A stretch of DNA of 64,000 nucleotides from contig NZ_LIQG01000027.1 of assembly GCF_001418015.1 (NCBI RefSeq), positions 62,001 through 126,000 of the forward strand, given 5' to 3'. Position 1 is the first letter of the stretch. Each line of letters begins with the position of its first letter. Shown here in pieces: positions 1 to 64,000 of this stretch. This stretch comes from Lacinutrix mariniflava. Lineage in GTDB: Bacteria > Bacteroidota > Bacteroidia > Flavobacteriales > Flavobacteriaceae. Both the position numbers and the translations under genes were made by a program. A model generated the notes under the pieces. The model searched no databases, was not told the DNA's origin, and saw only the letters and a program-made list of their open reading frames with translations.

Positions 1-1
1 T

Positions 2-220
2 TCGGGATTTGAAAGCACAGTAAGGCTAGCAAAAAGTTCTCCAGCCATGTGGACACCTATTTTTAAGCAAAATAAACATAATGTTATTGAAAGCTTAGAA
101 GGGTACATTGCTAATCTAACACAGTTTAAAAATAGAATGCAAAACGACGATTTTGAAGGTGTTTTTAATGAAATGAAAGACACAAATTATATTAAACAAA
201 TATTAAACGGAATAAAATAA
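2..220 (+). CDS. tyrA: Prephenate dehydrogenase, C-terminal fragment (partial)
   Basis: An open frame enters from the left edge and runs 72 codons to a TAA at 218-220. The visible tail is helical and includes the segments SGFESTVRLAKSSPAMW and FEGVFNEMKDTNYIKQILNG. The motif 'F.S.tRiA.s.p.MW.pI' is typical of the dimerisation domain of prephenate dehydrogenases, which make 4-hydroxyphenylpyruvate from prephenate in tyrosine synthesis. The next gene, 76 bp downstream on the same strand, is the fused DAHP synthase/chorismate mutase, and the two usually sit together in a flavobacterial aromatic amino acid operon. Only the last quarter of the protein is visible and its catalytic NAD domain is outside the window, so the call rests on the tail and the neighbour. 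Confidence 0.72.
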   Translation, partial: SGFESTVRLAKSSPAMWTPIFKQNKHNVIESLEGYIANLTQFKNRMQNDDFEGVFNEMKDTNYIKQILNGIK

Positions 221-296
221 CATCAATTTCTTGTAAGGATATTGTATTGAATTCGTTTCAATATTTAACTTTATAAGTACAATAAAAAGTAGGATT

Positions 297-1379
297 ATGG
301 AAAACAAAAAAGAAATGAGAAACTGGTTGACTGACATGGCGTTAGATCATCCATTAGTGATCGCTGGACCATGTAGTGCAGAGACGGAAGAACAAGTTTT
401 AAAAATCGCTCACGAGCTTAAAGATACAGATGTTAGTTATTTTAGAGCAGGTATTTGGAAACCACGTACACGTCCAGGAATGTTTGAAGGTGTTGGTGCT
501 TTAGGTTTAAATTGGCTTAAAAAAGTAAAGGAAGAAACAGGAATGAAAACCTGTACAGAAGTTGCAAATGCAGCACACGTAAAGTTAGCAATCGAGAATG
601 ATGTAGATTTACTTTGGATTGGAGCACGTTCTACGGTAAGTCCATTTATCATGCAAGAATTAGCAGATGCTTTAGCTGGAACAGACAAAATTGTTTTAGT
701 TAAGAATCCAGTAAATCCAGATTTAGCTTTATGGTTAGGTGGAATTGAAAGATTATATACTGCAGGTATTAAAAATTTAGGTGCAATACACAGAGGTTTC
801 TCTACTTACGAGAAAACGAAGTATAGAAACATTCCAGAATGGCAAATAGCTATCGAGTTTCAAAACAGATTTCCAGATTTACCATTAATTAACGACCCTT
901 CGCATATTACAGGAAAACGAGATATGGTTTTCGATGTGTCTCAAACGGCTTTAGATCTTAATTTCGATGGATTAATGATAGAAACGCATTTCGATCCCGA
1001 TAACGCATGGAGTGATGCTGCACAGCAAGTAACGCCTACAGCATTGATTCAAATGATGACGGATTTAAAAATTAGAAAGCAAACAGATCCAGAAGCAGAG
1101 TACAACAAAGAGTTAACTAATTTAAGAGCTCAAATAGATGTTGTAGATAATCAGCTTATAGATTTAATGGGCAAGCGTATGCAAGTAGCAGATGGTATTG
1201 GTCAATTAAAGAAACAAAAAAATGTTGCTGTTTTACAAAGTAAACGTTGGAACGAGATTTTGGGTAAAATGGTACTTCAAGGAGACGAGAAAGGTTTAAG
1301 TGAAGAATTTATTTTAAAACTGTTTAAAGCAGTTCACCAAGAGTCTATAAATCATCAAGAAAAAGTGATTAAAGGATAA
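297..1379 (+). CDS. Bifunctional 3-deoxy-7-phosphoheptulonate synthase / chorismate mutase type II
   Basis: A 360-residue cytoplasmic enzyme of the shikimate pathway. The N-terminal part (about 15-262) is a class I-beta DAHP synthase: AGPCSAE at 23-29 and FRAGIWKPRTRPG supply substrate and metal ligands, and it condenses phosphoenolpyruvate with erythrose-4-phosphate. The C-terminal part (about 270-355) is an AroQ-type all-helical chorismate mutase, beginning LRAQIDVVDNQLIDLMGKR, which converts chorismate to prephenate. Fusing entry and branch-point enzymes is common in Bacteroidota and is thought to couple flux and feedback control. The gene lies downstream of the probable tyrA fragment and is followed by a strong terminator, so it is the last gene of that operon. 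The ATG at 297 gives the expected N-terminus. Confidence 0.95.
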   Translation: MENKKEMRNWLTDMALDHPLVIAGPCSAETEEQVLKIAHELKDTDVSYFRAGIWKPRTRPGMFEGVGALGLNWLKKVKEETGMKTCTEVANAAHVKLAIENDVDLLWIGARSTVSPFIMQELADALAGTDKIVLVKNPVNPDLALWLGGIERLYTAGIKNLGAIHRGFSTYEKTKYRNIPEWQIAIEFQNRFPDLPLINDPSHITGKRDMVFDVSQTALDLNFDGLMIETHFDPDNAWSDAAQQVTPTALIQMMTDLKIRKQTDPEAEYNKELTNLRAQIDVVDNQLIDLMGKRMQVADGIGQLKKQKNVAVLQSKRWNEILGKMVLQGDEKGLSEEFILKLFKAVHQESINHQEKVIKG

Positions 1380-1427
1380 TTAAATTTTATTATAATAGTT
1401 GTTTATATTTTAAACAACACAACTGTT

Positions 1428-1463
1428 AAAAAGAGTTTCAATATTTTGAAACTCTTTTTTTTT
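1428..1463 (+). terminator. Rho-independent terminator after the DAHP synthase/chorismate mutase gene
   Basis: A perfect stem AAAGAGTTTCA / TGAAACTCTTT with a 6-nt A/T loop is followed by an unbroken run of T on the + strand. It closes the aromatic amino acid operon. Confidence 0.88.
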
Positions 1464-1503
1464 GCTTTTTACTCACCCAAAAGTAGTGTTCACTCATTTT
1501 AAG

Positions 1504-1534
1504 TTTTATAGAAATTGAATTAAATATAGATTTG
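1504..1534 (+). promoter_or_regulatory. Candidate Bacteroidota promoter for the small T9SS cargo gene
   Basis: A TAGATTTG element (matching TAnnTTTG) lies at 1527-1534, with TTT at 1504-1506 in the -33 position, 20 nt upstream. The start codon is at 1559, giving a leader of roughly 20 nt. The -33 element is weak. Confidence 0.5.
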
Positions 1535-1558
1535 GTTAAACTTTAAAAACGAAAGCTT

Positions 1559-2065
1559 ATGAAACACATTTTACTATTATTTTTAGCAATGAGTTGTCCG
1601 ATTATGAATTACAGTCAAACTGAAATTAAAACTTCTGAAGAACCGATTAAGGTATATGCATTAGATGAGGTTGAGTTAGTTGCTTATGGGATAAAAGCTA
1701 AAAAAGACGCTATTGGCTGTGGATATAGAGAGGTTGTATCAACAACTCATACAAATTGTACCACATACTGCTCGATAAGGAATGTGTTAATAGAAGCTGC
1801 TTTAGATAAAAAAGAACTTGATGCTATACAGCTATATCCAAATCCTTCGGCAAAAGGCATTTTTAAAATACATTTAGATGCAAAGTATAAGTCAATTGCA
1901 ATAACTGTAAGTTCAATAACAGGTCAGGTTGTTTTGAGTAATTCATATCAAAATAGCCGAAGTGAAATAACGATTAATCTATCTCAATATCCACCAGGTG
2001 TTTATATTGTAAATATTATTGCAGATGGAAAACGATTAGCTACTAAAAAAGCAGTTAGAGGTTAG
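1559..2065 (+). CDS. Small secreted protein with T9SS type A sorting domain
   Basis: 168 residues. Residues 1-20 form a Sec signal peptide ending MNYSQ. Residues about 85-168 match the T9SS type A C-terminal sorting domain: it starts at LYPNPS, has the central 'SITGQVV' strand and 'YPPGVYIVNI', and ends in a basic KKAVRG. This domain directs secretion across the outer membrane and anchoring. Only about 65 residues of mature cargo remain. That cargo has four cysteines in GCGYREVV and TNCTTYCSIR and a stretch at 35-54 that resembles the plug start of SusC proteins. No enzyme family is recognised. It has its own candidate promoter and lies behind a terminator, so it is probably monocistronic. 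Confidence 0.85.
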   Translation: MKHILLLFLAMSCPIMNYSQTEIKTSEEPIKVYALDEVELVAYGIKAKKDAIGCGYREVVSTTHTNCTTYCSIRNVLIEAALDKKELDAIQLYPNPSAKGIFKIHLDAKYKSIAITVSSITGQVVLSNSYQNSRSEITINLSQYPPGVYIVNIIADGKRLATKKAVRG

Positions 2066-2110
2066 GTTTTTTTAATATAAAAAGCGTTATTTTGTACTTC
2101 AATTTAATGA

Positions 2111-3061
2111 ATGACAGGACTAGTATATAAATCGACAGGAAGTTGGTACACAGTTAAAACTGAATCAGGTATCACTTACGAATGCAGGATAAAAGGTAAA
2201 TTTCGTTTACAAGGTATTAAAAGTACAAATCCAATTGCTGTTGGCGATTATGTGGATTTCGATTTAGATACTAAAAGTGATGTAGAAACCGGTGTAATAA
2301 ATAAAATTCACGATCGCGAGAATTATGTGGTTAGAAAATCGGTTAATTTATCTAAGCAAACACATATTATTGCTTCAAATATAGATCAGATTTTTCTTTT
2401 AATTACAATAGATAATCCACCAACATTTACCAGTTTTATAGATAGGTTTTTGGTTACGGCAGAAGCTTATTCTATTAAAACAATATTAGTTTTTAATAAA
2501 ATCGACACTTATACAGAGGATACTATTTTAGAGGTGAGTTACTTAGAACATGTTTATAGTAATATTGGTTATGAAAGTGTTCGTGTTTCGGCTAAAACAG
2601 GAGAAAATATAGATAAGATTAAAACCTTAATGGAAGGCAAAGTTAGTGTCTTTACAGGTCATTCTGGAGTTGGTAAATCGACTTTAGTAAATACTATAGA
2701 ACCTAGTTTAGACTTAAAAACAAAAACTATTTCTACTCAACATTCTCAAGGACAGCATACTACAACATTTGCAGAAATGTTCGATTTAAGTTTCGATGCT
2801 AAAATTATAGACACACCTGGAATTAAAGGTTTTGGAGTTGTAGATATGGAAAAAGAGGAAATAAGCGATTATTTTCCTGAATTTTTTAAGTTGAGTCAAG
2901 ATTGTAAATTTAATAATTGTTTACATATTGAAGAGCCTAAATGTGCTGTTAAAGACGCATTAGGAAAAGATGAAATTGCAGCTTCGCGTTACAAAAGTTA
3001 CGTTCAAATAATAGAAGGCGACGACCAGCATTATAGAACAGATATTTGGGATAAAGAATAA
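2111..3061 (+). CDS. rsgA: Ribosome small subunit-dependent GTPase A
   Basis: A 316-residue circularly permuted GTPase that helps mature the 30S ribosomal subunit. The motif order is the permuted one: NKID (G4) at 129-132, then GHSGVGKST (G1) at 183-191, then DTPG (G3) at 234-237. An N-terminal OB-fold (about 1-75) precedes the GTPase domain. A C-terminal zinc finger uses C-x5-C-x7-C spacing in CKFNNC and EEPKC with a nearby His. Length and domain order are standard. An out-of-frame ATG at 2107 precedes the chosen ATG at 2111. The dtd gene follows after 36 bp, and the gap contains a small G/C-rich hairpin. Confidence 0.96.
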   Translation: MTGLVYKSTGSWYTVKTESGITYECRIKGKFRLQGIKSTNPIAVGDYVDFDLDTKSDVETGVINKIHDRENYVVRKSVNLSKQTHIIASNIDQIFLLITIDNPPTFTSFIDRFLVTAEAYSIKTILVFNKIDTYTEDTILEVSYLEHVYSNIGYESVRVSAKTGENIDKIKTLMEGKVSVFTGHSGVGKSTLVNTIEPSLDLKTKTISTQHSQGQHTTTFAEMFDLSFDAKIIDTPGIKGFGVVDMEKEEISDYFPEFFKLSQDCKFNNCLHIEEPKCAVKDALGKDEIAASRYKSYVQIIEGDDQHYRTDIWDKE

Positions 3062-3067
3062 TAATTT

Positions 3068-3084
3068 CCTTTCCTTTGGAAAGG
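3068..3084. repeat. Small perfect hairpin just upstream of dtd
   Basis: CCTTTCC-TTT-GGAAAGG, followed by GGTTAGGGATAGG, fills the gap between rsgA and dtd. The stem ends 13 nt before the dtd start codon. It has no T-run and so is not a terminator. It belongs to a set of similar start-proximal hairpins in this window. Confidence 0.7.
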
Positions 3085-3097
3085 GTTAGGGATAGGA

Positions 3098-3550
3098 ATG
3101 AAAATAGTAATCCAGAGAGTTAGTAGAGCAAGCGTAACTATAGAAGGTAATAAAGTAGCTTCAATAGGTAATGGATTATTAATTTTATTAGGTATTGTTA
3201 CCGAAGATACTCAGGAAGACATTATATGGTTAACAAACAAAGTTGCTAATCTTCGCATATTTGAAGACGAAGAAGGTGTCATGAATAAATCTCTTTTAGA
3301 TACCAATGGAAATGTTATTGTTGTAAGTCAGTTTACATTACAAGCCAGTACAAAAAAAGGAAATAGGCCAAGTTATATTAAAGCAGCACGACCACAAGTT
3401 GCTATACCATTATACGAAGCATTTAATACTACATTAGAAACAGTTTTAAGTAAGCCAATTCAAACAGGAACGTTTGGAGCAGACATGAAAGTAGAACTTT
3501 TAAACGATGGACCAGTTACTATAATTATAGACTCTAAAAATAAAGAGTAA
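3098..3550 (+). CDS. dtd: D-aminoacyl-tRNA deacylase
   Basis: 150 residues, the usual length. DTD hydrolyses D-aminoacyl (and glycyl-tRNA(Ala)) esters as a cytoplasmic proofreading step. Hallmarks are the N-terminus MKIVIQRVSRASV, the catalytic SQFTLQA segment, the NRPSY motif and the C-terminal NDGPVTI loop, which carries the Gly-Pro dipeptide reading substrate chirality. It sits directly downstream of rsgA on the same strand, so both translation-quality genes may be co-transcribed. Confidence 0.96.
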   Translation: MKIVIQRVSRASVTIEGNKVASIGNGLLILLGIVTEDTQEDIIWLTNKVANLRIFEDEEGVMNKSLLDTNGNVIVVSQFTLQASTKKGNRPSYIKAARPQVAIPLYEAFNTTLETVLSKPIQTGTFGADMKVELLNDGPVTIIIDSKNKE

Positions 3551-3613
3551 ATAATTGAGAAGTATTTTTATAGAGGCATAAATATTACTATATTTCTACT
3601 CTAAACCAATTTA

Positions 3614-5509
3614 ATGCAACCTAAAATATCGCTAGGCATAATTTTTATGCTTTTTACTCTTCTATGTACATCTCAATCTGATAAAACTATTGCCATAACA
3701 TTAAGTCCTGATTTAAAAGAAAATGCTAATGCTGTAATAAGGCACAAAGCATTAGAAATTGAAATTAAAGCTTACAATAAGATGGTTGTTAAAGAGCATC
3801 GTATTGTAACTGTTTTTAACGAATATGGCATGAGAAATATTGGTGCTTACTTAAGTTATGATAATACTGTAAATATAAAGCATATAAGTGCTATTGTTTA
3901 CAATGCATTGGGTCAGGAAATAAAAAGTATAAAAGAAAAAAAATTTAAAGATGTTAGTGCTGTTTCTGGAGGTACTTTGTTTTCAGATGATAGGCAAAAG
4001 TATCTAAGTTATACACCCACTAATTATCCATTTACTGTAGAGTATACGAGTGAATATGTTACTTCTACAACTGCATTTATTCCTCGATGGTTTCCTGTTG
4101 AGGGCTATTTTGTAAGTACCGAGTATTCTAGTTTTAAAATTGTTAATAATTCTGCTATTGTATTAAATAAGAAAGCATCTTATTTAGACGGGTATAATAT
4201 TAATGAATTATCAGATTTTTATTATGAAGCAAAAAATATTAAAGCTATTAAAAAAGAAGCTTATGCTCCCAGTTTTTCATCTTTTGCGCCACATTTAAAG
4301 TTCGCTTTACAAGAGTTCGATATGAAAGGTGTTAAGGGACAAAATTCTAGTTGGACAGCTTTTGGCAAATGGGTAGATACAGACTTAAATAAAGATACAG
4401 AAGAACTACCAGAAGATGTCATAAGCGAGGTTCAGAATTTAACAAAAACGGAGAGTTCTAATTTAGAAAAGGCTAAAATTGTTTATAAATACATGCAGGA
4501 CAAAACACGATACATAAGTGTTCAGGTAGGTATTGGAGGATGGAAACCAATGTTAGCTAGTGATGTCGATAGGCTAAGTTATGGAGACTGCAAAGCGCTA
4601 TCCAATTATACAAAGGCGTTACTTAAAGCAGTTGGTGTAGAATCTTACTATACATTAATTTATGGAAATAGAGATATTGAAAGCTTCGATATAGATTTTT
4701 CTTCTCAACAAGGTAATCACGCTATATTAACAGTGCCTCATCAAGACGATTATGTGTTTTTAGAATGTACAAGTCAAACGACTCCATTTGGCTACATCGC
4801 TAATTTTACAGATGATAGAGACGCTTTAATAATTACTCCAGATGGAGGGAAAATTGTCCACACCAAAGTTTACAAAACAGAAGAGAATAGTCAAAAAACA
4901 AAAGCAATAATAACAGTAGATCAACTAGGAGGATTAAATGCTACAATTAAAGTGAATTCTAAGGGTACTCAATATAATAGGTATTCACAATTAGAATCTA
5001 AAGACCAAAAAGGTAAACAACTGTATTATAAAAACAGATTCGATAATATTAATAATCTTAAAGTTAGATCTATTAGCATTATAAACGATAAAGAGAATGT
5101 TATCCTCACTGAAAACCTAGAGCTAGAAGCTAGTAAATATGCATCAAAAGCAGGAAATATGTTGCTATTAACTCCAAACGCTTTTAATAAAAATACTTAT
5201 ATACCACCAAGATATGAAAATAGAACATTGCCTTTTGAGGTAGATAGAGGTTTTGTAGATGAAGATGAATACGTGTTTACTTTAAATCAAGCACTTTCTA
5301 TAGACGTAATGTTCGAGCCTGTAACTATAAGTAATAAGTTTGGCGAGTATGCTACTACAATTGAAAAAATAGGTGATAAAAAATTTAAGTATAAACGGAA
5401 GCTAATAATAAATAAAGGAAAGTACTCCAAAGACGATTACAAAACTTTTAGAACATTTTATAGTAATATAACAAAACATGACAAGTCCAAAATAACATTA
5501 AAAAAATAA
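3614..5509 (+). CDS. Secreted DUF3857 / transglutaminase-like protein, catalytic triad kept
   Basis: 631 residues with a signal peptide (about 1-20, ending CTSQS). The N-terminal half is the DUF3857 beta domain, the middle (about 280-390) a transglutaminase/protease-like core, and the end a DUF3858-like beta domain. The core keeps a Cys nucleophile at C326 in SYGDCKALSNY and a His at H369 in GNHAIL. The third position is E384 in LECTS. It is probably periplasmic or surface located. No substrate is known for these families in Bacteroidota; peptide amide hydrolysis or crosslinking is only suggested by the fold. A paralogue lacking the triad follows after 5 bp, so the two are surely co-expressed. 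Confidence 0.85.
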   Translation: MQPKISLGIIFMLFTLLCTSQSDKTIAITLSPDLKENANAVIRHKALEIEIKAYNKMVVKEHRIVTVFNEYGMRNIGAYLSYDNTVNIKHISAIVYNALGQEIKSIKEKKFKDVSAVSGGTLFSDDRQKYLSYTPTNYPFTVEYTSEYVTSTTAFIPRWFPVEGYFVSTEYSSFKIVNNSAIVLNKKASYLDGYNINELSDFYYEAKNIKAIKKEAYAPSFSSFAPHLKFALQEFDMKGVKGQNSSWTAFGKWVDTDLNKDTEELPEDVISEVQNLTKTESSNLEKAKIVYKYMQDKTRYISVQVGIGGWKPMLASDVDRLSYGDCKALSNYTKALLKAVGVESYYTLIYGNRDIESFDIDFSSQQGNHAILTVPHQDDYVFLECTSQTTPFGYIANFTDDRDALIITPDGGKIVHTKVYKTEENSQKTKAIITVDQLGGLNATIKVNSKGTQYNRYSQLESKDQKGKQLYYKNRFDNINNLKVRSISIINDKENVILTENLELEASKYASKAGNMLLLTPNAFNKNTYIPPRYENRTLPFEVDRGFVDEDEYVFTLNQALSIDVMFEPVTISNKFGEYATTIEKIGDKKFKYKRKLIINKGKYSKDDYKTFRTFYSNITKHDKSKITLKK

Positions 5510-5514
5510 AAGAA

Positions 5515-7539
5515 ATGAATTTAAAAAACATCTTTTTAGTAACACTTTTGTTAACTCTAAATAGTGTTGTAGCACAAGATTATAAATTTGGAAAAGTAAG
5601 TAAGGAAGAATTAATCGAGGAGATTAATTCGGTTAATCAGGAAGCACATGCAACCGTTTTGTATAAAAAACATAAAGTGTTTTTTGAATTCAATCAAGAT
5701 GATGGATTTATGTTAGTGAATAGTTATCATGAACGTATAAAAATTTATGACAAAGAAGGTTTTGAATGGGCAACAAAACGTTTTAGTTTGTATAATTATA
5801 ACAATAAGAGTGAAAAGTTAACTAATTTAAAAGCATATACTTTTACACTAGAAAATGATGGTATTAAAAAAACGAAATTAAAAAAAGAAGGTATTTTCGA
5901 TGAGAAAAACAATAAATATTGGTCTACTAAAACGTTAACCATGCCAAATGTTAAAGAGGGTTGTGTTATCGAATTCGAATATGCTATTCGCTCTCCATTT
6001 ATGAAAATTAATGATATTGTTTTACAATACGATATTCCAATTAAAAAGTTAGATGTAGATGTTATTATTCCTGAATATTTTATTTACAATAAAAGTATAA
6101 ACCCTAGAGCAGTTTTTAATCCTGAATTAGAAGATTATTCCACTAAAAGAAGCGAAAGAATAACGTCTAAAACCCGAAGTAAGAATTTAGGTTTTTCTGC
6201 AGTAAAAACGAATATAGAATCTTCAGATCTAAACTTTAATGAAAAAGGTTTTAAAGTGTCTATGAATAATATACCAGCTTTAAAGTCTGAACCATTTGTT
6301 CAAAATGTAAATATTTATAGAGCTAAAATTATTATGGAATATGCCGCTTATAAAGGTTTAGATAATTTATATAAAAATTATTCTACTACTTGGGATGTGG
6401 TCACTAAAACGATATCTAACAGTTCTAGTTTTGGAGGAGAGCTTGAAAAAAATAAATATTTTGAAGAAGATATTGATGCACTTATTTCTGAAACAGATAA
6501 ACCAGAAAATAAGATTGTTAAGATTTATAATTTTGTAAAGACGAAAGTGAAACATAATAATTTTATTGGTTTATATTCTAATGAAGGTGTTAAAAGGGCT
6601 TATAAAGAAGGTGTAGGTAATATTGCTGAAATAAATTTAATATTAACTGCAATGCTTCGCTATTCTGGTTTAAATGCTAATCCAGTGATATTAAGTACTA
6701 GAGATAATGGAACACCATTATATCCTAATACAGAGGGTTTTAATTATGTTATTTCAGCAATTGAAGATGACACTGGAAACCTTATATTATTAGATGCAGC
6801 TAACGAGAATAGTGCTATAAATATATTGCCCGAATCTGCTATTAATTGGCAAGGTAGAATTATTAGAAAGAATGGTAGCTCAGATTGGATAAGTTTAAAC
6901 CCTAAAAAAATATCTAAAGAAATAGTAATGTTAAAGTATAACATTAATAATATGCTAGAAGTCGAAGGTAAGGTTAGTAAACAGATTACTGATTACCTTG
7001 CATTAGACTATAGAGATAAAAATAATGGATTAAGTGAAGCAGAACATCTAGTAAAATTACAAGGAGAGAAAGACGATCTTGAAATTTTAAATTTAAAAGT
7101 AAAAAACGAAAGAGATAATAATAAACCTATTGTTTATAGTTATGATTTTAAATTAAATAATAACGTAGATGAAATTGACGGTAAATTATATATAGCACCA
7201 ACATTATTTTTAAATTATAAAGAAAATCCTTTCAAACAAGATATAAGGGTTTATCCTATAGATTTTATATACCCAATATCTCGTGATTATTTAATAAATA
7301 TAGATATTCCTGAAGGTTACATAGTAGAATCTCTTCCCGAAAATGTAAAGTTTCAGTTTAATGTTACAGGTGGGAGTTTTTCTTATTTAATATATAAAAC
7401 TGAAAATACTTTACAACTAAAATTGAACTATAAATTGAATAAAACATTTATACTACCATCAGAATATAATCAGTTTAAAGAATTCTTTTCTTCTATTTTC
7501 GAAAAGCAGTCAGAAAAAATTATATTGATTAAAACATAA
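5515..7539 (+). CDS. Secreted DUF3857 / transglutaminase-like paralogue lacking the catalytic Cys and His
   Basis: 674 residues with a signal peptide ending NSVVAQ. It has the same domain order as the upstream gene: DUF3857, transglutaminase-like core, C-terminal beta domain. Aligned by hand at the core, the nucleophile site reads GNIAEINL, so the expected Asp-Cys is N369-I370. The catalytic His is replaced by N410 in GFNYVI, while D427 in LLDAAN remains. The core is therefore probably non-catalytic and may bind the partner's substrate or serve as scaffold. It is separated from the previous gene by 5 bp and from the next by 10 bp, indicating one transcript. The alignment was done by eye. Confidence 0.82.
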   Translation: MNLKNIFLVTLLLTLNSVVAQDYKFGKVSKEELIEEINSVNQEAHATVLYKKHKVFFEFNQDDGFMLVNSYHERIKIYDKEGFEWATKRFSLYNYNNKSEKLTNLKAYTFTLENDGIKKTKLKKEGIFDEKNNKYWSTKTLTMPNVKEGCVIEFEYAIRSPFMKINDIVLQYDIPIKKLDVDVIIPEYFIYNKSINPRAVFNPELEDYSTKRSERITSKTRSKNLGFSAVKTNIESSDLNFNEKGFKVSMNNIPALKSEPFVQNVNIYRAKIIMEYAAYKGLDNLYKNYSTTWDVVTKTISNSSSFGGELEKNKYFEEDIDALISETDKPENKIVKIYNFVKTKVKHNNFIGLYSNEGVKRAYKEGVGNIAEINLILTAMLRYSGLNANPVILSTRDNGTPLYPNTEGFNYVISAIEDDTGNLILLDAANENSAINILPESAINWQGRIIRKNGSSDWISLNPKKISKEIVMLKYNINNMLEVEGKVSKQITDYLALDYRDKNNGLSEAEHLVKLQGEKDDLEILNLKVKNERDNNKPIVYSYDFKLNNNVDEIDGKLYIAPTLFLNYKENPFKQDIRVYPIDFIYPISRDYLINIDIPEGYIVESLPENVKFQFNVTGGSFSYLIYKTENTLQLKLNYKLNKTFILPSEYNQFKEFFSSIFEKQSEKIILIKT

Positions 7540-7549
7540 TAAAAAAAGT

Positions 7550-8068
7550 ATGGCATCATTATTTGGACATGGTTTAGTTGGTTTTACACTCACTAAAATA
7601 GCAAGTGCTAAAACAAGTAAAGTATTACTGTTATTAGCTATTGTGTCTGCTATTTTACCAGATTTAGATGTGGTAACTTTTGGTAAAATACCATACACTC
7701 ATCCTTTTGGACATCGTGGTTTTACACATTCTATAGTTTTTGCTCTAATTTGGGCAACTATCTTGGCTTTTGTATTTACAAAAACAAAGCGCAAACTCTT
7801 TTTTGTAGTTATCTTTCTATCAACCATATCACATGGTGTTTTAGATGCTTTAACAACAGGAGGTAAAGGCGTTGGCTTTTTTATACCATTTAATAATGCG
7901 CGTTTTTTCTTTCCGTGGCAAGTGATAAAAGTATCACCTATTGGAATAAGCAAATTCTTTTCGAGTAGAGGAGTACAAGTTATTTTAAGTGAATTAAAAT
8001 ATATAGGAATTCCGTGTTTGATAGTTTTATTATTTTTACATTTTAAAAGGAAGCCTAAAAACGTTTAA
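7550..8068 (+). CDS. YdjM-type membrane-bound metal-dependent hydrolase family protein
   Basis: 172 residues with about four membrane segments. It belongs to the YdjM (DUF457) family, annotated as inner-membrane metal-dependent hydrolases of unknown substrate. The conserved polar residues are visible: GHG at 6-8, LPDLDV after the second segment, then HPFGHRGFTHS and SHGVLDALT. These His and Asp residues are the proposed metal ligands. It follows the DUF3857 pair by 10 bp and is probably the third gene of that operon. Confidence 0.85.
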   Translation: MASLFGHGLVGFTLTKIASAKTSKVLLLLAIVSAILPDLDVVTFGKIPYTHPFGHRGFTHSIVFALIWATILAFVFTKTKRKLFFVVIFLSTISHGVLDALTTGGKGVGFFIPFNNARFFFPWQVIKVSPIGISKFFSSRGVQVILSELKYIGIPCLIVLLFLHFKRKPKNV

Positions 8069-8080
8069 TTAAAAAGATAA

Positions 8081-8092
8081 CCGCTTGAGCGG
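8081..8092. repeat. Small hairpin just upstream of the MazG-like gene
   Basis: CCGCT-TG-AGCGG lies in the 33-bp gap before the start codon at 8102, ending 9 nt upstream of it. It stands out as G/C-rich in an A/T-rich gap and has no T-run. Confidence 0.6.
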
Positions 8093-8101
8093 AAAGTAAA
8101 C

Positions 8102-8428
8102 ATGGATATTAAAAACGCACAACTAGAAGTAGATAACTGGATTAAAAACCATGGCGTTCGTTATTTTAACGAGCTTACAAATATGGCACAACTTACAGAA
8201 GAAGTAGGAGAAGTAGCCAGAATTATAGCAAGACGTTATGGAGAGCAAAGCGAAAAAGAAAGCGATAAAAATAAAGATTTAGGCGAAGAATTAGCCGATG
8301 TTATGTTTGTAGTCTTGTGTTTAGCAAACCAAACAGGAATAGACTTGCAAGATGCTTTCGATAAGAAATTAGATATTAAAACAAAACGCGATCACGATCG
8401 TCATCATAATAACGAAAAGCTTAAATAG
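8102..8428 (+). CDS. MazG-like nucleotide pyrophosphohydrolase
   Basis: A 108-residue all-alpha protein of the MazG/dUTPase-like superfamily. Visible motifs are EEVGEVARI (the E-E-x-x-E metal site) and ELADVMFVV (the E-x-x-D metal site), with basic residues RDHDRHH at the end. Family members hydrolyse (d)NTPs to monophosphate and pyrophosphate; the short single-domain form is often called nucleotide pyrophosphohydrolase, with substrate not predictable here. It sits directly upstream of aroA, a common arrangement in Flavobacteriaceae with no known functional link. Confidence 0.88.
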   Translation: MDIKNAQLEVDNWIKNHGVRYFNELTNMAQLTEEVGEVARIIARRYGEQSEKESDKNKDLGEELADVMFVVLCLANQTGIDLQDAFDKKLDIKTKRDHDRHHNNEKLK

Positions 8429-8443
8429 TTTTTCTTTTTTTTA

Positions 8444-8461
8444 TTTCCGCGAAGACGGAAA
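8444..8461. repeat. Small hairpin just upstream of aroA
   Basis: TTTCCG-CGAAGA-CGGAAA lies between the MazG-like gene and aroA and ends 9 nt before the aroA start codon at 8471. The CGAAG loop resembles other short hairpins in this window (17765-17777 and 19098-19109). Confidence 0.68.
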
Positions 8462-8470
8462 CGGTTTACT

Positions 8471-9706
8471 ATGAATATAAAAGTCCAAAAATCTTCAATT
8501 AAAAAGAAGTCAGCAATACAAATTACAGGTTCAAAAAGTGAATCTAATAGATTGTTATTGTTGCAAGCATTATACCCAGAAATTAATATTGAGAATGTGT
8601 CTAATAGTGACGATTCGCAATTAATGACAAAAGCTTTAGCGTCTACCGAGCAAGTAATAGATATCCATCACGCAGGAACAGCAATGCGTTTTCTAACTGC
8701 TTATTTTGCAACTCAAAATAATAGAGAAACAATAATTACAGGTTCTAAACGTATGAAAGAGCGACCAATTAAAATATTGGTAGATGCTTTAAATCAATTA
8801 GGAGCAGATATTTCATATAAAGAAAATGAAGGCTTTCCGCCACTTTTAATAAAAGGAAAGCAATTAACTAAAAACAAAGTATCGTTAGATGCTAATGTAA
8901 GTAGTCAATACATTTCGGCATTATTACTTATTGCTTCAAAACTAGAAAACGGATTAGAATTAACCTTAAACGGAAAAATAACGTCTGTGCCTTACATTAA
9001 CATGACCTTGAGTTTGTTAAGTGAGTTAAATATTGAAACTAAGTTTGAAGGCAATGTAATTAGCGTAAAACCTTTGCAGGAAAAGGTAGAGACTAAAACG
9101 CTAACGGTAGATTCAGACTGGTCTTCGGCGTCTTATTTTTATAGTATTGCGGCTTTAGCAGAAGTTGGAACTTCAATTGAAATTTCATCTTATAAAAAAG
9201 ACAGTTTACAAGGTGATTCTGCATTAGCAGAAATTTATAAAAGCTTTGGAGTTTCAACGGTTTTTCAAGATAAAGGAGTACTTCTTACAAAGGAAAACGA
9301 AGTAAATAAAGAAACAACAATAGATTTTAACTTGGCAAATTCGCCAGACATTGCGCAAACAATTGCAGTTACAGCCTTTGCTTTAGGCTTGGAATCTAAT
9401 TTAACAGGTTTGCATACGCTTAAAATTAAAGAAACGGATAGATTAGAGGCTTTAAAAACGGAAATTGAAAAACTAGGTGGAGCAGTGGATATTACAAACG
9501 AAACACTTCATTTAAAAGTGACTAATGACATTAAAGAAAATGTAGCAATAGCAACGTATAACGATCATAGAATGGCAATGGCTTTTGCGCCTTTAGCTTT
9601 AAAAACGCCTCTTGAAATTGAAGATTATATGGTAGTTTCAAAATCGTATCCAACCTTTTGGGACGATTTAAAACAACTAGGATTTGATATTAAAGCAATT
9701 AAATAA
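8471..9706 (+). CDS. aroA: 3-phosphoshikimate 1-carboxyvinyltransferase (EPSP synthase)
   Basis: A 411-residue cytoplasmic enzyme joining shikimate-3-phosphate and phosphoenolpyruvate in the sixth step of chorismate synthesis. Signatures are GSKSESNRLLLL at the N-terminus (phosphate-binding Lys and Ser), HAGTAMRF, the LKIKETDRLEAL segment and NDHRMAMAFAPLAL near the C-terminus. It is slightly shorter than the E. coli enzyme (427), as is usual in Bacteroidota. The gene is about 7 kb from the DAHP synthase gene, so the pathway is not in a single operon. Confidence 0.95.
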   Translation: MNIKVQKSSIKKKSAIQITGSKSESNRLLLLQALYPEINIENVSNSDDSQLMTKALASTEQVIDIHHAGTAMRFLTAYFATQNNRETIITGSKRMKERPIKILVDALNQLGADISYKENEGFPPLLIKGKQLTKNKVSLDANVSSQYISALLLIASKLENGLELTLNGKITSVPYINMTLSLLSELNIETKFEGNVISVKPLQEKVETKTLTVDSDWSSASYFYSIAALAEVGTSIEISSYKKDSLQGDSALAEIYKSFGVSTVFQDKGVLLTKENEVNKETTIDFNLANSPDIAQTIAVTAFALGLESNLTGLHTLKIKETDRLEALKTEIEKLGGAVDITNETLHLKVTNDIKENVAIATYNDHRMAMAFAPLALKTPLEIEDYMVVSKSYPTFWDDLKQLGFDIKAIK

Positions 9707-9725
9707 ATAATAAACAGTCATTTAC

Positions 9726-9757
9726 TTGACAACGCCTATATTGAGATTGTATCTTTG
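9726..9757 (+). promoter_or_regulatory. Promoter for queA
   Basis: A TTG at 9726-9728 and TATCTTTG at 9750-9757 are separated by 21 nt, a clean match to the Bacteroidota sigma-A consensus. The start codon at 9790 leaves a leader of about 27 nt. Confidence 0.75.
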
Positions 9758-9789
9758 CTACTTTCTAATACTAAAAACATACGATAAAC

Positions 9790-10851
9790 ATGAAAATGAA
9801 ATTATCACACTTTAACTTCGAATTACCAGACGAGTTATTGGCAGAATATCCAGCAGAAAACAGAGACGAGTCTCGTTTAATGGTTCTTAACAGAAAAGAA
9901 CAAACTATAGAACACAAACACTTTAAAGATCTTATTGATTATTTTGAAGAAGACGATGTCATGATTCTTAATAACACAAAGGTTTTTCCTGCTCGTTTAT
10001 ACGGAAACAAAGAAAAAACTGGAGCAAGAATTGAAGTGTTTTTATTACGTGAATTAAACGAAGAACAACGCCTTTGGGATGTTTTAGTAGATCCAGCACG
10101 TAAAATTAGAATTGGAAATAAATTATACTTTGGTGATGACGAAACTTTAGTTGCCGAAGTAATAGACAATACAACATCAAGAGGTAGAACATTACGTTTT
10201 CTTTATGATGGGTCTTATACAGAATTCCGTAAGAAATTAACAGATTTAGGTGAAACACCATTGCCTAAATATATTAAAAGAGATGTAGAACCTGAAGACG
10301 AAGAGCGTTACCAAACTATTTTCGCTAAAAATGAAGGTGCTGTAGCAGCTCCAACAGCAGGAATGCATTTTTCTAAGCACTTATTAAAGCGTTTAGAAAT
10401 TAAAGGAATCGATTTTGCTGAGGTAACTTTACACGTAGGTTTAGGGACTTTTAACTCTGTTGAGGTAGAAGATTTATCTAAGCATAAAATGGATAGTGAA
10501 GAGGTAACTATTGGTCCTGAAACAGTAGAGAGAATAAATAAAGCATTAGCTGCAAGGCCAAGACGACGTATTTGTGCCGTTGGTACAACTGCAATGCGTG
10601 CTGTTGAAAGTGCTGTATCTTCAAACCATACTTTAAACGAAATTGATGGTTGGACAAATAAATTTATTTTCCCTCCTTACGATTTTAGTATAGCAAATGC
10701 TATGATTACTAATTTTCACACACCAAAATCGACATTAATGATGATGACTTCTGCTTTTGCAGGTCACGATTTTGTTATGCGTGCTTATGATGAAGCAGTA
10801 AAAGAAAAATACAAATTCTATAGTTATGGAGATGCAATGTTAATTATCTAA
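9790..10851 (+). CDS. queA: S-adenosylmethionine:tRNA ribosyltransferase-isomerase
   Basis: 353 residues. QueA transfers and isomerises the ribosyl group of SAM onto preQ1-modified tRNA to form epoxyqueuosine at the wobble position of GUN anticodons. Visible family blocks are [16 protein letters not shown] at the start, [31 protein letters not shown]-type [11 protein letters not shown] near the C-terminus, and a final SYGDAMLI. The start may be ATG 9790 or the in-frame ATG at 9796 (MKLSHFN). It has its own promoter and is followed by a strong terminator, so it is monocistronic. Confidence 0.96.
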
Positions 10852-10877
10852 TTATCATCAATTTCATAAAACAATTT

Positions 10878-10910
10878 AGCCTTGTCCATTTCAGACAAGG
10901 CTTTTTTATT
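10878..10910 (+). terminator. Rho-independent terminator after queA
   Basis: Stem AGCCTTGTC / GACAAGGCT with loop CATTTCA, followed by TTTTT on the + strand. Confidence 0.9.
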
Positions 10911-10963
10911 ATATATTAGTCTGGAACTATTAAAGAAAATATAATTCAGTTTTAAAAAATAGT

Positions 10964-11305
10964 ATGCCTTATAGAATCTACGTTATAGAACTATCCAAAC
11001 GCGTGTTTACAGAAAACGCAAAGTTTAGGGCTGCAAACCCACAATTTAATGGTGTATTGCAATGTTTGTATGTTGGCATGACTAGTAAGACGCCTAAAGA
11101 ACGTTTTACGCAGCATAAAACAGGTTATAGAAATAAGAAAGGTCATAAGTTGTCTTCTAATATTGTGGAGAAATACGGTTCTTATTTAAGGCCAAGTTTG
11201 TATAACCATATCGATCCAATTAAAACTAGGGCAGAAGCGTTAAAAATGGAAGAAGCTTTGGCTTTGGAATTGCGCCGAAAACGGTATGCAGTTTGGTTTA
11301 ATTAA
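10964..11305 (+). CDS. Small GIY-YIG-like protein
   Basis: 113 residues. The pattern YRIYVIEL, then CLYVGMTSKTPKERFTQH, then a Glu-rich helix MEEALALELR recalls the GIY-YIG (URI) nuclease fold: first Tyr in the beta-strand, 'YVG' as the second motif, Arg and His in the following helix, and a metal-binding Glu. The 'GIY' motif is degenerate (IYV). Stand-alone proteins of this size exist widely without assigned function. There is no signal peptide. It lies between the queA terminator and the lysozyme-like islet, with no visible own promoter. The family call rests on motif pattern only. Confidence 0.6.
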   Translation: MPYRIYVIELSKRVFTENAKFRAANPQFNGVLQCLYVGMTSKTPKERFTQHKTGYRNKKGHKLSSNIVEKYGSYLRPSLYNHIDPIKTRAEALKMEEALALELRRKRYAVWFN

Positions 11306-11363
11306 GAATGATTTCTTCTGTATAAAACTATATTATTCGCTCTAATACACTTGTTTATATTAG

Positions 11364-11454
11364 GTTCGAGAGTCTCTTGACTTTGTCAAAAAAATAGTCG
11401 AACTTCGTTTAACGTATGATATAAAACATTGGAACGATTTTATATCAACGAAAC
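11364..11454. repeat. Nested inverted repeats upstream of the lysozyme-like gene
   Basis: Two hairpin-forming segments occur back to back. The first has outer arms GTTCGA (11364-11369) and TCGAAC (11398-11403) around TTGAC-TTT-GTCAA (11377-11389). The second has perfect 10-bp arms TGATATAAAA (11417-11426) and TTTTATATCA (11438-11447), loosely extended by GTTT/AAAC flanks. The second ends 33 nt before the start codon at 11481. It may be an operator or a leader hairpin; no consensus promoter is visible nearby. Confidence 0.65.
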
Positions 11455-11480
11455 ATTCTAAACCATTAACACACATACTC

Positions 11481-12821
11481 ATGCCAACAATAACTGAAGT
11501 AGGAAATTCAAGTAATTCACTAACAATTCCTCCTATAGAGTTAGATGAGTTTTTGCCTGTTATTAGATTAATCAAAAACGAATCTGAAGAAAATAAAAAA
11601 GTAAAAATCGAACAAATAGAAGAACAAGTCACTTTGTCTAAATATATCGATAGAAAAAAACGTGATTTCAAAATACAACAGATTACAACGAATGAAAACA
11701 ATATTAAAATATCATTTAAAGTAGGAGATGGCAATAAAACAGGGAATATTGGTTCCTACTTTGAAGATGATGACGGATATATAGAAGCAAAATTATCTGT
11801 AAATGATGATAAAATTAAAATCATTAGTGATTCTATATTTTTAAAAAAGTATAATGATATTTTTCAATTAGAGATTGAGTTTGAAAAAGAGTACGAATCA
11901 GAATTTTATATAGAGTTTTATGCTAATGACGATGATGAAGGTTATAACAAAGGTAAATATGAAAATGTTTTTTGTGGAAAAGTAAAAATCATAAAAACTA
12001 AGCTTTGTTTATGTAATAAAGAATTAACAGAACTAGATTTAAAACAAATCATTACAAAATTAAGAAAACAAGATGGCCTTCAAAATGAACAAGAATATGC
12101 TGCTAATGGATTGGATCCTATATACATAACAAGTAATGGAACTAAATTAGTACAAAAAGGAAAAAACGTATTTTACACTTTAGATAATATAAAATATAAA
12201 GGAACTGAAAAACCAAAAAAGCATAAACCCCAAAAATCAAATTTCGACAAAATTGGGGCATCTATTTTTCAATTAAATTATGATGAAAAAATAGATAAAA
12301 ATGAAGCTACTCTTAAAAATTTCGCGAAAGAATTAAATTCTGCATTTGACAAATTTGAAATAAATACTTGTATTAGAAAAATACACTTTTTAGCTCAATG
12401 TTACCACGAGTCACAACAATTTCAAAGTACTTATGAGCAAGATGCTGTAACTAAACCTAGTGGTGGAAAAAAATATATAGGTAGAGGTCTTATTCAAATT
12501 ACTCATGACTATAATTACAAAAAATTATATGAGAATATAAAAGGAGGAAAACCTAGCTCTAAAGAATTATTAAATTTCGCAAGCGAAATTTCTAAAAACT
12601 TGAATTTGTCAGTTCAAGCTTCTGCATATTATTGGAGATATTTAGGTGTTCCTATTGTAGGTAAAAATATTAATATTCTTGCTAGTAAGGATGACGTTTT
12701 ATTAGTTTCTAGGGCTATAAATGGTAATGTTCAAACCCCAAATGGGTTAAAGGAAAGAAAAAAATACACTAAAGAATTAAAAGAAATATTTGAATATGAT
12801 AAATGTGTTAAAAACAAGTAA
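11481..12821 (+). CDS. GH19-type lysozyme/chitinase-like protein, candidate antibacterial effector
   Basis: 446 residues without a signal peptide. Residues about 265-440 match a GH19-like lysozyme/chitinase domain: HES at 309-311 places the probable catalytic acid at E310, E319 in STYEQD is a candidate second acid, and YIGRGLIQITHDYNY (GRG at 334-336) is the family signature. The N-terminal 260 residues are rich in Lys, Asp and Glu and resemble no family I can name; a CLC pair at 176-178 precedes a helix and linker. The next gene encodes a lipoprotein and overlaps by 26 nt. A cytosolic lysozyme with a co-translated periplasmic lipoprotein suggests an exported cell-wall-cutting toxin with its immunity protein, perhaps for type VI secretion. 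No secretion genes are in the window. A phage-derived endolysin is the alternative. Confidence 0.75.
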   Translation: MPTITEVGNSSNSLTIPPIELDEFLPVIRLIKNESEENKKVKIEQIEEQVTLSKYIDRKKRDFKIQQITTNENNIKISFKVGDGNKTGNIGSYFEDDDGYIEAKLSVNDDKIKIISDSIFLKKYNDIFQLEIEFEKEYESEFYIEFYANDDDEGYNKGKYENVFCGKVKIIKTKLCLCNKELTELDLKQIITKLRKQDGLQNEQEYAANGLDPIYITSNGTKLVQKGKNVFYTLDNIKYKGTEKPKKHKPQKSNFDKIGASIFQLNYDEKIDKNEATLKNFAKELNSAFDKFEINTCIRKIHFLAQCYHESQQFQSTYEQDAVTKPSGGKKYIGRGLIQITHDYNYKKLYENIKGGKPSSKELLNFASEISKNLNLSVQASAYYWRYLGVPIVGKNINILASKDDVLLVSRAINGNVQTPNGLKERKKYTKELKEIFEYDKCVKNK

Positions 12822-13368
12822 GCTACTATTATTAATAATAGTTATTTCTTTCTCTTGCAAAAATAAAAAAGTAATAACTAATATTAGTAAATTAAAAATT
12901 TCAACATCAGAACCTGAAAATTTAGTTGAAATAAATAACAAAAAAGCTTTAAGAATTAACATTAAGTTTGATTCTTTAGAAAAACAAATAATTAAATATC
13001 GAGATATAAATTGGGATAATATTGCTTTAGATAGTCTTATGATTCTTGATATCAAGACTTCTTATAAAGGATTAAAAATTATTAGAATTAAAAGACCTAT
13101 ATACCGAGGTGATTCCCCTTTTAGTTTCGAACTATCCAAATATAAAAAAAATATAAATTTAATAATTAGAGAAGAAGGAAATACAATCTTAATGGATTCT
13201 TTAATATTTCTCAAAGAGCATGACTCATATCTTATAAATGAAATATACAACATCCAACTTTCTAATATAAAATCTAGAATTTGTACTTCGAAAATAAAAA
13301 TCAAGAATTCATATCTTATGTTATATGATAGCTCAGGAGAGATAAATTGTATTGAAGAAAAAATATAA
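12796..13368 (+). CDS. Small lipoprotein, candidate immunity protein
   Basis: 190 residues from ATG 12796; an upstream TTG at 12790 is less likely. Residues 1-20 form a lipoprotein signal peptide with lipobox ISFSC and acylated Cys at 21. The residues after Cys (KNKKV) lack the acidic surface-export signature of flavobacterial lipoproteins, so a periplasmic location is more likely (inference). The mature part is Lys/Ile/Asn-rich and matches no family I recognise. The start lies inside the end of the lysozyme-like gene (26-nt overlap), which implies translational coupling. Position and location fit an immunity protein guarding the periplasm against the upstream lysozyme, but sequence alone does not prove it. 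Confidence 0.7.
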   Translation: MINVLKTSKLLLLIIVISFSCKNKKVITNISKLKISTSEPENLVEINNKKALRINIKFDSLEKQIIKYRDINWDNIALDSLMILDIKTSYKGLKIIRIKRPIYRGDSPFSFELSKYKKNINLIIREEGNTILMDSLIFLKEHDSYLINEIYNIQLSNIKSRICTSKIKIKNSYLMLYDSSGEINCIEEKI

Positions 13369-13577
13369 AACGGTATAGAACACTATATATAGCAAATAGG
13401 GCGATTAGTTTTTATTCGAAAGGTCATTGTTGTTTACAAAGTCGCCAAATCTTTTGATTTGGTATTAAACGAGAAAAATTAAAACAAAATGCAAAAGATT
13501 TGTCTTGTGGCTAATCTGAGAGTAATCGCGCGTTTTCTGACCTACTTGCCGTATATTTAACTTAAAACGAAACCAAT
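13369..13577. other. Non-coding stretch after the lysozyme/lipoprotein islet
   Basis: No convincing gene lies between the lipoprotein stop and the groEL terminator. It holds a perfect 10-bp palindrome CTATATATAG at 13383-13392 and a 23-codon frame at 13489-13560 (start MQKICLV, end YLPYI) without a visible promoter. The G/C-rich patches around 13520-13550 differ from the A-rich islet before it, so this may be the edge of an inserted segment. Confidence 0.5.
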
Positions 13578-13616
13578 AAAAAAACGCTCTCAGAATCAAA
13601 TCTAAGAGCGTTTTTG
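13578..13616 (-). terminator. Rho-independent terminator after groEL, possibly bidirectional
   Basis: Stem AAAACGCTCT...AGAGCGTTTT with short A/T internal pairs. The - strand has a T7 run after the stem and the + strand a T5 run, so it can serve both the groEL operon and the islet converging on it. Confidence 0.88.
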
Positions 13617-13682
13617 TAATTTATTTATCTCACACAATTTTTTCAGTATATGAGTCATTTATTTGTATGTCGAGACTCTGGA

Positions 13683-15341
<1,659 letters not shown>

Positions 15342-15488
15342 TCAAAAAATCTAAACTCAGAATTAGGAGTCTGATTTTATAAGTAATTAGAATTTTAAGT
15401 TTTTATTTGTTTTTAAATTCCTTTTTAAAACTAGTATTAATAATAGCGATTCTTGGAATTTAATTTTTGTTTTTTGGAAGTTGAAAAA

Positions 15489-15767
15489 CTATATAATAGC
15501 CATTATATCTTCCTCACGCATCATTAAATAGTCCGTACCTTCTAGTTTTATTTCAGAACCAGAATACTTTCCGTATAGCACAGTGTCTCCAACTTTAACA
15601 GTAAGAGGTTCATCTTTTTTTCCGTTACCAATAGCAACTACGGTACCTTTATGTTGCTTCTCTTGTGCGCTATCTGGAATATATAATCCAGAAGCAGTTT
15701 GAGTTTCAGCAGGAAGTGCTTCAACTAGTACACGGTCTGCTAATGGTTTAATGTTTATTTTGCTCAT
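15489..15767 (-). CDS. groS: 10 kDa co-chaperonin GroES
   Basis: 92 residues, standard length. Signatures are [18 protein letters not shown] at the N-terminus, the mobile loop region [11 protein letters not shown] that contacts GroEL, and [15 protein letters not shown]. It caps the GroEL chamber. It is the first gene of the groES-groEL pair, separated from secG by a terminator. Confidence 0.97.
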
Positions 15768-15859
15768 GTTATTTTTATTTAATCTGTTTAAAACACAGAT
15801 GATTTATTAATTTTTATATAATATATTAAGCGAAAAATATGCCATTGGTTAGTAACTGA

Positions 15860-15892
15860 CAAACTTACAGACTATTTATAATAACGATTAAA
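15860..15892 (-). promoter_or_regulatory. Candidate promoter for groES-groEL
   Basis: On the - strand, TAAGTTTG (15867-15860) matches TAnnTTTG, with a T-rich -33 region (TTT at 15892-15890, 22 nt upstream). The leader to the groES ATG would be about 85 nt. The -33 match is poor, so confidence is limited. Confidence 0.42.
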
Positions 15893-15895
15893 AAC

Positions 15896-15927
15896 AAAAA
15901 ATGCACCTGTAAGTTGGCATTTTTTTA
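15896..15927 (-). terminator. Terminator between secG and groES
   Basis: Stem AAAAAATGC / GCATTTTTT around a 12-nt loop, with T-runs on either strand. It ends the miaB-to-secG transcript before the groES promoter. Confidence 0.78.
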
Positions 15928-15947
15928 GATCTTATATTAATGAGTTA

Positions 15948-16292
15948 TTACTCACTATCTGTATCGTTTGTCGTATTCTCTGCAGCTGGTGCAGGTGGTG
16001 TTACTGGTGCTGATATAGCATTTTCATCTAAAGCTCTAGAGTCTCCTATTACTCCAGCACGTGGAATAGATAAACTAGATACTAAAATTAATGCTACTAG
16101 AATAGTAGCTAACGTCCAAGTACTTTTGTCTAAAAAGTCTGTTGTTTTCTTTACACCTCCTAATTGCTGTGTTCCACCTCCTCCAAAAGAAGAAGATAAT
16201 CCTCCACCTTTAGGGTTTTGTACCATTATTACTACAATTAGTAAAAAGGCAACTATCACAATTAGTATTAAAAATATAGTAAACTGTCCCAT
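15948..16292 (-). CDS. secG: Preprotein translocase subunit SecG
   Basis: 114 residues. Two membrane segments (about 3-22 and 57-75) flank the conserved cytoplasmic loop QNPKGGGLSSSFGGGG, which is diagnostic of SecG. SecG assists the SecYEG channel during SecA-driven export. A Pro/Ala/Asp/Glu-rich tail is typical of Bacteroidota. Its start overlaps the stop of the upstream TPR gene by one nucleotide, indicating translational coupling. Confidence 0.94.
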   Translation of the reverse strand: MGQFTIFLILIVIVAFLLIVVIMVQNPKGGGLSSSFGGGGTQQLGGVKKTTDFLDKSTWTLATILVALILVSSLSIPRAGVIGDSRALDENAISAPVTPPAPAAENTTNDTDSE

Positions 16293-17251
16293 TATTCTTT
16301 ATTGTTTTGTTCTTGTAATTCGTTTATTGCTTTAATTTGGTCTGCAAAGAAACCACTTTTTTCTGGATATTTCAAACTTAATATTTTATAAGATTGAATT
16401 GCTTTTTTATAGTTCTTTTGTTCAAGGTAAATACGGGCTAAAGTCTCAGTCATTAAGGCTTCAGGCTGAATCATTTGCGCTTTAGCAATATTATGTTTTG
16501 ATGCGGCTGTCTTTTTTGCGACTAATTTTGGACTCTTTTCAATAAATTTTTCAATCAAATCAAACTTTTTAGCCTTCGCTATCGATTTAACCGATTTTTT
16601 AGATTTTTTTTCTTCTGAAGTACTTTTGATAGGTTTTACTTCGCGATCAATAGGAGTAAAACGAGTTAGACTTAACCACTCATTAAAAGAGTGCGTTTCA
16701 ACTTTTTCAAACTGAAATGGCTTTCCAATATTTAAAATATTTTCTGGAGCTCCTGTTTTGTTTTCCGAAGTTTCTTCAGTACTAGAAATTATTGTTTTAG
16801 ATTCAGTTTCAATAGTGAAATTTGCAACCTGCTCTTTTTCTATTTTTGGCTGAAATAAATCGGGATCTAAAGTGTCTTTTGTATCTTCTATTTGTTGTTT
16901 TAAAATAGTATCTATAGCTATACTTTTTTGAATAGAAATATCTTCAGCGTATACTTTTATGTCTAATAAATTAGCAGTGTTTTCTGTAATAAATTGTGAT
17001 ACTTCATTTTGAGTAAATGTTTCCGAAGTAATAAATTCGAATAAAACACTTCTATCAGTAGTGTAAGCTGCTGTTGTTTTTAATGCGTTATTATATTTAA
17101 AACTATCAGCATTTTTTAATCCTTTAATATAGAGTGCTCGAGCAGATTGAAAATATGGAAAAGCATCTACAACATTTTTTAAGTCCTCTGTTTGCGACTT
17201 ATCTATATGTAAAGGTTTTTTAAGAATATTTAAAAAATTAGATTGATTCAT
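16292..17251 (-). CDS. Tetratricopeptide-repeat protein of the lptE-secG operon
   Basis: 319 residues without a signal peptide or membrane segment. The N-terminal part (MNQSNFLNILKKPLHI) is a conserved flavobacterial domain of unknown role; the middle is low-complexity, rich in Lys, Glu and Thr; the C-terminus (about 268-315) has at least one TPR-like helix pair, MTETLARIYLEQKNYKKAIQ with SLKYPEK. TPRs mediate protein contacts. It abuts lptE without a gap and overlaps secG by one base, so an envelope-assembly role is plausible but not shown. Confidence 0.75.
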   Translation of the reverse strand: MNQSNFLNILKKPLHIDKSQTEDLKNVVDAFPYFQSARALYIKGLKNADSFKYNNALKTTAAYTTDRSVLFEFITSETFTQNEVSQFITENTANLLDIKVYAEDISIQKSIAIDTILKQQIEDTKDTLDPDLFQPKIEKEQVANFTIETESKTIISSTEETSENKTGAPENILNIGKPFQFEKVETHSFNEWLSLTRFTPIDREVKPIKSTSEEKKSKKSVKSIAKAKKFDLIEKFIEKSPKLVAKKTAASKHNIAKAQMIQPEALMTETLARIYLEQKNYKKAIQSYKILSLKYPEKSGFFADQIKAINELQEQNNKE

Positions 17252-17758
17252 TTACCACTTAGCTAAAGATGCGTTAAAAATATCTTGAGTTATACGTTCG
17301 AAGATCTCTTCTAAAGCTGTGTCTTTTAAACTTCCAGAAAGTAAAGAAGTTCCTGAGTAATCATAGAAAAATGAAAAGGATTTTTCAAAATCATCATCTG
17401 GCGCTTTTTTATTATAGAACCTTACACGAACACCAACAGTTAATCTGTTCTGTGCAGCTGTATTATCTGCGGTTGCTGTAGTTGGAGAAATACGATATTC
17501 TGTAATTTCACCTTCATAAACTAAATCTCCATTAGAGTTTACAAGCTCTAAATTTGTTTGGTTTACTATTAAATCTTGCAACGTTATAGTGAAATCTCTA
17601 TCTATTCCTGGTTCAACCTGTGCCGCTGTATTTTGGAAATAATTTACCTGAAACGATTTTACATCCTCTTGAATATTTGTTCCTGATAAAGAATAAAAGC
17701 CACAGCTAAAAACTGAAACAGCTACTATTAGTATTACAATGTGTTTTATATATTTCAT
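17252..17758 (-). CDS. lptE: LptE-like LPS-assembly lipoprotein
   Basis: 168 residues. The lipoprotein signal peptide ends VFSC with the acylated Cys at 19. The mature protein begins GFYSLSGTNI, close to the start of Bacteroidota LptE proteins, and continues with the alternating strands and helices of that family. LptE plugs the LptD barrel and helps insert lipopolysaccharide into the outer leaflet. It follows the sigma-54 activator gene by 71 bp and abuts the TPR gene. Confidence 0.85.
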   Translation of the reverse strand: MKYIKHIVILIVAVSVFSCGFYSLSGTNIQEDVKSFQVNYFQNTAAQVEPGIDRDFTITLQDLIVNQTNLELVNSNGDLVYEGEITEYRISPTTATADNTAAQNRLTVGVRVRFYNKKAPDDDFEKSFSFFYDYSGTSLLSGSLKDTALEEIFERITQDIFNASLAKW

Positions 17759-17764
17759 CTTGTG

Positions 17765-17777
17765 TTCACGAAAGTGA
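17765..17777. repeat. Small hairpin just upstream of lptE
   Basis: TTCAC-GAAA-GTGA followed by GAATC lies 6 nt upstream of the lptE start codon (gene on the - strand). It resembles the longer element at 56432-56453: both contain CGAA-AGTGA/GTGAA followed by GAATC. Confidence 0.62.
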
Positions 17778-17829
17778 GAATCTTTTATTTGTTGTTTATA
17801 ATGCTTTTAAGTCTGATAGTAACGAAAAA

Positions 17830-19089
17830 CTATAAATCAAATTGTTTAATTTTTCTGTAAAGTGTACGCTCACTAATACCTAATTCTTCAGCTGCTAATT
17901 TACGTTTACCGCTATGGCGTTCTAAAGATTTTTTTATTAATTCTAACTCTTTATCATGCAGCGATAGTGTTTCTTCCTCCTCTATTTCTTCAGCAAAATG
18001 ATATTTATCGTTAGTTTCTGTTGTGTAAGTTTTTTTTGTTTCTGCTTTCTGCGGAATAGCCAATACTTGTAAATCTTCTAAAGTTTCATCATCATCATTA
18101 TCTCCGTAGATTTTTTCAATTAAACCTTCATTGTCTTTTTCTACATCTTTAGTATTACCATTTTTCATTAATTCCATGGTAAGCTTCTTTAAATCATTTA
18201 AATCGGCTTTCATGTCAAATAATACTTTGTAAAGTATTTCACGCTCGCTACTAAAATCGCTTTCAGATTTTGTAGTTTTAATTACGGCAGGTAAATTGCT
18301 TGTTCCCGATGGTAAGTATCCTCTTAAAGTATCTGCAGAAATAGCTCTATTTTGTTCTAATACAGAAACTTGTTCTGCTACATTTCGTAACTGTCTAATG
18401 TTTCCACTCCAACGGTACTTTATTAAATCTTGTACGGCATCATCCGATAATTTAATCGTTGGCATTTTGTATTTTAAAGCAAAATCGCTAGCGAATTTTC
18501 TAAAGAGTAAATGAATATCTTCTTGGCGTTCTCGTAGAGGTGGCAAGTTGATTTCTACCGTGCTTAATCTGTAATATAAATCTTCACGAAATTTTTCTTT
18601 TTTAATAGCTTCAAACATGTTTACGTTTGTAGCTGCAACAATACGCACATTCGTTTTTTGTACTTTACTTGAACCTACTTTTATAAACTCACCATTTTCG
18701 AGCACACGTAATAAGCGTACTTGTGTTGTTAGTGGTAATTCTCCGACTTCATCTAAAAAAATAGTACCGCCATCTGCAACCTCAAAATATCCATTTCTAG
18801 TTGCTGTTGCACCTGTAAAAGCGCCTTTTTCATGGCCAAAAAGCTCACTATCTATTGTGCCTTCTGGTATAGCGCCACAGTTTACTGCAATGTATTTATT
18901 GTGCTTTCTATGAGATAATTGGTGTATTATTTTAGGAATACTTTCTTTACCAACACCACTTTCTCCCGTAACCAAAACAGAGATATCTGTTGGAGATACT
19001 TGGATTGCTTTTTCTATAGCACGATTTAAAGTGGCACTATTTCCAATAATACCGAAACGTTGTTTTGTAGCTTGTATTGATGATTCCAT
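17830..19089 (-). CDS. Sigma-54-dependent transcriptional activator without sensory domain
   Basis: 419 residues. The protein starts almost directly with the AAA+ sigma-54 activation domain: Walker A GESGVGKE at 42-49, the sigma-54-contacting GAFTGA loop at 89-94, and Walker B GGTIFLDEVGEL about 25 residues later. A Glu-rich linker follows, then a Fis-type helix-turn-helix at the end (HSGKRKLAAEELGISERTLY). There is no receiver, GAF or PAS domain, so activity must be controlled by expression, partners or the linker. It sits in an operon with miaB, lptE and secG, suggesting a link to envelope gene control. No -24/-12 promoter was recognised in the window. Confidence 0.93.
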   Translation of the reverse strand: MESSIQATKQRFGIIGNSATLNRAIEKAIQVSPTDISVLVTGESGVGKESIPKIIHQLSHRKHNKYIAVNCGAIPEGTIDSELFGHEKGAFTGATATRNGYFEVADGGTIFLDEVGELPLTTQVRLLRVLENGEFIKVGSSKVQKTNVRIVAATNVNMFEAIKKEKFREDLYYRLSTVEINLPPLRERQEDIHLLFRKFASDFALKYKMPTIKLSDDAVQDLIKYRWSGNIRQLRNVAEQVSVLEQNRAISADTLRGYLPSGTSNLPAVIKTTKSESDFSSEREILYKVLFDMKADLNDLKKLTMELMKNGNTKDVEKDNEGLIEKIYGDNDDDETLEDLQVLAIPQKAETKKTYTTETNDKYHFAEEIEEEETLSLHDKELELIKKSLERHSGKRKLAAEELGISERTLYRKIKQFDL

Positions 19090-19097
19090 ATCTTTTA

Positions 19098-19109
19098 CTG
19101 CGAAGGCAG
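19098..19109. repeat. Small hairpin just upstream of the sigma-54 activator gene
   Basis: CTGC-GAAG-GCAG (on the - strand CTGC-CTTC-GCAG) ends 8 nt upstream of the start codon at 19089. The surrounding CTGCGAAGGCAGGAAT is, from memory, a recurring intergenic motif in Flavobacteriaceae genomes. Confidence 0.62.
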
Positions 19110-19121
19110 GAATTTTTTTTA

Positions 19122-19646
19122 TTAATTAAAGTTTGTTTTTATATCTAAAGTTTTTAATAATTTTTTGAAATCCGATAATTGATTCTCATTAAAACTATTT
19201 TTTGATATAATATTCGCTCTATTCTTATTTTGATATATAAGAAAGTAATCTTCTTTTTCTTTAATTTTCAATAACTTTCCCCATTTATGTTTGAGATCAA
19301 AAGTTTCTCCTAGCTCTCTAAAGTATTCATTATTAAAAATATACCGAAAATCTTCTTTTAAGCGATAGTTGTTTTTAAGGGATTTCTTAGTCGAATAACG
19401 AGTTAGAAGAATTAATAAAACTGGATACAACAAATACAAATATAGAATTGGTGATATGGTGTAAATTATATCATTTTTTATTTCTCCTTCAAGAAAAAAA
19501 TATGCTAATAAAAAGCAAATAAAAAATAATACTGCAAGAACAATAAGAATTTTTGTAATAAGTCTATTAAAAGACATGTAAAGATTTGCTTTGGAAACAG
19601 TCTTAAAGTCAAACTTAGGTTTTATTATAATTTCTTTATCGCTCAT
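19122..19646 (-). CDS. YcxB-like membrane protein
   Basis: 174 residues from the ATG at 19646 (MSDKEIIIKPKF); an earlier in-frame start would run into the miaB stop codon and is less likely. Two adjacent hydrophobic segments (about 32-55 and 60-82) are followed by a soluble C-terminal domain in which the segment GKLLKIKEKEDYFLIYQNKN resembles the YcxB-like C-terminal domain. No function is established for this family. It starts one nucleotide after the miaB stop and is followed by the sigma-54 activator after 32 bp. Confidence 0.72.
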   Translation of the reverse strand: MSDKEIIIKPKFDFKTVSKANLYMSFNRLITKILIVLAVLFFICFLLAYFFLEGEIKNDIIYTISPILYLYLLYPVLLILLTRYSTKKSLKNNYRLKEDFRYIFNNEYFRELGETFDLKHKWGKLLKIKEKEDYFLIYQNKNRANIISKNSFNENQLSDFKKLLKTLDIKTNFN

Positions 19647-19647
19647 A

Positions 19648-21090
19648 TTATTTTTTTGAAAGATCAACAGCCTCACCAATTAAGGTAGCAGTTGTACAAT
19701 CTAAAACGGTAACTTTTACTAAATCTCCAACCTTGTAATTTTCCTTAGGGAAAACAGCAACAATATTCTGAGATGTTTTACCAGACCATTGTTCGTTAGA
19801 TTTTTTAGACTCACGTTCAATAAGAACTTCAACTTCAGTATTTATATATTTTTTAATTTGAATTTCTCCAAGATCACGTTGTAGTTGTACAATCTCAGTA
19901 AGGCGTCTTTTTTTAGTTGCCTCTGGTACATCGTCTTCTAGTTTACGTTCAGCAAGAGTTCCTGGGCGTTCAGAATACATGTACATAAAACCAAAGTTAT
20001 ATTTAACGTATTGCATTAAACTTAATGTATCTTGATGGTCTTCTTCTGTTTCTGTAGGGAAACCAGCAATCATATCCTGGCTTATTGAACATTCTGGAAG
20101 AATACGTCTAATGTTGTCTATTAAAGTAAAATACTCTTCGCGTGTGTGTAAGCGATTCATCTCCTTTAAAATTCGATTACTTCCACTTTGTACAGGTAAA
20201 TGAATGTGATTACAAATGTTGTTGTATTTCGCCATCATTTTAATAACGTCTAAACTCATGTCTTGAGGATTAGACGTAGAAAAGCGAATACGCATTGTTG
20301 GTTGTGCTTCTGCACATATTTGTAATAGTTTCGAAAAATCTACAGCAGTTGCCTTTTGCATATCTGTAGCTTTAATAAAATCTTTTTTTAATCCGCCACC
20401 ATACCAAAGGTAACTATCAACATTTTGTCCTAATAAAGTAATTTCTTTATAGCCTTTATTCCAAAGATCATTAACTTCTTCAATAATACTTTGTGGGTCA
20501 CGACTACGTTCTCTACCGCGAGTAAATGGTACAACACAAAAGGTGCACATGTTATCGCAACCACGTGTAATAGAAACTAGGGCGCTTACACCGTTAGTGT
20601 TTAAACGTACAGGAGAAATATCTCCATAAGTTTCATCCTTAGATAGGATAACGTTTATAGCATCATGTCCATCTTCAACTTCAGCTAAAAGGTTTGGTAG
20701 ATCTTTATAAGCATCTGGGCCAACAACAAGGTCTACAATTTTTTCTTCTTCTAAAAATTTAGTTTTTAAGCGTTCTGCCATGCAGCCTAATACACCAACT
20801 TTCATTTTTGGATTTATGCGTTTTACGGCATTGTATTTCTGTAGACGTTTTCTAACGGTTTGCTCTGCTTTATCTCTAATAGAGCAAGTATTTACTAAAA
20901 CTAAATCTGCATCTTCTAACTTGTCTGTAGTGTTGTAGCCTTGCTCATTTAATATAGAAGCAACAATTTCGCTGTCGCTAAAATTCATAGCACAACCGTA
21001 GCTTTCAATAAAAAGTTTCTTAGAATTATTTTCTTTTTGCTCTAAAATTAAAGTCTCTCCTTGTTTAGCCTCGTCTATAGTCTTCTCCAT
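19648..21090 (-). CDS. miaB: tRNA-2-methylthio-N6-dimethylallyladenosine synthase
   Basis: 480 residues from the ATG at 21090 (MEKTIDEAKQ), preferred over an upstream ATG because it sits at the right distance from the promoter. MiaB is a radical SAM methylthiotransferase that modifies A37 of tRNAs reading codons beginning with U. The N-terminal UPF0004 domain carries three auxiliary-cluster cysteines (YGCAMN, NTCSIR, GCMAER). The radical SAM site is CDNMCTFC, and a TRAM domain closes the protein. It is the first gene of a long - strand operon ending at secG. Confidence 0.96.
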   Translation of the reverse strand: MEKTIDEAKQGETLILEQKENNSKKLFIESYGCAMNFSDSEIVASILNEQGYNTTDKLEDADLVLVNTCSIRDKAEQTVRKRLQKYNAVKRINPKMKVGVLGCMAERLKTKFLEEEKIVDLVVGPDAYKDLPNLLAEVEDGHDAINVILSKDETYGDISPVRLNTNGVSALVSITRGCDNMCTFCVVPFTRGRERSRDPQSIIEEVNDLWNKGYKEITLLGQNVDSYLWYGGGLKKDFIKATDMQKATAVDFSKLLQICAEAQPTMRIRFSTSNPQDMSLDVIKMMAKYNNICNHIHLPVQSGSNRILKEMNRLHTREEYFTLIDNIRRILPECSISQDMIAGFPTETEEDHQDTLSLMQYVKYNFGFMYMYSERPGTLAERKLEDDVPEATKKRRLTEIVQLQRDLGEIQIKKYINTEVEVLIERESKKSNEQWSGKTSQNIVAVFPKENYKVGDLVKVTVLDCTTATLIGEAVDLSKK

Positions 21091-21121
21091 AAATATTGAT
21101 AAAATCAAATCAATTAGGATG

Positions 21122-21154
21122 CAAAGATAAGATTATTTAAATGAAAGTGACAAA
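21122..21154 (-). promoter_or_regulatory. Promoter for the miaB operon
   Basis: On the - strand, TTTG at 21154-21151 and TATCTTTG at 21129-21122 are separated by 21 nt, a near-perfect Bacteroidota promoter. It sits about 25 nt upstream of the likely leader start before the ATG at 21090. Confidence 0.77.
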
Positions 21155-21161
21155 GTGGCAG

Positions 21162-21192
21162 TTATAAATTATAGTTAAAAAACCTACATTTG
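21162..21192 (+). promoter_or_regulatory. Promoter for the divergent membrane protein gene
   Basis: TACATTTG at 21185-21192 matches TAnnTTTG, with TTA at 21162-21164 in the -33 position (20-nt spacer). The start codon is at 21223. Confidence 0.6.
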
Positions 21193-21222
21193 AAGCATTA
21201 ATATTTAAATAAAAGAAAGTAA

Positions 21223-21996
21223 ATGGATTTCATTGAAATAGAAAAGAAAATAGAAGCGAATAAAGCTTTAGATTTTGGTACAATTTTTAACAAGTCGATA
21301 GAGTTGTTTAAGAAAAGTTGGATGCACGGACTATCTGTGCAATTGGTTACATTTGTAATTATAATTCCTTTTATTTTAATGTTTTATATTCCGTTTGTAG
21401 TAGCCTTAGTTGGTAATTCAGAAAACGGGCAAATGAATCCAGAGGATTTATCTATGCTTATGGGAGGTTTTTCTTTAGTATATATGGGGTTATTTATTGT
21501 AGGTGTTTTGCTGCTTAGTGTTGTAACAGTTGCTATGCGTGCAGCATTTTTTAAAGACTTAGGAGCTATTGATAGAGGAGAGCAAGTGAGTTTTAAATCT
21601 TTGTTTTACTTTTTTAAAGCACCTTATTTAACTAATATCTTTCTATTAATGTTAGCAAGTATGGCAATTTCAATAGTAGCAATGGTGTTATGCTATTTAC
21701 CATTGTTTTATGTTATGGTTCCAATGTCATTTTTTACTGTAATTTTTGCATTTAACCCAGAATTAACGGTTTCAGAAATTATTAAGTTAAGTTTTAAAAT
21801 AGGACACAAGAAATGGCTAATTACTTTCGGTTTGGTCATGATATCTTCATTATTAGCCTCTATGGTTGGAATGTTGTTATGTGGTATAGGAATTATTGTT
21901 ACAGCAGCTTTTGCAGATCATCCTTTATACTTTATATATAAGGAAGTTGTAGGATTAGATTCTGTCGATTCTGTTGAGAAAATTGGTATTGAATAA
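21223..21996 (+). CDS. Multi-pass membrane protein of unknown function
   Basis: 257 residues. Hydrophobicity suggests four to five membrane segments, with a charged N-terminal helix (about 1-32) and a Lys-rich loop at LSFKIGHKKW. No catalytic motif is visible. The layout, with a soluble N-terminal helix beginning FGTIFNKSIELFKKSW, is like small integral membrane proteins loosely grouped with DUF975-type proteins, but I do not claim membership. It has its own promoter and terminator and is monocistronic. Confidence 0.72.
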   Translation: MDFIEIEKKIEANKALDFGTIFNKSIELFKKSWMHGLSVQLVTFVIIIPFILMFYIPFVVALVGNSENGQMNPEDLSMLMGGFSLVYMGLFIVGVLLLSVVTVAMRAAFFKDLGAIDRGEQVSFKSLFYFFKAPYLTNIFLLMLASMAISIVAMVLCYLPLFYVMVPMSFFTVIFAFNPELTVSEIIKLSFKIGHKKWLITFGLVMISSLLASMVGMLLCGIGIIVTAAFADHPLYFIYKEVVGLDSVDSVEKIGIE

Positions 21997-22001
21997 AAAG
22001 T

Positions 22002-22030
22002 AAAAAGCCTTGTTTTTCAAGGCTTTTTAT
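22002..22030 (+). terminator. Rho-independent terminator upstream of topA
   Basis: Stem AAAAAGCCTTG / CAAGGCTTTTT with a TTTTT loop and trailing T residues. Confidence 0.86.
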
Positions 22031-22066
22031 TTGGTATATATATAAGGGTAAAGTATTTTAATTAGG

Positions 22067-22094
22067 TTGATATATTTTTTTTGCTATACCTTTG
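22067..22094 (+). promoter_or_regulatory. Promoter for topA
   Basis: TTG at 22067-22069 and TACCTTTG at 22087-22094 with a 17-nt spacer; the start codon at 22114 leaves a leader of about 15 nt. Confidence 0.62.
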
Positions 22095-22113
22095 CACTCA
22101 TAAAAAATGAAAA

Positions 22114-24657
22114 ATGGCTAAGAATTTAGTAATAGTTGAGTCACCTGCGAAAGCAAAAACAATCGAGAAATTCCTTGGAAAAGACTTTAAAGTTGAGTCT
22201 AGTTATGGGCATATTTCCGATTTACCTTCCAAAGAGTTAGGTGTTGATGTAGAAGGTGATTTTGATCCAAAATACGAAGTATCCTCAGATAAAAAAGCAA
22301 TTGTAAAAAAGCTTAAAGATTTAGCAAAGAAAGCAGAAATGGTTTGGTTGGCTAGTGATGAGGATCGAGAGGGTGAGGCTATTGCTTGGCATTTGGCTGA
22401 GTCTTTAGGCTTGGTTAAAGAGAAGACAAAACGTATTGTTTTTCATGAGATTACTAAATCTGCAATCCAAAAAGCAGTAGAGAATCCAAGACAAATAGAT
22501 TACGATTTAGTAGATGCGCAGCAAGCACGTCGTGTATTAGATAGAATTGTAGGTTACGAGTTGTCTCCAGTATTATGGAGAAAGGTAAAAGGAGGTTTGT
22601 CTGCAGGACGAGTACAATCGGTTTCAGTTAGATTGATTGTAGAGCGTGAAAAAGAAATTAATGAGTTTAAAGCTGAAGCGTCTTATAGAATCGATGCTGA
22701 ATTTTCAAATGAAGAAGGACAATCGTTTAAAGCAAAATTGCCAAAAGCGATAAAAACAAAAGCAGAAGCTTTAAAGTTTTTAGAGCAAAATGCAAATACA
22801 ACGTTTAAGGTTTCAGATTTAGAGAAAAAACCGGCCAAAAAATCACCGTCAGCACCATTTACAACTTCAACATTACAGCAAGAAGCATCACGTAAATTAT
22901 ATTTTTCAGTAAGTAAAACCATGACTATGGCGCAACGTCTATACGAAGCCGGTTTAATTACTTATATGAGAACAGATAGTGTAAACTTGTCTAACGAAGC
23001 TAAACAAGGAGCAGCAAAAGAAATTATTGATGCCTACGGAAAGGAATACGCAAAAGAACGTAATTATAAAGGTAAGTCTAAAGGAGCGCAAGAAGCTCAC
23101 GAAGCGATAAGACCAACAAATTTTGCAGTGCATACTGCAGGTTTAGATTACGATCAAACAAGATTATACGAGTTAATTTGGAAACGAGCTATTGCATCGC
23201 AAATGAGCGAAGCGAAATTAGAACGTACCAATGTAAAAATAAATGCAGCGTCACATAAGCAAACTTTTACTGCTAATGGAGAGGTGATTACTTTTGATGG
23301 ATTTTTAAAAGTCTATTTAGAAGGTACCGATGATGAAGATTTAGAGCAGCAAGAAGGAATGTTACCAGCCATGAAAATTGGTGAGACATTATTAAATAAA
23401 AATATTACTGCTACCGAACGTTACTCAAGAGCTCCATATAGATTTACAGAAGCATCGCTTGTAAAGAAATTAGAAGAACTGGGTATTGGTAGACCGTCTA
23501 CGTATGCGCCAACTATTTCAACTATTCAGAATAGAAACTATGTTGAAAAAGGAACAATTGAAGGAGTGGAGCGTAATTATACGCAATTAGTTCTTGAAGA
23601 AGGAACCGTAAATGATAATCTACTTACAGAAAAAGTAGGTTCGGATAAAGGGAAACTAGTACCAACAGATATTGGTATTATTGTAACCAATTTCTTAGTC
23701 AACCATTTCCAAAGCATATTAGATTACAGTTTTACAGCTAATGTGGAAGATCAGTTTGATGATATTGCAGATGGTAAAGCAGATTGGAAAGACGTGATGA
23801 AAGCGTTCTACAAAGATTTTCATCCAAGAGTTATCGATGTACAGGAAAATGCAGAAAGAGAATCTGGAGAACGTATTTTAGGTGAAGATCCTAAAACTGG
23901 TAAACGCGTAAGTGTACGTTTAGGTAAGTTTGGACCAATGGTTCAAATGGGAATGTCGGACGATGAAGAAGGGCCAACCTATGCAAGTTTAAGTCCAGAT
24001 CAGCAATTAGGAAGCATCACTTTTGAAGAAGCTATGGATTTATTTCAGCTTCCTAAAAACTTAGGAACTTTCGAAGATCTTGAAGTTGCTGTTAATAATG
24101 GTCGTTTTGGACCGTATGTAAAATTTGGAGAAGCTTACGTTTCATTGCCAAAAGGTACAGATCCCTTAACAGTAGAATTGGATGATGCTATTGTCTTAAT
24201 AAAAGAAAAGCAAGAAGCAGATGCTCCTATTTACATGTATAAGGATTTGCCTGTGCAAAAAGGAAAAGGGCGTTTTGGACCGTTTATAAAATGGAATAAC
24301 ATGTTTATTAATGTGAATAAAAAATACGATTGGGATAATTTATCCGATGATGATATTGTTGAGTTAATTGAAGTTAAAATTCAAAAAGAAATCGACAAGG
24401 TTATCCATAATTGGGAAGATGAAGGTATTCGTGTGGAAAAAGCACGTTGGGGAAGATTTAATATTTTACAAGGAAAGGTAAAAATAGAACTTCCTAAAAC
24501 AACAGATGCTCCAGCCTTGACTTTAGAAGAAGTGAAAGGTATTTTAGAAAAGAATGCTCCAAAGAAAAAAGCTGCTAAAAAGAAACCTGCTGCAAAGAAA
24601 AAGACAGCAGCAAAGAAGAAAACTACAGCGAAGAAAACTACAGCAAAAAAGAAATAA
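22114..24657 (+). CDS. topA: DNA topoisomerase I
   Basis: An 847-residue type IA topoisomerase that relaxes negative supercoils. It has an N-terminal TOPRIM domain (KNLVIVESPAKAKTIEKFLG, with ASDEDREGEAIAWHL carrying the metal ligands). The active-site tyrosine is in LITYMRTDSVNLS. C-terminal repeats with GRFGPYVKFG and GRFGPFIKW replace zinc fingers. The last about 30 residues are almost entirely Lys and Ala with a few Thr and Pro, a histone-like tail frequent in Bacteroidota TopA. An out-of-frame ATG at 22107 precedes the real start. The arginase-family gene follows after 3 bp. Confidence 0.97.
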   Translation: MAKNLVIVESPAKAKTIEKFLGKDFKVESSYGHISDLPSKELGVDVEGDFDPKYEVSSDKKAIVKKLKDLAKKAEMVWLASDEDREGEAIAWHLAESLGLVKEKTKRIVFHEITKSAIQKAVENPRQIDYDLVDAQQARRVLDRIVGYELSPVLWRKVKGGLSAGRVQSVSVRLIVEREKEINEFKAEASYRIDAEFSNEEGQSFKAKLPKAIKTKAEALKFLEQNANTTFKVSDLEKKPAKKSPSAPFTTSTLQQEASRKLYFSVSKTMTMAQRLYEAGLITYMRTDSVNLSNEAKQGAAKEIIDAYGKEYAKERNYKGKSKGAQEAHEAIRPTNFAVHTAGLDYDQTRLYELIWKRAIASQMSEAKLERTNVKINAASHKQTFTANGEVITFDGFLKVYLEGTDDEDLEQQEGMLPAMKIGETLLNKNITATERYSRAPYRFTEASLVKKLEELGIGRPSTYAPTISTIQNRNYVEKGTIEGVERNYTQLVLEEGTVNDNLLTEKVGSDKGKLVPTDIGIIVTNFLVNHFQSILDYSFTANVEDQFDDIADGKADWKDVMKAFYKDFHPRVIDVQENAERESGERILGEDPKTGKRVSVRLGKFGPMVQMGMSDDEEGPTYASLSPDQQLGSITFEEAMDLFQLPKNLGTFEDLEVAVNNGRFGPYVKFGEAYVSLPKGTDPLTVELDDAIVLIKEKQEADAPIYMYKDLPVQKGKGRFGPFIKWNNMFINVNKKYDWDNLSDDDIVELIEVKIQKEIDKVIHNWEDEGIRVEKARWGRFNILQGKVKIELPKTTDAPALTLEEVKGILEKNAPKKKAAKKKPAAKKKTAAKKKTTAKKTTAKKK

Positions 24658-24660
24658 TAT

Positions 24661-25827
24661 ATGAATTTTAATTTCTTGTCTCCAGTTTCAGATGTAGTTT
24701 TAGCTCATAATGAGTTGTTGTCTATGCAAGCGCTAGGACGAAAATTAAGAATTCATTCTGCAGACCAAGGGATTCCGGATTTAGAAGGTGTCTCGGTGGC
24801 AATTATTGGTGTTTTAGAGAATAGAAATGATGCTGATTATATAGGTGAAGAATTTCAGCTTAATGAGGTGAGAAAATCCTTTTATGCATTGTTTCCTGGT
24901 CTTTGGAATACAACTATTGCAGATTTAGGTGATATAAATAGAGGAGAGTCTGTAGAAGATACTTATTTTGCTCTAAAGACAACGGTGTCTATTTTAGTAC
25001 AGAAAAAGATTATTCCAGTTATTTTAGGTGGAAGCCAAGATTTAACTTACGCCATTTATCGTGCTTACGATAATTTAATGCCAATGGTTAATATTGTTAA
25101 TGTCGATTCTCGTTTCGACCTTGGGGATTCTGCTAAGCCGATTAAAAATAATAGCTTCGTAGGAAAAGTAATCTTAGACGAGCCTTACAATTTATTTAAT
25201 TATGCGGCTATAGGCTATCAAACCTATTTTAATTCTCAGGAAGAAATAGATTTAATGGAACGTTTGTATTTCGAAGCGTACCGATTAGGAGAGATATCTA
25301 ATGATATTACGCTTGCCGAACCAGTTATGCGTGATGCCAATGTGGTTAGTATTGATTTAGGGGCAGTAAAAGCTTCTGAAGTTAGTTTAAAGCAAAGAAT
25401 GTCTCCAAACGGTTTAGATGGAAAAGAAATTTGCGCAATGGCACGTTACGCAGGAATTAGTAATAAGGTCTCTGCATTTGGTATATTTGAGTATAAACCG
25501 TCTTATGATGATGAAGTAACAGCGATGTTGATATCGCAAATGTTGTGGTATTTTATTGAAGGTGTAAACTGCAGAGTAAAAGATGACGACTTTTTAGATG
25601 ATAATAATCACCAAAAATTCACTACTTTAGCGGACGCCGAAGAATTAGTTTTCTATAAAAGCACCAAAACAGGAAGATGGTGGATAGAAATTCCTTTTTT
25701 AGCAAATGTTAATAATAAATTAAAAAAGCATACGTTATTACCTTGCACGCACAAAGATTATTTAGATGCATGTAATGGTAAAATACCCAATAGATGGTAT
25801 AAAGCGTATCAAAAGAATAGCATATAA
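24661..25827 (+). CDS. Arginase/formimidoylglutamase-family protein with degenerate metal site
   Basis: 388 residues with an arginase-type (ureohydrolase) core at about 40-300. Homologues are usually named formimidoylglutamase, but three of the six expected manganese ligands are changed. GGSQD at 123-127 has Gln126 where GGDHS has His. DSRFD at 149-153 has Arg151 in place of the His of DAHxD. SIDLG at 230-234 has Gly234 instead of the second Asp of SxDxD. It also has an extra C-terminal segment (about 300-388). Hydrolysis of formiminoglutamate is therefore doubtful, and no other histidine-degradation gene is nearby. It lies 3 bp after topA and 164 bp before gldK, so a non-enzymatic role is possible but unproven. 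Confidence 0.8.
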   Translation: MNFNFLSPVSDVVLAHNELLSMQALGRKLRIHSADQGIPDLEGVSVAIIGVLENRNDADYIGEEFQLNEVRKSFYALFPGLWNTTIADLGDINRGESVEDTYFALKTTVSILVQKKIIPVILGGSQDLTYAIYRAYDNLMPMVNIVNVDSRFDLGDSAKPIKNNSFVGKVILDEPYNLFNYAAIGYQTYFNSQEEIDLMERLYFEAYRLGEISNDITLAEPVMRDANVVSIDLGAVKASEVSLKQRMSPNGLDGKEICAMARYAGISNKVSAFGIFEYKPSYDDEVTAMLISQMLWYFIEGVNCRVKDDDFLDDNNHQKFTTLADAEELVFYKSTKTGRWWIEIPFLANVNNKLKKHTLLPCTHKDYLDACNGKIPNRWYKAYQKNSI

Positions 25828-25915
25828 TTAATGGAAATCGTTCAATTTTAACAATTCGCTAATCGTTTAAAAGCAATTTTAACACGATTAAGCGTAATTA
25901 TTTTCCTTTAAAAAG

Positions 25916-25946
25916 TTGTTTTTTAAATAATATATAAATATGTTTA
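25916..25946 (+). promoter_or_regulatory. Candidate promoter for gldKLMN
   Basis: TTG at 25916-25918 and TATGTTTA at 25939-25946 with a 20-nt spacer; the last base of the -7 element deviates from TAnnTTTG. The start codon is at 25992. Confidence 0.5.
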
Positions 25947-25991
25947 CGCTCTTGAAAATTTAGGAGTATATAATTAACCTCGAGTTTTATA

Positions 25992-27365
25992 ATGAATATG
26001 AAAAAGTTTCTATTATTAACAGTAGTTTTAACGCTTTTAGCCAGTTGTGGTTCTAGTGACAAAGGTCAATTAGTTGGTGTTAAAGGAAAGAAGTGGCATC
26101 CAGAGAAGCCTTACGGTATGACTTTGGTACCTGGAGGAGCATTTATTATGGGTAAAGCTGATGATGATTTAGCTGGAATCCAAGATGCACCTGCAAAAAC
26201 CGTTACAGTAAGAGCTTTCTACATGGACGAAACAGAAATCACTAATAGTGAGTATCGTCAATTTGTAGAATGGGTTAGAGATTCTACAATCAGAACTAAA
26301 TTAGCAATCTTAGCTGATGAAGTTGGAGAAACTGGTGAAAGTGGAGAGCCTGGTATTGGTCAATTTGCATTTAAAGATGCTAACGAGGAAGAAATGACGC
26401 CTTACGAGCAATACATGATTGACAACTATAGTGGTCTTGGTGAAACTGGCTACGAAGGAAGAAAATTAAATCACGATGTAGATTTAGTTTTCGATACGGC
26501 GGAATATCCAGACGAATACTATGTAGAAGTTATGGATACTATGTACTTACCTATAGAAGAGTCTTATAACGGTCAACGTACTTGGGATGTAACAAAATTC
26601 AAGTTCCAATATTCTTATATGGATATTGAAAAAGCAGCAAAAAACAAAAACTTACGTCGTAAGGATGTTATTATAAAAGAAGAAGTAGAGATCTATCCAG
26701 ATACTACAGCTTGGATTAGAGATTTTGCATATTCTTATAATGAGCCAATGCACAATGACTATTTCTGGCATGATGCTTATGGAGATTATCCTGTAGTTGG
26801 AGTGTCTTGGAAACAAGCTAAAGCTTTCTGCCAATGGAGAACGTTAAAGCATAATTCTTACAGAAAAGAAAAGAAAAGACATTACGTAAACTCTTATAGA
26901 TTACCTTCTGAAGCAGAATGGGAATATGCGGCAAGAGGTGGCTTACAAGCAGCAACTTTCCCTTGGGGAGGACCATACGCTAAAAACGACAGAGGTTGTT
27001 TTATGGCTAACTTCAAACCATTACGTGGAGATTATGCAGCAGATACAGCTTTGTATACTGTAGAAGCAGATGCTTTCGAACCTAACGATTTTAACCTATA
27101 CAATATGGCTGGAAATGTTTCAGAATGGGTAAACGCATCTTACGATCCTAGTTCATACGAACATATGTCTACAATTAATCCAAGTGTAAATGAAGCTAGT
27201 AATCAACGTAAAGTTGTAAGAGGTGGTTCTTGGAAAGATGTTGCATACTTTTTACAAGTAAGTTCAAGAGATTACGAATATGCAGATTCTGCAAGAAGTT
27301 ATATTGGTTTTAGAACAGTTCAAGATTATATGGGAACTGAAGTTACTGCCAATTCAAGACGATAA
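25992..27365 (+). CDS. gldK: Gliding motility / T9SS lipoprotein GldK
   Basis: 457 residues. The lipoprotein signal peptide ends LLASC with the acylated Cys at 19. The protein has a formylglycine-generating-enzyme-like (SUMF1) fold: GMTLVPGGAFIMGKAD at the start, EYRQFVEWV, RLPSEAEWEYAARGG, NMAGNVSEWV and VVRGGSWKD. The paired active-site cysteines of true formylglycine enzymes are absent, as expected for GldK. With GldN it forms the periplasmic ring attached to the outer membrane in the T9SS. It is first of the conserved gldK-L-M-N order; gldL follows after 51 bp. Confidence 0.97.
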   Translation: MNMKKFLLLTVVLTLLASCGSSDKGQLVGVKGKKWHPEKPYGMTLVPGGAFIMGKADDDLAGIQDAPAKTVTVRAFYMDETEITNSEYRQFVEWVRDSTIRTKLAILADEVGETGESGEPGIGQFAFKDANEEEMTPYEQYMIDNYSGLGETGYEGRKLNHDVDLVFDTAEYPDEYYVEVMDTMYLPIEESYNGQRTWDVTKFKFQYSYMDIEKAAKNKNLRRKDVIIKEEVEIYPDTTAWIRDFAYSYNEPMHNDYFWHDAYGDYPVVGVSWKQAKAFCQWRTLKHNSYRKEKKRHYVNSYRLPSEAEWEYAARGGLQAATFPWGGPYAKNDRGCFMANFKPLRGDYAADTALYTVEADAFEPNDFNLYNMAGNVSEWVNASYDPSSYEHMSTINPSVNEASNQRKVVRGGSWKDVAYFLQVSSRDYEYADSARSYIGFRTVQDYMGTEVTANSRR

Positions 27366-27416
27366 TAAATAACCCTACTAAATTAATAAACAACTAAAAA
27401 CTAAAACTTAGAAATT

Positions 27417-28052
27417 ATGGCACAAAAAGGTAAAATTACAGTAACTAATATGGTCTATGGACTTGGAGCAGCATTGGTAATCGTTGGAGCTTTATTCAAA
27501 ATACAACACTGGCCTTTGGCTTCTGAAATATTAACAGTCGGAATGATTGTAGAAGCTTTAGTATTTACTTATTCTGCTTTCGAAAGACAATCTGCAGATA
27601 CCGATTGGTCTTTAGTATATCCAGAATTAGCTGGAGGTGTAGCTACAACTAAAAAAGCTAAACTTGAAGCACCTAAAGATGCTGAAGGTTTATTATCTCA
27701 AAAATTAGATAACTTATTAAAAGATGCTAAAATTGATGGTGAGTTAATGGCAAGCTTAGGTAACAGTATTAAAAATTTCGAAGGTGCTGCAAAAGGAATT
27801 TCTCCAACAGTAGACGCTATGTCTGCAACGAAGAAGTATGGCGAAGAAATGACTCTTGCTGCTGCACAAATGGAATCTTTAAACAGTTTATATAAAGTGC
27901 AAATGGATTCTGCTAGTCGTCAAGCGGCTATTAACGAGGAGTCTGTAGAGAATGCAGGTAAATTAAAAGAGCAAATGCAATCATTAGCATCTAACTTATC
28001 TTCTTTAAATGGAGTTTATGGAGGAATGTTAACTGCAATGAATAAAAACTAA
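27417..28052 (+). CDS. gldL: Gliding motility / T9SS motor protein GldL
   Basis: 211 residues. Two N-terminal membrane helices (about 11-28 and 36-55) carry the motif FKIQHWP in the turn and a membrane-embedded glutamate, E46, in the second helix, equivalent to the essential Glu of the characterised GldL. The cytoplasmic remainder is helical. GldL pentamers with a GldM dimer form the proton-driven rotary motor of T9SS secretion and gliding. Confidence 0.97.
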   Translation: MAQKGKITVTNMVYGLGAALVIVGALFKIQHWPLASEILTVGMIVEALVFTYSAFERQSADTDWSLVYPELAGGVATTKKAKLEAPKDAEGLLSQKLDNLLKDAKIDGELMASLGNSIKNFEGAAKGISPTVDAMSATKKYGEEMTLAAAQMESLNSLYKVQMDSASRQAAINEESVENAGKLKEQMQSLASNLSSLNGVYGGMLTAMNKN

Positions 28053-28098
28053 TTAGTAATTAGTATAACTATATTAATAACTTAAAAACTAATTAGAC

Positions 28099-29661
28099 AT
28101 GGCAGGAGGAAAAGCATCATCAAGGCAAAAAATGATTAACTTGATGTATTTAGTATTTATCGCAATGATGGCGATGAATATGTCAAAAGAAGTATTATCG
28201 GCATTTGGATTAATGGAAGCAAAGTTTTCTACTTCTAATGACGATACTTCAGAAAGAAATGCTGCTTTATTAGCAGATTTAGAGAAAAAAGGTGAAGAAA
28301 AGCCTGAAGAGTTTCTAATACCAGCAACAAAAGCTAAACAAATAAGTATAGCTTCAGAGAAATTCTATAGTTATATAGAAAGTTTGAAGAATGATTTATT
28401 GAAAAAAGGAGAGTATACTATCGATCCTGAGACAGGTAAGTTACCTTTTGAAGCGATGGATAAAACTGATATTTTAGATGAAATGTGGTTTACAGGAGAC
28501 CGTATGTCTAAGCCAGGTCAAGCTGTAATGGCAAAAATTGAAGCTTACAAAAATGAAGTTAGTGATATCTTAGGAAAAGACGTTAAGGCAAGTAAAGCCT
28601 TAAAAAGTTTTCAGGATTTATTTGATACTTCAAAGCAAAAAAATAAGGATGGTAAAGATATCGATTGGTTAGACTATCACTTTAAAGGATTTCCAGCAAT
28701 AGCATCTTTTACTAAGTTAACAGCAATGCAAAATGATGTTAAAGTAACTGAAGCTAACTTAATGAATTACTATTTAGGTAATGTGTTAACAGATGCGGTA
28801 TCACTTAATAAATATCAAGCAATTATTTTAGCTGATAAGTCTGCGTTTTTTGCAGGAGAGAAGTTTCAAGGTAAAGTAGTAATTGGTAAATATGCTAAAG
28901 TAGCACCTACAAAATTAAATGTTCAAGGAAAAGAAATTGACTTAACAAAAGCAATTGATTCAACTGGAGCTGCAACATTAGATTTTAATGTTGGAAATGT
29001 TGGTGAGCATGATATCAAAGGTAAATTTACCTTCTTAGAAGATGGTAAGCCATTAGAGATTGATATTAAAGGAAACTACGTTGTAGTTCCAAGACCAAAC
29101 TCTGCTACTATTTCTGCTGATAAAATGAATGTAGTTTACCGTGGTGTTTCAAACCCAATGACTATTTCTTTTGCAGGAGTACCAGATAATAAAGTATCTG
29201 CGTCAGGTGCTGGTTTATCTAAAGCAGGACAAGCTGGTAAATATAAAATGGTTCCTTCTTCTGGTAAAGAAGTTACAATTAATGTTAGTGCAACTTTAGA
29301 TGATGGTTCAAGAGCTTCAGATAAAGCAGTATTCAGAATTAAAGATATTCCTAAGCCAACAGGTCAGATGGCAGGAAAGGAATCTGGAAAACTTCCTAGA
29401 GCAAATGTTGCTGCAGGAACAGTTAAAGCAGTATTATTAGATTTTGATTTCGATTTACCATTAACGGTAACAGGATTTAAAGTAAAAGTACCAGGTCAAC
29501 CAAGTATTACTGTAAGCGGTAGTAAAATGAATGGTCAGGCTAAGGCAGCAATTAACAAAGCAAGAAGAGGTGATGCAATACAGATTTTTGAAATTAAGTC
29601 AAGATCTACTGGTCCAAAAATGAAACCAGCATCTCCAATAGTTATAGAGTTATCAAACTAA
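28099..29661 (+). CDS. gldM: Gliding motility / T9SS motor protein GldM
   Basis: 520 residues. A short cytoplasmic start (MAGGKASSRQKM) precedes a single membrane helix (INLMYLVFIAMMAMNM) that sits inside the GldL ring. The rest is periplasmic and made of serial domains; the last, about 420-520, has the GldM C-terminal beta fold, including AKAAINKARRGDAIQIFEIK. It transmits rotation from the inner-membrane motor to the GldK/GldN ring. Spacing to gldL and gldN is 46 and 40 bp, with no terminator between them. Confidence 0.97.
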   Translation: MAGGKASSRQKMINLMYLVFIAMMAMNMSKEVLSAFGLMEAKFSTSNDDTSERNAALLADLEKKGEEKPEEFLIPATKAKQISIASEKFYSYIESLKNDLLKKGEYTIDPETGKLPFEAMDKTDILDEMWFTGDRMSKPGQAVMAKIEAYKNEVSDILGKDVKASKALKSFQDLFDTSKQKNKDGKDIDWLDYHFKGFPAIASFTKLTAMQNDVKVTEANLMNYYLGNVLTDAVSLNKYQAIILADKSAFFAGEKFQGKVVIGKYAKVAPTKLNVQGKEIDLTKAIDSTGAATLDFNVGNVGEHDIKGKFTFLEDGKPLEIDIKGNYVVVPRPNSATISADKMNVVYRGVSNPMTISFAGVPDNKVSASGAGLSKAGQAGKYKMVPSSGKEVTINVSATLDDGSRASDKAVFRIKDIPKPTGQMAGKESGKLPRANVAAGTVKAVLLDFDFDLPLTVTGFKVKVPGQPSITVSGSKMNGQAKAAINKARRGDAIQIFEIKSRSTGPKMKPASPIVIELSN

Positions 29662-29701
29662 ACTAGCTTTATAATTAAATTAAATAAAAAAGAAGAACCA
29701 A

Positions 29702-30601
29702 ATGAATTGTAAATCTTTATTAGCAGTCGTATGTGGAGTACTTATCTCTTCTAGCGCATTTGCTCAAGCTAACATTTTAAATGCTAAATCTCCATCTGAG
29801 ATTGGTGTGAAAACTGAAGAACAAAAAGCTTTAGACAACGATAAACCGTTAGAGTATGGTTATGTTGATGATAGAGATATTATGTTCGCTAAAATGACTT
29901 GGGAAAAAATTATATTAGACGAGCGTGTTAACTTTCCATTATACTATCCTGTGGATACTAATAATATTGGAAGTAATAGACGTTCTCTTTATGATGTTTT
30001 AACGAAGTCTATCGCCGATGGATCAATTGAAAACGTTTATAACGATTCTTATTTTTCTGCGAAGCGTACGGCTAAAGAAATGAAAGACATAACTACTAAG
30101 ATAGATACTCTAGATTACGGTTATGACCAGTTTAATGCTGAAGGTCGTGTAGATCCTGAGTATATTACAAAAACTGAAATTTCTTCTTATCACGTAAGTG
30201 CCTATTTTATTAAAGGATTATGGTACTTCGATAAGCGTCAAGGTGAATTAAAATACCGTTTAATGGGAATTGCACCAGCAGCTCCAGATGTAAACTTTTT
30301 AGATTCAGAAGATGCTGCTAATAGTGAACCAAATGCATTATTTTGGGTATTCTTTCCAGATGCAAGAGAAGTATTGCACGAAGCGAAATCTTTCAATGCT
30401 AAAAACAGTGCTGTTCCATTTTCTTTCGATCACATTTTAAACGCACGTCGTTTTAATGCGGTTATTACTAGAGAAGAAAATGTGTTCGGTGACCGTAAAG
30501 TTGAAGATTATGTTGCTGAAAATGCATTAATGCAACTTTTAGAATCTGAAAGAATTAAAGAAAAGATTAGAAACTTCGAGTTAGATATGTGGTCATACTA
30601 A
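29702..30601 (+). CDS. gldN: Gliding motility / T9SS ring protein GldN
   Basis: 299 residues with a Sec signal peptide (ends SSAFAQ). Characteristic segments are YVDDRDIMFAKMTWEKIILDER, AKEMKDITTKIDTLDYG and the C-terminal HILNARRFNAVITREENV. It partners GldK in the large periplasmic ring of the T9SS. Only one copy is present; no gldO duplicate follows. A terminator directly after it closes the operon. Confidence 0.97.
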   Translation: MNCKSLLAVVCGVLISSSAFAQANILNAKSPSEIGVKTEEQKALDNDKPLEYGYVDDRDIMFAKMTWEKIILDERVNFPLYYPVDTNNIGSNRRSLYDVLTKSIADGSIENVYNDSYFSAKRTAKEMKDITTKIDTLDYGYDQFNAEGRVDPEYITKTEISSYHVSAYFIKGLWYFDKRQGELKYRLMGIAPAAPDVNFLDSEDAANSEPNALFWVFFPDAREVLHEAKSFNAKNSAVPFSFDHILNARRFNAVITREENVFGDRKVEDYVAENALMQLLESERIKEKIRNFELDMWSY

Positions 30602-30623
30602 TTAGAAATACTTAATATATTTT

Positions 30624-30657
30624 AAAACGCTCACTTTTATTAGTGAGCGTTTTTTTT
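30624..30657 (+). terminator. Rho-independent terminator after gldN
   Basis: Stem AAAACGCTCAC / GTGAGCGTTTT with an A/T loop and a T8 run on the + strand. Confidence 0.92.
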
Positions 30658-30742
30658 GTGTAATAATGTAATTATTATTGTTCAAAAATTAAATAAACTT
30701 TTTTTTCAAAAATAAAAGACAGATTAATTTTACCTTTACATA

Positions 30743-31786
30743 ATGAAAGTAGATTACATAATTGTAGGTTGTGGATTAGCAGGGATTGCCTTTTGTGAGC
30801 AGTTAATGGAGAATATTAAAACCTTTGTAGTTTTAGATAATAATTCACAACAATCGTCTACAGTTGCTGGTGGACTTTATAACCCGGTCACTTTAAAAAG
30901 ATTTACACCTGTTTGGCAAAGCAAAGAACAATTGGCTTTGGCGTTACCAATGTATACTAAAATTGAAGAGAGATTAAACGTTAAATTAGACTATAAGGTT
31001 CCTGTTAGGAAACGTTTTACTTCTTTAGAAGAACAAAATAATTGGTTTGCAAGATCCGATCGAGAAGGACTTTCAGATTACATGTCTTTAAATATTTATA
31101 AAAACACTAATCAGTTTATTAATTCTGAATTTGGATTTGGTGAAGTGTTAGAAACTGGTAGGATAGATACTAAATTATTAATTTCAGAATATAAAAAAGA
31201 TTTAAAATCTAGACAGTTACTAATTGAAGAATATTTTGACTATGATTTAATTGAATTTGAAGAAGATGTTGTAGTTTATAATGGTATTTCAGCAAGACAA
31301 ATTGTTTTTGCCGAAGGTTATGGTATTAAAAATAATCTGTTTTTTAATACACTACCGTTAGAAGGAAGTAAAGGTGAATTGGTAACTATTAAAGCTCCTA
31401 ATTTAAAATTGGATTATGTTTTAAAATCTAGTGTATTTATAATTCCGTTAGGTAATGATATTTATCGTATTGGTTCCACTTACGAGCGTACTGATAAAAC
31501 TAACAACATTAGTGAAAAAGCAAAAGAAGAACTTTTAAACAAGTTAAAAACGTTAATTACGTGTGAATTTAAAGTTATTGATCAAGTTGCAGGAATTAGA
31601 CCAACAGTTAAAGATAGAAGACCTTTAGTTGGTAGGCATCCAGAGCACAAAAATATGGCTATATTAAACGGCTTAGGAACACGAGGAGTAATGATTGGGC
31701 CCTATGTTGCAAAACAACTTTTTAACCATATAGAAAGAAATTCTGCTTTAGATAATGAGATAGACATTGCACGATTTAATGTTTAG
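30743..31786 (+). CDS. FAD-dependent oxidoreductase, DAO family
   Basis: 347 residues. A Rossmann FAD-binding motif VDYIIVGCGLAGIAFCEQL opens the protein (GxGxxG at 8-13), and AGIRPTVKDRRPLVGRHPE with GLGTRGVMIGPYVA near the C-terminus is typical of the D-amino-acid-oxidase/glycine-oxidase fold. The substrate cannot be predicted; related proteins include glycine oxidase and the MnmC C-terminal domain. It follows the gldN terminator and faces a - strand DUF983 gene with only 6 bp between stop codons. Confidence 0.88.
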   Translation: MKVDYIIVGCGLAGIAFCEQLMENIKTFVVLDNNSQQSSTVAGGLYNPVTLKRFTPVWQSKEQLALALPMYTKIEERLNVKLDYKVPVRKRFTSLEEQNNWFARSDREGLSDYMSLNIYKNTNQFINSEFGFGEVLETGRIDTKLLISEYKKDLKSRQLLIEEYFDYDLIEFEEDVVVYNGISARQIVFAEGYGIKNNLFFNTLPLEGSKGELVTIKAPNLKLDYVLKSSVFIIPLGNDIYRIGSTYERTDKTNNISEKAKEELLNKLKTLITCEFKVIDQVAGIRPTVKDRRPLVGRHPEHKNMAILNGLGTRGVMIGPYVAKQLFNHIERNSALDNEIDIARFNV

Positions 31787-31792
31787 TAGATT

Positions 31793-32185
31793 TTAACTCT
31801 TTTTCTTTTTAGCTAAAGATTTATCGTAATTCATAAAAATATTTATCCAAATATTTCTGGATAGTCTAATAATAATGGGATAGAATACTATTAGTGAAAC
31901 TACAATAGCTATCATTGCGGTATTAAGAGAACTGCTTAAAAATAAATAGCTAATCACAAAAGCAGCTACAGCAAAAGCAATACCAACACCGTAACTTACG
32001 TACATAGAGCCGTAAAAAAACGAAGGCTCCATTTTGTATTTAGTACCACAATTACTACAATTATCATGCATGCTAAAAATTTCTGTAAGCGCATACGGGT
32101 TTTTGTTTTTGTACATAGATTCTTCATGGCACTTTGGGCAAACACCTGTAAATATTCCGTAGAGTTTAGATCCTTTATTAAACAT
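31793..32185 (-). CDS. DUF983 membrane protein with zinc-ribbon motif
   Basis: 130 residues. Two CxxC pairs, CPKC at about 16-19 and CSNC at about 43-46, form a likely zinc ribbon before two hydrophobic segments (about 60-80 and 85-105). This is the standard layout of DUF983 proteins, whose role is unknown. It is transcribed away from the ABC-F gene; a shared intergenic region of about 86 bp holds promoter-like elements for both. Confidence 0.85.
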   Translation of the reverse strand: MFNKGSKLYGIFTGVCPKCHEESMYKNKNPYALTEIFSMHDNCSNCGTKYKMEPSFFYGSMYVSYGVGIAFAVAAFVISYLFLSSSLNTAMIAIVVSLIVFYPIIIRLSRNIWINIFMNYDKSLAKKKKS

Positions 32186-32271
32186 ATAATTTATGTACTT
32201 TTGCAGTTGTTAAACAATAAAACAAAGTTAAACAATACCGTTTAATTTTGTGTAACATAAGTCACAAATCA
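32186..32271. promoter_or_regulatory. Divergent promoter region between DUF983 and ABC-F genes
   Basis: For the - strand gene, CAAAGTTA at 32223-32230 reads TAACTTTG, a TAnnTTTG match. For the + strand gene, TACTTTTG at 32195-32202 and TAATTTTG at 32243-32250 both match, but neither has a good -33 element at the usual distance. Which is used cannot be decided from sequence. Confidence 0.42.
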
Positions 32272-34179
32272 ATGCTAAACATTCATAATCTATCTATTTC
32301 ATTTCAAGGAGAATACCTTTTTGAAGACATTACTTTTAAATTAGGAAATGGAGACCGAGTTGGACTTATAGGAAAAAACGGAGCAGGAAAATCTACCATG
32401 CTTAAAATCCTTTCTAAGGAAATGGAGCCAGATTCTGGGCAGATAGCAGGTGATAAGGATATGAAAATAGGATTTTTAAAACAAGACATCGATTTTGTTT
32501 TAGGAAGAACTGTTTTAGAAGAATCTTACCAAGCATTTGTAGAAATTAAAGCATTAGAATCTCAAATGGAGATTATAAACACGCAGCTTGCTACAAGAAC
32601 GGATTACGAAAGCGAAGGTTATAATCAAATAATGATTGATTTAAACGAAGCGCAACACCAATACGAAATTTTAGGAGGTTATAACTATCAAGGTGAAACC
32701 GAAAAAATTCTGCAAGGTTTAGGTTTTAAGCGTGAAGATTTCGATAAACTAACAGATACTTTCTCTGGTGGATGGAGAATGCGTATTGAATTAGCAAAAT
32801 TATTACTTCAAAATAACGATGTATTACTTCTCGATGAGCCAACAAACCACTTAGATATCGAATCTATTATTTGGTTAGAAGGCTTTTTAAGAAATTATGC
32901 AGGTGCAGTAGCGATTGTATCTCACGATAAAATGTTTTTAGATAATGTAACCAATAGAACTATAGAAATTTCTTTGGGTCGTATTTACGATTATCCAAAA
33001 CCATACACTAAGTATTTAGTTTTACGTGAAGAATTAAGAACACAGCAATTAGCTTCACAAAAGAATCAGCAAAAACAAATTGAGCAGACCGAAAAGCTTA
33101 TAGAAAAGTTTAGAGCAAAAGCATCTAAAGCAACTATGGCGCAATCGCTTATTAAAAAGCTTGATAAAATTGATAGAATAGAGGTAGATGAAGATGATAA
33201 TAGTGTAATGACACTTAATTTTCCAGTGTCTATTACACCTGGTAAAATAGTAGTAGAGACTAATGCTATTTCAAAAAATTACGGAGAAAAACAAGTCTTA
33301 TCTAATATCGATTTATTAATTGAACGTAATGCAAAAACAGCTTTTGTTGGGCAAAACGGTCAAGGTAAATCTACTTTAGCTAAAATTTTAGTTGGTGATA
33401 TTCAACATGATGGCTCTCTTAAATTGGGGCATAATGTACAAATAGGATACTTTGCACAAAATCAAGCAGAATATTTAGACGGAAGTAAAACCGTTTTAGA
33501 TACTATGATAGATGCTGCTAACGAAACGAATAGAAGTAAAGTTCGTGATATTTTAGGATCATTTTTATTCCGAGGATCGGAAGCAGAGAAATATGTAAGA
33601 GTGCTTTCTGGTGGTGAACGTAACCGTTTAGCTTTAGCGAAACTGATGTTGCAGCCATTTAATGTACTTATAATGGATGAGCCTACTAACCACTTAGATA
33701 TTAAGTCTAAAAATGTTTTAAAAGAAGCATTGCAACGTTTTGAAGGAACATTAATTTTAGTATCTCACGATAGAGATTTCCTTCAAGGTTTAACGTCTAC
33801 GGTTTACGAATTTAAAGATGAAAAACTAAAGAAGTATTTAGGAGATATCGATTATTATCTAGATAAACGTCAAGTTGATAATTTACGTGAAGTAGAAAAA
33901 CGTACCGTTAAAAAAGAAGCACCCAAAGAAAAAAACAAACAATCTTACGAAGACCAGAAGAAAGAAAAATCGCTTAATAATAAATTAAGTAATACTGAAT
34001 CTAAAATAAATCAGTTAGAAAAAGAAATCAAAGAAATAGATGTGGAATTAGCTACTAATTACGATGAGACTGTAGCCAAGCCTAATTTCTTTGAAAGCTA
34101 CCAAGCAAAAAAAGATAAGCTTGAGAAATTGATGGAAAATTGGGAGGAAATCACTTTACAATTAGAGGATTACAGTTAA
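32272..34179 (+). CDS. ABC-F family ATPase
   Basis: 635 residues from the ATG at 32272 (MLNIHNLSISFQG); an in-frame TTG at 32248 would add residues outside the domain. Two ABC ATPase domains (about 1-250 and 320-530) each have a Walker A (GKNGAGKST and GQNGQGKST), a signature (FSGGWRMR and LSGGERNR) and Walker B with DEPTNHLD. A charged linker separates them, and a Lys/Glu-rich coiled coil ends the protein. There is no membrane domain. ABC-F proteins act on ribosomes as translation factors or resistance factors; this one looks like the housekeeping Uup/YheS-like type, with exact subfamily uncertain. Confidence 0.93.
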   Translation: MLNIHNLSISFQGEYLFEDITFKLGNGDRVGLIGKNGAGKSTMLKILSKEMEPDSGQIAGDKDMKIGFLKQDIDFVLGRTVLEESYQAFVEIKALESQMEIINTQLATRTDYESEGYNQIMIDLNEAQHQYEILGGYNYQGETEKILQGLGFKREDFDKLTDTFSGGWRMRIELAKLLLQNNDVLLLDEPTNHLDIESIIWLEGFLRNYAGAVAIVSHDKMFLDNVTNRTIEISLGRIYDYPKPYTKYLVLREELRTQQLASQKNQQKQIEQTEKLIEKFRAKASKATMAQSLIKKLDKIDRIEVDEDDNSVMTLNFPVSITPGKIVVETNAISKNYGEKQVLSNIDLLIERNAKTAFVGQNGQGKSTLAKILVGDIQHDGSLKLGHNVQIGYFAQNQAEYLDGSKTVLDTMIDAANETNRSKVRDILGSFLFRGSEAEKYVRVLSGGERNRLALAKLMLQPFNVLIMDEPTNHLDIKSKNVLKEALQRFEGTLILVSHDRDFLQGLTSTVYEFKDEKLKKYLGDIDYYLDKRQVDNLREVEKRTVKKEAPKEKNKQSYEDQKKEKSLNNKLSNTESKINQLEKEIKEIDVELATNYDETVAKPNFFESYQAKKDKLEKLMENWEEITLQLEDYS

Positions 34180-34203
34180 TGGCTTTTTAAGTTTTTTTTA
34201 ACG

Positions 34204-34232
34204 TTTAGCGGTTAAACTATAGACTAATTTTG
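34204..34232 (+). promoter_or_regulatory. Promoter for the RND efflux operon
   Basis: TTT at 34204-34206 and TAATTTTG at 34225-34232 with an 18-nt spacer; the start codon is at 34259. A short inverted repeat GTTTA-GCGGT-TAAAC (34203-34217) overlaps the -33 element and could bind a repressor. Confidence 0.55.
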
Positions 34233-34258
34233 CGGTCTTACTTTTTAAAACCATACCA

Positions 34259-35392
34259 ATGCGCAAAATTATACTATCTATTGTTGGCATATTGCTAGTA
34301 GTAGCCTCTTTTTTATTTGCTAAAAAGTTAATAGCAGATAAAAATAAACCAAAGCCAGTACAGGCAAAAGTTGTAAAAACAGTATTTATCGATACTGTAC
34401 AAAATAGTACAATTCCAATAGTAATTGCTGCAAATGGTAAGCTTGAAGCTAAGCGTCGTCTAGAGCTTTATGCAGAGGTTCAAGGCATTTTTAAAACTGG
34501 AAATAAACTGTTTAAACCAGGTCAAGAATATAGAGCAGGACAAACCTTAATTAAAATTGACGCTGCAGAATACTACGCAAGTGTACAATCTTCAAAAAGT
34601 AACTTGTATAATTCTATAGCGGCAATTATGCCAGATTTACGTTTAGACTTTCCAGATATTTTTGATAAATGGCAAAACTATCTTAATAGTTTCGATTTAA
34701 ATAAAACAACACCAAAATTACCGGAAATGACTTCCGATAAGGAAAACTACTTCATTACTGGTAGAAGTATAGTCTCTAATTACTACAATGTTAAAACGCA
34801 AGAACAGCGTTTAGCTAAGTATTATATCTCAGCTCCTTTTTCGGGAATTTTAACCGAAGCGTTAGTAACCGAAGGTACTTTAATTAGAAGCGGTCAAAAA
34901 CTTGGAGAGTATATAGATCCTTCAGTTTACGAAATGGAAGTGGCTATTAGTAAAACCTTTGCCAACCTGCTTAAAGTAGGAGAAGAAGTGGCTTTAAATA
35001 ATTTGGATAAAACTGAAAGCTATAAAGGAAAAGTATCTCGTATAAACGGAAGTATAGATCCAACCACACAAACAATTACAGCGTACATTGAAGTTAAAAA
35101 CGCAAGCCTAAAAGAAGGTATGTATTTAGAAGCGAATTTAAATGCAAAAGAAGAAGCTAATGCTGTAGAAATAGATAGAAATCTATTATTAGAAAGTCAA
35201 CAAGTGTATGTGGTTAAAGATAGTTTACTAGATGTAATAGATGTAAAACCTGTATATTTTTCGGATACAAAAGTGGTTTTAAAAAATGTACCTAATGGAA
35301 CTATTATACTTAAAAAGCCAGTTCCTGGAGCTTATGCAGGAATGCTAGTTAAGCCTTTTGAAGACAAACCAAAAGCTAAAGACCAACAGTAA
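34259..35392 (+). CDS. RND efflux periplasmic adaptor (membrane fusion protein)
   Basis: 377 residues. An N-terminal membrane anchor (about 3-22) is followed by a lipoyl/barrel-sandwich domain (ELYAEVQGIFKTGNKLFKPG ... YYISAPFSGILTEALVTEG), a helical insert of about 80 residues between its halves, a beta-barrel and a membrane-proximal domain. This adaptor bridges the RND pump and the TolC-like channel encoded by the next two genes. The substrate is unknown. Spacing to the pump gene is 2 bp. Confidence 0.9.
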   Translation: MRKIILSIVGILLVVASFLFAKKLIADKNKPKPVQAKVVKTVFIDTVQNSTIPIVIAANGKLEAKRRLELYAEVQGIFKTGNKLFKPGQEYRAGQTLIKIDAAEYYASVQSSKSNLYNSIAAIMPDLRLDFPDIFDKWQNYLNSFDLNKTTPKLPEMTSDKENYFITGRSIVSNYYNVKTQEQRLAKYYISAPFSGILTEALVTEGTLIRSGQKLGEYIDPSVYEMEVAISKTFANLLKVGEEVALNNLDKTESYKGKVSRINGSIDPTTQTITAYIEVKNASLKEGMYLEANLNAKEEANAVEIDRNLLLESQQVYVVKDSLLDVIDVKPVYFSDTKVVLKNVPNGTIILKKPVPGAYAGMLVKPFEDKPKAKDQQ

Positions 35393-35394
35393 AC

Positions 35395-38300
35395 ATGAGA
35401 AAACTTATAGCTTATTTTATTAAGTACCATGTAGCAGTTAATATCTTTATTATTGCTTTCTGTATTTTTGGTTACCTTGGTGTAACGTCATTAAAATCAT
35501 CATTTTTTCCTTTAGTAGATTCTAAAATAATTAATGTAAGTGTTACTTATCCTGGAGCTTCACCTCAAGAAATTGAGGAAGGTATTGTGCTTCAAATAGA
35601 AGATAATTTAAAAGGATTAAAAGGAATAGACCGTGTAACGTCTGTATCTAGAGAAAACAGTGGAACGATTACTGTAGAAATAGAAAAAGACGAGAATATT
35701 GACTTCATGTTACTTGAAGTTAAAAATGCTGTAGATCGTGTACCTTCTTTTCCATCAGGAATGGAGCCTTTAGTAGTTGCAAAACAAGAAGCGGTTAGAG
35801 AAACCATTTCATTTGCTTTAAGTGGAGAAAATATTCCGCTTGCTACTTTAAAACAAATTGGTAGAGATGTAGAAAACGATTTAAGAGCTATAGATGGTAT
35901 TTCGCAAATAGATATCTCTGGTTACCCAGCAGAAGAAATTGAAATAGCAGTAAACGAAACAAGTTTACTTGCTTTTAATCTTACATTTAACGAAGTTTCT
36001 CAAGCAGTTAGTAGAACAAATATATTAACAACAGGAGGAACTATAAAAACGGATGCTGAGGAGTATCTTATTAGAGCAAATAACCGTTCGTATTATGGCA
36101 ATGAACTTTCTAATATAGTCGTTCGTGCTTCAGCCGATGGTAAAGTAATACGATTAAAAGATGTTGCTATAATTCGTGATCGCTTTTCAGAAACACCAAA
36201 TGCGACATACTTTAATCAAAAGTTATCAATAAACGTTTCTGTAACAAGTACTAATACCGAAGATTTAATTACTTCGGCAGATAAAGTAAAAGAGTATATA
36301 GAAGGTTACAACCAAAAACATAATAACGTGCAGTTAGATGTGGTTCGTGATTTATCTAAGACATTAAATCAGCGTACAGATCTTTTAACCGAGAATGCGA
36401 TTGTAGGAATGTTATTGGTATTAATATTCTTATCCTTATTCTTAAATATGCGTTTAGCGTTTTGGGTGGCCTTTGGTTTGCCTATTTCGTTTTTAGGAAT
36501 GTTTATTTTTGCAGGACAGTTTGATGTTACAATAAACGTTTTATCACTTTTCGGAATGATTATCGTTATTGGAATATTAGTAGATGATGGTATTGTTATT
36601 GCCGAAAACATCTATCAACATTACGAAAAAGGAAAATCTCCTGTCGATGCAGCAATTGATGGTACTATGGAAGTAATTCCTCCAGTAGTTTCTGCAATTA
36701 TAACTACGCTGTTAGCATTTTCATTATTCTTATTTTTAGATAGTAGAATTGGAGAATTTTTTAGTGAAGTATCCGTAATTGTTATACTTACTTTAGTTGT
36801 TTCGTTAGTAGAAGCATTAATTATACTTCCTGCGCATTTAGCACATTCAAAAGCATTAAGAAAGCCTGTTGTAGAAGAGAATCCTTCGAAAATGAAGCAA
36901 TTCTTCTCTAAAATGAGAATCATTAATAAGGCTGGAGATAACTTCATGAACTTTTTAAGAGACAAAATATATACACCGGCAATTACCTTTGTTTTAAATT
37001 TTAAATTGCTCTCTTTAGGTATTTTTGTGGCTTTATTAATTTTAACTTTTGGAGCCATTGGAGGTGGTGTTATAGGTGTTACAATGTTCCCATCTGTAGC
37101 AAGTGATAGAGTTTCTATAGAGTTGGATATGCCTAATGGTACCAACGAGAAAATTACAGATTCTATTATTTCTATGATAGAAGAAAAATCATTTATAGTT
37201 AATAAAGAGTTTACAGAGAAGTATTTAAAAGGAACTGATAAGCAATTGTTTGAAAATACTATTCTAACAATAAACAGTAGTTCTAGTGCACGACTGCAAA
37301 TTAATATGTTACCTGGTGAAGAGCGACCGGATGCTATTAAATCGTCATTAGTAACCAATAGGTTAAGAGAATTAGTAGGACCAGTTGTTGGTACAGAGCG
37401 TTTAATTTATGGTTCTGGAGGAAACTTTGGAGGAAGTCCAGTTTCGGTATCACTTTTAGGAAATAATATTGAAGAATTAAAAGCCGCTAAAATAGAGTTA
37501 AAACAAGTTTTAGAATCTAATGTTTTACTTAAAGATGTTGAGGATAATGATCCAGCAGGAATTAAAGAAATACGAATAGAACTAAAAGAAAGTGCCTATT
37601 TACTAGGCTTAAATTTAAGCACTGTAATGGCGCAAGTACGTTCTGGTTTCTTTGGTACACAGGCACAGCGTTTTCAAAGAGGGCAAGATGAAATTAGAGT
37701 TTGGGTGCGTTACGATAGAAGTAATAGAGGGTCTATTAATGATTTAGATGAAATGCGAATAGGAACTCCAACTGGAGAGCGTGTTACGCTAAAGGATATC
37801 GCTTTTTATACTATTGAAAGAGGAGATGTTGCTATAAACCACTTGGAAGGGCAGCGTGAAATTAAAGTGTCTGCAGATTTAAAAGATCCAAATACTAGTA
37901 CAGCAGATATTTTAGATGATTTAAAAAATATAACAATGGTTGAGTTGAAATCTAAATACCCAACCATCTCTGCATCTTTTGAAGGTCAAAATAGAGAAAA
38001 AGATAAGTTAATGAGTTCTTTAGGTAAAGCCGGAATTCCTATTCTTTTTCTTATTTATATAGTAATTGCTTTTACTTTTAGAAGTTACAGTCAACCAATA
38101 TTATTAATGTTATTAGTGCCATTTAGTTTAACAGCAGTTGCTTGGGGACACTGGATGCTTGGTTTCTCAGTTAATATATTATCGCTTTTAGGAATTATTG
38201 CCTTAATTGGTATTATGGTTAACGATGGATTGGTGCTTATTGGTAAATTTAATTCTAATTTAAAGGAAGGCTTAAAGTTCGATCAAGCCCTTTTAAATGC

Positions 38301-38592
38301 AGGGAAATCTAGATTTAGAGCCATATTTTTAACGTCTTTAACAACAATAGCAGGTTTAGCGCCTTTACTTTTAGAAAAAAGTAGACAAGCACAGTTTTTA
38401 AAACCAATGGCAATTTCTATTTCCTTTGGTATCGCTTATGCAACCATATTAACATTATTAGTTTTACCATTATTCTTGTCTTTTAGTAATAGTATTAAAC
38501 AAAAAGGAAAATGGTTGTATACTGGAAAAGATGTAACAAAAGAAGAAGTAGAACGTGCTATAAAAGAACAAAATGAAGAGAATGAACATTAA
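35395..38592 (+). CDS. RND-family efflux permease
   Basis: 1065 residues. Twelve membrane segments with two large periplasmic loops show the AcrB/MexB layout. Family blocks include the start RKLIAYFIKYHVAVNIFIIA, VSVTYPGASPQEIEEGIV, the central GILVDDGIVIAENIYQHYEKG with the Asp pair of the proton path in TM4, the second-half block LGIIALIGIMVNDGLVL, and FLTSLTTIAGLAPLL. It pumps substrate from membrane or periplasm using proton motive force. It resembles the hydrophobe/amphiphile branch more than the heavy-metal branch. It overlaps the outer-membrane gene by 20 nt. Confidence 0.94.
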   Translation: MRKLIAYFIKYHVAVNIFIIAFCIFGYLGVTSLKSSFFPLVDSKIINVSVTYPGASPQEIEEGIVLQIEDNLKGLKGIDRVTSVSRENSGTITVEIEKDENIDFMLLEVKNAVDRVPSFPSGMEPLVVAKQEAVRETISFALSGENIPLATLKQIGRDVENDLRAIDGISQIDISGYPAEEIEIAVNETSLLAFNLTFNEVSQAVSRTNILTTGGTIKTDAEEYLIRANNRSYYGNELSNIVVRASADGKVIRLKDVAIIRDRFSETPNATYFNQKLSINVSVTSTNTEDLITSADKVKEYIEGYNQKHNNVQLDVVRDLSKTLNQRTDLLTENAIVGMLLVLIFLSLFLNMRLAFWVAFGLPISFLGMFIFAGQFDVTINVLSLFGMIIVIGILVDDGIVIAENIYQHYEKGKSPVDAAIDGTMEVIPPVVSAIITTLLAFSLFLFLDSRIGEFFSEVSVIVILTLVVSLVEALIILPAHLAHSKALRKPVVEENPSKMKQFFSKMRIINKAGDNFMNFLRDKIYTPAITFVLNFKLLSLGIFVALLILTFGAIGGGVIGVTMFPSVASDRVSIELDMPNGTNEKITDSIISMIEEKSFIVNKEFTEKYLKGTDKQLFENTILTINSSSSARLQINMLPGEERPDAIKSSLVTNRLRELVGPVVGTERLIYGSGGNFGGSPVSVSLLGNNIEELKAAKIELKQVLESNVLLKDVEDNDPAGIKEIRIELKESAYLLGLNLSTVMAQVRSGFFGTQAQRFQRGQDEIRVWVRYDRSNRGSINDLDEMRIGTPTGERVTLKDIAFYTIERGDVAINHLEGQREIKVSADLKDPNTSTADILDDLKNITMVELKSKYPTISASFEGQNREKDKLMSSLGKAGIPILFLIYIVIAFTFRSYSQPILLMLLVPFSLTAVAWGHWMLGFSVNILSLLGIIALIGIMVNDGLVLIGKFNSNLKEGLKFDQALLNAGKSRFRAIFLTSLTTIAGLAPLLLEKSRQAQFLKPMAISISFGIAYATILTLLVLPLFLSFSNSIKQKGKWLYTGKDVTKEEVERAIKEQNEENEH

Positions 38593-39901
38593 ATATAGTT
38601 TAGTTATAGCAATCGTATTTCTAACTTCTTTAGTAAAAGCACAAAATGTACTTACACAAGAAGAAGCTGTAAAGCTAACTTTACAAAATAACTACGATAT
38701 TAAAATAGCAAATAATGCTGTTGAAGTAGCAGATAATAATACTAGTATTCTAAATTCAGGTTATTTACCAACGCTTACAGGTAATGCTGGTGCAACATAT
38801 AATTTAGATAATAACGAATCTCAATTCTCAGATGGGAGACCAAATACTGTTTTAAATGGTGCGGAAAGTGATAGATATAATGCTTCTCTAAGTTTAAATT
38901 ACACCATTTTCGATGGTCTTGGGAGACAGTATAACTACAAAAGTTTAAAAGAACAATATCAATTGTCCGAATTACAAGCTCGCGAAACTATTGAGAATAC
39001 GGTTATTCAATTATTTTCGGTGTATTATAATGTTTCTCAATCATTAGAAAACGTTTCGGCTTTAGAAGAAACTTTAAAGATCTCTAAGGACAGGTTGGTG
39101 AGAGCTGAGTATCAATTCGAATACGGACAAAATACTAAACTAGGTGTTTTAAATGCTGAAGTAGATATTGTAAACGACAGTATAAATCTAATAAACTCTA
39201 AACAACAATTAAAAAGCTCTAAACGCGATTTAAATGTTGTTTTAGGAAATGTTTTAGAAGATGATTTTACAGTAGAAACTGAAGTTGATTTTGCATTGAA
39301 AATTAAAAAAGATAGTTTATTTGAAAAGGCTAAAACAAGAAATATAGCTTTATTACAAACCGAAAAAAATATAGCTATTAGTCAATTAGCTATTAAGTCT
39401 AATAAATCTGCTTACCTACCAACAGTAGGTTTGGTTGGTACATATGGTTGGAATAAAAACAATAACAATGCAGTAAGTTTTGTTGCAGTTTCTACAAACA
39501 CAGGACTGTCTGCAGGTTTAAATTTATCTTGGAATATTTTTGATGGAGGTAGTACGATTACTCGTGTTAGAAATGCTAAAATTAATCTTGAAACACAACA
39601 GCTACAAAAGGATAATATTTTAATAAGTATTACACGGGAGTTTAATAATGTTTGGGACGATTTTACAAATAAGCTTGAGATTTATAATCTTCAAGAAAAT
39701 AACATTGTCACGGCTCAAAATAATTTTAGCCGTACGCAAGAAAAATTTAAAATTGGCCAAGTAAATTCTATAGAGTTTAGACAAGCACAACTTAATTTAC
39801 TTAATGCAGAGTTGAGTAAAAATCAAGCAAAGTTCGCTGCAAAATTAGCAGAATTAAGCCTATTACAATTAAGTGGAGAGTTGCTTAATACTTCATTCTA
39901 A
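38573..39901 (+). CDS. TolC-family outer membrane efflux protein
   Basis: 442 residues with a Sec signal peptide (ends SLVKAQ). Two internal repeats of the TolC fold are visible, each with long amphipathic helices and strands such as LNYTIFDGLGRQYNY and LSWNIFDGGSTITR. It forms the trimeric outer-membrane exit duct. ATG 38573 or the in-frame ATG at 38582 could start it; either overlaps the pump gene's end (20 or 11 nt), implying coupled translation. Confidence 0.93.
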   Translation: MKRMNIKYSLVIAIVFLTSLVKAQNVLTQEEAVKLTLQNNYDIKIANNAVEVADNNTSILNSGYLPTLTGNAGATYNLDNNESQFSDGRPNTVLNGAESDRYNASLSLNYTIFDGLGRQYNYKSLKEQYQLSELQARETIENTVIQLFSVYYNVSQSLENVSALEETLKISKDRLVRAEYQFEYGQNTKLGVLNAEVDIVNDSINLINSKQQLKSSKRDLNVVLGNVLEDDFTVETEVDFALKIKKDSLFEKAKTRNIALLQTEKNIAISQLAIKSNKSAYLPTVGLVGTYGWNKNNNNAVSFVAVSTNTGLSAGLNLSWNIFDGGSTITRVRNAKINLETQQLQKDNILISITREFNNVWDDFTNKLEIYNLQENNIVTAQNNFSRTQEKFKIGQVNSIEFRQAQLNLLNAELSKNQAKFAAKLAELSLLQLSGELLNTSF

Positions 39902-39960
39902 AACACTAAAATCGAGTATTTTAATGTTATTTAAGTGCTCTTAAACGAGTTTTTAATGTT

Positions 39961-39990
39961 TTCGATGAACGGCACATGTCGTTCATCGAA
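39961..39990. repeat. Perfect 11-bp hairpin between the efflux operon and the LRR gene
   Basis: TTCGATGAACG / CGTTCATCGAA with an 8-nt GCACATGT loop. It is not followed by a clear T-run, so it is a weak terminator at best. It ends 5 nt upstream of the -33 element of the next promoter and could equally be an operator. Confidence 0.7.
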
Positions 39991-39995
39991 TAAAT

Positions 39996-40026
39996 TTGTC
40001 ATTAACAGTGGTTTACCTTAGATTTG
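39996..40026 (+). promoter_or_regulatory. Promoter for the leucine-rich-repeat gene
   Basis: TTG at 39996-39998 (within TTTG) and TAGATTTG at 40019-40026 with an ideal 20-nt spacer; start codon at 40057. Confidence 0.78.
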
Positions 40027-40056
40027 TTTCATATTAGTCCCAAAAACTAAACCACA

Positions 40057-40875
40057 ATGAAAAATCTACAACTTACATTAATTTTTCTTTTTGCAACATT
40101 ACTAAGTTTTGCTGGTATTTCTAAGACAGAAAAAGATGCGTTATTAGCATTGCATGCTTCAACAAATGGAGCGCAATGGACTAAGACATGGGATTTAACT
40201 ACAGATGCTAGTACTTGGTATGGTGTAACAGTAGAAAACAATACTGTTGTTGCTTTAAGCTTGCCGTTCAATAACTTAAACGGGACACTTCCTAATGAAA
40301 TAGGAAATTTAACGTCTTTAAGAAAAATCAATTTCGGATTAAATAAATTATCAGGAAGTATACCAGTATCACTATCTAACTTAAAGGCATTAACAAGCTT
40401 AGAATTATTTTTAAATAAGTTTGAAGGTTCTATTCCTTCTTTCTTAGGAGATTTAAAAGACCTAGAGATTTTAGCACTATATAGTAATAACTTTACAGGA
40501 TCTATTCCTACAGAACTGACAGCTTTAGTTAACTTAAAAGAATTACAATTAGGAAGTAATTTCTTAACAGGAAATATTCCAACAGAAATGGGAATGTTAT
40601 CTAAACTTGAAAAACTAAGTTTAATTGATAATAAATTAGAAGGCCATATACCTTTAGAATTAACAGATTTAAAAAATTTAGAAGAACTAATTCTTTCTGA
40701 AAATAAGTTCACAGGAAATTTACCATTACAATTTAGTCAATTAACCAAGCTAAGTACATTAATGGTAAGTGATAATAATATGGATTATGAATACGCAACT
40801 GTAGTAGAGGATAGAGCAAGCGTAAGAAGTGCTATTATAACCTTTAATGATACTTATGTTGTAGAAAGAGACTAA
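40057..40875 (+). CDS. Secreted plant-type leucine-rich-repeat protein
   Basis: 272 residues with a signal peptide (about 1-20). An N-cap resembling plant receptor LRRs (EKDALLALHASTNGAQWT ... DASTWYGVTVE) is followed by about seven repeats of roughly 24 residues with the plant-type consensus LxxLxxLxLxxNxLxGxIP, for example LSNLKALTSLELFLNKFEGS. LRR surfaces bind proteins or polysaccharides. There is no lipobox and no T9SS sorting domain, so it is probably periplasmic or released. It is monocistronic, between its own promoter and terminator. Confidence 0.85.
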   Translation: MKNLQLTLIFLFATLLSFAGISKTEKDALLALHASTNGAQWTKTWDLTTDASTWYGVTVENNTVVALSLPFNNLNGTLPNEIGNLTSLRKINFGLNKLSGSIPVSLSNLKALTSLELFLNKFEGSIPSFLGDLKDLEILALYSNNFTGSIPTELTALVNLKELQLGSNFLTGNIPTEMGMLSKLEKLSLIDNKLEGHIPLELTDLKNLEELILSENKFTGNLPLQFSQLTKLSTLMVSDNNMDYEYATVVEDRASVRSAIITFNDTYVVERD

Positions 40876-40918
40876 AAGAAACTAAAGAGTAAAAGAGGAA
40901 AAATCTAAAATAGTATTT

Positions 40919-40950
40919 AAAAGAGTCAACTTAATAGTTGACTCTTTTTT
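40919..40950 (+). terminator. Rho-independent terminator after the LRR gene
   Basis: Stem AAAAGAGTCAAC / GTTGACTCTTTT with a TTAATA loop and T-run. Confidence 0.9.
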
Positions 40951-40977
40951 ATTTTTACAAAAAAATGATATAATATT

Positions 40978-41160
40978 ATGTTTGAGCACTTTTTTCAATG
41001 CCCTTATTGCTGGGAAACAATATCTATGTTGCTAGATAGTAGTGTTAGAAAACAGACTTATGTAGAGGATTGTGAGGTTTGTTGCAATCCAATACAACTT
41101 TCTCCTCAGTTTGATGACATGGAACTAGTTGGTTTTGAGGCTTTAAATATAGAACAGTAA
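40978..41160 (+). CDS. CPXCG-motif cysteine-rich protein
   Basis: 60 residues. CPYC at 8-11 and CEVC followed by C (CEVCC) at about 32-36 form a probable zinc ribbon, and SVRKQTYVEDCEVCCNPI is the conserved core of the small CPXCG family. Its function is unknown; the size suggests a regulatory or nucleic-acid-binding role. No signal peptide is present. It lies directly before the initiator tRNA promoter. Confidence 0.85.
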   Translation: MFEHFFQCPYCWETISMLLDSSVRKQTYVEDCEVCCNPIQLSPQFDDMELVGFEALNIEQ

Positions 41161-41178
41161 TTTTTTTTAAAATAAAGC

Positions 41179-41208
41179 TTGTAATATGTAAAAAGGATTG
41201 TATATTTG
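41179..41208 (+). promoter_or_regulatory. Promoter for initiator tRNA-Met
   Basis: TTG at 41179-41181 and TATATTTG at 41201-41208 with a 19-nt spacer. The mature tRNA begins at 41280, leaving a 5' leader of about 65 nt to be removed by RNase P. Confidence 0.8.
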
Positions 41209-41279
41209 CAGTCGGAAATAAAATGGTCGGTATTATGAGCCGAAAGTTAAAAGCTAAGAAATTTATTTACGTTATAAAT

Positions 41280-41352
<73 letters not shown>

Positions 41353-41358
41353 CTAAGC

Positions 41359-41388
41359 AAAGCTTCACAGAAATGTGAAGCTTTTTTT
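41359..41388 (+). terminator. Rho-independent terminator after tRNA-fMet
   Basis: Stem AAAGCTTCACA / TGTGAAGCTTT with a GAAA tetraloop and a T-run. The same stem core GCTTCACA recurs in the terminator at 63281-63310. Confidence 0.92.
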
Positions 41389-41615
41389 ATGCTTCATATA
41401 GAATAACGATGTTTATTTTTAGTTTAGATAGATATAGTTAATATTTAAAAAAAATGAATAACCATTTTTCTCTTTATAACTCTAGTCAGTTTATGATATG
41501 AAATGACTCCGGAATGGTGTTAAGAGGTGTTTTTTTGCGCTTTTATACTAATACCTTTGTTCTCCTATATTTATTTTTTTAAACGTCGATTTTAATGCAC
41601 ATATTAATCTAATAT
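41389..41615. other. Non-coding stretch between tRNA-fMet and the starch locus
   Basis: No reading frame of note. It contains a promoter-like TACCTTTG at 41552-41559 on the + strand, with TTTTTTG 14 nt upstream, a spacer shorter than usual. If active it would give an RNA of about 85 nt ending at the hairpin 41616-41646. Confidence 0.4.
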
Positions 41616-41646
41616 AAAAAGCTCTTCTATATAGAAGAGCTTTTAA
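41616..41646 (-). terminator. Terminator after the GH13 amylase, possibly bidirectional
   Basis: Stem AAAAGCTCTTC / GAAGAGCTTTT with a TATATA loop, located just past the amylase stop codon on the - strand. Confidence 0.82.
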
Positions 41647-41674
41647 ATTTTAGGAAGATATTTAAATGATAATT

Positions 41675-44575
41675 TTACAACTTAATAAGTTTAGTGGTAG
41701 AAGTTGTTCCTAATTTATTTTCAATTTGAACTAAATACAATCCTTTAGAAATGTTATCTATATTAAAGGCTTTACCTTTATTAAAGTTGCCTTTGTAAGT
41801 CTTTATTACTTTTCCTGAAACATCTAAAATTGTAAGCTTAGCAACGTCTTGATTTATAGAAAATGCTGTTTGTGCAGGATTAGGATATAAAGACAATGCT
41901 ATGTCTTTAGTGTAATTATCTGTTCCTAATGTCTGGGGAGTAGCATTGCCATAAATTTTAAATTGGCCAGGTTCAATAGAGATTGTTCCAGTTGTATTAG
42001 TAACATTAATAGAAGTTGCTCCACTCTCATCCATTAAATCGTACCATGTGCCTGTGTATGGAAAACCTGGTGTTACGTTTTGAGTAGTAACATCGAAGTT
42101 TGCTAAAATGACTACATTTTTTAGTTCTGTTGAAGCAATCGTATCATCCCATATATAGATTTTTGGAGTTAAGTCTCCGGAGTTAATGGTATAATTACCT
42201 TCAAAAACAGCTTCTTCTACTTTTAATAAATTTATTCTTGCCCAATCGTTATAAATTTTAGATCTATTTGCATTTGTTAACCAATTATCAGTCCATTGTG
42301 GCTGTGGCTTGGTATCTAGTTTACAATCTCCATCGGTACCTCCTGGTTCGTTTACGACACCATTGTTACAAGTGAAAATTGAATTTTCCATACCAAGTTC
42401 ACCTAAGTGCCAAATCATTTTAGGACCAGGTATAGTTAAAGAGATTGCTCCTAATGCAGACATTCTATCTAAAGCAGTATTCAAATTAGTAACATCATGA
42501 GCACTATTGGTAGCATTACCAAATTGAAGGTTTTTGTACATCAAACGTTCCTCGTCATGACTTTCGGCATAGCCAACTAATCTTGGAGCATTAAAGCCTC
42601 GGCTTTCATGACCCATGGAATCAAAATTATTATCAGAGTTGTAACCCATTGTCAATTGGTTGTATGGGTTCGTTAATTTTCCCCAAAGCATAATGCCTTT
42701 AGAGATACCATCGCTTTCTCCAGTAAGTCTATAGTTTGCCCATTCTATTTCTTCCGTTGCGCTTCCTCCAAAGCCTAAGTGTTCAAAAATGACATAGTGT
42801 TCTGGGTCTAAACTCCAAGAATAATCTGCATATTCTTTTAAAATAGCAACTCTATCTGCCTGGTATGTATTTGTTTGTGTTTCTCCTGAAGCAGCATTTT
42901 GTGTGAATCCTTTTGTTAAGTCCCATCTAAAACCATCAATTTTATATTCCTCAATCCATTGCTTTACTACTCTTTTAGAGTAGGTTTTAGTATAAGAATT
43001 AGAATGGTCGAAATCTGAGCCAACACTATAACTATGCATTGCAACTTCATTAAAGTATGGGTTTTCACTACTTGGTTCTCCCCAACCATCGCCATCGGCA
43101 TCATTCATCCACATGCGTACCATTGGATTCCTTCCAAAAGCATGATTTAATGCAACATCAAGTATTACTGCAATGTTATTTTGATGGCATACATCTACTA
43201 ACTCTTTTAGCTTATCTTTTGTGCCATAAAATTTATCAAGCGCCATGTGAAAAGAAGTATTATATCCCCAACTTTCGTTGCCTTCAAATTCCATAACAGG
43301 CATCAGTTCGATGGCATTTATATTTAGGTTTTTAAAATAGCCTATCCTATCTATTATGTCTTGAAAGTTTCTATCGGCATCAAAATCTCTAACTAAAACT
43401 TCGTAAATAACTAAATCTTCCTTTTTCGGCTTAGTAAAATCTGTAACCACCCATGGATAATCTGTTTGTCCTGTTTGTAATACGGTAACTTCTCTTTCTT
43501 GTCCTATTGGATAATTAGGAAGGTTAGGATAAGTAATACTTGGTATGTAAGGATCATCAAAAGGAGAGAGTACTAATGTTGAATAGGGATCTGCTGTTTT
43601 TACTAAAACAGGAGAATTAACTATTGGTGTTTTATCTACCACCCAATACTGGTAGGTTTCTGTTTGATTAGGAGTTAAATTGGTAAGTTCCAACCAAAAT
43701 ACACCTGAAGTTGGATCTTTTTTCATTAGATCAGCATTGGTGGGTTGGTAATTATTAAAACTACCGGCTACATATATATAGTCTTTATTAGGGGCTTCTA
43801 AAACAAGAGTTGCTTTAGTGTTATCTGAAGTATTGTAGTTTATGCCATTGTCCATTCCATTAGGCAAAGTTTCAGCGATAGGTGTAGCACTTGTTAGTAC
43901 AGAAAATTCTTTTACAATGGTTTCTAGGCCTTGTGTCACTGTTAGGGAGTAGTACTGGTTTTCGGTAATGTTAGTTTGTGTGAAGGTGTAGTTTGTGATA
44001 GCATTTACATTATTTAAAACACTGCCGTTAGCACTTAATGTATAATCAGCGTTTCCGTTTGTGTTAGTTGCTGCGATGCTTAAATCGCTTCCATTATTTA
44101 ATTGCGTAACACTGTTTTCTGAAGGTGTTGTTAAATTAACTTGAAAGGAACCTACATTATATATAAAGTCTGAACAACCATTGTCTTTAAGTTCTTGACT
44201 TCCATCTTCGTTTCTAAATACTATTCCTAATTTTGTAGCTGAGTTTGCTTGTGCTGAGGTTAGTGAATAGTAAGTTTCTGGAACAATGGTAATACTCCAA
44301 GTCCCGTTGTTGTTATCTGTCATTGCGCCAACGCCATCGTCTTGTCCCCAGTTGCCGACCGCATTGTAACCAAAAGCATTAGTGTCATCACCAATTCCTG
44401 AGTGGAAATAAACGGTGTTGGGAGTATTTAAACCGTTACAGTCTGTAGCTGTGGAATTAAGATCAACAGTAATGGTAATGCTTTGATCTGCATTAAAAGG
44501 AAACGGAGATATATTTACTTGCGCTTTGGCAAATAAAGAAAAAAGTAATGCTATTAAAAAGTAGTGTTTTTTCAT
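41675..44575 (-). CDS. T9SS-secreted alpha-amylase family (GH13) protein
   Basis: 966 residues with a Sec signal peptide (ends FAKAQ). N-terminal beta domains (about 20-380) include an E-set/CBM48-like module (YIYVAGSFNNYQP ... YQYWVVDKTP). A GH13 (beta/alpha)8 barrel at about 385-780 follows, with nucleophile D552 in GFRWDLTKG, acid/base E598 in VIFEHLG and D674 in ESHDEER. A type A sorting domain closes it (LYPNPAQTAF ... STTKLIKL). It should cut starch at the cell surface, taking the SusG role without being a lipoprotein. It is last in the susC-D-E order but a terminator separates it from susE. Confidence 0.93.
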   Translation of the reverse strand: MKKHYFLIALLFSLFAKAQVNISPFPFNADQSITITVDLNSTATDCNGLNTPNTVYFHSGIGDDTNAFGYNAVGNWGQDDGVGAMTDNNNGTWSITIVPETYYSLTSAQANSATKLGIVFRNEDGSQELKDNGCSDFIYNVGSFQVNLTTPSENSVTQLNNGSDLSIAATNTNGNADYTLSANGSVLNNVNAITNYTFTQTNITENQYYSLTVTQGLETIVKEFSVLTSATPIAETLPNGMDNGINYNTSDNTKATLVLEAPNKDYIYVAGSFNNYQPTNADLMKKDPTSGVFWLELTNLTPNQTETYQYWVVDKTPIVNSPVLVKTADPYSTLVLSPFDDPYIPSITYPNLPNYPIGQEREVTVLQTGQTDYPWVVTDFTKPKKEDLVIYEVLVRDFDADRNFQDIIDRIGYFKNLNINAIELMPVMEFEGNESWGYNTSFHMALDKFYGTKDKLKELVDVCHQNNIAVILDVALNHAFGRNPMVRMWMNDADGDGWGEPSSENPYFNEVAMHSYSVGSDFDHSNSYTKTYSKRVVKQWIEEYKIDGFRWDLTKGFTQNAASGETQTNTYQADRVAILKEYADYSWSLDPEHYVIFEHLGFGGSATEEIEWANYRLTGESDGISKGIMLWGKLTNPYNQLTMGYNSDNNFDSMGHESRGFNAPRLVGYAESHDEERLMYKNLQFGNATNSAHDVTNLNTALDRMSALGAISLTIPGPKMIWHLGELGMENSIFTCNNGVVNEPGGTDGDCKLDTKPQPQWTDNWLTNANRSKIYNDWARINLLKVEEAVFEGNYTINSGDLTPKIYIWDDTIASTELKNVVILANFDVTTQNVTPGFPYTGTWYDLMDESGATSINVTNTTGTISIEPGQFKIYGNATPQTLGTDNYTKDIALSLYPNPAQTAFSINQDVAKLTILDVSGKVIKTYKGNFNKGKAFNIDNISKGLYLVQIENKLGTTSTTKLIKL

Positions 44576-44600
44576 TTTTGAAAGAATTTAAAATGGAATA

Positions 44601-44632
44601 AAAAAAAGGCTTTGAACATAGTCAAAGCCTTT
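44601..44632 (-). terminator. Terminator between susE and the amylase gene
   Basis: On the - strand, stem AAAGGCTTTGA / TCAAAGCCTTT with a 6-nt loop and a run of eight T. It lies inside the susCDE-amylase operon and so should reduce amylase transcription relative to susCDE. No separate promoter for the amylase is visible in the 69-bp gap. Confidence 0.85.
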
Positions 44633-44644
44633 AAAAAAAATGTG

Positions 44645-45730
44645 TTAGTTTAGTGTTAAACTGTACGTGTAATGTCTTGGTGTACTAAAATCTAAAACAA
44701 TAGTATAGTTTCCGGCGGATGGTACAAGAATGTTGGTTCCAGACGCTAATTCTAAAATGCCATCACCTTCATCATCTCCATAATTCCAATCCCAAGTATC
44801 ATTAGATCTAAATTTAATTTCTTCGGCTGTTAAGTCCATAGTGATTGTCCAAGTTGAAGTTGCGCTATCGTAAGTCATATCTGTATCGTCATCCCAAGAC
44901 CCTGTTGCAGAACCAATAACTGCCCAGTTGTGTAATGTTTCAGAATACTCTAATACATCTGCATCTGTATTTGCTTGTACAAAGTAATAACCAGCACCAT
45001 TAGGAGGAGCAATATTACCTTCATCTTCATCTATTAAAACCTGTGTGTAAGAACCATTTGTCCCAGAAGCGTCACCCCAATCGGTATTTCCCCATTCGTA
45101 ATTTCCTTCGTCATTAGTGGCGATAAATTTATGTTCGCCATCAAGCCAAACATATCCCTCGTAATCTGTTTCTCCGTAAGCAGACGCAAATAGACTAGGA
45201 GCAGAAGCTGGGTCCCAACCTTGATGATTACCTGGTACACCAAGTTTTGGAGCTTCTGTAGTATATGGCGTTATAGATACAGTTACCATTTCTGAATAAA
45301 TAGCTTCAGAACCATTATCTCCAATAGTTGATTTAATACGCATATCTACATCAGAAGATGCAAAAGGCGTTAAGCCTAATATGCCAACAGCGATGCCGTT
45401 TAATTCTTCATTAGTCCAAGCTAAATAATTATTTGTTGTTGTTACAATGTCAAAAGGCGTTTCAAAATTTGTTCCAGCGATTGCAAGTTGTATTGTGTTA
45501 TCTATTACTGTTGGAATATTATAGGTCGCATCTTCCCATACAATAGTTGTTGCTGTGCCTGTTGGATTTGAAATGTCTAAAACAAGTCCAGTTCCAGAAG
45601 TGGGTAAGTTAATAGTTGCTGCTGTAGATTCAGAGGATTGTATTGCAAAAATATTATCATCGTCTTCTTGACAAGAGTTAAAGCCAATTACAGCTATAAC
45701 TAGTAGTAATAAAATTTTAAAATTTTTCAT
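44645..45730 (-). CDS. susE: SusE-like starch-binding outer membrane lipoprotein
   Basis: 361 residues. The lipoprotein signal peptide ends FNSC with Cys at 20; the following QEDDDN is acidic, like flavobacterial surface-export signals. An N-terminal SusE-type Ig-like domain (about 25-150) is followed by two starch-binding-type beta modules with aromatic patches (HQGWDP, WDWNYGDDEGDG, HYTYSLTLN). SusE/F proteins hold starch at the surface for SusCD. It is 15 bp downstream of susD. Confidence 0.87.
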   Translation of the reverse strand: MKNFKILLLLVIAVIGFNSCQEDDDNIFAIQSSESTAATINLPTSGTGLVLDISNPTGTATTIVWEDATYNIPTVIDNTIQLAIAGTNFETPFDIVTTTNNYLAWTNEELNGIAVGILGLTPFASSDVDMRIKSTIGDNGSEAIYSEMVTVSITPYTTEAPKLGVPGNHQGWDPASAPSLFASAYGETDYEGYVWLDGEHKFIATNDEGNYEWGNTDWGDASGTNGSYTQVLIDEDEGNIAPPNGAGYYFVQANTDADVLEYSETLHNWAVIGSATGSWDDDTDMTYDSATSTWTITMDLTAEEIKFRSNDTWDWNYGDDEGDGILELASGTNILVPSAGNYTIVLDFSTPRHYTYSLTLN

Positions 45731-45745
45731 TGTTATTTTTTTAAA

Positions 45746-47287
45746 TTAGTAACCTGGATTTTGTTGTAAGTTTGGATTTGCTTCTAAAGCTGTTTGTGGG
45801 ATTGGAAAAACTTTATAAGTGTCTGGAATAGAGGTTCCGTTAAGTGTACCACCTTTCCATGGCCATAAATAACTTCCACCAGTAAATTTTCCAAAACGAA
45901 TAAGATCTGTTCTTCTATGTCCTTCTAGATTTAGTTCTCTTCCTCTTTCATCAATAATGAAATCTAGATTTAAATCTGCCATTTCTATTGGAGTTGCACC
46001 AGACCTTGTTCTTACTTGATTTACGTAAGAAAGTGCATCTTGCATATTTGAATTTGTAGCGCCTCTTAAAGTACATTCAGCATACATTAAATAAGCATCA
46101 GACAAACGATATAAAGGAAAATCTGTTCCAGAAAATTCTGTTGGAGTATAGGTCGAATTAAAAGTGGTATTTCTAAATTTAATCGATGGGTAACCATCCG
46201 TCCAAACGGTGTAATCCGTCATTTCGTAATTATGTCCTTCTGTCCAGAATAAACTTGCTCTATCATCGGTTGACGAATCTAAGTCTCCAAATAAACCATA
46301 CCATGCTTTTGTTGCTCTGTGACCTTGCCAACCTTGGGTTGCCCCAAAATCTGAAATCGTAATAGTATCAGGACTTAAACTACCATTAACAATATATGTT
46401 GTATTACCAAAACTTTGACTATCAATAGGGTCCGCAATCAAAGGATAGATAATTTCAGAAGACGTATCATTATCTCCAGAAAAATTCTCGACAAAGTTAT
46501 TGGTTAAAGAATAACTTCCTTCGGTAATAACTTTGTTAACGTAAGTGAATGCTTCATTATATCTAGGTGTACCAGTATATACTTCTGCATTTATATATAG
46601 CTTTGCCAATAACATATCTACTACAAAAGTATTAGCTCTACCATAACCGTTAAAGCTTCCTATTAAAGGTTCTATTGCAAGCAATTCTGATTCTACATAA
46701 TTAAATAACTCTTCTCTTGAAGATTCTGATAATAATTCGGACTGCCCAAAATTTTCATCAGTAGCTAAAACACCTTTGCCAAAGATATCGATAACATAAA
46801 AATAGGCTAGAGCTCTTAAGAAACGGACTTCTGATACTACAGATTCTCCTGGATCTGTGCTAGCACTATTTAGTACATTTAATAAGTTGTTACATTGCGG
46901 AATAGTATAATAAGCTCTGTTATATAAATATCTAAAAAACTTATTATTACTAGTCCATTCCGAAGTTGTAGTTAATTGATCTAAACCGTCATCTCCCCAA
47001 CGGTTTTTCATACCATCTGCTGTAAAATCTTGTAAGTTTACAATACCTCTTAAAAAAGGAGATTCTCCGGCGTCATCACTAATATCTGAACTACCTGGGC
47101 CACTTGGTCCTGATAAAGCAAATGAAGCATATAATCTAGAAAGAATACCTTCTACCGCATTGGGATCGTTTGCTAGTAGTTGTTCTAGCGTTAATTCTAC
47201 TTTAGGTTCAGTATCAAGATCGTTGACACAAGACGATATTATTGAAAATAACGTCAATCCTAAAAATGTTAATATTACTTTTTTCAT
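45746..47287 (-). CDS. susD: SusD/RagB-family starch-binding lipoprotein
   Basis: 513 residues from the ATG at 47287 (MKKVILTFLGL), which avoids overlap with susC. The lipobox ends IISSC with Cys at 20. Family features are LEQLLANDPNAVEGILSRLYA at the start, the helical SusD_RagB repeats, LRALAYFYVIDIFG, and the C-terminal block IDERGRELNLEGHRRTDLIRF. SusD forms the hinged lid over the SusC barrel and captures oligosaccharide. It lies 10 bp after susC. Confidence 0.95.
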   Translation of the reverse strand: MKKVILTFLGLTLFSIISSCVNDLDTEPKVELTLEQLLANDPNAVEGILSRLYASFALSGPSGPGSSDISDDAGESPFLRGIVNLQDFTADGMKNRWGDDGLDQLTTTSEWTSNNKFFRYLYNRAYYTIPQCNNLLNVLNSASTDPGESVVSEVRFLRALAYFYVIDIFGKGVLATDENFGQSELLSESSREELFNYVESELLAIEPLIGSFNGYGRANTFVVDMLLAKLYINAEVYTGTPRYNEAFTYVNKVITEGSYSLTNNFVENFSGDNDTSSEIIYPLIADPIDSQSFGNTTYIVNGSLSPDTITISDFGATQGWQGHRATKAWYGLFGDLDSSTDDRASLFWTEGHNYEMTDYTVWTDGYPSIKFRNTTFNSTYTPTEFSGTDFPLYRLSDAYLMYAECTLRGATNSNMQDALSYVNQVRTRSGATPIEMADLNLDFIIDERGRELNLEGHRRTDLIRFGKFTGGSYLWPWKGGTLNGTSIPDTYKVFPIPQTALEANPNLQQNPGY

Positions 47288-47297
47288 AATTATTTTT

Positions 47298-50200
47298 TTA
47301 AAAATCAATATTTACACCAAAACTTACTGTTGTAGGTCTTGGATAAAATGCACCATCAATTCCACCGTTATTTTCAGGGTCTTGCCCATCATAATTAGTA
47401 ATTATAAATGGATTGTTAACAGAACCGTACAATCTCATACGTGTGTTTTTAATAAAATTGTCATCAAAACTATAACCTAATACAATATTTTGACATCTTA
47501 AAAATGCGGCATCTTGCAAGAAATAGTCTGAAAATTGAGTGTTACCAATAACTTCATCAAATACTGGATTCGCAGCGCCATCATAAAAATTTAAAACATT
47601 AGTAATACTTGTATTGTTATTTGGTTCTGCACTGCCTACGTGACCATATCTTAGTTCATTAAAATCGTAAAGCTTACCATCTAGCTGTCCACGGAAACTT
47701 GTCGATAAATCGAAGTTTTTATAATTAACATTTATACCGAAACCAAACGTCCAATTTGGCGCTAATGCTTCATAATACTTGTCTTCTTCCGTTATTTGGT
47801 TATCATTATTTAAATCTACAAAAGCACCAGGAATTGGATTTCCTGAACCATCGTAAACTTGTTTAAAAACTCCAGCTAAACCAGGCTCTTCTCCTAACTT
47901 ATTAAAAAATAAATTAGAACCTGTTCCTAGTAAACCTCCACCAATTCTTAAGGTACTAATTCCACCTAAATCGGTAACTTCAGTAGTGGCATAACCTATG
48001 TTACCATTAAAAGAAATACTAAAATTATCATTTTGGATAGGGTTTAAATTTAAATTTAGTTCAAAACCTTCGCTTTCCGTTGATCCTATATTTTTTATAA
48101 AAGAATCTGTTAAGCCTTGTCCTGGAGGAATTAAAGCATCTGTTAATAAATCGGTAGTCTCTCTCTTAAAGATATCGACAGAACCATTTATAAAACTATT
48201 TTTAAATAGGTTAAAGTCTAAACCAATATTATAAGTAGATGTTTTTTCCCAAGTTAAACCTGTTTGAAAAGGTAAAGCTGAATATAAATTTGCACCTGGC
48301 AAGTATTGACTGTTTTGAGAGCCAATAGCAAATAGTGGACTGGTTGGGTAATACGTTCCAACGGCTCCAGCAATATTTTGCTGTCCAGTTTTTCCATAGC
48401 CTAATCTTAATTTTAAGTCATTGACAAAATTGACGTTTTTTAGAAAATTCTCTTGCTTAATTTTCCAAGCTAATGCAGCCGCAGGAAAGAATCCCCAAGC
48501 TTCCTGTGCCCAAACATCATCTGTAACAAAAAACGAAGAACCATCTGCTCTTAAAGATACAGTTACTAGGTATTTGTCTAAAATGTTAATGTTAGAACGG
48601 CCAAAGAAAGATTGAAGGTTTTGATCGTTGAAATATCTATTATTAGGATTTGCCGGATTAAAATTTTCTTCTCTTATTCCTGTGTCTGGATTATTTTGAA
48701 AACGATCGCTGTTTCCATCAGTTTTAAAGTTTTGATAAGAGTAACCTAGTTGTACATCATATCTGTTTACAAAACTGTCTTCTAATTCCTTGGTGTACTG
48801 TAAGTAGGAATCGAAGGTGGTATTTGTAATATGTTGTCTTTCTTTGTAGTTTGTACCAGGATTAAATATAACGGCATTATCATTTGTAGCATCTATTCCA
48901 AAGGCAGAAATAGCATTGTTATCGAAATTTTCCTTAATTTTTGAACTCGAAGCATCTAAACCAACATTAACTACAGCACGTAATTCAGGTAGGAAAGGTA
49001 ATGTATAATCTAATTGTACATTACCTAAAAATCTATAAGCACGCTCCGAACGTTGCCTTTGTTCTAAAAGCGCTAATGGGTTAGATTGACCATCAATTAA
49101 TAATCGTGTTCCGTCTAAAGCAGTATTAGTGTAGTATCCACCAAAAATAGAATTATTGTCGTAAACAGGTTTTGTTGGGTCAAAAACTGTAGCACCTCCT
49201 AGGGCTCCACCTGCATCTGTTGCATTTTTGTCTACAAAAGTTAATTTGGCATTAGCATCAATCTTCAAATTACCATCTAATAATTTTGGTGTTAATTTAA
49301 TGGCTGCGCTGTAGCGCTCGTAATCATCTGTTCTAACAACACCTTCTAGATTGCTGTATCCCAGAGATGCTCTAAAAGGTAGATTTTCTCCCAAATTAGC
49401 TCGAACGCTAAAGTTTGTGTTTGAAGAAACAGCAGTTCTTAATATAACATCTCTCCAGTCTGTATCGTAAATAGCTCTATTTTCTGTTCCTGTAATATTA
49501 CCATCTGTATCATAGGTGTTTACTTGTATTATACGAGAAGGTTCAGTTGTAGAAACTTCTCCTACGGCAACACCTAAGTTTTGTTCTAATGTTGGGTGAT
49601 ATTGTTTAATAAAGCGAACGTATTCATCACTAGTCATCATGTCCAACCCTTCACCAGCCGAATCAATAGAAACATTGGAAGAAACACTATATTTAGCTTT
49701 TCCTGAAGTTCCTTTTTTAGTAGTAATTATAATAACACCATTAGATGCCCTAGAACCATAAATAGCAGTTGCAGAAGCGTCTTTTAATATAGAGAAACTT
49801 TCAACATCATTTGGGTTTACTAGTGATAATGGATTAGATACACCTGCTGGATTTTGTCCGCCAAGCGGAATACCATCAATAACAATTAAAGGACTATTAT
49901 CTGCAAATAAAGAGGCACCTCCACGTATTCTTATGGTTGGTGCAGAATCTGGAGATCCACCACTATCTGTAATTCTAACACCAGCTGCTTTACCACGTAA
50001 TAATTGGTCTGTAGAAGTAATAGGGCCTTTGTTAAAATCTTTAGAAGAAACGACATCTACCGATCCTGTTAAGTCTTCTTTTTTAACACTACCATATCCT
50101 ATAATTACAACCTCGTCTAATCTAGAGGCATCTTCTATTAAAGAAATATTTATGTTAGATTGACCCGAATAAGTAACTTCTTGTGTAATATAACCCACAA

Positions 50201-50420
50201 AAGAGAACTCTAAGACATCACCATTATTAACTCTAACTTGGTATTCTCCATCAAAATCCGTAGAAGTCCCTTGGTTTGTGCCTTTAATAATCAAATTCAC
50301 TCCTGGTAAAGGTGAAGATGAGGCTTGTTCTGTAACCGTTCCATTTACCGTATTTTGTGCTAACAAAAGTGTGGGTAATACCAAAATGGTGAACAGTAAA
50401 CTATTAAAAATTGTTTTCAT
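47298..50420 (-). CDS. susC: SusC/RagA-family TonB-linked outer membrane transporter
   Basis: 1040 residues with a signal peptide (ends LLLAQ). A carboxypeptidase-like regulatory domain (about 24-98) precedes the TonB-dependent plug, which opens LDEVVIIGYGSVKKEDLTGS at 101-120 and contains LLRGKAAGVRI and IRIRGGASLF; a 22-strand barrel ends in the aromatic VSFGVNIDF. It imports maltooligosaccharides across the outer membrane using TonB energy, with SusD as lid. The start lies 266 bp from the divergent lacI-type regulator; that gap holds a LacI-type operator candidate and a 17-bp element shared with the MFS gene leader. Confidence 0.95.
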   Translation of the reverse strand: MKTIFNSLLFTILVLPTLLLAQNTVNGTVTEQASSSPLPGVNLIIKGTNQGTSTDFDGEYQVRVNNGDVLEFSFVGYITQEVTYSGQSNINISLIEDASRLDEVVIIGYGSVKKEDLTGSVDVVSSKDFNKGPITSTDQLLRGKAAGVRITDSGGSPDSAPTIRIRGGASLFADNSPLIVIDGIPLGGQNPAGVSNPLSLVNPNDVESFSILKDASATAIYGSRASNGVIIITTKKGTSGKAKYSVSSNVSIDSAGEGLDMMTSDEYVRFIKQYHPTLEQNLGVAVGEVSTTEPSRIIQVNTYDTDGNITGTENRAIYDTDWRDVILRTAVSSNTNFSVRANLGENLPFRASLGYSNLEGVVRTDDYERYSAAIKLTPKLLDGNLKIDANAKLTFVDKNATDAGGALGGATVFDPTKPVYDNNSIFGGYYTNTALDGTRLLIDGQSNPLALLEQRQRSERAYRFLGNVQLDYTLPFLPELRAVVNVGLDASSSKIKENFDNNAISAFGIDATNDNAVIFNPGTNYKERQHITNTTFDSYLQYTKELEDSFVNRYDVQLGYSYQNFKTDGNSDRFQNNPDTGIREENFNPANPNNRYFNDQNLQSFFGRSNINILDKYLVTVSLRADGSSFFVTDDVWAQEAWGFFPAAALAWKIKQENFLKNVNFVNDLKLRLGYGKTGQQNIAGAVGTYYPTSPLFAIGSQNSQYLPGANLYSALPFQTGLTWEKTSTYNIGLDFNLFKNSFINGSVDIFKRETTDLLTDALIPPGQGLTDSFIKNIGSTESEGFELNLNLNPIQNDNFSISFNGNIGYATTEVTDLGGISTLRIGGGLLGTGSNLFFNKLGEEPGLAGVFKQVYDGSGNPIPGAFVDLNNDNQITEEDKYYEALAPNWTFGFGINVNYKNFDLSTSFRGQLDGKLYDFNELRYGHVGSAEPNNNTSITNVLNFYDGAANPVFDEVIGNTQFSDYFLQDAAFLRCQNIVLGYSFDDNFIKNTRMRLYGSVNNPFIITNYDGQDPENNGGIDGAFYPRPTTVSFGVNIDF

Positions 50421-50451
50421 ATAATACTATTAAGTTAGTTTTTAATACATG

Positions 50452-50468
50452 CTTATATTTTACTTCTC
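50452..50468. repeat. 17-bp element shared with the MFS leader (copy 1, upstream of susC)
   Basis: CTTATATTTTACTTCTC on the + strand, 31 nt upstream of the susC start codon (gene on the - strand). An exact second copy lies at 51778-51794. Confidence 0.75.
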
Positions 50469-50528
50469 GATGATAAATCTATGTAAATAAAATGTTAAAT
50501 TTGGTAGAAGCCTTGTTTTTAAAGGTAG

Positions 50529-50542
50529 CGCAAACGTTTTCG
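50529..50542. promoter_or_regulatory. Candidate LacI-family operator
   Basis: CGCAAACGTTTTCG is a near-palindrome with the central AAACGTTT typical of LacI/GalR-family sites; maltose regulators of this family bind very similar sequences. It lies between susC and the LacI-type regulator gene and could control both. No second good copy was found by eye near the MFS gene. Confidence 0.6.
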
Positions 50543-50649
50543 TGTTGACAACTTTCTTAAATACTGAGAATTATCTAATTTAAATTATAAATTATTGCGC
50601 TTTTTTAAATAATACAGACCTTTTTTATTAAATAAGTAGCAAAAGCTTG

Positions 50650-50657
50650 TATTTTTG
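50650..50657 (+). promoter_or_regulatory. Candidate -7 element for the LacI-type regulator gene
   Basis: TATTTTTG matches TAnnTTTG, 28 nt before the start codon. The -33 region is only T-rich, so support is weak. Confidence 0.38.
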
Positions 50658-50685
50658 AGATTATTATAACTTTATACTGAATAGA

Positions 50686-51726
50686 ATGAAACGAAAAGTA
50701 ACGCTTAAACAAATAGCAAAAGAGTTGGATGTATCCATATCCACCGTGTCTAAGGCATTAAGAAACAGTAAAGAGATTAGTGAAGATACTAGAGAAAAGG
50801 TTCAAGCATTTGCGAAGTTATTTAATTATAGACCTAATAATATCGCTTTAAGTTTAAAAAACCGAAAGACTAAAACTATTGGTGTTATTATTCCAGAAAT
50901 TGTTCATCACTTCTTTTCAAAAGTAATTAGAGGTATAGAGTTAGTGGCTAACAAAAGAGGATATAATGTTATTGTAGGTTTGTCTAATGAGTCTTTTTCT
51001 AAGGAGGTTATAAATATGGAAATGTTAGCAAACGGTAGTATTGATGGATTTATTTTGTCAATATCAAAAGAAACCTTGCTACAACAAGATTATCATCATT
51101 TTATAGAAACGATAAATCAAGGTATGCCAATTGTAATGTTTGATCGTGTGGTTAATGAAGTGAATTGTGATAAAGTTATTGTAGATGATTTACAAGGATC
51201 TAAAAAAGCAGTAAATAAACTCATTGAGAAAGGATGTAAAAATATTGCGATTATTACAACTAAAGATTATGTAAGCGTAGGAAAACTAAGAACACAAGGC
51301 TATTTAGAAGCACTAGAAGAAAATAATATAAAAGCTAAGGGTAGTCTTATTTTAAAAGTTGACGATGCATTTGTTTCAGACGATGATCTAGAGGTCTTAG
51401 AAAGGGAAATAGTCGCTTTATTTGAAAGTAATAAAAGTATAGATGGTGTTTTTGCTGTGAACGAATTATATGCAATTACCGTAATGAAGGTTGCTCGAAA
51501 ATTAGGATTAAGTATTCCAGAAGACGTTCAAGTTATTGGTTTTACAGACGGAGTGTTATCTAAACACGCAACACCAAGTTTAACAACAGTAAGCCAGCAT
51601 GCTCAGGAAATGGGAGAGAAATCTGCAGAATTGTTAATAAATAATCTAGAAATAGAAGAGGATGAAGATCATTACCAAACAGTAGTGATAGAGACCGAAT
51701 TGATAGAGCGTAATTCAACAAAATAA
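50686..51726 (+). CDS. LacI-family transcriptional regulator of the starch locus
   Basis: 346 residues. The N-terminal helix-turn-helix and hinge read VTLKQIAKELDVSISTVSKALRNS, followed by a periplasmic-binding-protein-like effector domain (IGVIIPEIVHHFFSKVIRGI ... DVQVIGFTDGVLSKHATPSLTT). Such regulators commonly sense maltose or a derivative in this kind of locus. It is divergent from susC and upstream of the MFS, pgmB and GH65 genes, so it can act on both arms. Whether it represses or activates cannot be told from sequence. Confidence 0.94.
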   Translation: MKRKVTLKQIAKELDVSISTVSKALRNSKEISEDTREKVQAFAKLFNYRPNNIALSLKNRKTKTIGVIIPEIVHHFFSKVIRGIELVANKRGYNVIVGLSNESFSKEVINMEMLANGSIDGFILSISKETLLQQDYHHFIETINQGMPIVMFDRVVNEVNCDKVIVDDLQGSKKAVNKLIEKGCKNIAIITTKDYVSVGKLRTQGYLEALEENNIKAKGSLILKVDDAFVSDDDLEVLEREIVALFESNKSIDGVFAVNELYAITVMKVARKLGLSIPEDVQVIGFTDGVLSKHATPSLTTVSQHAQEMGEKSAELLINNLEIEEDEDHYQTVVIETELIERNSTK

Positions 51727-51736
51727 AAAAATAACA

Positions 51737-51765
51737 TTGCCGATTTAAAATCTTTTATATCTTTA
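51737..51765 (+). promoter_or_regulatory. Promoter for the MFS-pgmB-GH65 operon
   Basis: TTG at 51737-51739 and TATCTTTA at 51758-51765 with an 18-nt spacer (last base deviates from consensus). A TGCCG/CGGCA inverted pair (51738-51742 and 51766-51770 approximately) brackets it. The leader to the ATG at 51857 would be about 85 nt. Confidence 0.5.
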
Positions 51766-51777
51766 CGGCATTCAAAA

Positions 51778-51794
51778 CTTATATTTTACTTCTC
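51778..51794. repeat. 17-bp element shared with the susC upstream region (copy 2)
   Basis: CTTATATTTTACTTCTC on the + strand, within the predicted leader of the MFS gene and identical to 50452-50468. Confidence 0.75.
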
Positions 51795-51806
51795 AGGTAA
51801 TTAAGT

Positions 51807-51831
51807 TTTGATAAGTAACATGCTTATCAAA
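51807..51831. repeat. Perfect inverted repeat in the MFS leader
   Basis: TTTGATAAG / CTTATCAAA with a 7-nt TAACATG spacer, ending 25 nt before the start codon. It could fold in the mRNA or bind a dimeric regulator. Confidence 0.7.
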
Positions 51832-51856
51832 TAGTAATAATTTAAACTTACTATTT

Positions 51857-53230
51857 ATGAAAAAGCGTATGCTTGGATTTTGGGAAATTTGGAACATGAG
51901 TTTCGGTTTCTTAGGGATTCAATTTGGTTTCGCCTTGCAAGGCACTTCAATGACAAGAATATTTCAAACATTAGGAGCTGCTCCTGATGAGATTCCTATG
52001 CTGTGGATTGCTGCACCTCTAACAGGTCTGCTTGTTCAACCTATTATTGGTTATATGAGTGATCGCACTTGGAGTGAGCGATGGGGACGTAGAAAACCGT
52101 TCTTTTTAATTGGCGCAGTACTAAGTACTATGGCCTTATTTTTTATGCCGTATTCACCTATACTATGGGTGGCAGCAGGACTCTTATGGATTTTAGATGC
52201 GTCTATTAATATTTCAATGGAGCCTTTTCGCGCTTTAGTAGCAGATAAGCTTCCAGAGTCTCAACGCTCTTACGGTTTTGTAATGCAAGCTTTAATTATT
52301 GGAATAGGAACTTGGATTGCCAGTAGTTTGCCAGAAATAGTATCCTATTTCGGGATAAGTAACTCAGCAGACTCAGGCGTTTTACCAATGTCCGTAAAGC
52401 TATCCTTTGCAATTGGTGCTTTTGTGTTTTTAGTAAGTATTCTCTATACCGTTTTTACAACTACAGAATATCCACCTGAAGATATGGAGGAATTCAAAAA
52501 AGAAAAAGCGAAGAAAAATCAATTCATTCCAGACATTCTAAACAATATTGGTAACATGCCATTAACAATGAAAAAACTTGGATTGATCCAGTTTTTCTCA
52601 TGGTTTGCATTTTTCACCATGTGGAGTATGGCAAATCCAGCGCTAACAGAACATGTGTTTAAAACACCAGCACCTGTAGAAACCGCTTATAATATGTCTA
52701 TTCCGGCTCAAGCCGAAGCTTTTAATATTGTAAATACGGCTTTTCAAGAATCGTCAAACGCAATAGGATCAGCAATGGGTGTTTATGGACTGTCATCTAT
52801 GGCGTTTGCTTTATTACTAGTTTTTTACACCTCTAGAAAAAATATTAATAGAAAGTATGTCCATATGGCATCGCTAATATTAGGAGGTTTAGGTTTTGTT
52901 TTAATGAACTACACCTCGCCCGAAAACTTAAAATGGTGCTTTGTATTAATTGGATTTGCTTGGGGAAGTATTTTATCAATGCCATATGCTATGTTATCAA
53001 GTTCTGTCGATCCCAAAAAGATGGGAATGTTCATGGGGATTTTCAATATGTTTATTGTCATTCCGCAAATTATCGCAGCATTAGGAGGTATTAATTTTAT
53101 CTCAGGTTTATTAGGGAAAGATGCTATAAATGCAATGACTGTTGCAGGAATAAGTTTAATAATTGCAGGCTTATGCAACCTCTTAATTACAAACAAGCAC
53201 GCAATTTCATATCAAGTAGAAGACATATAA
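51857..53230 (+). CDS. MFS sugar transporter (maltose-type)
   Basis: 457 residues with about twelve membrane segments. The start MKKRMLGFWEIWNMSFGFLG and the loop after TM2, GYMSDRTWSERWGRRKPFF, are characteristic of the MFS/GPH-like maltose and sucrose transporters found in Bacteroidota maltodextrin loci. It should move maltose or short maltodextrins from periplasm to cytoplasm by proton symport. pgmB follows after 3 bp and GH65 after that, matching cytoplasmic phosphorolysis of the imported sugar. Confidence 0.9.
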   Translation: MKKRMLGFWEIWNMSFGFLGIQFGFALQGTSMTRIFQTLGAAPDEIPMLWIAAPLTGLLVQPIIGYMSDRTWSERWGRRKPFFLIGAVLSTMALFFMPYSPILWVAAGLLWILDASINISMEPFRALVADKLPESQRSYGFVMQALIIGIGTWIASSLPEIVSYFGISNSADSGVLPMSVKLSFAIGAFVFLVSILYTVFTTTEYPPEDMEEFKKEKAKKNQFIPDILNNIGNMPLTMKKLGLIQFFSWFAFFTMWSMANPALTEHVFKTPAPVETAYNMSIPAQAEAFNIVNTAFQESSNAIGSAMGVYGLSSMAFALLLVFYTSRKNINRKYVHMASLILGGLGFVLMNYTSPENLKWCFVLIGFAWGSILSMPYAMLSSSVDPKKMGMFMGIFNMFIVIPQIIAALGGINFISGLLGKDAINAMTVAGISLIIAGLCNLLITNKHAISYQVEDI

Positions 53231-53233
53231 CAG

Positions 53234-53890
53234 ATGAGTAATAAAGGATTTATATTCGATTTAGATGGTGTCATCGTAGACACAGCGAAATATCATTTTT
53301 TAGCATGGAAAAAATTAGCTAATCAATTAGGTTTCGAATTTACAAAAGAAGAAAACGAATTATTTAAAGGCGTTAGCAGAAAACGTTGTTTAGAGATTTT
53401 ATTAGATATAGGAAAAATAGAAGCTTCGCAAGAGCAATTTGATATCTGGATGGTCGAAAAGAATGTAGACTATTTACACTACATAGAAAACATGGACGAG
53501 TCAGAGATTCTACCAGATGTTCCTAAGGTGCTACAGTTTTTAAAAGACAATAACATTCCAATTGCATTAGGTTCTGCAAGTAAAAATGCACGCCCAATTT
53601 TAGAGAAAGTTAAGTTGCTCCATTATTTTGATGCTATTGTAGATGGCAATAATGTAACCAAAGCAAAACCAGATCCAGAAGTGTTTTTACTTGCAGCAAA
53701 ACAGCTAGGCGTAGACGCTAAAGATTGTGTCGTTTTTGAGGATGCTGTTGCAGGTATTGAAGCTGCCAATGCGGCAAACATGATATCCATTGGTATTGGA
53801 GAACGAAACATATTAAATGAAGCCGATTATATTTTTTCAGATTTTACTGAAATGGAAAATGACTTCATTCAAGAATTATTAAATAGATAA
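53234..53890 (+). CDS. pgmB: Beta-phosphoglucomutase
   Basis: 218 residues, HAD superfamily. The nucleophile D9 and general acid/base D11 are in IFDLDGVIVDT; the core lysine is in ALGSASKNA and the metal Asp pair in VVFEDAVAGIEAA. The cap region KGVSRKRCLEILL is the substrate-specificity loop of beta-PGMs. It converts beta-glucose-1-phosphate from the GH65 enzyme encoded by the next gene into glucose-6-phosphate. Confidence 0.95.
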   Translation: MSNKGFIFDLDGVIVDTAKYHFLAWKKLANQLGFEFTKEENELFKGVSRKRCLEILLDIGKIEASQEQFDIWMVEKNVDYLHYIENMDESEILPDVPKVLQFLKDNNIPIALGSASKNARPILEKVKLLHYFDAIVDGNNVTKAKPDPEVFLLAAKQLGVDAKDCVVFEDAVAGIEAANAANMISIGIGERNILNEADYIFSDFTEMENDFIQELLNR

Positions 53891-53904
53891 AAATAGTGAT
53901 TGTT

Positions 53905-53926
53905 ACACGGAGCATAGTCGAAGTGT
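53905..53926. repeat. Intergenic hairpin element upstream of the GH65 gene
   Basis: ACAC...GTGT arms around GGAGCATAGTCGAA. A very similar short element (ACACTTCGACTATGCTC...GTGT on the reverse strand) is, from memory, common between genes in Flavobacteriaceae. It ends 24 nt before the GH65 start codon. Confidence 0.55.
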
Positions 53927-53950
53927 TTGTCATCAAAAAAATATAAAAAA

Positions 53951-56257
53951 ATGAATCAAGATTATATACAACCAGACAATTGGTCTATAATTGAAGACGG
54001 TTTTGATGCAGATCGCGTAAAATCTTCAGAAAGTTTATTTAGTATCGGAAACGGTGCAATGGGTCAGCGTGCTAATTTTGAAGAGCAGTATTCCGGAGCA
54101 ACCTTTCAAGGAAGCTACATTGCAGGTGTTTATTATCCAGATAAAACCAGAGTGGGATGGTGGAAAAATGGTTATCCAGAGTATTTTGCTAAAGTATTAA
54201 ATGCACCAAATTGGATAGGTGTTAACGTTACTATTAATGGCGAATCATTAGATTTAAATACATGTGCTAAGGTTTCTAATTTTAGAAGAGAACTAAACAT
54301 GAAAGAAGGTTGGTTGTCTAGATCGTTTATAGCAACGCTTCAAAATAAATTAGAAGTTGAAGTTAAAACAAAACGGTTTTTAAGTTTAGATTTAGATGAA
54401 GTTGGGGCCATTAATTACCAAGTAACACCTTTAAATAATGACGCTACTATTCAATTTATACCATATTTAGATTCTGGTATTACTAATGAAGACACCAATT
54501 GGGACGATCAGTTTTGGGATACATTAAACGTTACTACGGAAGCGGAGCAAGCTTTTATTGAAGCTAAAACAATGAAAACTGCGTTTCATACCTGTACGTT
54601 CATGGAGTCTTCGGTTTATGTAAATAACCAAAAACAAGATCAGAAACCAGAGATTAACAAACAGACAAATTCAATTTCATTCACTTATAAAGTTGAGGTT
54701 AAAAAAGACGAAACTGCAAGTATTAATAAATTTGCAGGCTATACAGTCGATAGAAATCATGATAAAAACCAATTAGTTTCTGCTGCAAAAAAAGCATTAG
54801 AAACAGCTGGAAGAATGGGCTTCGATTCGCTTTTAGAAAAACAAAAAGAAGCTTGGTCTAAAATTTGGGAGCGTTCGGATATAACTATTCAAGGTGATGT
54901 AAAAGCGCAACAAGGAATTCGTTTTAACATTTTCCAATTAAATCAAACTTATTTAGGGAAGGATTCTACTTTAAATATTGGTCCAAAAGGATTTACAGGC
55001 GAGAAATATGGAGGAAGTACTTATTGGGATACGGAAGCATATTGCATCCCATTTTACATGGCTACAAAAGATCAAAAAGTTGCAAGAAGCTTATTAAAAT
55101 ACCGTTACAACCATTTAGAAAAAGCGATTGAAAATGCGGAGAAGTTAGGTTTCAAAAACGGAGCAGCATTATATCCAATGGTTACCATGAATGGTGAAGA
55201 ATGCCATAACGAATGGGAAATTACTTTTGAAGAAATTCATAGAAATGGAGCTATCGCTTTCGCTATTTTTAACTACTATCGTTACACTGGAGATTACACC
55301 TATATCCCAGAAATGGGCTTAGAAGTCCTTATCGGAATTGCTAGGTTTTGGCAACAACGTGCCACGTTTTCAGAAGCTAAAAGTAAGTACGTTATTTTAG
55401 GTGTAACCGGACCAAATGAATACGAAAACAATGTTAATAACAATTGGTACACAAACTATTTGGCAAAATGGTGTATTGATTATGCCTTAGAAAATATAGA
55501 GAAGGTAAAAGAAGGGCATCACGAAGATTACTTGCGTATTTCAGGTAAAACAAAAATCACGCACGAAGAATTACATGCTTGGCAAAAAGTAGCCGATAAT
55601 ATGTATTTCCCTTATTCAGAAAAGCATCAAGTATTTTTACAGCAAGATGGCTTTTTAGATAAAGAATTAATAACCGTTGCCGACTTACCAAAAGTAGACC
55701 GTCCAATTAATCAAAAATGGAGTTGGGATAGAATATTGCGTTCACCTTACATAAAACAAGCCGATACATTACAAGGTTTTTACTTTTTTGAAGACCAATT
55801 TTCAACTGAAGAATTAAAACGTCATTTCGATTTTTACGAGCCATTTACAGTCCATGAAAGTTCATTATCACCTTGTGTGCATAGTATTCAAGCTGCTAAA
55901 TTAGACCAAATGGATCAAGCATATACATTTTATTTACGTACGTCTCGTTTAGATTTAGACGATTATAATAAAGAGGTTGAAGAAGGTTTGCATATTACTA
56001 GTATGGCTGGAACTTGGATGAGTATTGTCGAAGGTTTTGGAGGTATGCGTATTAAAAACGATATGTTAAATTTTGAGCCTCGTATTCCAAAAGAATGGGA
56101 TGCATATTCCTTTATAGTTAATTTTAGAGATCAAATTTTAAAAGTGAATGTATCACAATCTGAAACTACTTTCCAGTTAGAAGGAGATCATGATTTAGAT
56201 ATAATAGTAAATAGTAATCCCTTGACGATTTCTCCAAATAATTTGGTAAAACCATAA
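53951..56257 (+). CDS. Glycoside hydrolase family 65 protein, probable maltose phosphorylase
   Basis: 768 residues from the ATG at 53951 (MNQDYIQPDNWSI); an in-frame TTG at 53927 falls in the intergenic repeat and is unlikely. GH65 layout: N-terminal beta-sandwich (about 1-270), linker, (alpha/alpha)6 barrel and short C-terminal beta sheet. The general acid is E490 in TGPNEYENNVNNNWYTN. Phosphate-binding residues follow in HESSLSPCVHS. There is no signal peptide. Maltose plus phosphate would give glucose and beta-glucose-1-phosphate, feeding PgmB. Trehalose or kojibiose phosphorylase are alternatives, but the context favours maltose. Confidence 0.92.
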   Translation: MNQDYIQPDNWSIIEDGFDADRVKSSESLFSIGNGAMGQRANFEEQYSGATFQGSYIAGVYYPDKTRVGWWKNGYPEYFAKVLNAPNWIGVNVTINGESLDLNTCAKVSNFRRELNMKEGWLSRSFIATLQNKLEVEVKTKRFLSLDLDEVGAINYQVTPLNNDATIQFIPYLDSGITNEDTNWDDQFWDTLNVTTEAEQAFIEAKTMKTAFHTCTFMESSVYVNNQKQDQKPEINKQTNSISFTYKVEVKKDETASINKFAGYTVDRNHDKNQLVSAAKKALETAGRMGFDSLLEKQKEAWSKIWERSDITIQGDVKAQQGIRFNIFQLNQTYLGKDSTLNIGPKGFTGEKYGGSTYWDTEAYCIPFYMATKDQKVARSLLKYRYNHLEKAIENAEKLGFKNGAALYPMVTMNGEECHNEWEITFEEIHRNGAIAFAIFNYYRYTGDYTYIPEMGLEVLIGIARFWQQRATFSEAKSKYVILGVTGPNEYENNVNNNWYTNYLAKWCIDYALENIEKVKEGHHEDYLRISGKTKITHEELHAWQKVADNMYFPYSEKHQVFLQQDGFLDKELITVADLPKVDRPINQKWSWDRILRSPYIKQADTLQGFYFFEDQFSTEELKRHFDFYEPFTVHESSLSPCVHSIQAAKLDQMDQAYTFYLRTSRLDLDDYNKEVEEGLHITSMAGTWMSIVEGFGGMRIKNDMLNFEPRIPKEWDAYSFIVNFRDQILKVNVSQSETTFQLEGDHDLDIIVNSNPLTISPNNLVKP

Positions 56258-56276
56258 ATTAAATACGCTAATTAGG

Positions 56277-56357
56277 ATGAAAAAAATAATACACAGAGTA
56301 TTAATCATTTTAATTAGTGTTAGTTTTTCTTATAGAAATAATAGAATAAAATCATAA
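56277..56357 (+). pseudogene. Possible remnant of a secreted-protein gene (26 codons)
   Basis: A 26-codon frame starts MKKIIHRVLIILISVSFSYR, which looks like a signal peptide, then stops. It follows GGATG spacing and the surrounding 200 bp contain no other coding signal. It may be the 5' remnant of a decayed secreted or lipoprotein gene of the starch locus, or chance. Confidence 0.35.
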
Positions 56358-56431
56358 TTGATGAACCCTTTATTTAACAAGATGAGATTTTTTCACCTTA
56401 TAAAGGAAGCACAAAATTGTAACGATTTGTA

Positions 56432-56453
56432 ATTCAGAACGAAGTGAAGAATC
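56432..56453. repeat. Intergenic hairpin element upstream of the esterase-GH31 gene
   Basis: ATTC / GAAT outer arms and TTCA / TGAA inner arms around GAACGAAG. The core ATTCAGAACGAAGTGAAGAA is, from memory, a widespread intergenic repeat in Flavobacteriaceae. It ends about 15 nt before the start codon and resembles the element at 17765-17777. Confidence 0.6.
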
Positions 56454-56468
56454 CTTTAAAATTAAAGA

Positions 56469-59400
56469 ATGAAACAATTTATATACATACTATCGTTTTT
56501 ACTTTTTCAAGTAACATTTGCACAGGTCACAATAATTATTGAGGCACTTCCAGATGATACTCCAAAGGAGGCTTCTATTTTTATTTCAGGTGATTTTGAA
56601 GGTTGGTCTGGTGGACATAAAGACTACCAATTACAGCAAATAAATGGGCAATATCAAATTACGCTACCTAAAAAAGAACAACGTATTTTATATAAGTTTA
56701 CTTTAGGTAATTGGGATACTTCAGAGAGTACAAATAAAGGTGAAGCTATAGATAATCGTATTTATAAGTTCAATAATTCAAACGATACAATACAAGTAAA
56801 AATAGCAGGTTGGAAACATTTGTTTGCTGTTGAAGAAGCTTCTACCGCTTCAAAAAACGTAACTATTGTTTCCGAAGAATTTTATATACCAGAATTAAAT
56901 AGAAAACGTCGTGTATCAATTTATTTGCCTCTAGATTATAACACATCAAAACAAGATTATCCTGTAGTTTATATGCATGATGGTCAAAATATTTTTGATG
57001 CTAAAACTTCTGGTTATGGAGAGTGGAGCGTAGATGAAACTTTAAACAAATTATTTAAAGATAACCTTAAGCTTATTGTGGTTGGTATAGATCATGGTGA
57101 TTCTAAACGCTTAGACGAATATTCTCCATGGAAACACCAAGAATATGGAGGAGGAGAAGGCGACGAATATGTAGATTTTATAGTAAATACTCTAAAACCA
57201 TACATTGATTCTAATTATAACACAAAAAAAGAAAAGAACAATACAGCAATTTTTGGTAGTTCTATGGGAGGATTAATTTCGCATTATGCAGCTTTAAAAT
57301 ACCCGACGGTTTTTGGAAAAGTAGGAGTGTACTCACCATCGTATTGGTTTGCTCCAAAAGCAATAAATGACTTTTCTAAAGCACATGCTAATATTCAAGA
57401 TACTAAAATGTACTTTTTAGCTGGTGGAAAAGAAGGCACAAAAACGTCACGAACCGAAATTAGTCAAACAGTTAAAGACATGAATAGTATGTTAACTGTT
57501 TTAAAAAATAATGGTTTTCCTGATAAAAACATACAATCTAAAGTCGTTCCAGAAGGACAGCATAATGAAGAATTATGGCGTAATAATTTTGAAGAAGCTA
57601 TTACGTGGCTATTTAAAGATGATTTTCAAAAAAGAGAATTTGTAGATGCGAAGTTTACTAACAATCAACTACAAATAAACGTTTCCGACGGAACCTACAA
57701 TATGCAGTTCTTTTCATCAGAAATTATAGAAACTACTTTTCTACCAACCGGAGAAATGGCAGATGCTAAAAAATCGCATGCAGTAGTTTTAAATGATGCT
57801 TTTTCAGAGGTAACTTTCAATGAATCAGAAAACGAAATCAATTTTAAATCAAATCAGTTAACTGTAAAAATCACGAAAACACCTTTTTATATTTCCTATA
57901 GAAAAGACGGAAAAGAAATAACTTCAATAAAAAATGGCTATCAAAAAACAGACGACTTTGAAACCATTAGTTTTAACTTAAAACCTGAGGAAGTTTTATA
58001 TGGTGGAGGCGCAAGAGCTTTGGGTATGAACCGAAGAGGGAACCGTTTAGAGTTATATAATAAAGCGCATTATGGTTACGAAAAGAGAAGCGAATTAATG
58101 AACTACACCATGCCAATTGTGGTGTCTTCTAATAAATATTTAATTCATTTTGATAATGCGCCAATTGGCTTTTTAGATTTAGATTCTAAAGCAGATAATA
58201 CACTGACTTACGAAACTATTTCTGGTAGAAAAACCTATCAAGTTGTGGTTGGCGATTCTTGGTTAGATTTAACTAAAAACTACACTCAACTAACAGGAAG
58301 GCAACCTATGTTGCCACGTTGGGCTTTAGGTAACTTTTCTAGCCGATTTGGTTATCATTCGCAAAAAGAAGTTTTAGAGACAATTAATAAGTTTAGAGAA
58401 GAAGATATTCCTGTTGATGCAATTATTTTAGACCTGTATTGGTTTGGTAAAACGGTTCAAGGTACTATGGGAAATTTGTCTTTTGATAGAGATTCGTTTC
58501 CAAATCCAAAACAGATGATTAAGGATTTAAAAGAGAAGAATGTTGAAACCATTTTAATTACAGAACCCTTCGTTTTAACAACGTCTAAGCGTTGGGAAGA
58601 AGCTGTAAAAGAAGATGTCTTAGCAAAGGATTCTATAGGAAATCCTTTTAAATATGATTTTTATTTTGGTAATACAGGTTTAATAGATATTTATAGTAAC
58701 AAAGGAAATAAGTGGTTTAAGAATATTTACAAAGACTTATCTAAACTAGGTGTAAATGGTTTTTGGGGAGATTTAGGAGAGCCAGAAGTGCATCCTTCAA
58801 AATTATTACATGCAACAGGTACAGCAGATGAAGTTCATAATATTTATGGTCACGATTGGGCAAAACTAGTTCAAGAAGCTAGTTTAGAAAGCAATCCTAA
58901 TAGACGACCGTTTATTTTAATGAGAGCCGGTTATTCTGGATCACAACGTTACGGTATGGTACCTTGGTCTGGAGACGTTAATAGGACTTGGGGAGGATTA
59001 CAGTCTCAACCAGAAATTGCGCTGCAAATGGGAATGCAAGGTTTAGCATATATGCATAGCGATTTAGGTGGGTTTGCTGGTAATAATTTAGATGATGAGC
59101 TATATGCGCGTTGGTTGCAATATGGCGTTTTTCAACCTATATATAGACCACACGCACAAGAAGAGGTGCCAGCAGAACCTGTATTTAGAAGCAATAAAGC
59201 CAAAGCGTTAGCAAAACAAGCAATAGAATTGCGGTATAAATTGCTGCCATACAATTATAATTTAGTGTTTGAAAACAACCAAACAGGAGCACCTTTAATG
59301 CGACCGTTGTTTTTTGAAGAGGATAATAATACCAAGTTGCAAACAATAGCATCAACCTATCTTTGGGGACGAGATTTTCTAGTCACTCCAATTGTAAACC

Positions 59401-59951
59401 CTAATCAAACGGAAGTTGATGTCTATTTTCCTAAAAACAGTAATTGGTTTAATTTCTACACAGACAAAAAAGTAAACGGAGGCCAAAGTTTATTGGTTAA
59501 AACTGAAGAAAATAATATACCAACTTACGTTCGTGCTGGTGCCTTTATTCCGACTGCAAAACCAATGCAAAGCACAGAGGAGTATAAGGGAACTAATTTC
59601 GACTTACATTATTATTTCGATTTATCTGTGGCCAAAAGCGAAAGCAGCATGTATAATGATGACGGTAAAACTAGAAATGCTTTTGAAAAAGGCTATTTTG
59701 AAATTATACATTTCAATGCTAAGACAACAAAAAAATCTTTGAATATTGGATGGCAACAAGAAATAGGGAAAGGTTTTTTGTCTTTCAGAAAAAATATAGA
59801 TGTTGTTATTCATAATTTTACAAAGGATCCGAAGCACATAAAACTCAATGGAAAAAAAATAGAATTTAATTATAACGAAGAGTCTAAAATATTACGTTTT
59901 AAGGTAAAGTGGGAAACTTCTAAAAATGCCGAAGCACAAATTAAATATTAA
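56469..59951 (+). CDS. Secreted esterase - GH31 alpha-glucosidase fusion
   Basis: 1160 residues with a Sec signal peptide (ends VTFAQ). Residues about 20-115 form a starch-binding-like beta module (SGDFEGWSGG). About 130-395 is an esterase-D (PF00756) alpha/beta hydrolase with nucleophile S265 in FGSSMGG and His in EGQHNEELW. About 470-1075 is a GH31 enzyme with N-terminal beta domain, nucleophile D768 in WGDLGEPE and acid/base D836 in WSGDV, then a DUF5110-type end. It should release glucose from maltodextrins, most likely in the periplasm since no sorting domain or lipobox is present. The esterase substrate is unknown. It sits between GH65 and two amylase genes. Confidence 0.92.
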   Translation: MKQFIYILSFLLFQVTFAQVTIIIEALPDDTPKEASIFISGDFEGWSGGHKDYQLQQINGQYQITLPKKEQRILYKFTLGNWDTSESTNKGEAIDNRIYKFNNSNDTIQVKIAGWKHLFAVEEASTASKNVTIVSEEFYIPELNRKRRVSIYLPLDYNTSKQDYPVVYMHDGQNIFDAKTSGYGEWSVDETLNKLFKDNLKLIVVGIDHGDSKRLDEYSPWKHQEYGGGEGDEYVDFIVNTLKPYIDSNYNTKKEKNNTAIFGSSMGGLISHYAALKYPTVFGKVGVYSPSYWFAPKAINDFSKAHANIQDTKMYFLAGGKEGTKTSRTEISQTVKDMNSMLTVLKNNGFPDKNIQSKVVPEGQHNEELWRNNFEEAITWLFKDDFQKREFVDAKFTNNQLQINVSDGTYNMQFFSSEIIETTFLPTGEMADAKKSHAVVLNDAFSEVTFNESENEINFKSNQLTVKITKTPFYISYRKDGKEITSIKNGYQKTDDFETISFNLKPEEVLYGGGARALGMNRRGNRLELYNKAHYGYEKRSELMNYTMPIVVSSNKYLIHFDNAPIGFLDLDSKADNTLTYETISGRKTYQVVVGDSWLDLTKNYTQLTGRQPMLPRWALGNFSSRFGYHSQKEVLETINKFREEDIPVDAIILDLYWFGKTVQGTMGNLSFDRDSFPNPKQMIKDLKEKNVETILITEPFVLTTSKRWEEAVKEDVLAKDSIGNPFKYDFYFGNTGLIDIYSNKGNKWFKNIYKDLSKLGVNGFWGDLGEPEVHPSKLLHATGTADEVHNIYGHDWAKLVQEASLESNPNRRPFILMRAGYSGSQRYGMVPWSGDVNRTWGGLQSQPEIALQMGMQGLAYMHSDLGGFAGNNLDDELYARWLQYGVFQPIYRPHAQEEVPAEPVFRSNKAKALAKQAIELRYKLLPYNYNLVFENNQTGAPLMRPLFFEEDNNTKLQTIASTYLWGRDFLVTPIVNPNQTEVDVYFPKNSNWFNFYTDKKVNGGQSLLVKTEENNIPTYVRAGAFIPTAKPMQSTEEYKGTNFDLHYYFDLSVAKSESSMYNDDGKTRNAFEKGYFEIIHFNAKTTKKSLNIGWQQEIGKGFLSFRKNIDVVIHNFTKDPKHIKLNGKKIEFNYNEESKILRFKVKWETSKNAEAQIKY

Positions 59952-59958
59952 GTATAAT

Positions 59959-61632
59959 ATGAAAAAAAGCATACTTTTAATAGCACTATCAATTCTTACT
60001 TTCAGTTGTAAAACTGATAAAAAAGAACAACAAGATTTAGCTAAAATCCAAAAACAAGACACCATGAAAACACCTTTTGTTTGGGAAGCAGCAAACTTAT
60101 ATTTCCTGTTAACGGATCGTTTTAATAATGGCGATAAAACCAACGATGTTAACTACGATAGAACAAAAGAAACAGGAGTTTTACGTGGTTTTGAAGGTGG
60201 TGATTTAAAAGGGATTACCAAAAAAATTGAAGACGGCTATTTTACCAATTTGGGTGTTAACGCTATTTGGATGTCTCCAATTGTGGAGCAAATTCATGGC
60301 GCAACCAATGAGGGTACTGGAAATACTTATGGTTACCATGGTTATTGGACTAAAGATTGGACTAATATAGATGCCAATTTAGGAACTAAAGAAGACCTTA
60401 AAAATTTAGTAGACGCTGCGCATAAAAAAGGAATCCGTATTGTGCTTGATGCAGTTATTAATCACACCGGCCCAGTAACAGATAAAGATGCTGTTTGGCC
60501 TAGCGATTGGGTGAGAACAGGACCACAATGTGATTATAAAAATTACGATAATACGGTAACGTGTACTTTAGTTAAAAATCTTCCAGATATAAAAACAGAA
60601 AGTAATGATACTGTCGCTTTGCCACCTGAATTAGTCAAAAAGTGGAAAGCAGAAGGACGTTACGAGCAAGAGGTCGCAGAGTTGGATGCCTTTTTTAAAG
60701 CAACAGGTTATCCGCGTGCACCTCGTTTTTATATCATGAAATGGTTGAGTGATTATGTTAAAGAATTTGGTATTGATGGTTACCGTGTAGATACCGTAAA
60801 ACATACAGAGTCTTATGTTTGGCAGGAGTTTAGGGTGGTTTGTGATAACGCTTTCACGGAATTTAAACAAAGCAACCCGGATAAGGTATTGGATGATAAT
60901 AACTTTTATATGGTTGGAGAAGTGTATAACTACGGAATTTCAGCTGGAACAACTTTTGATTTTGGAGATAAAAAAGTCAACTATTTTGACAAAGCTTTTA
61001 ATAGCTTAATCAATTTTGAATTTAAGTGGGATGCTAATCAAAAAACTTACGAAACACAATTTAAAGCCTATGATAGTATTTTAAACAGTAACCTAAAAGA
61101 TTACGGTGTTTTAAACTATTTAACCTCTCATGACGATGGTCAGCCATTTGATGAAAACAGAGAAAAATCGTACGAAACTGCAACACGTTTACTACTATCT
61201 CCAGGAACGTCTCAAATCTATTATGGAGATGAATCTGCAAGGGATTTAACTATCGAAGGGACTATTGGTGATGCGACGTTAAGAAGTAACATGAATTGGA
61301 ATGAGCTTTCTCAAAAACAAGATGTATTAATTCATTGGCAGAAATTAGGTCAGTTTAGACGCAATCATCCAGCAGTAGGAGCAGGAAAACATAGTATAAT
61401 TAGTGATAGCCCTTATGTGTTTAGTAGAAGCTACACGAAAGGTACTTTTAACGATAGTGTTGTAATAGGTTTAGATTTTTCTAAAGGTAAACATACGGTT
61501 AATGTGAGTTCCATATTTAAAGATGGACAGCAGGTTAAAGATTTTTATTCGGGACAAACACTAGAAGTAAAAAACGGAACGATTACTATAGAAGTTGATA
61601 CAAACATCATTTTATTAGAAAAATTAAAATAA
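59959..61632 (+). CDS. Alpha-amylase family (GH13) lipoprotein
   Basis: 557 residues from the ATG at 59959 (MKKSILLIALSIL), 7 bp after the previous stop; the lipobox ends TFSC with Cys at 17. The GH13 barrel fills the rest: nucleophile D278 in DGYRVDTVKH, acid/base E321 in MVGEVYNYG, D392 in TSHDDGQ, and an early NHTGP metal-site block. A C-terminal beta domain ends it. After Cys comes KTDKKEQQD, a weakly acidic surface-export candidate. It likely acts as an endo-acting amylase or cyclomaltodextrinase-like enzyme; exact specificity is not evident. Confidence 0.92.
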   Translation: MKKSILLIALSILTFSCKTDKKEQQDLAKIQKQDTMKTPFVWEAANLYFLLTDRFNNGDKTNDVNYDRTKETGVLRGFEGGDLKGITKKIEDGYFTNLGVNAIWMSPIVEQIHGATNEGTGNTYGYHGYWTKDWTNIDANLGTKEDLKNLVDAAHKKGIRIVLDAVINHTGPVTDKDAVWPSDWVRTGPQCDYKNYDNTVTCTLVKNLPDIKTESNDTVALPPELVKKWKAEGRYEQEVAELDAFFKATGYPRAPRFYIMKWLSDYVKEFGIDGYRVDTVKHTESYVWQEFRVVCDNAFTEFKQSNPDKVLDDNNFYMVGEVYNYGISAGTTFDFGDKKVNYFDKAFNSLINFEFKWDANQKTYETQFKAYDSILNSNLKDYGVLNYLTSHDDGQPFDENREKSYETATRLLLSPGTSQIYYGDESARDLTIEGTIGDATLRSNMNWNELSQKQDVLIHWQKLGQFRRNHPAVGAGKHSIISDSPYVFSRSYTKGTFNDSVVIGLDFSKGKHTVNVSSIFKDGQQVKDFYSGQTLEVKNGTITIEVDTNIILLEKLK

Positions 61633-61639
61633 AAGTAAC

Positions 61640-63064
61640 ATGAAAAAAATTATCGCATTATCTTTCTTGATAGCCATTTTTGGTTGTAAAGAAGAAAAAA
61701 AGCAAGTGGAAGAAGAGATTGTTTTAGAAGAAAAAGTAGCGCTTAAACCCATATCAGATTCAGATTTAGAAACTGCCGTTATTTACGAAGCAAATATTAG
61801 ACAATATTCGGCTGAAGGGACTTTTGAAGCATTTACTAAAGACATTCCACAGTTAAAAGAATTAGGTGTAAAAGTGATTTGGTTAATGCCTGTATTTCCT
61901 ATTTCAGAAACCAAGCGTAAAGCAACAGGAGGAGAAGATAGCAAGTTTGCAACAGATTTCCCAGAAGCAGAACAAAGTAAATATTTAGGGAGTTATTATG
62001 CAGTGTCAGACTTTACTAAAATTAATCCAGAATTTGGGACTATCTCAGATTTTAGAGCGTTAGTAAATACAGCGCATGACAATGGTATTTATGTGATTTT
62101 GGATTGGGTTCCAAATCACACAGGTTGGGATCATGTTTGGTTAAAAAACCACCCTGATTATTATACGCAAAATGATAAAGGAGAAGTAATGCATCCAGAA
62201 GATACGGATTGGACAGATGTTGCCGATTTAAATTACGACAATCAAGAGATGCGTAAGGAAATGATTGAAGACATGAGTTATTGGTTAACAAAAGAAGGTG
62301 TAGATGGTTTTCGATGTGATGTTGCTGGATCTGTGCCCACCAATTTTTGGGAACAAGCCATTCCTGAATTACGTGCTAAAAAGGATATTTTTATGTTAGC
62401 AGAAGCTTGGGAACCGGAATTGTTGAAAAAAGGATTATTTGATATGGCGTATGCCTGGGATGGACACCATGCCATGAATAAGATAGCAAAAGGTGAAGAG
62501 AAAGTAGCTGCTTTTTCTGAGTATATGAAGAAAAGAATGGATGCCTATGAGGCTAATGATATTCTCATGAATTTTGTAACTAATCACGACGAGAACTCTT
62601 GGAACGGAACTCTTAATGAACGTATGGGAAATGCGAGTGAAGCCATGACAGCTCTAAGTTATTTAACTCCTGGAATGCCTTTAATTTACTCAGGTCAGGA
62701 ATACGATTTAGATCATAAGTTGTTGTTTTTTGAAAAGGATAGTTTTCCACACACAAAAGGAAAGATGTGGCCAGTCTTAGAAAAATTAGGAAAACTAAAA
62801 AGCACAAGTTCTGCTTTGAATGGAGGGAAAGAGGCTGCTTTATATGAAGAAATAGACGTTGCTAATAAAAATATTTTAGCTTTTAAAAGAAGTAAAAACG
62901 GAAGTGATTTAATTTATTTGGCAAATCTATCAAGCATTAAACAGGTGTTTAACCTAGAGTTAGAAGGAACGTATTTAGATTATATGGTTAATAAAACAAT
63001 AGAATGTAAATTGGGTGATACCATCGCTTTAGAACCGTGGGACTATAAAATATTAGAGGATTAA
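61640..63064 (+). CDS. Second alpha-amylase family (GH13) lipoprotein
   Basis: 474 residues; lipobox ends IFGC with Cys at 16. The next residues KEEKKQ fit the Lys-acidic-acidic surface-export pattern described for flavobacterial lipoproteins, so outer-surface display is plausible (inference). GH13 catalytic residues are D227 in DGFRCDVAG, E255 in MLAEAWEP and D317 in NHDENSW; WVPNHTGWDH is the metal-site block. It starts 7 bp after the first amylase gene, and is the last gene of the maltodextrin operon. Confidence 0.92.
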   Translation: MKKIIALSFLIAIFGCKEEKKQVEEEIVLEEKVALKPISDSDLETAVIYEANIRQYSAEGTFEAFTKDIPQLKELGVKVIWLMPVFPISETKRKATGGEDSKFATDFPEAEQSKYLGSYYAVSDFTKINPEFGTISDFRALVNTAHDNGIYVILDWVPNHTGWDHVWLKNHPDYYTQNDKGEVMHPEDTDWTDVADLNYDNQEMRKEMIEDMSYWLTKEGVDGFRCDVAGSVPTNFWEQAIPELRAKKDIFMLAEAWEPELLKKGLFDMAYAWDGHHAMNKIAKGEEKVAAFSEYMKKRMDAYEANDILMNFVTNHDENSWNGTLNERMGNASEAMTALSYLTPGMPLIYSGQEYDLDHKLLFFEKDSFPHTKGKMWPVLEKLGKLKSTSSALNGGKEAALYEEIDVANKNILAFKRSKNGSDLIYLANLSSIKQVFNLELEGTYLDYMVNKTIECKLGDTIALEPWDYKILED

Positions 63065-63222
63065 ATTCTACTACATATATGTAATTGACTCTGTTTATAT
63101 TCCTAATTTATATTTAGCTATTGCTTTGTGATATTTAGATTAGAATAAAAAAGAGTGCTTTTTGAGAAATAGAAAATAGAGCTACTATTTATTAATATGA
63201 AAGATTTGTATAGAAGTAAAAT

Positions 63223-63250
63223 ACGTAGTACTAATTATTAGTACATGCGT
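63223..63250. repeat. Perfect palindrome in the gap after the amylase operon
   Basis: GTACTAAT-T-ATTAGTAC (63228-63244) with flanking ACG/CGT. It lies in the 268-bp gap between convergent genes and has no T-run, so it is not a terminator. It may be a protein-binding site or a repeat. Confidence 0.65.
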
Positions 63251-63280
63251 TCAATATATTTAAAGTGAATTAATAAAATA

Positions 63281-63310
63281 GAAAAAGCTTCACAAATGTG
63301 AAGCTTTTTC
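63281..63310. terminator. Bidirectional terminator between the amylase and DUF2911 genes
   Basis: Perfect 13-bp stem GAAAAAGCTTCAC / GTGAAGCTTTTTC with a 4-nt loop; U-rich tails form on both strands. It serves the convergent genes ending at 63064 and 63333. Confidence 0.87.
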
Positions 63311-63332
63311 TATTTCTAACCTTTTAATAGAA

Positions 63333-63908
63333 TTACTTAGTAGTAATAGGAAATTCAGCAATTGTTGTATCCCAACCTATTTTTAAATGTACAGTCTTAG
63401 CAGAGGCTTCATAAAGAGCAATAGATAAGTTTTCTATCTCTTTAGTGCTTTTTGTTACAGGTACACTTAGGCTGGCAACATCTTTACTAGCATCGTAACC
63501 ATAATTTCCCCAACCATCTAATTCTGTGTTAAGTTTTAATGTCCATTCTTTTTCAGTAGGAATAATAATAATAGAATAACGTCCAGCTTTGATCTCTTTT
63601 CCGCCAAAAGTGACATCATTTAAAAATAATATTTCTGTAGATTCGTTTGCTCCAACTCTCCAAGCTTCTCCAAATTTTAAAAGTTTTCCAAAAACTTCTC
63701 TGCCTTTTTTAGCAGGACGAGAATAAGTAACTCTCATTTGGGGAGATAAGGCTTTTTGTTTAGCATCATCTTTTTCAAAACTTCTGTGTGGTGCTCCATC
63801 TGGATAATAAGCACGATCCATTGTGCTTTTGTCCATCTTTGCGAATTTTTGTGCGTTTACAGTAGTTCCTATTAATGCAACTGCGATAATAAATAGTAAT
63901 TTTTTCAT
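63333..63908 (-). CDS. Secreted DUF2911 protein
   Basis: 191 residues with a signal peptide (ends TTVNAQ). The conserved DUF2911 core is visible: VTYSRPAKKGREVFGKL, WRVGANESTEI, FGGKEIKAGRYSI and LKIGWDTTIAEFPI. The family is a small periplasmic beta-sandwich of unknown function, very common in Bacteroidota. Its start lies 2 nt after the stop of the upstream gene entering from the right edge, so the two are co-transcribed. Confidence 0.9.
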   Translation of the reverse strand: MKKLLFIIAVALIGTTVNAQKFAKMDKSTMDRAYYPDGAPHRSFEKDDAKQKALSPQMRVTYSRPAKKGREVFGKLLKFGEAWRVGANESTEILFLNDVTFGGKEIKAGRYSIIIIPTEKEWTLKLNTELDGWGNYGYDASKDVASLSVPVTKSTKEIENLSIALYEASAKTVHLKIGWDTTIAEFPITTK

Positions 63909-63910
63909 TT

Positions 63911-64000
63911 TTAGTTTTTATTTAAGTTAATTATGTTTTCTGTTTTAATTCTTGAAAGTTCTTTTAGTGTGTTAGCTTCATAAAGAGCTGGCAGCGCTTT
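63911..64000 (-). CDS. Unidentified protein, C-terminal fragment (partial)
   Basis: An open frame enters from the right edge on the - strand and runs 29 codons to a TAA at 63913-63911. The visible tail begins KALPALYEANTLKELSRIK and ends INLNKN. I do not recognise a family from this much sequence. It ends 2 nt before the DUF2911 start codon, so the gene is upstream in the same operon. Confidence 0.6.
   Translation of the reverse strand, partial: KALPALYEANTLKELSRIKTENIINLNKN

Follow-up and report, generated by a model that had tools for sequence, protein, structure and literature searches.

An arginase-fold protein encoded immediately upstream of gldK in Lacinutrix mariniflava has, on the evidence of aligned relatives, very probably lost its enzyme activity. 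As the metal ligands of the family have been lost while the gene has been kept class-wide, often beside T9SS genes, the protein probably now serves as a non-enzymatic component, and we tentatively propose that it serves as an arginase-fold scaffold or regulator, accessory to T9SS as its likeliest client. It is not a core part of T9SS.

An arginase-fold protein encoded upstream of gldK

The window, by which we mean the whole analysed stretch of 64,000 nucleotides, carries the gene between topA (3 bases away) and gldK-L-M-N (164 bases away), so that the initial annotation was correct in placing it directly before gldK here (Table 1). The arginase family (PF00491) is the sole Pfam match of the 388-aa protein, at 60.9 bits against a cut-off of 22, and the best sequence model overall is TIGR01227 (HutG), which the protein nevertheless matches at only 64 bits against an equivalog cut-off of 229.15. 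At a threshold of 0.01, PF00491 is matched by 79 and TIGR01227 by 81 of 85 subfamily members. Close named relatives are Flavobacteriaceae, for example Bizionia and Tamlana, and no signal peptide was seen by eye in the window protein.

Table 1. Positions, counted from the first letter of the window, of the arginase-fold gene, its diagnostic codons and the neighbouring genes
Feature	Position	Strand	Evidence
Arginase-fold pseudoenzyme gene, 388 aa	24661..25827	+	ORF, Pfam Arginase, AlphaFold model, structural match
Codon of Gln126 (where the enzymes have their first His ligand)	25036..25038	+	translation, alignment
Codons 149-153, D-S-R-F-D (Asp149 and Asp153 retained; Arg151 in place of the middle His)	25105..25119	+	translation, alignment
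Codons 232-234, D-L-G (Asp232 retained; Gly234 in place of the last Asp)	25354..25362	+	translation, alignment
C-terminal extension, residues 307-388	25579..25824	+	alignments
topA, DNA topoisomerase I; stops 3 bases 5' of the arginase-fold gene	22114..24657	+	
gldK/porK, T9SS ring lipoprotein; 164 bases 3' of the arginase-fold gene	25992..27365	+	TIGR03525, 593.8 bits
gldL/porL, T9SS motor	27417..28052	+	TIGR03513
gldM/porM, T9SS motor	28099..29661	+	TIGR03517
gldN/porN, T9SS ring	29702..30601	+	TIGR03523

An AlphaFold model built from 85 aligned members reached a pLDDT of 93.9, and its residues 20-306 matched Trypanosoma cruzi formiminoglutamase (2a0m) best of all structures, with a Z-score of 34.9 and an rmsd of 2.2 over 278 aligned residues. 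Other ureohydrolases ranked next, and metformin hydrolase chains were among the best matches. The fold of the window protein as modelled is thus that of arginase, and by fold and descent the protein belongs to the arginase superfamily (PF00491). The C-terminal region, modelled alone as residues 303-388, had a pLDDT of 77.8 and gave no Foldseek match against the PDB at E 0.001, with a best Z-score of 3.6 and no trustworthy match. The structure search thus lends no support to the extension being a known domain, and its result is evidence for neither a new fold nor a known one.

No aligned subfamily member retains the full metal site

Enzymes of the arginase family depend on residues that hold metal ions, the six ligands being H, D, H, D, D and D. 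In the window protein the corresponding residues are Q126, D149, R151, D153, D232 and G234, lying in the motifs GGSQ126D, D149-S-R151-F-D153 and S-I-D232-L-G234. When the protein is aligned with true arginase-family proteins, all six fall in the ligand columns, which confirms the three substitutions (Gln126, Arg151, Gly234) reported in the initial annotation, and the alignment with 18 enzymes rules out a misalignment that would hide other His or Asp ligands.

The same site was then counted across the subfamily. None of the 88 aligned members keeps the six ligands of a ureohydrolase-type metalloenzyme; four are kept in 10 rows, three in 55, two in 8, one in 11 and zero in 4, so that three to five ligands are missing in 74 members, two in 10 and all six in 4. 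The 18 enzyme rows keep six ligands in 14 cases and five in the other 4. A set of 80 loci taken from named genome records, most of them titled Flavobacteriaceae or genera thereof, kept three ligands in 70, two in 8 and four in 2. Ligand loss therefore exceeds what chance would give and is conserved among orthologues, as the initial annotation had suggested checking, but the exact replacing residues are not: among 81 spread rows, position 126 is Gln in 51, position 151 is Arg in 24 and otherwise K, N, S, T and others, and position 234 is Ser, Gly or Asn in 64. Only 2 of the 81 rows have His at 151, and only 2 have Asp at 234, so that this pair of ligands (middle His, last Asp), which we take to be those of metal B, is nearly always lost.

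A class-wide subfamily under selection

Of 295 whole genomes of the class, 274 gave a relative at 1e-10 in a search with the single sequence. The 21 others were included among 80 genomes searched with a profile, which added two further members, both strongly eroded: in L210 (genome G098) and L211 (genome G061) the metal motifs have disappeared along with part of the core, and GYQ, EP and the C-terminal part persist. Both come from a family with genomes of 2.1-2.2 Mb. In a search of 198 genomes across the phylum, matches from other classes ended by profile position 317 of 388 and the best matches from the class of the window extended to 382-388, in each case among the matches listed. Among these listed matches, members of the subfamily are confined to Bacteroidia, the class of the window.

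All listed matches that reach the extension come from the class, and the extension thus distinguishes the subfamily. Beyond position 306, each of the 88 members has 65-93 residues, compared with 0-4 in 17 of the 18 enzymes and 29 in the remaining one, the agmatinase-like protein of the window genome. Eleven of the 30 most conserved positions are in the extension (F331, K333, R339, W340, W341, C362, D366, Y367, A370, P376 and W379), and in the core R208, E220, P221 and R224 are conserved in the subfamily and mostly different in enzymes. (Alignment A1 omits the four loci L020, L022, L024 and L031, and the C-terminal alignment A3 omits rows L172 and L176.)

The dN/dS of the gene was 0.02-0.13 in 10 pairs, compared with 0.03-0.08 for topA and gldK, these values being rough with dS above 1 in several pairs. 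Together with the conserved residues outside the metal site, this indicates strong selection for something other than two-metal chemistry. A decaying or mis-called gene is ruled out by the same dN/dS range and by the lack of internal stops among the matches listed. One homologue, at G057:C1:921214-922317, was matched in three pieces with TAG stops within one, as would follow from breakage of the gene or from an error in the sequence. In a tree of the core domain built without the ligand columns, a single branch, of weak support (61), separates the subfamily from the enzymes, and the subfamily probably had a single origin from an enzyme of the arginase family.

Association with topA and the T9SS genes

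Gene order was compared across 80 spread loci carrying 62 family labels, and, as all were picked from carriers of the gene, the linkage counts that follow are conditional on carriage. The gene gldK lies within 4 kb downstream in 38/80 loci, covering 34/62 families and no locus of the other 28, so that constant adjacency to gldK, a possibility raised in the initial annotation, does not hold; loci L133 and L175, which end within about 1.2 kb of the gene, are counted among the 42 in which gldK does not follow. A PorP/SprF-cluster gene intervenes between the arginase-fold gene and gldK in 37 of the 38 linked loci (that of L115 passes the TIGR03519 cut-off), and in L114, from the same family as the window, the gene stands directly before gldK as it does in the window. 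Directly upstream is topA in 34 of the 38, or in 35 with the inclusion of a contig-end fragment in L141. As the median gap in the 34 measured loci is 15 bp to topA and 140 bp to the next gene downstream, the gene is probably co-transcribed with topA rather than with porP and gldK. A promoter scan gave 7 sites against 7.1 in shuffles, and terminator-like sites numbered 3 against 0.7 in shuffles, all of them within the gene and none between the gene and gldK.

Other arrangements were also seen. A divergent gene of about 338 aa, named by eye as NAD-dependent epimerase-like, lies upstream in 16 of the 42 loci where gldK does not follow, at a distance of about 1 kb in L128, L129, L151, L153, L158, L164, L179, L189 and others. 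In L234 (G472), topA is directly before gldK with neither the arginase-fold gene nor porP between them, which likely reflects gene loss.

To assess co-occurrence with T9SS, we scored 119 genomes of another order, with most families represented by a single genome. Of these, 83 have the gene together with GldM, 1 (G518) has the gene alone, 25 have GldM alone and 10 have neither, which gives a Fisher p of 1.5e-5 when genomes are treated as independent, which they are not. In this scoring, nine of 93 matching genomes were entered as lacking the gene, their sole match being weak and confined to the enzyme domain, and the 108 GldM-positive genomes were counted at E 0.001, with 107 passing the cut-off. 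GldM is thus present in 83/84 carriers, with the gene within 7 kb of it in 43/84, and the gene is missing from 10 of the 11 GldM-less genomes, two of which are 61% and 74% complete. Conversely, 25/108 GldM-positive genomes of this order, about one in four, lack the gene, and no subfamily gene was present in 20 gldM regions drawn from GldM-positive genomes scored in this way. Across the class, 21 genomes gave no single-sequence match; SprA was found in 15 of them, of which two carry the eroded members and four are 60-77% complete. In addition, G256, a 99% complete genome, has an intact gene, yet no GldK over the cut-off, no SprA and no GldM. Its copy lies at G256:C32:92745-93923 (L237), and dS between the G256 and G040 gene copies is saturated.

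The GldM-only genomes and G256 show that the gene, although associated with T9SS, is not needed for it and does not depend on it entirely. This is also what separates the protein from the T9SS core, since it is encoded with porP/gldKLMN in a large share of carriers (38/80 and 43/84) but is missing from some T9SS genomes. The expected co-occurrence with T9SS accordingly applies to most carriers of the gene and not to all T9SS genomes. The GldL proteins of 20 loci without the gene (L216-L235) have a median length of 307.5 aa and those of 38 linked loci (L114-L191) one of 258 aa, a difference that was not used as evidence because lineages were not controlled for.

The gene could instead serve TopA or a general cell process, with an operon of topA and the arginase-fold gene standing before porP-gldKLMN as inherited gene order. 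We consider this unlikely, although the much shorter gap on the topA side, the adjacency of topA to the gene in L117 and L118, where gldK is not alongside, and the T9SS-less G256 all speak for it. Away from gldK, topA is near the gene in only 4 of 42 loci. Moreover, topA is a housekeeping gene and so is not expected to account for the absence of the arginase-fold gene from particular genomes, whereas 10 of the 11 GldM-less genomes are without it. A T9SS role, by comparison, is a plausible but tentative assignment. The initial annotation had invited a role in T9SS or gliding; synteny and GldM co-occurrence bear out the T9SS link, and nothing ties the gene to gliding in particular. A connection to gliding through GldB was dropped, as the GldB model matched 44/50 genomes, including 17/21 of those without the gene, and does not separate carriers from non-carriers.

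What the former active site may still do

Conservation within the old pocket is consistent with a second alternative, in which Q187 and the loop P249-N-G251 would bind a small molecule and the protein would report this to a partner. Q187 is present in 98% of the 88 rows, P249 in 91% and G251 in 98%, while the metal ligands vary, and by the topology of the model's secondary structure these residues would lie at active-site strand ends, presumably those that carry the active site in arginases. The same residues are, however, common in the enzymes too (10, 14 and 18 of 18, respectively) and may for that reason be structural, and we regard a sensor of this kind as distinctly unlikely.

A third alternative is that the protein is an enzyme of altered chemistry working on a single metal ion held by D149, D153, D232 and Gln or His at position 126, which we take to be the metal-A half of the arginase site. 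Asp is kept at positions 149, 153 and 232 in 65, 67 and 70 of the 81 spread rows, position 126 is filled by Gln or His in 59, and the three Asp are all present in 62/88 rows; in addition, each of the 4 deviating enzyme rows differs at a single ligand, which in two of them is the first His, replaced by Asn. Against this, the triad is broken in 26/88 rows (for example L153, L168, L183, L190, L210 and L211) with the rest of the protein conserved, and the six ligand columns rank only 39, 52, 53, 120, 178 and 290 in conservation among 383, which makes one-metal catalysis very unlikely. Where the initial annotation had offered a pseudoenzyme or new chemistry, the first fits the subfamily-wide ligand loss and purifying selection, and the second is not needed.

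Relation to other arginase-family proteins

The window genome has three PF00491 genes. The second encodes a protein that passes the agmatinase cut-off and adjoins an arginine-decarboxylase-like gene, and the third, near hutI, encodes a protein that keeps the six ligands and scores 79.1 bits with the HutG model, also under the cut-off. Because this six-ligand protein near hutI misses the cut-off as well, the low HutG score of the window protein (64 vs 229) is weak evidence for its function; the window protein is probably not a formimidoylglutamase. The hutI gene itself passes its own cut-off and sits elsewhere, away from the arginase-fold gene, so that the absence of histidine-degradation genes noted in the initial annotation is true of the immediate neighbours but not of the genome.

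Arginase-family pseudoenzymes have been described: according to the available portions of PMC11271267 and PMC11399263, MetCb and MefH-beta have lost 3-5 of the 6 ligands, are metal-free, and form heterohexamers as subunits of metformin hydrolase. That the window protein likewise lacks catalysis of its own and pairs as a subunit with an active enzyme of the arginase family is highly improbable, since, although that precedent exists in the accessible parts of these papers, metformin hydrolase chains rank among its best structural matches and 71/80 carriers have more than one PF00491 match, no active arginase-family partner lies beside the gene, whose neighbours are topA and gldK, and a single PF00491 match with an E-value of the subfamily type in 8/80 carriers (one of the 8 being 69% complete; coordinates those of the gene itself in 4/8, among the matches listed) argues against an obligatory active partner of that family.

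A candidate accessory role and comparison with known systems

We favor a non-enzymatic accessory role, in which an arginase-family ancestor would have gained the C-terminal extension and lost its two-metal site. The arginase fold would have been retained, presumably as a trimer or hexamer by likeness to its relatives, and the hydrolysis of guanidino or formimino compounds would have been given up. The protein may then act as a scaffold or regulator at a cytoplasmic site, through a conserved surface formed by the extension together with the helix that bears E220 and R224, if these indeed make up one surface. Its client would be the adjacent T9SS machinery, to whose assembly or motor control it would be accessory. 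Specific docking on GldL is a long shot, and we give little credence to the more far-reaching proposal of a class-wide regulator of the T9SS/gliding motor, with a pseudoenzyme ring, a dead pocket as metabolite sensor and the RWW extension on the cytoplasmic face of GldL.

A literature search of partial coverage on arginase or formimidoylglutamase with T9SS, gliding or Bacteroidetes found no paper on this subfamily, and the portions of PMC8986121 on GldL that were available do not mention the arginase-fold gene. Naming by best sequence match gives the protein the name of a histidine-degradation enzyme, the usual name according to the initial annotation, which is probably wrong and would mislead the metabolic annotation of many genomes. 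In addition, the protein marks a conserved neighbour of T9SS core genes, and cytoplasmic control of T9SS is little known.

Three known systems provide points of comparison. With HutG (T. cruzi 2a0m/4mxr, Bacillus subtilis 3m1r) the window protein shares the arginase fold over residues 20-306, and it differs in its broken metal site, its extra C-terminal region and its position away from hut genes. With MetCb and MefH-beta, as described in the available text, it shares ligand loss, the three ligands lost falling within their range of 3-5; those proteins are encoded beside an active paralogue and act with it, whereas the window gene is not so placed. As arginase-family pseudoenzymes are already known from these sources, a subfamily with its own added region represents a further and much wider case. 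Finally, PorX, which in the accessible part of PMC10951265 binds the cytoplasmic domain of GldL/PorL, provides a precedent for cytoplasmic control of the T9SS motor. To the extent described there, the window protein resembles regulators of the PorX type as a putative cytoplasmic protein outside the core, and it differs from them in having another fold and in being encoded within the topA-porP-gldKLMN locus.
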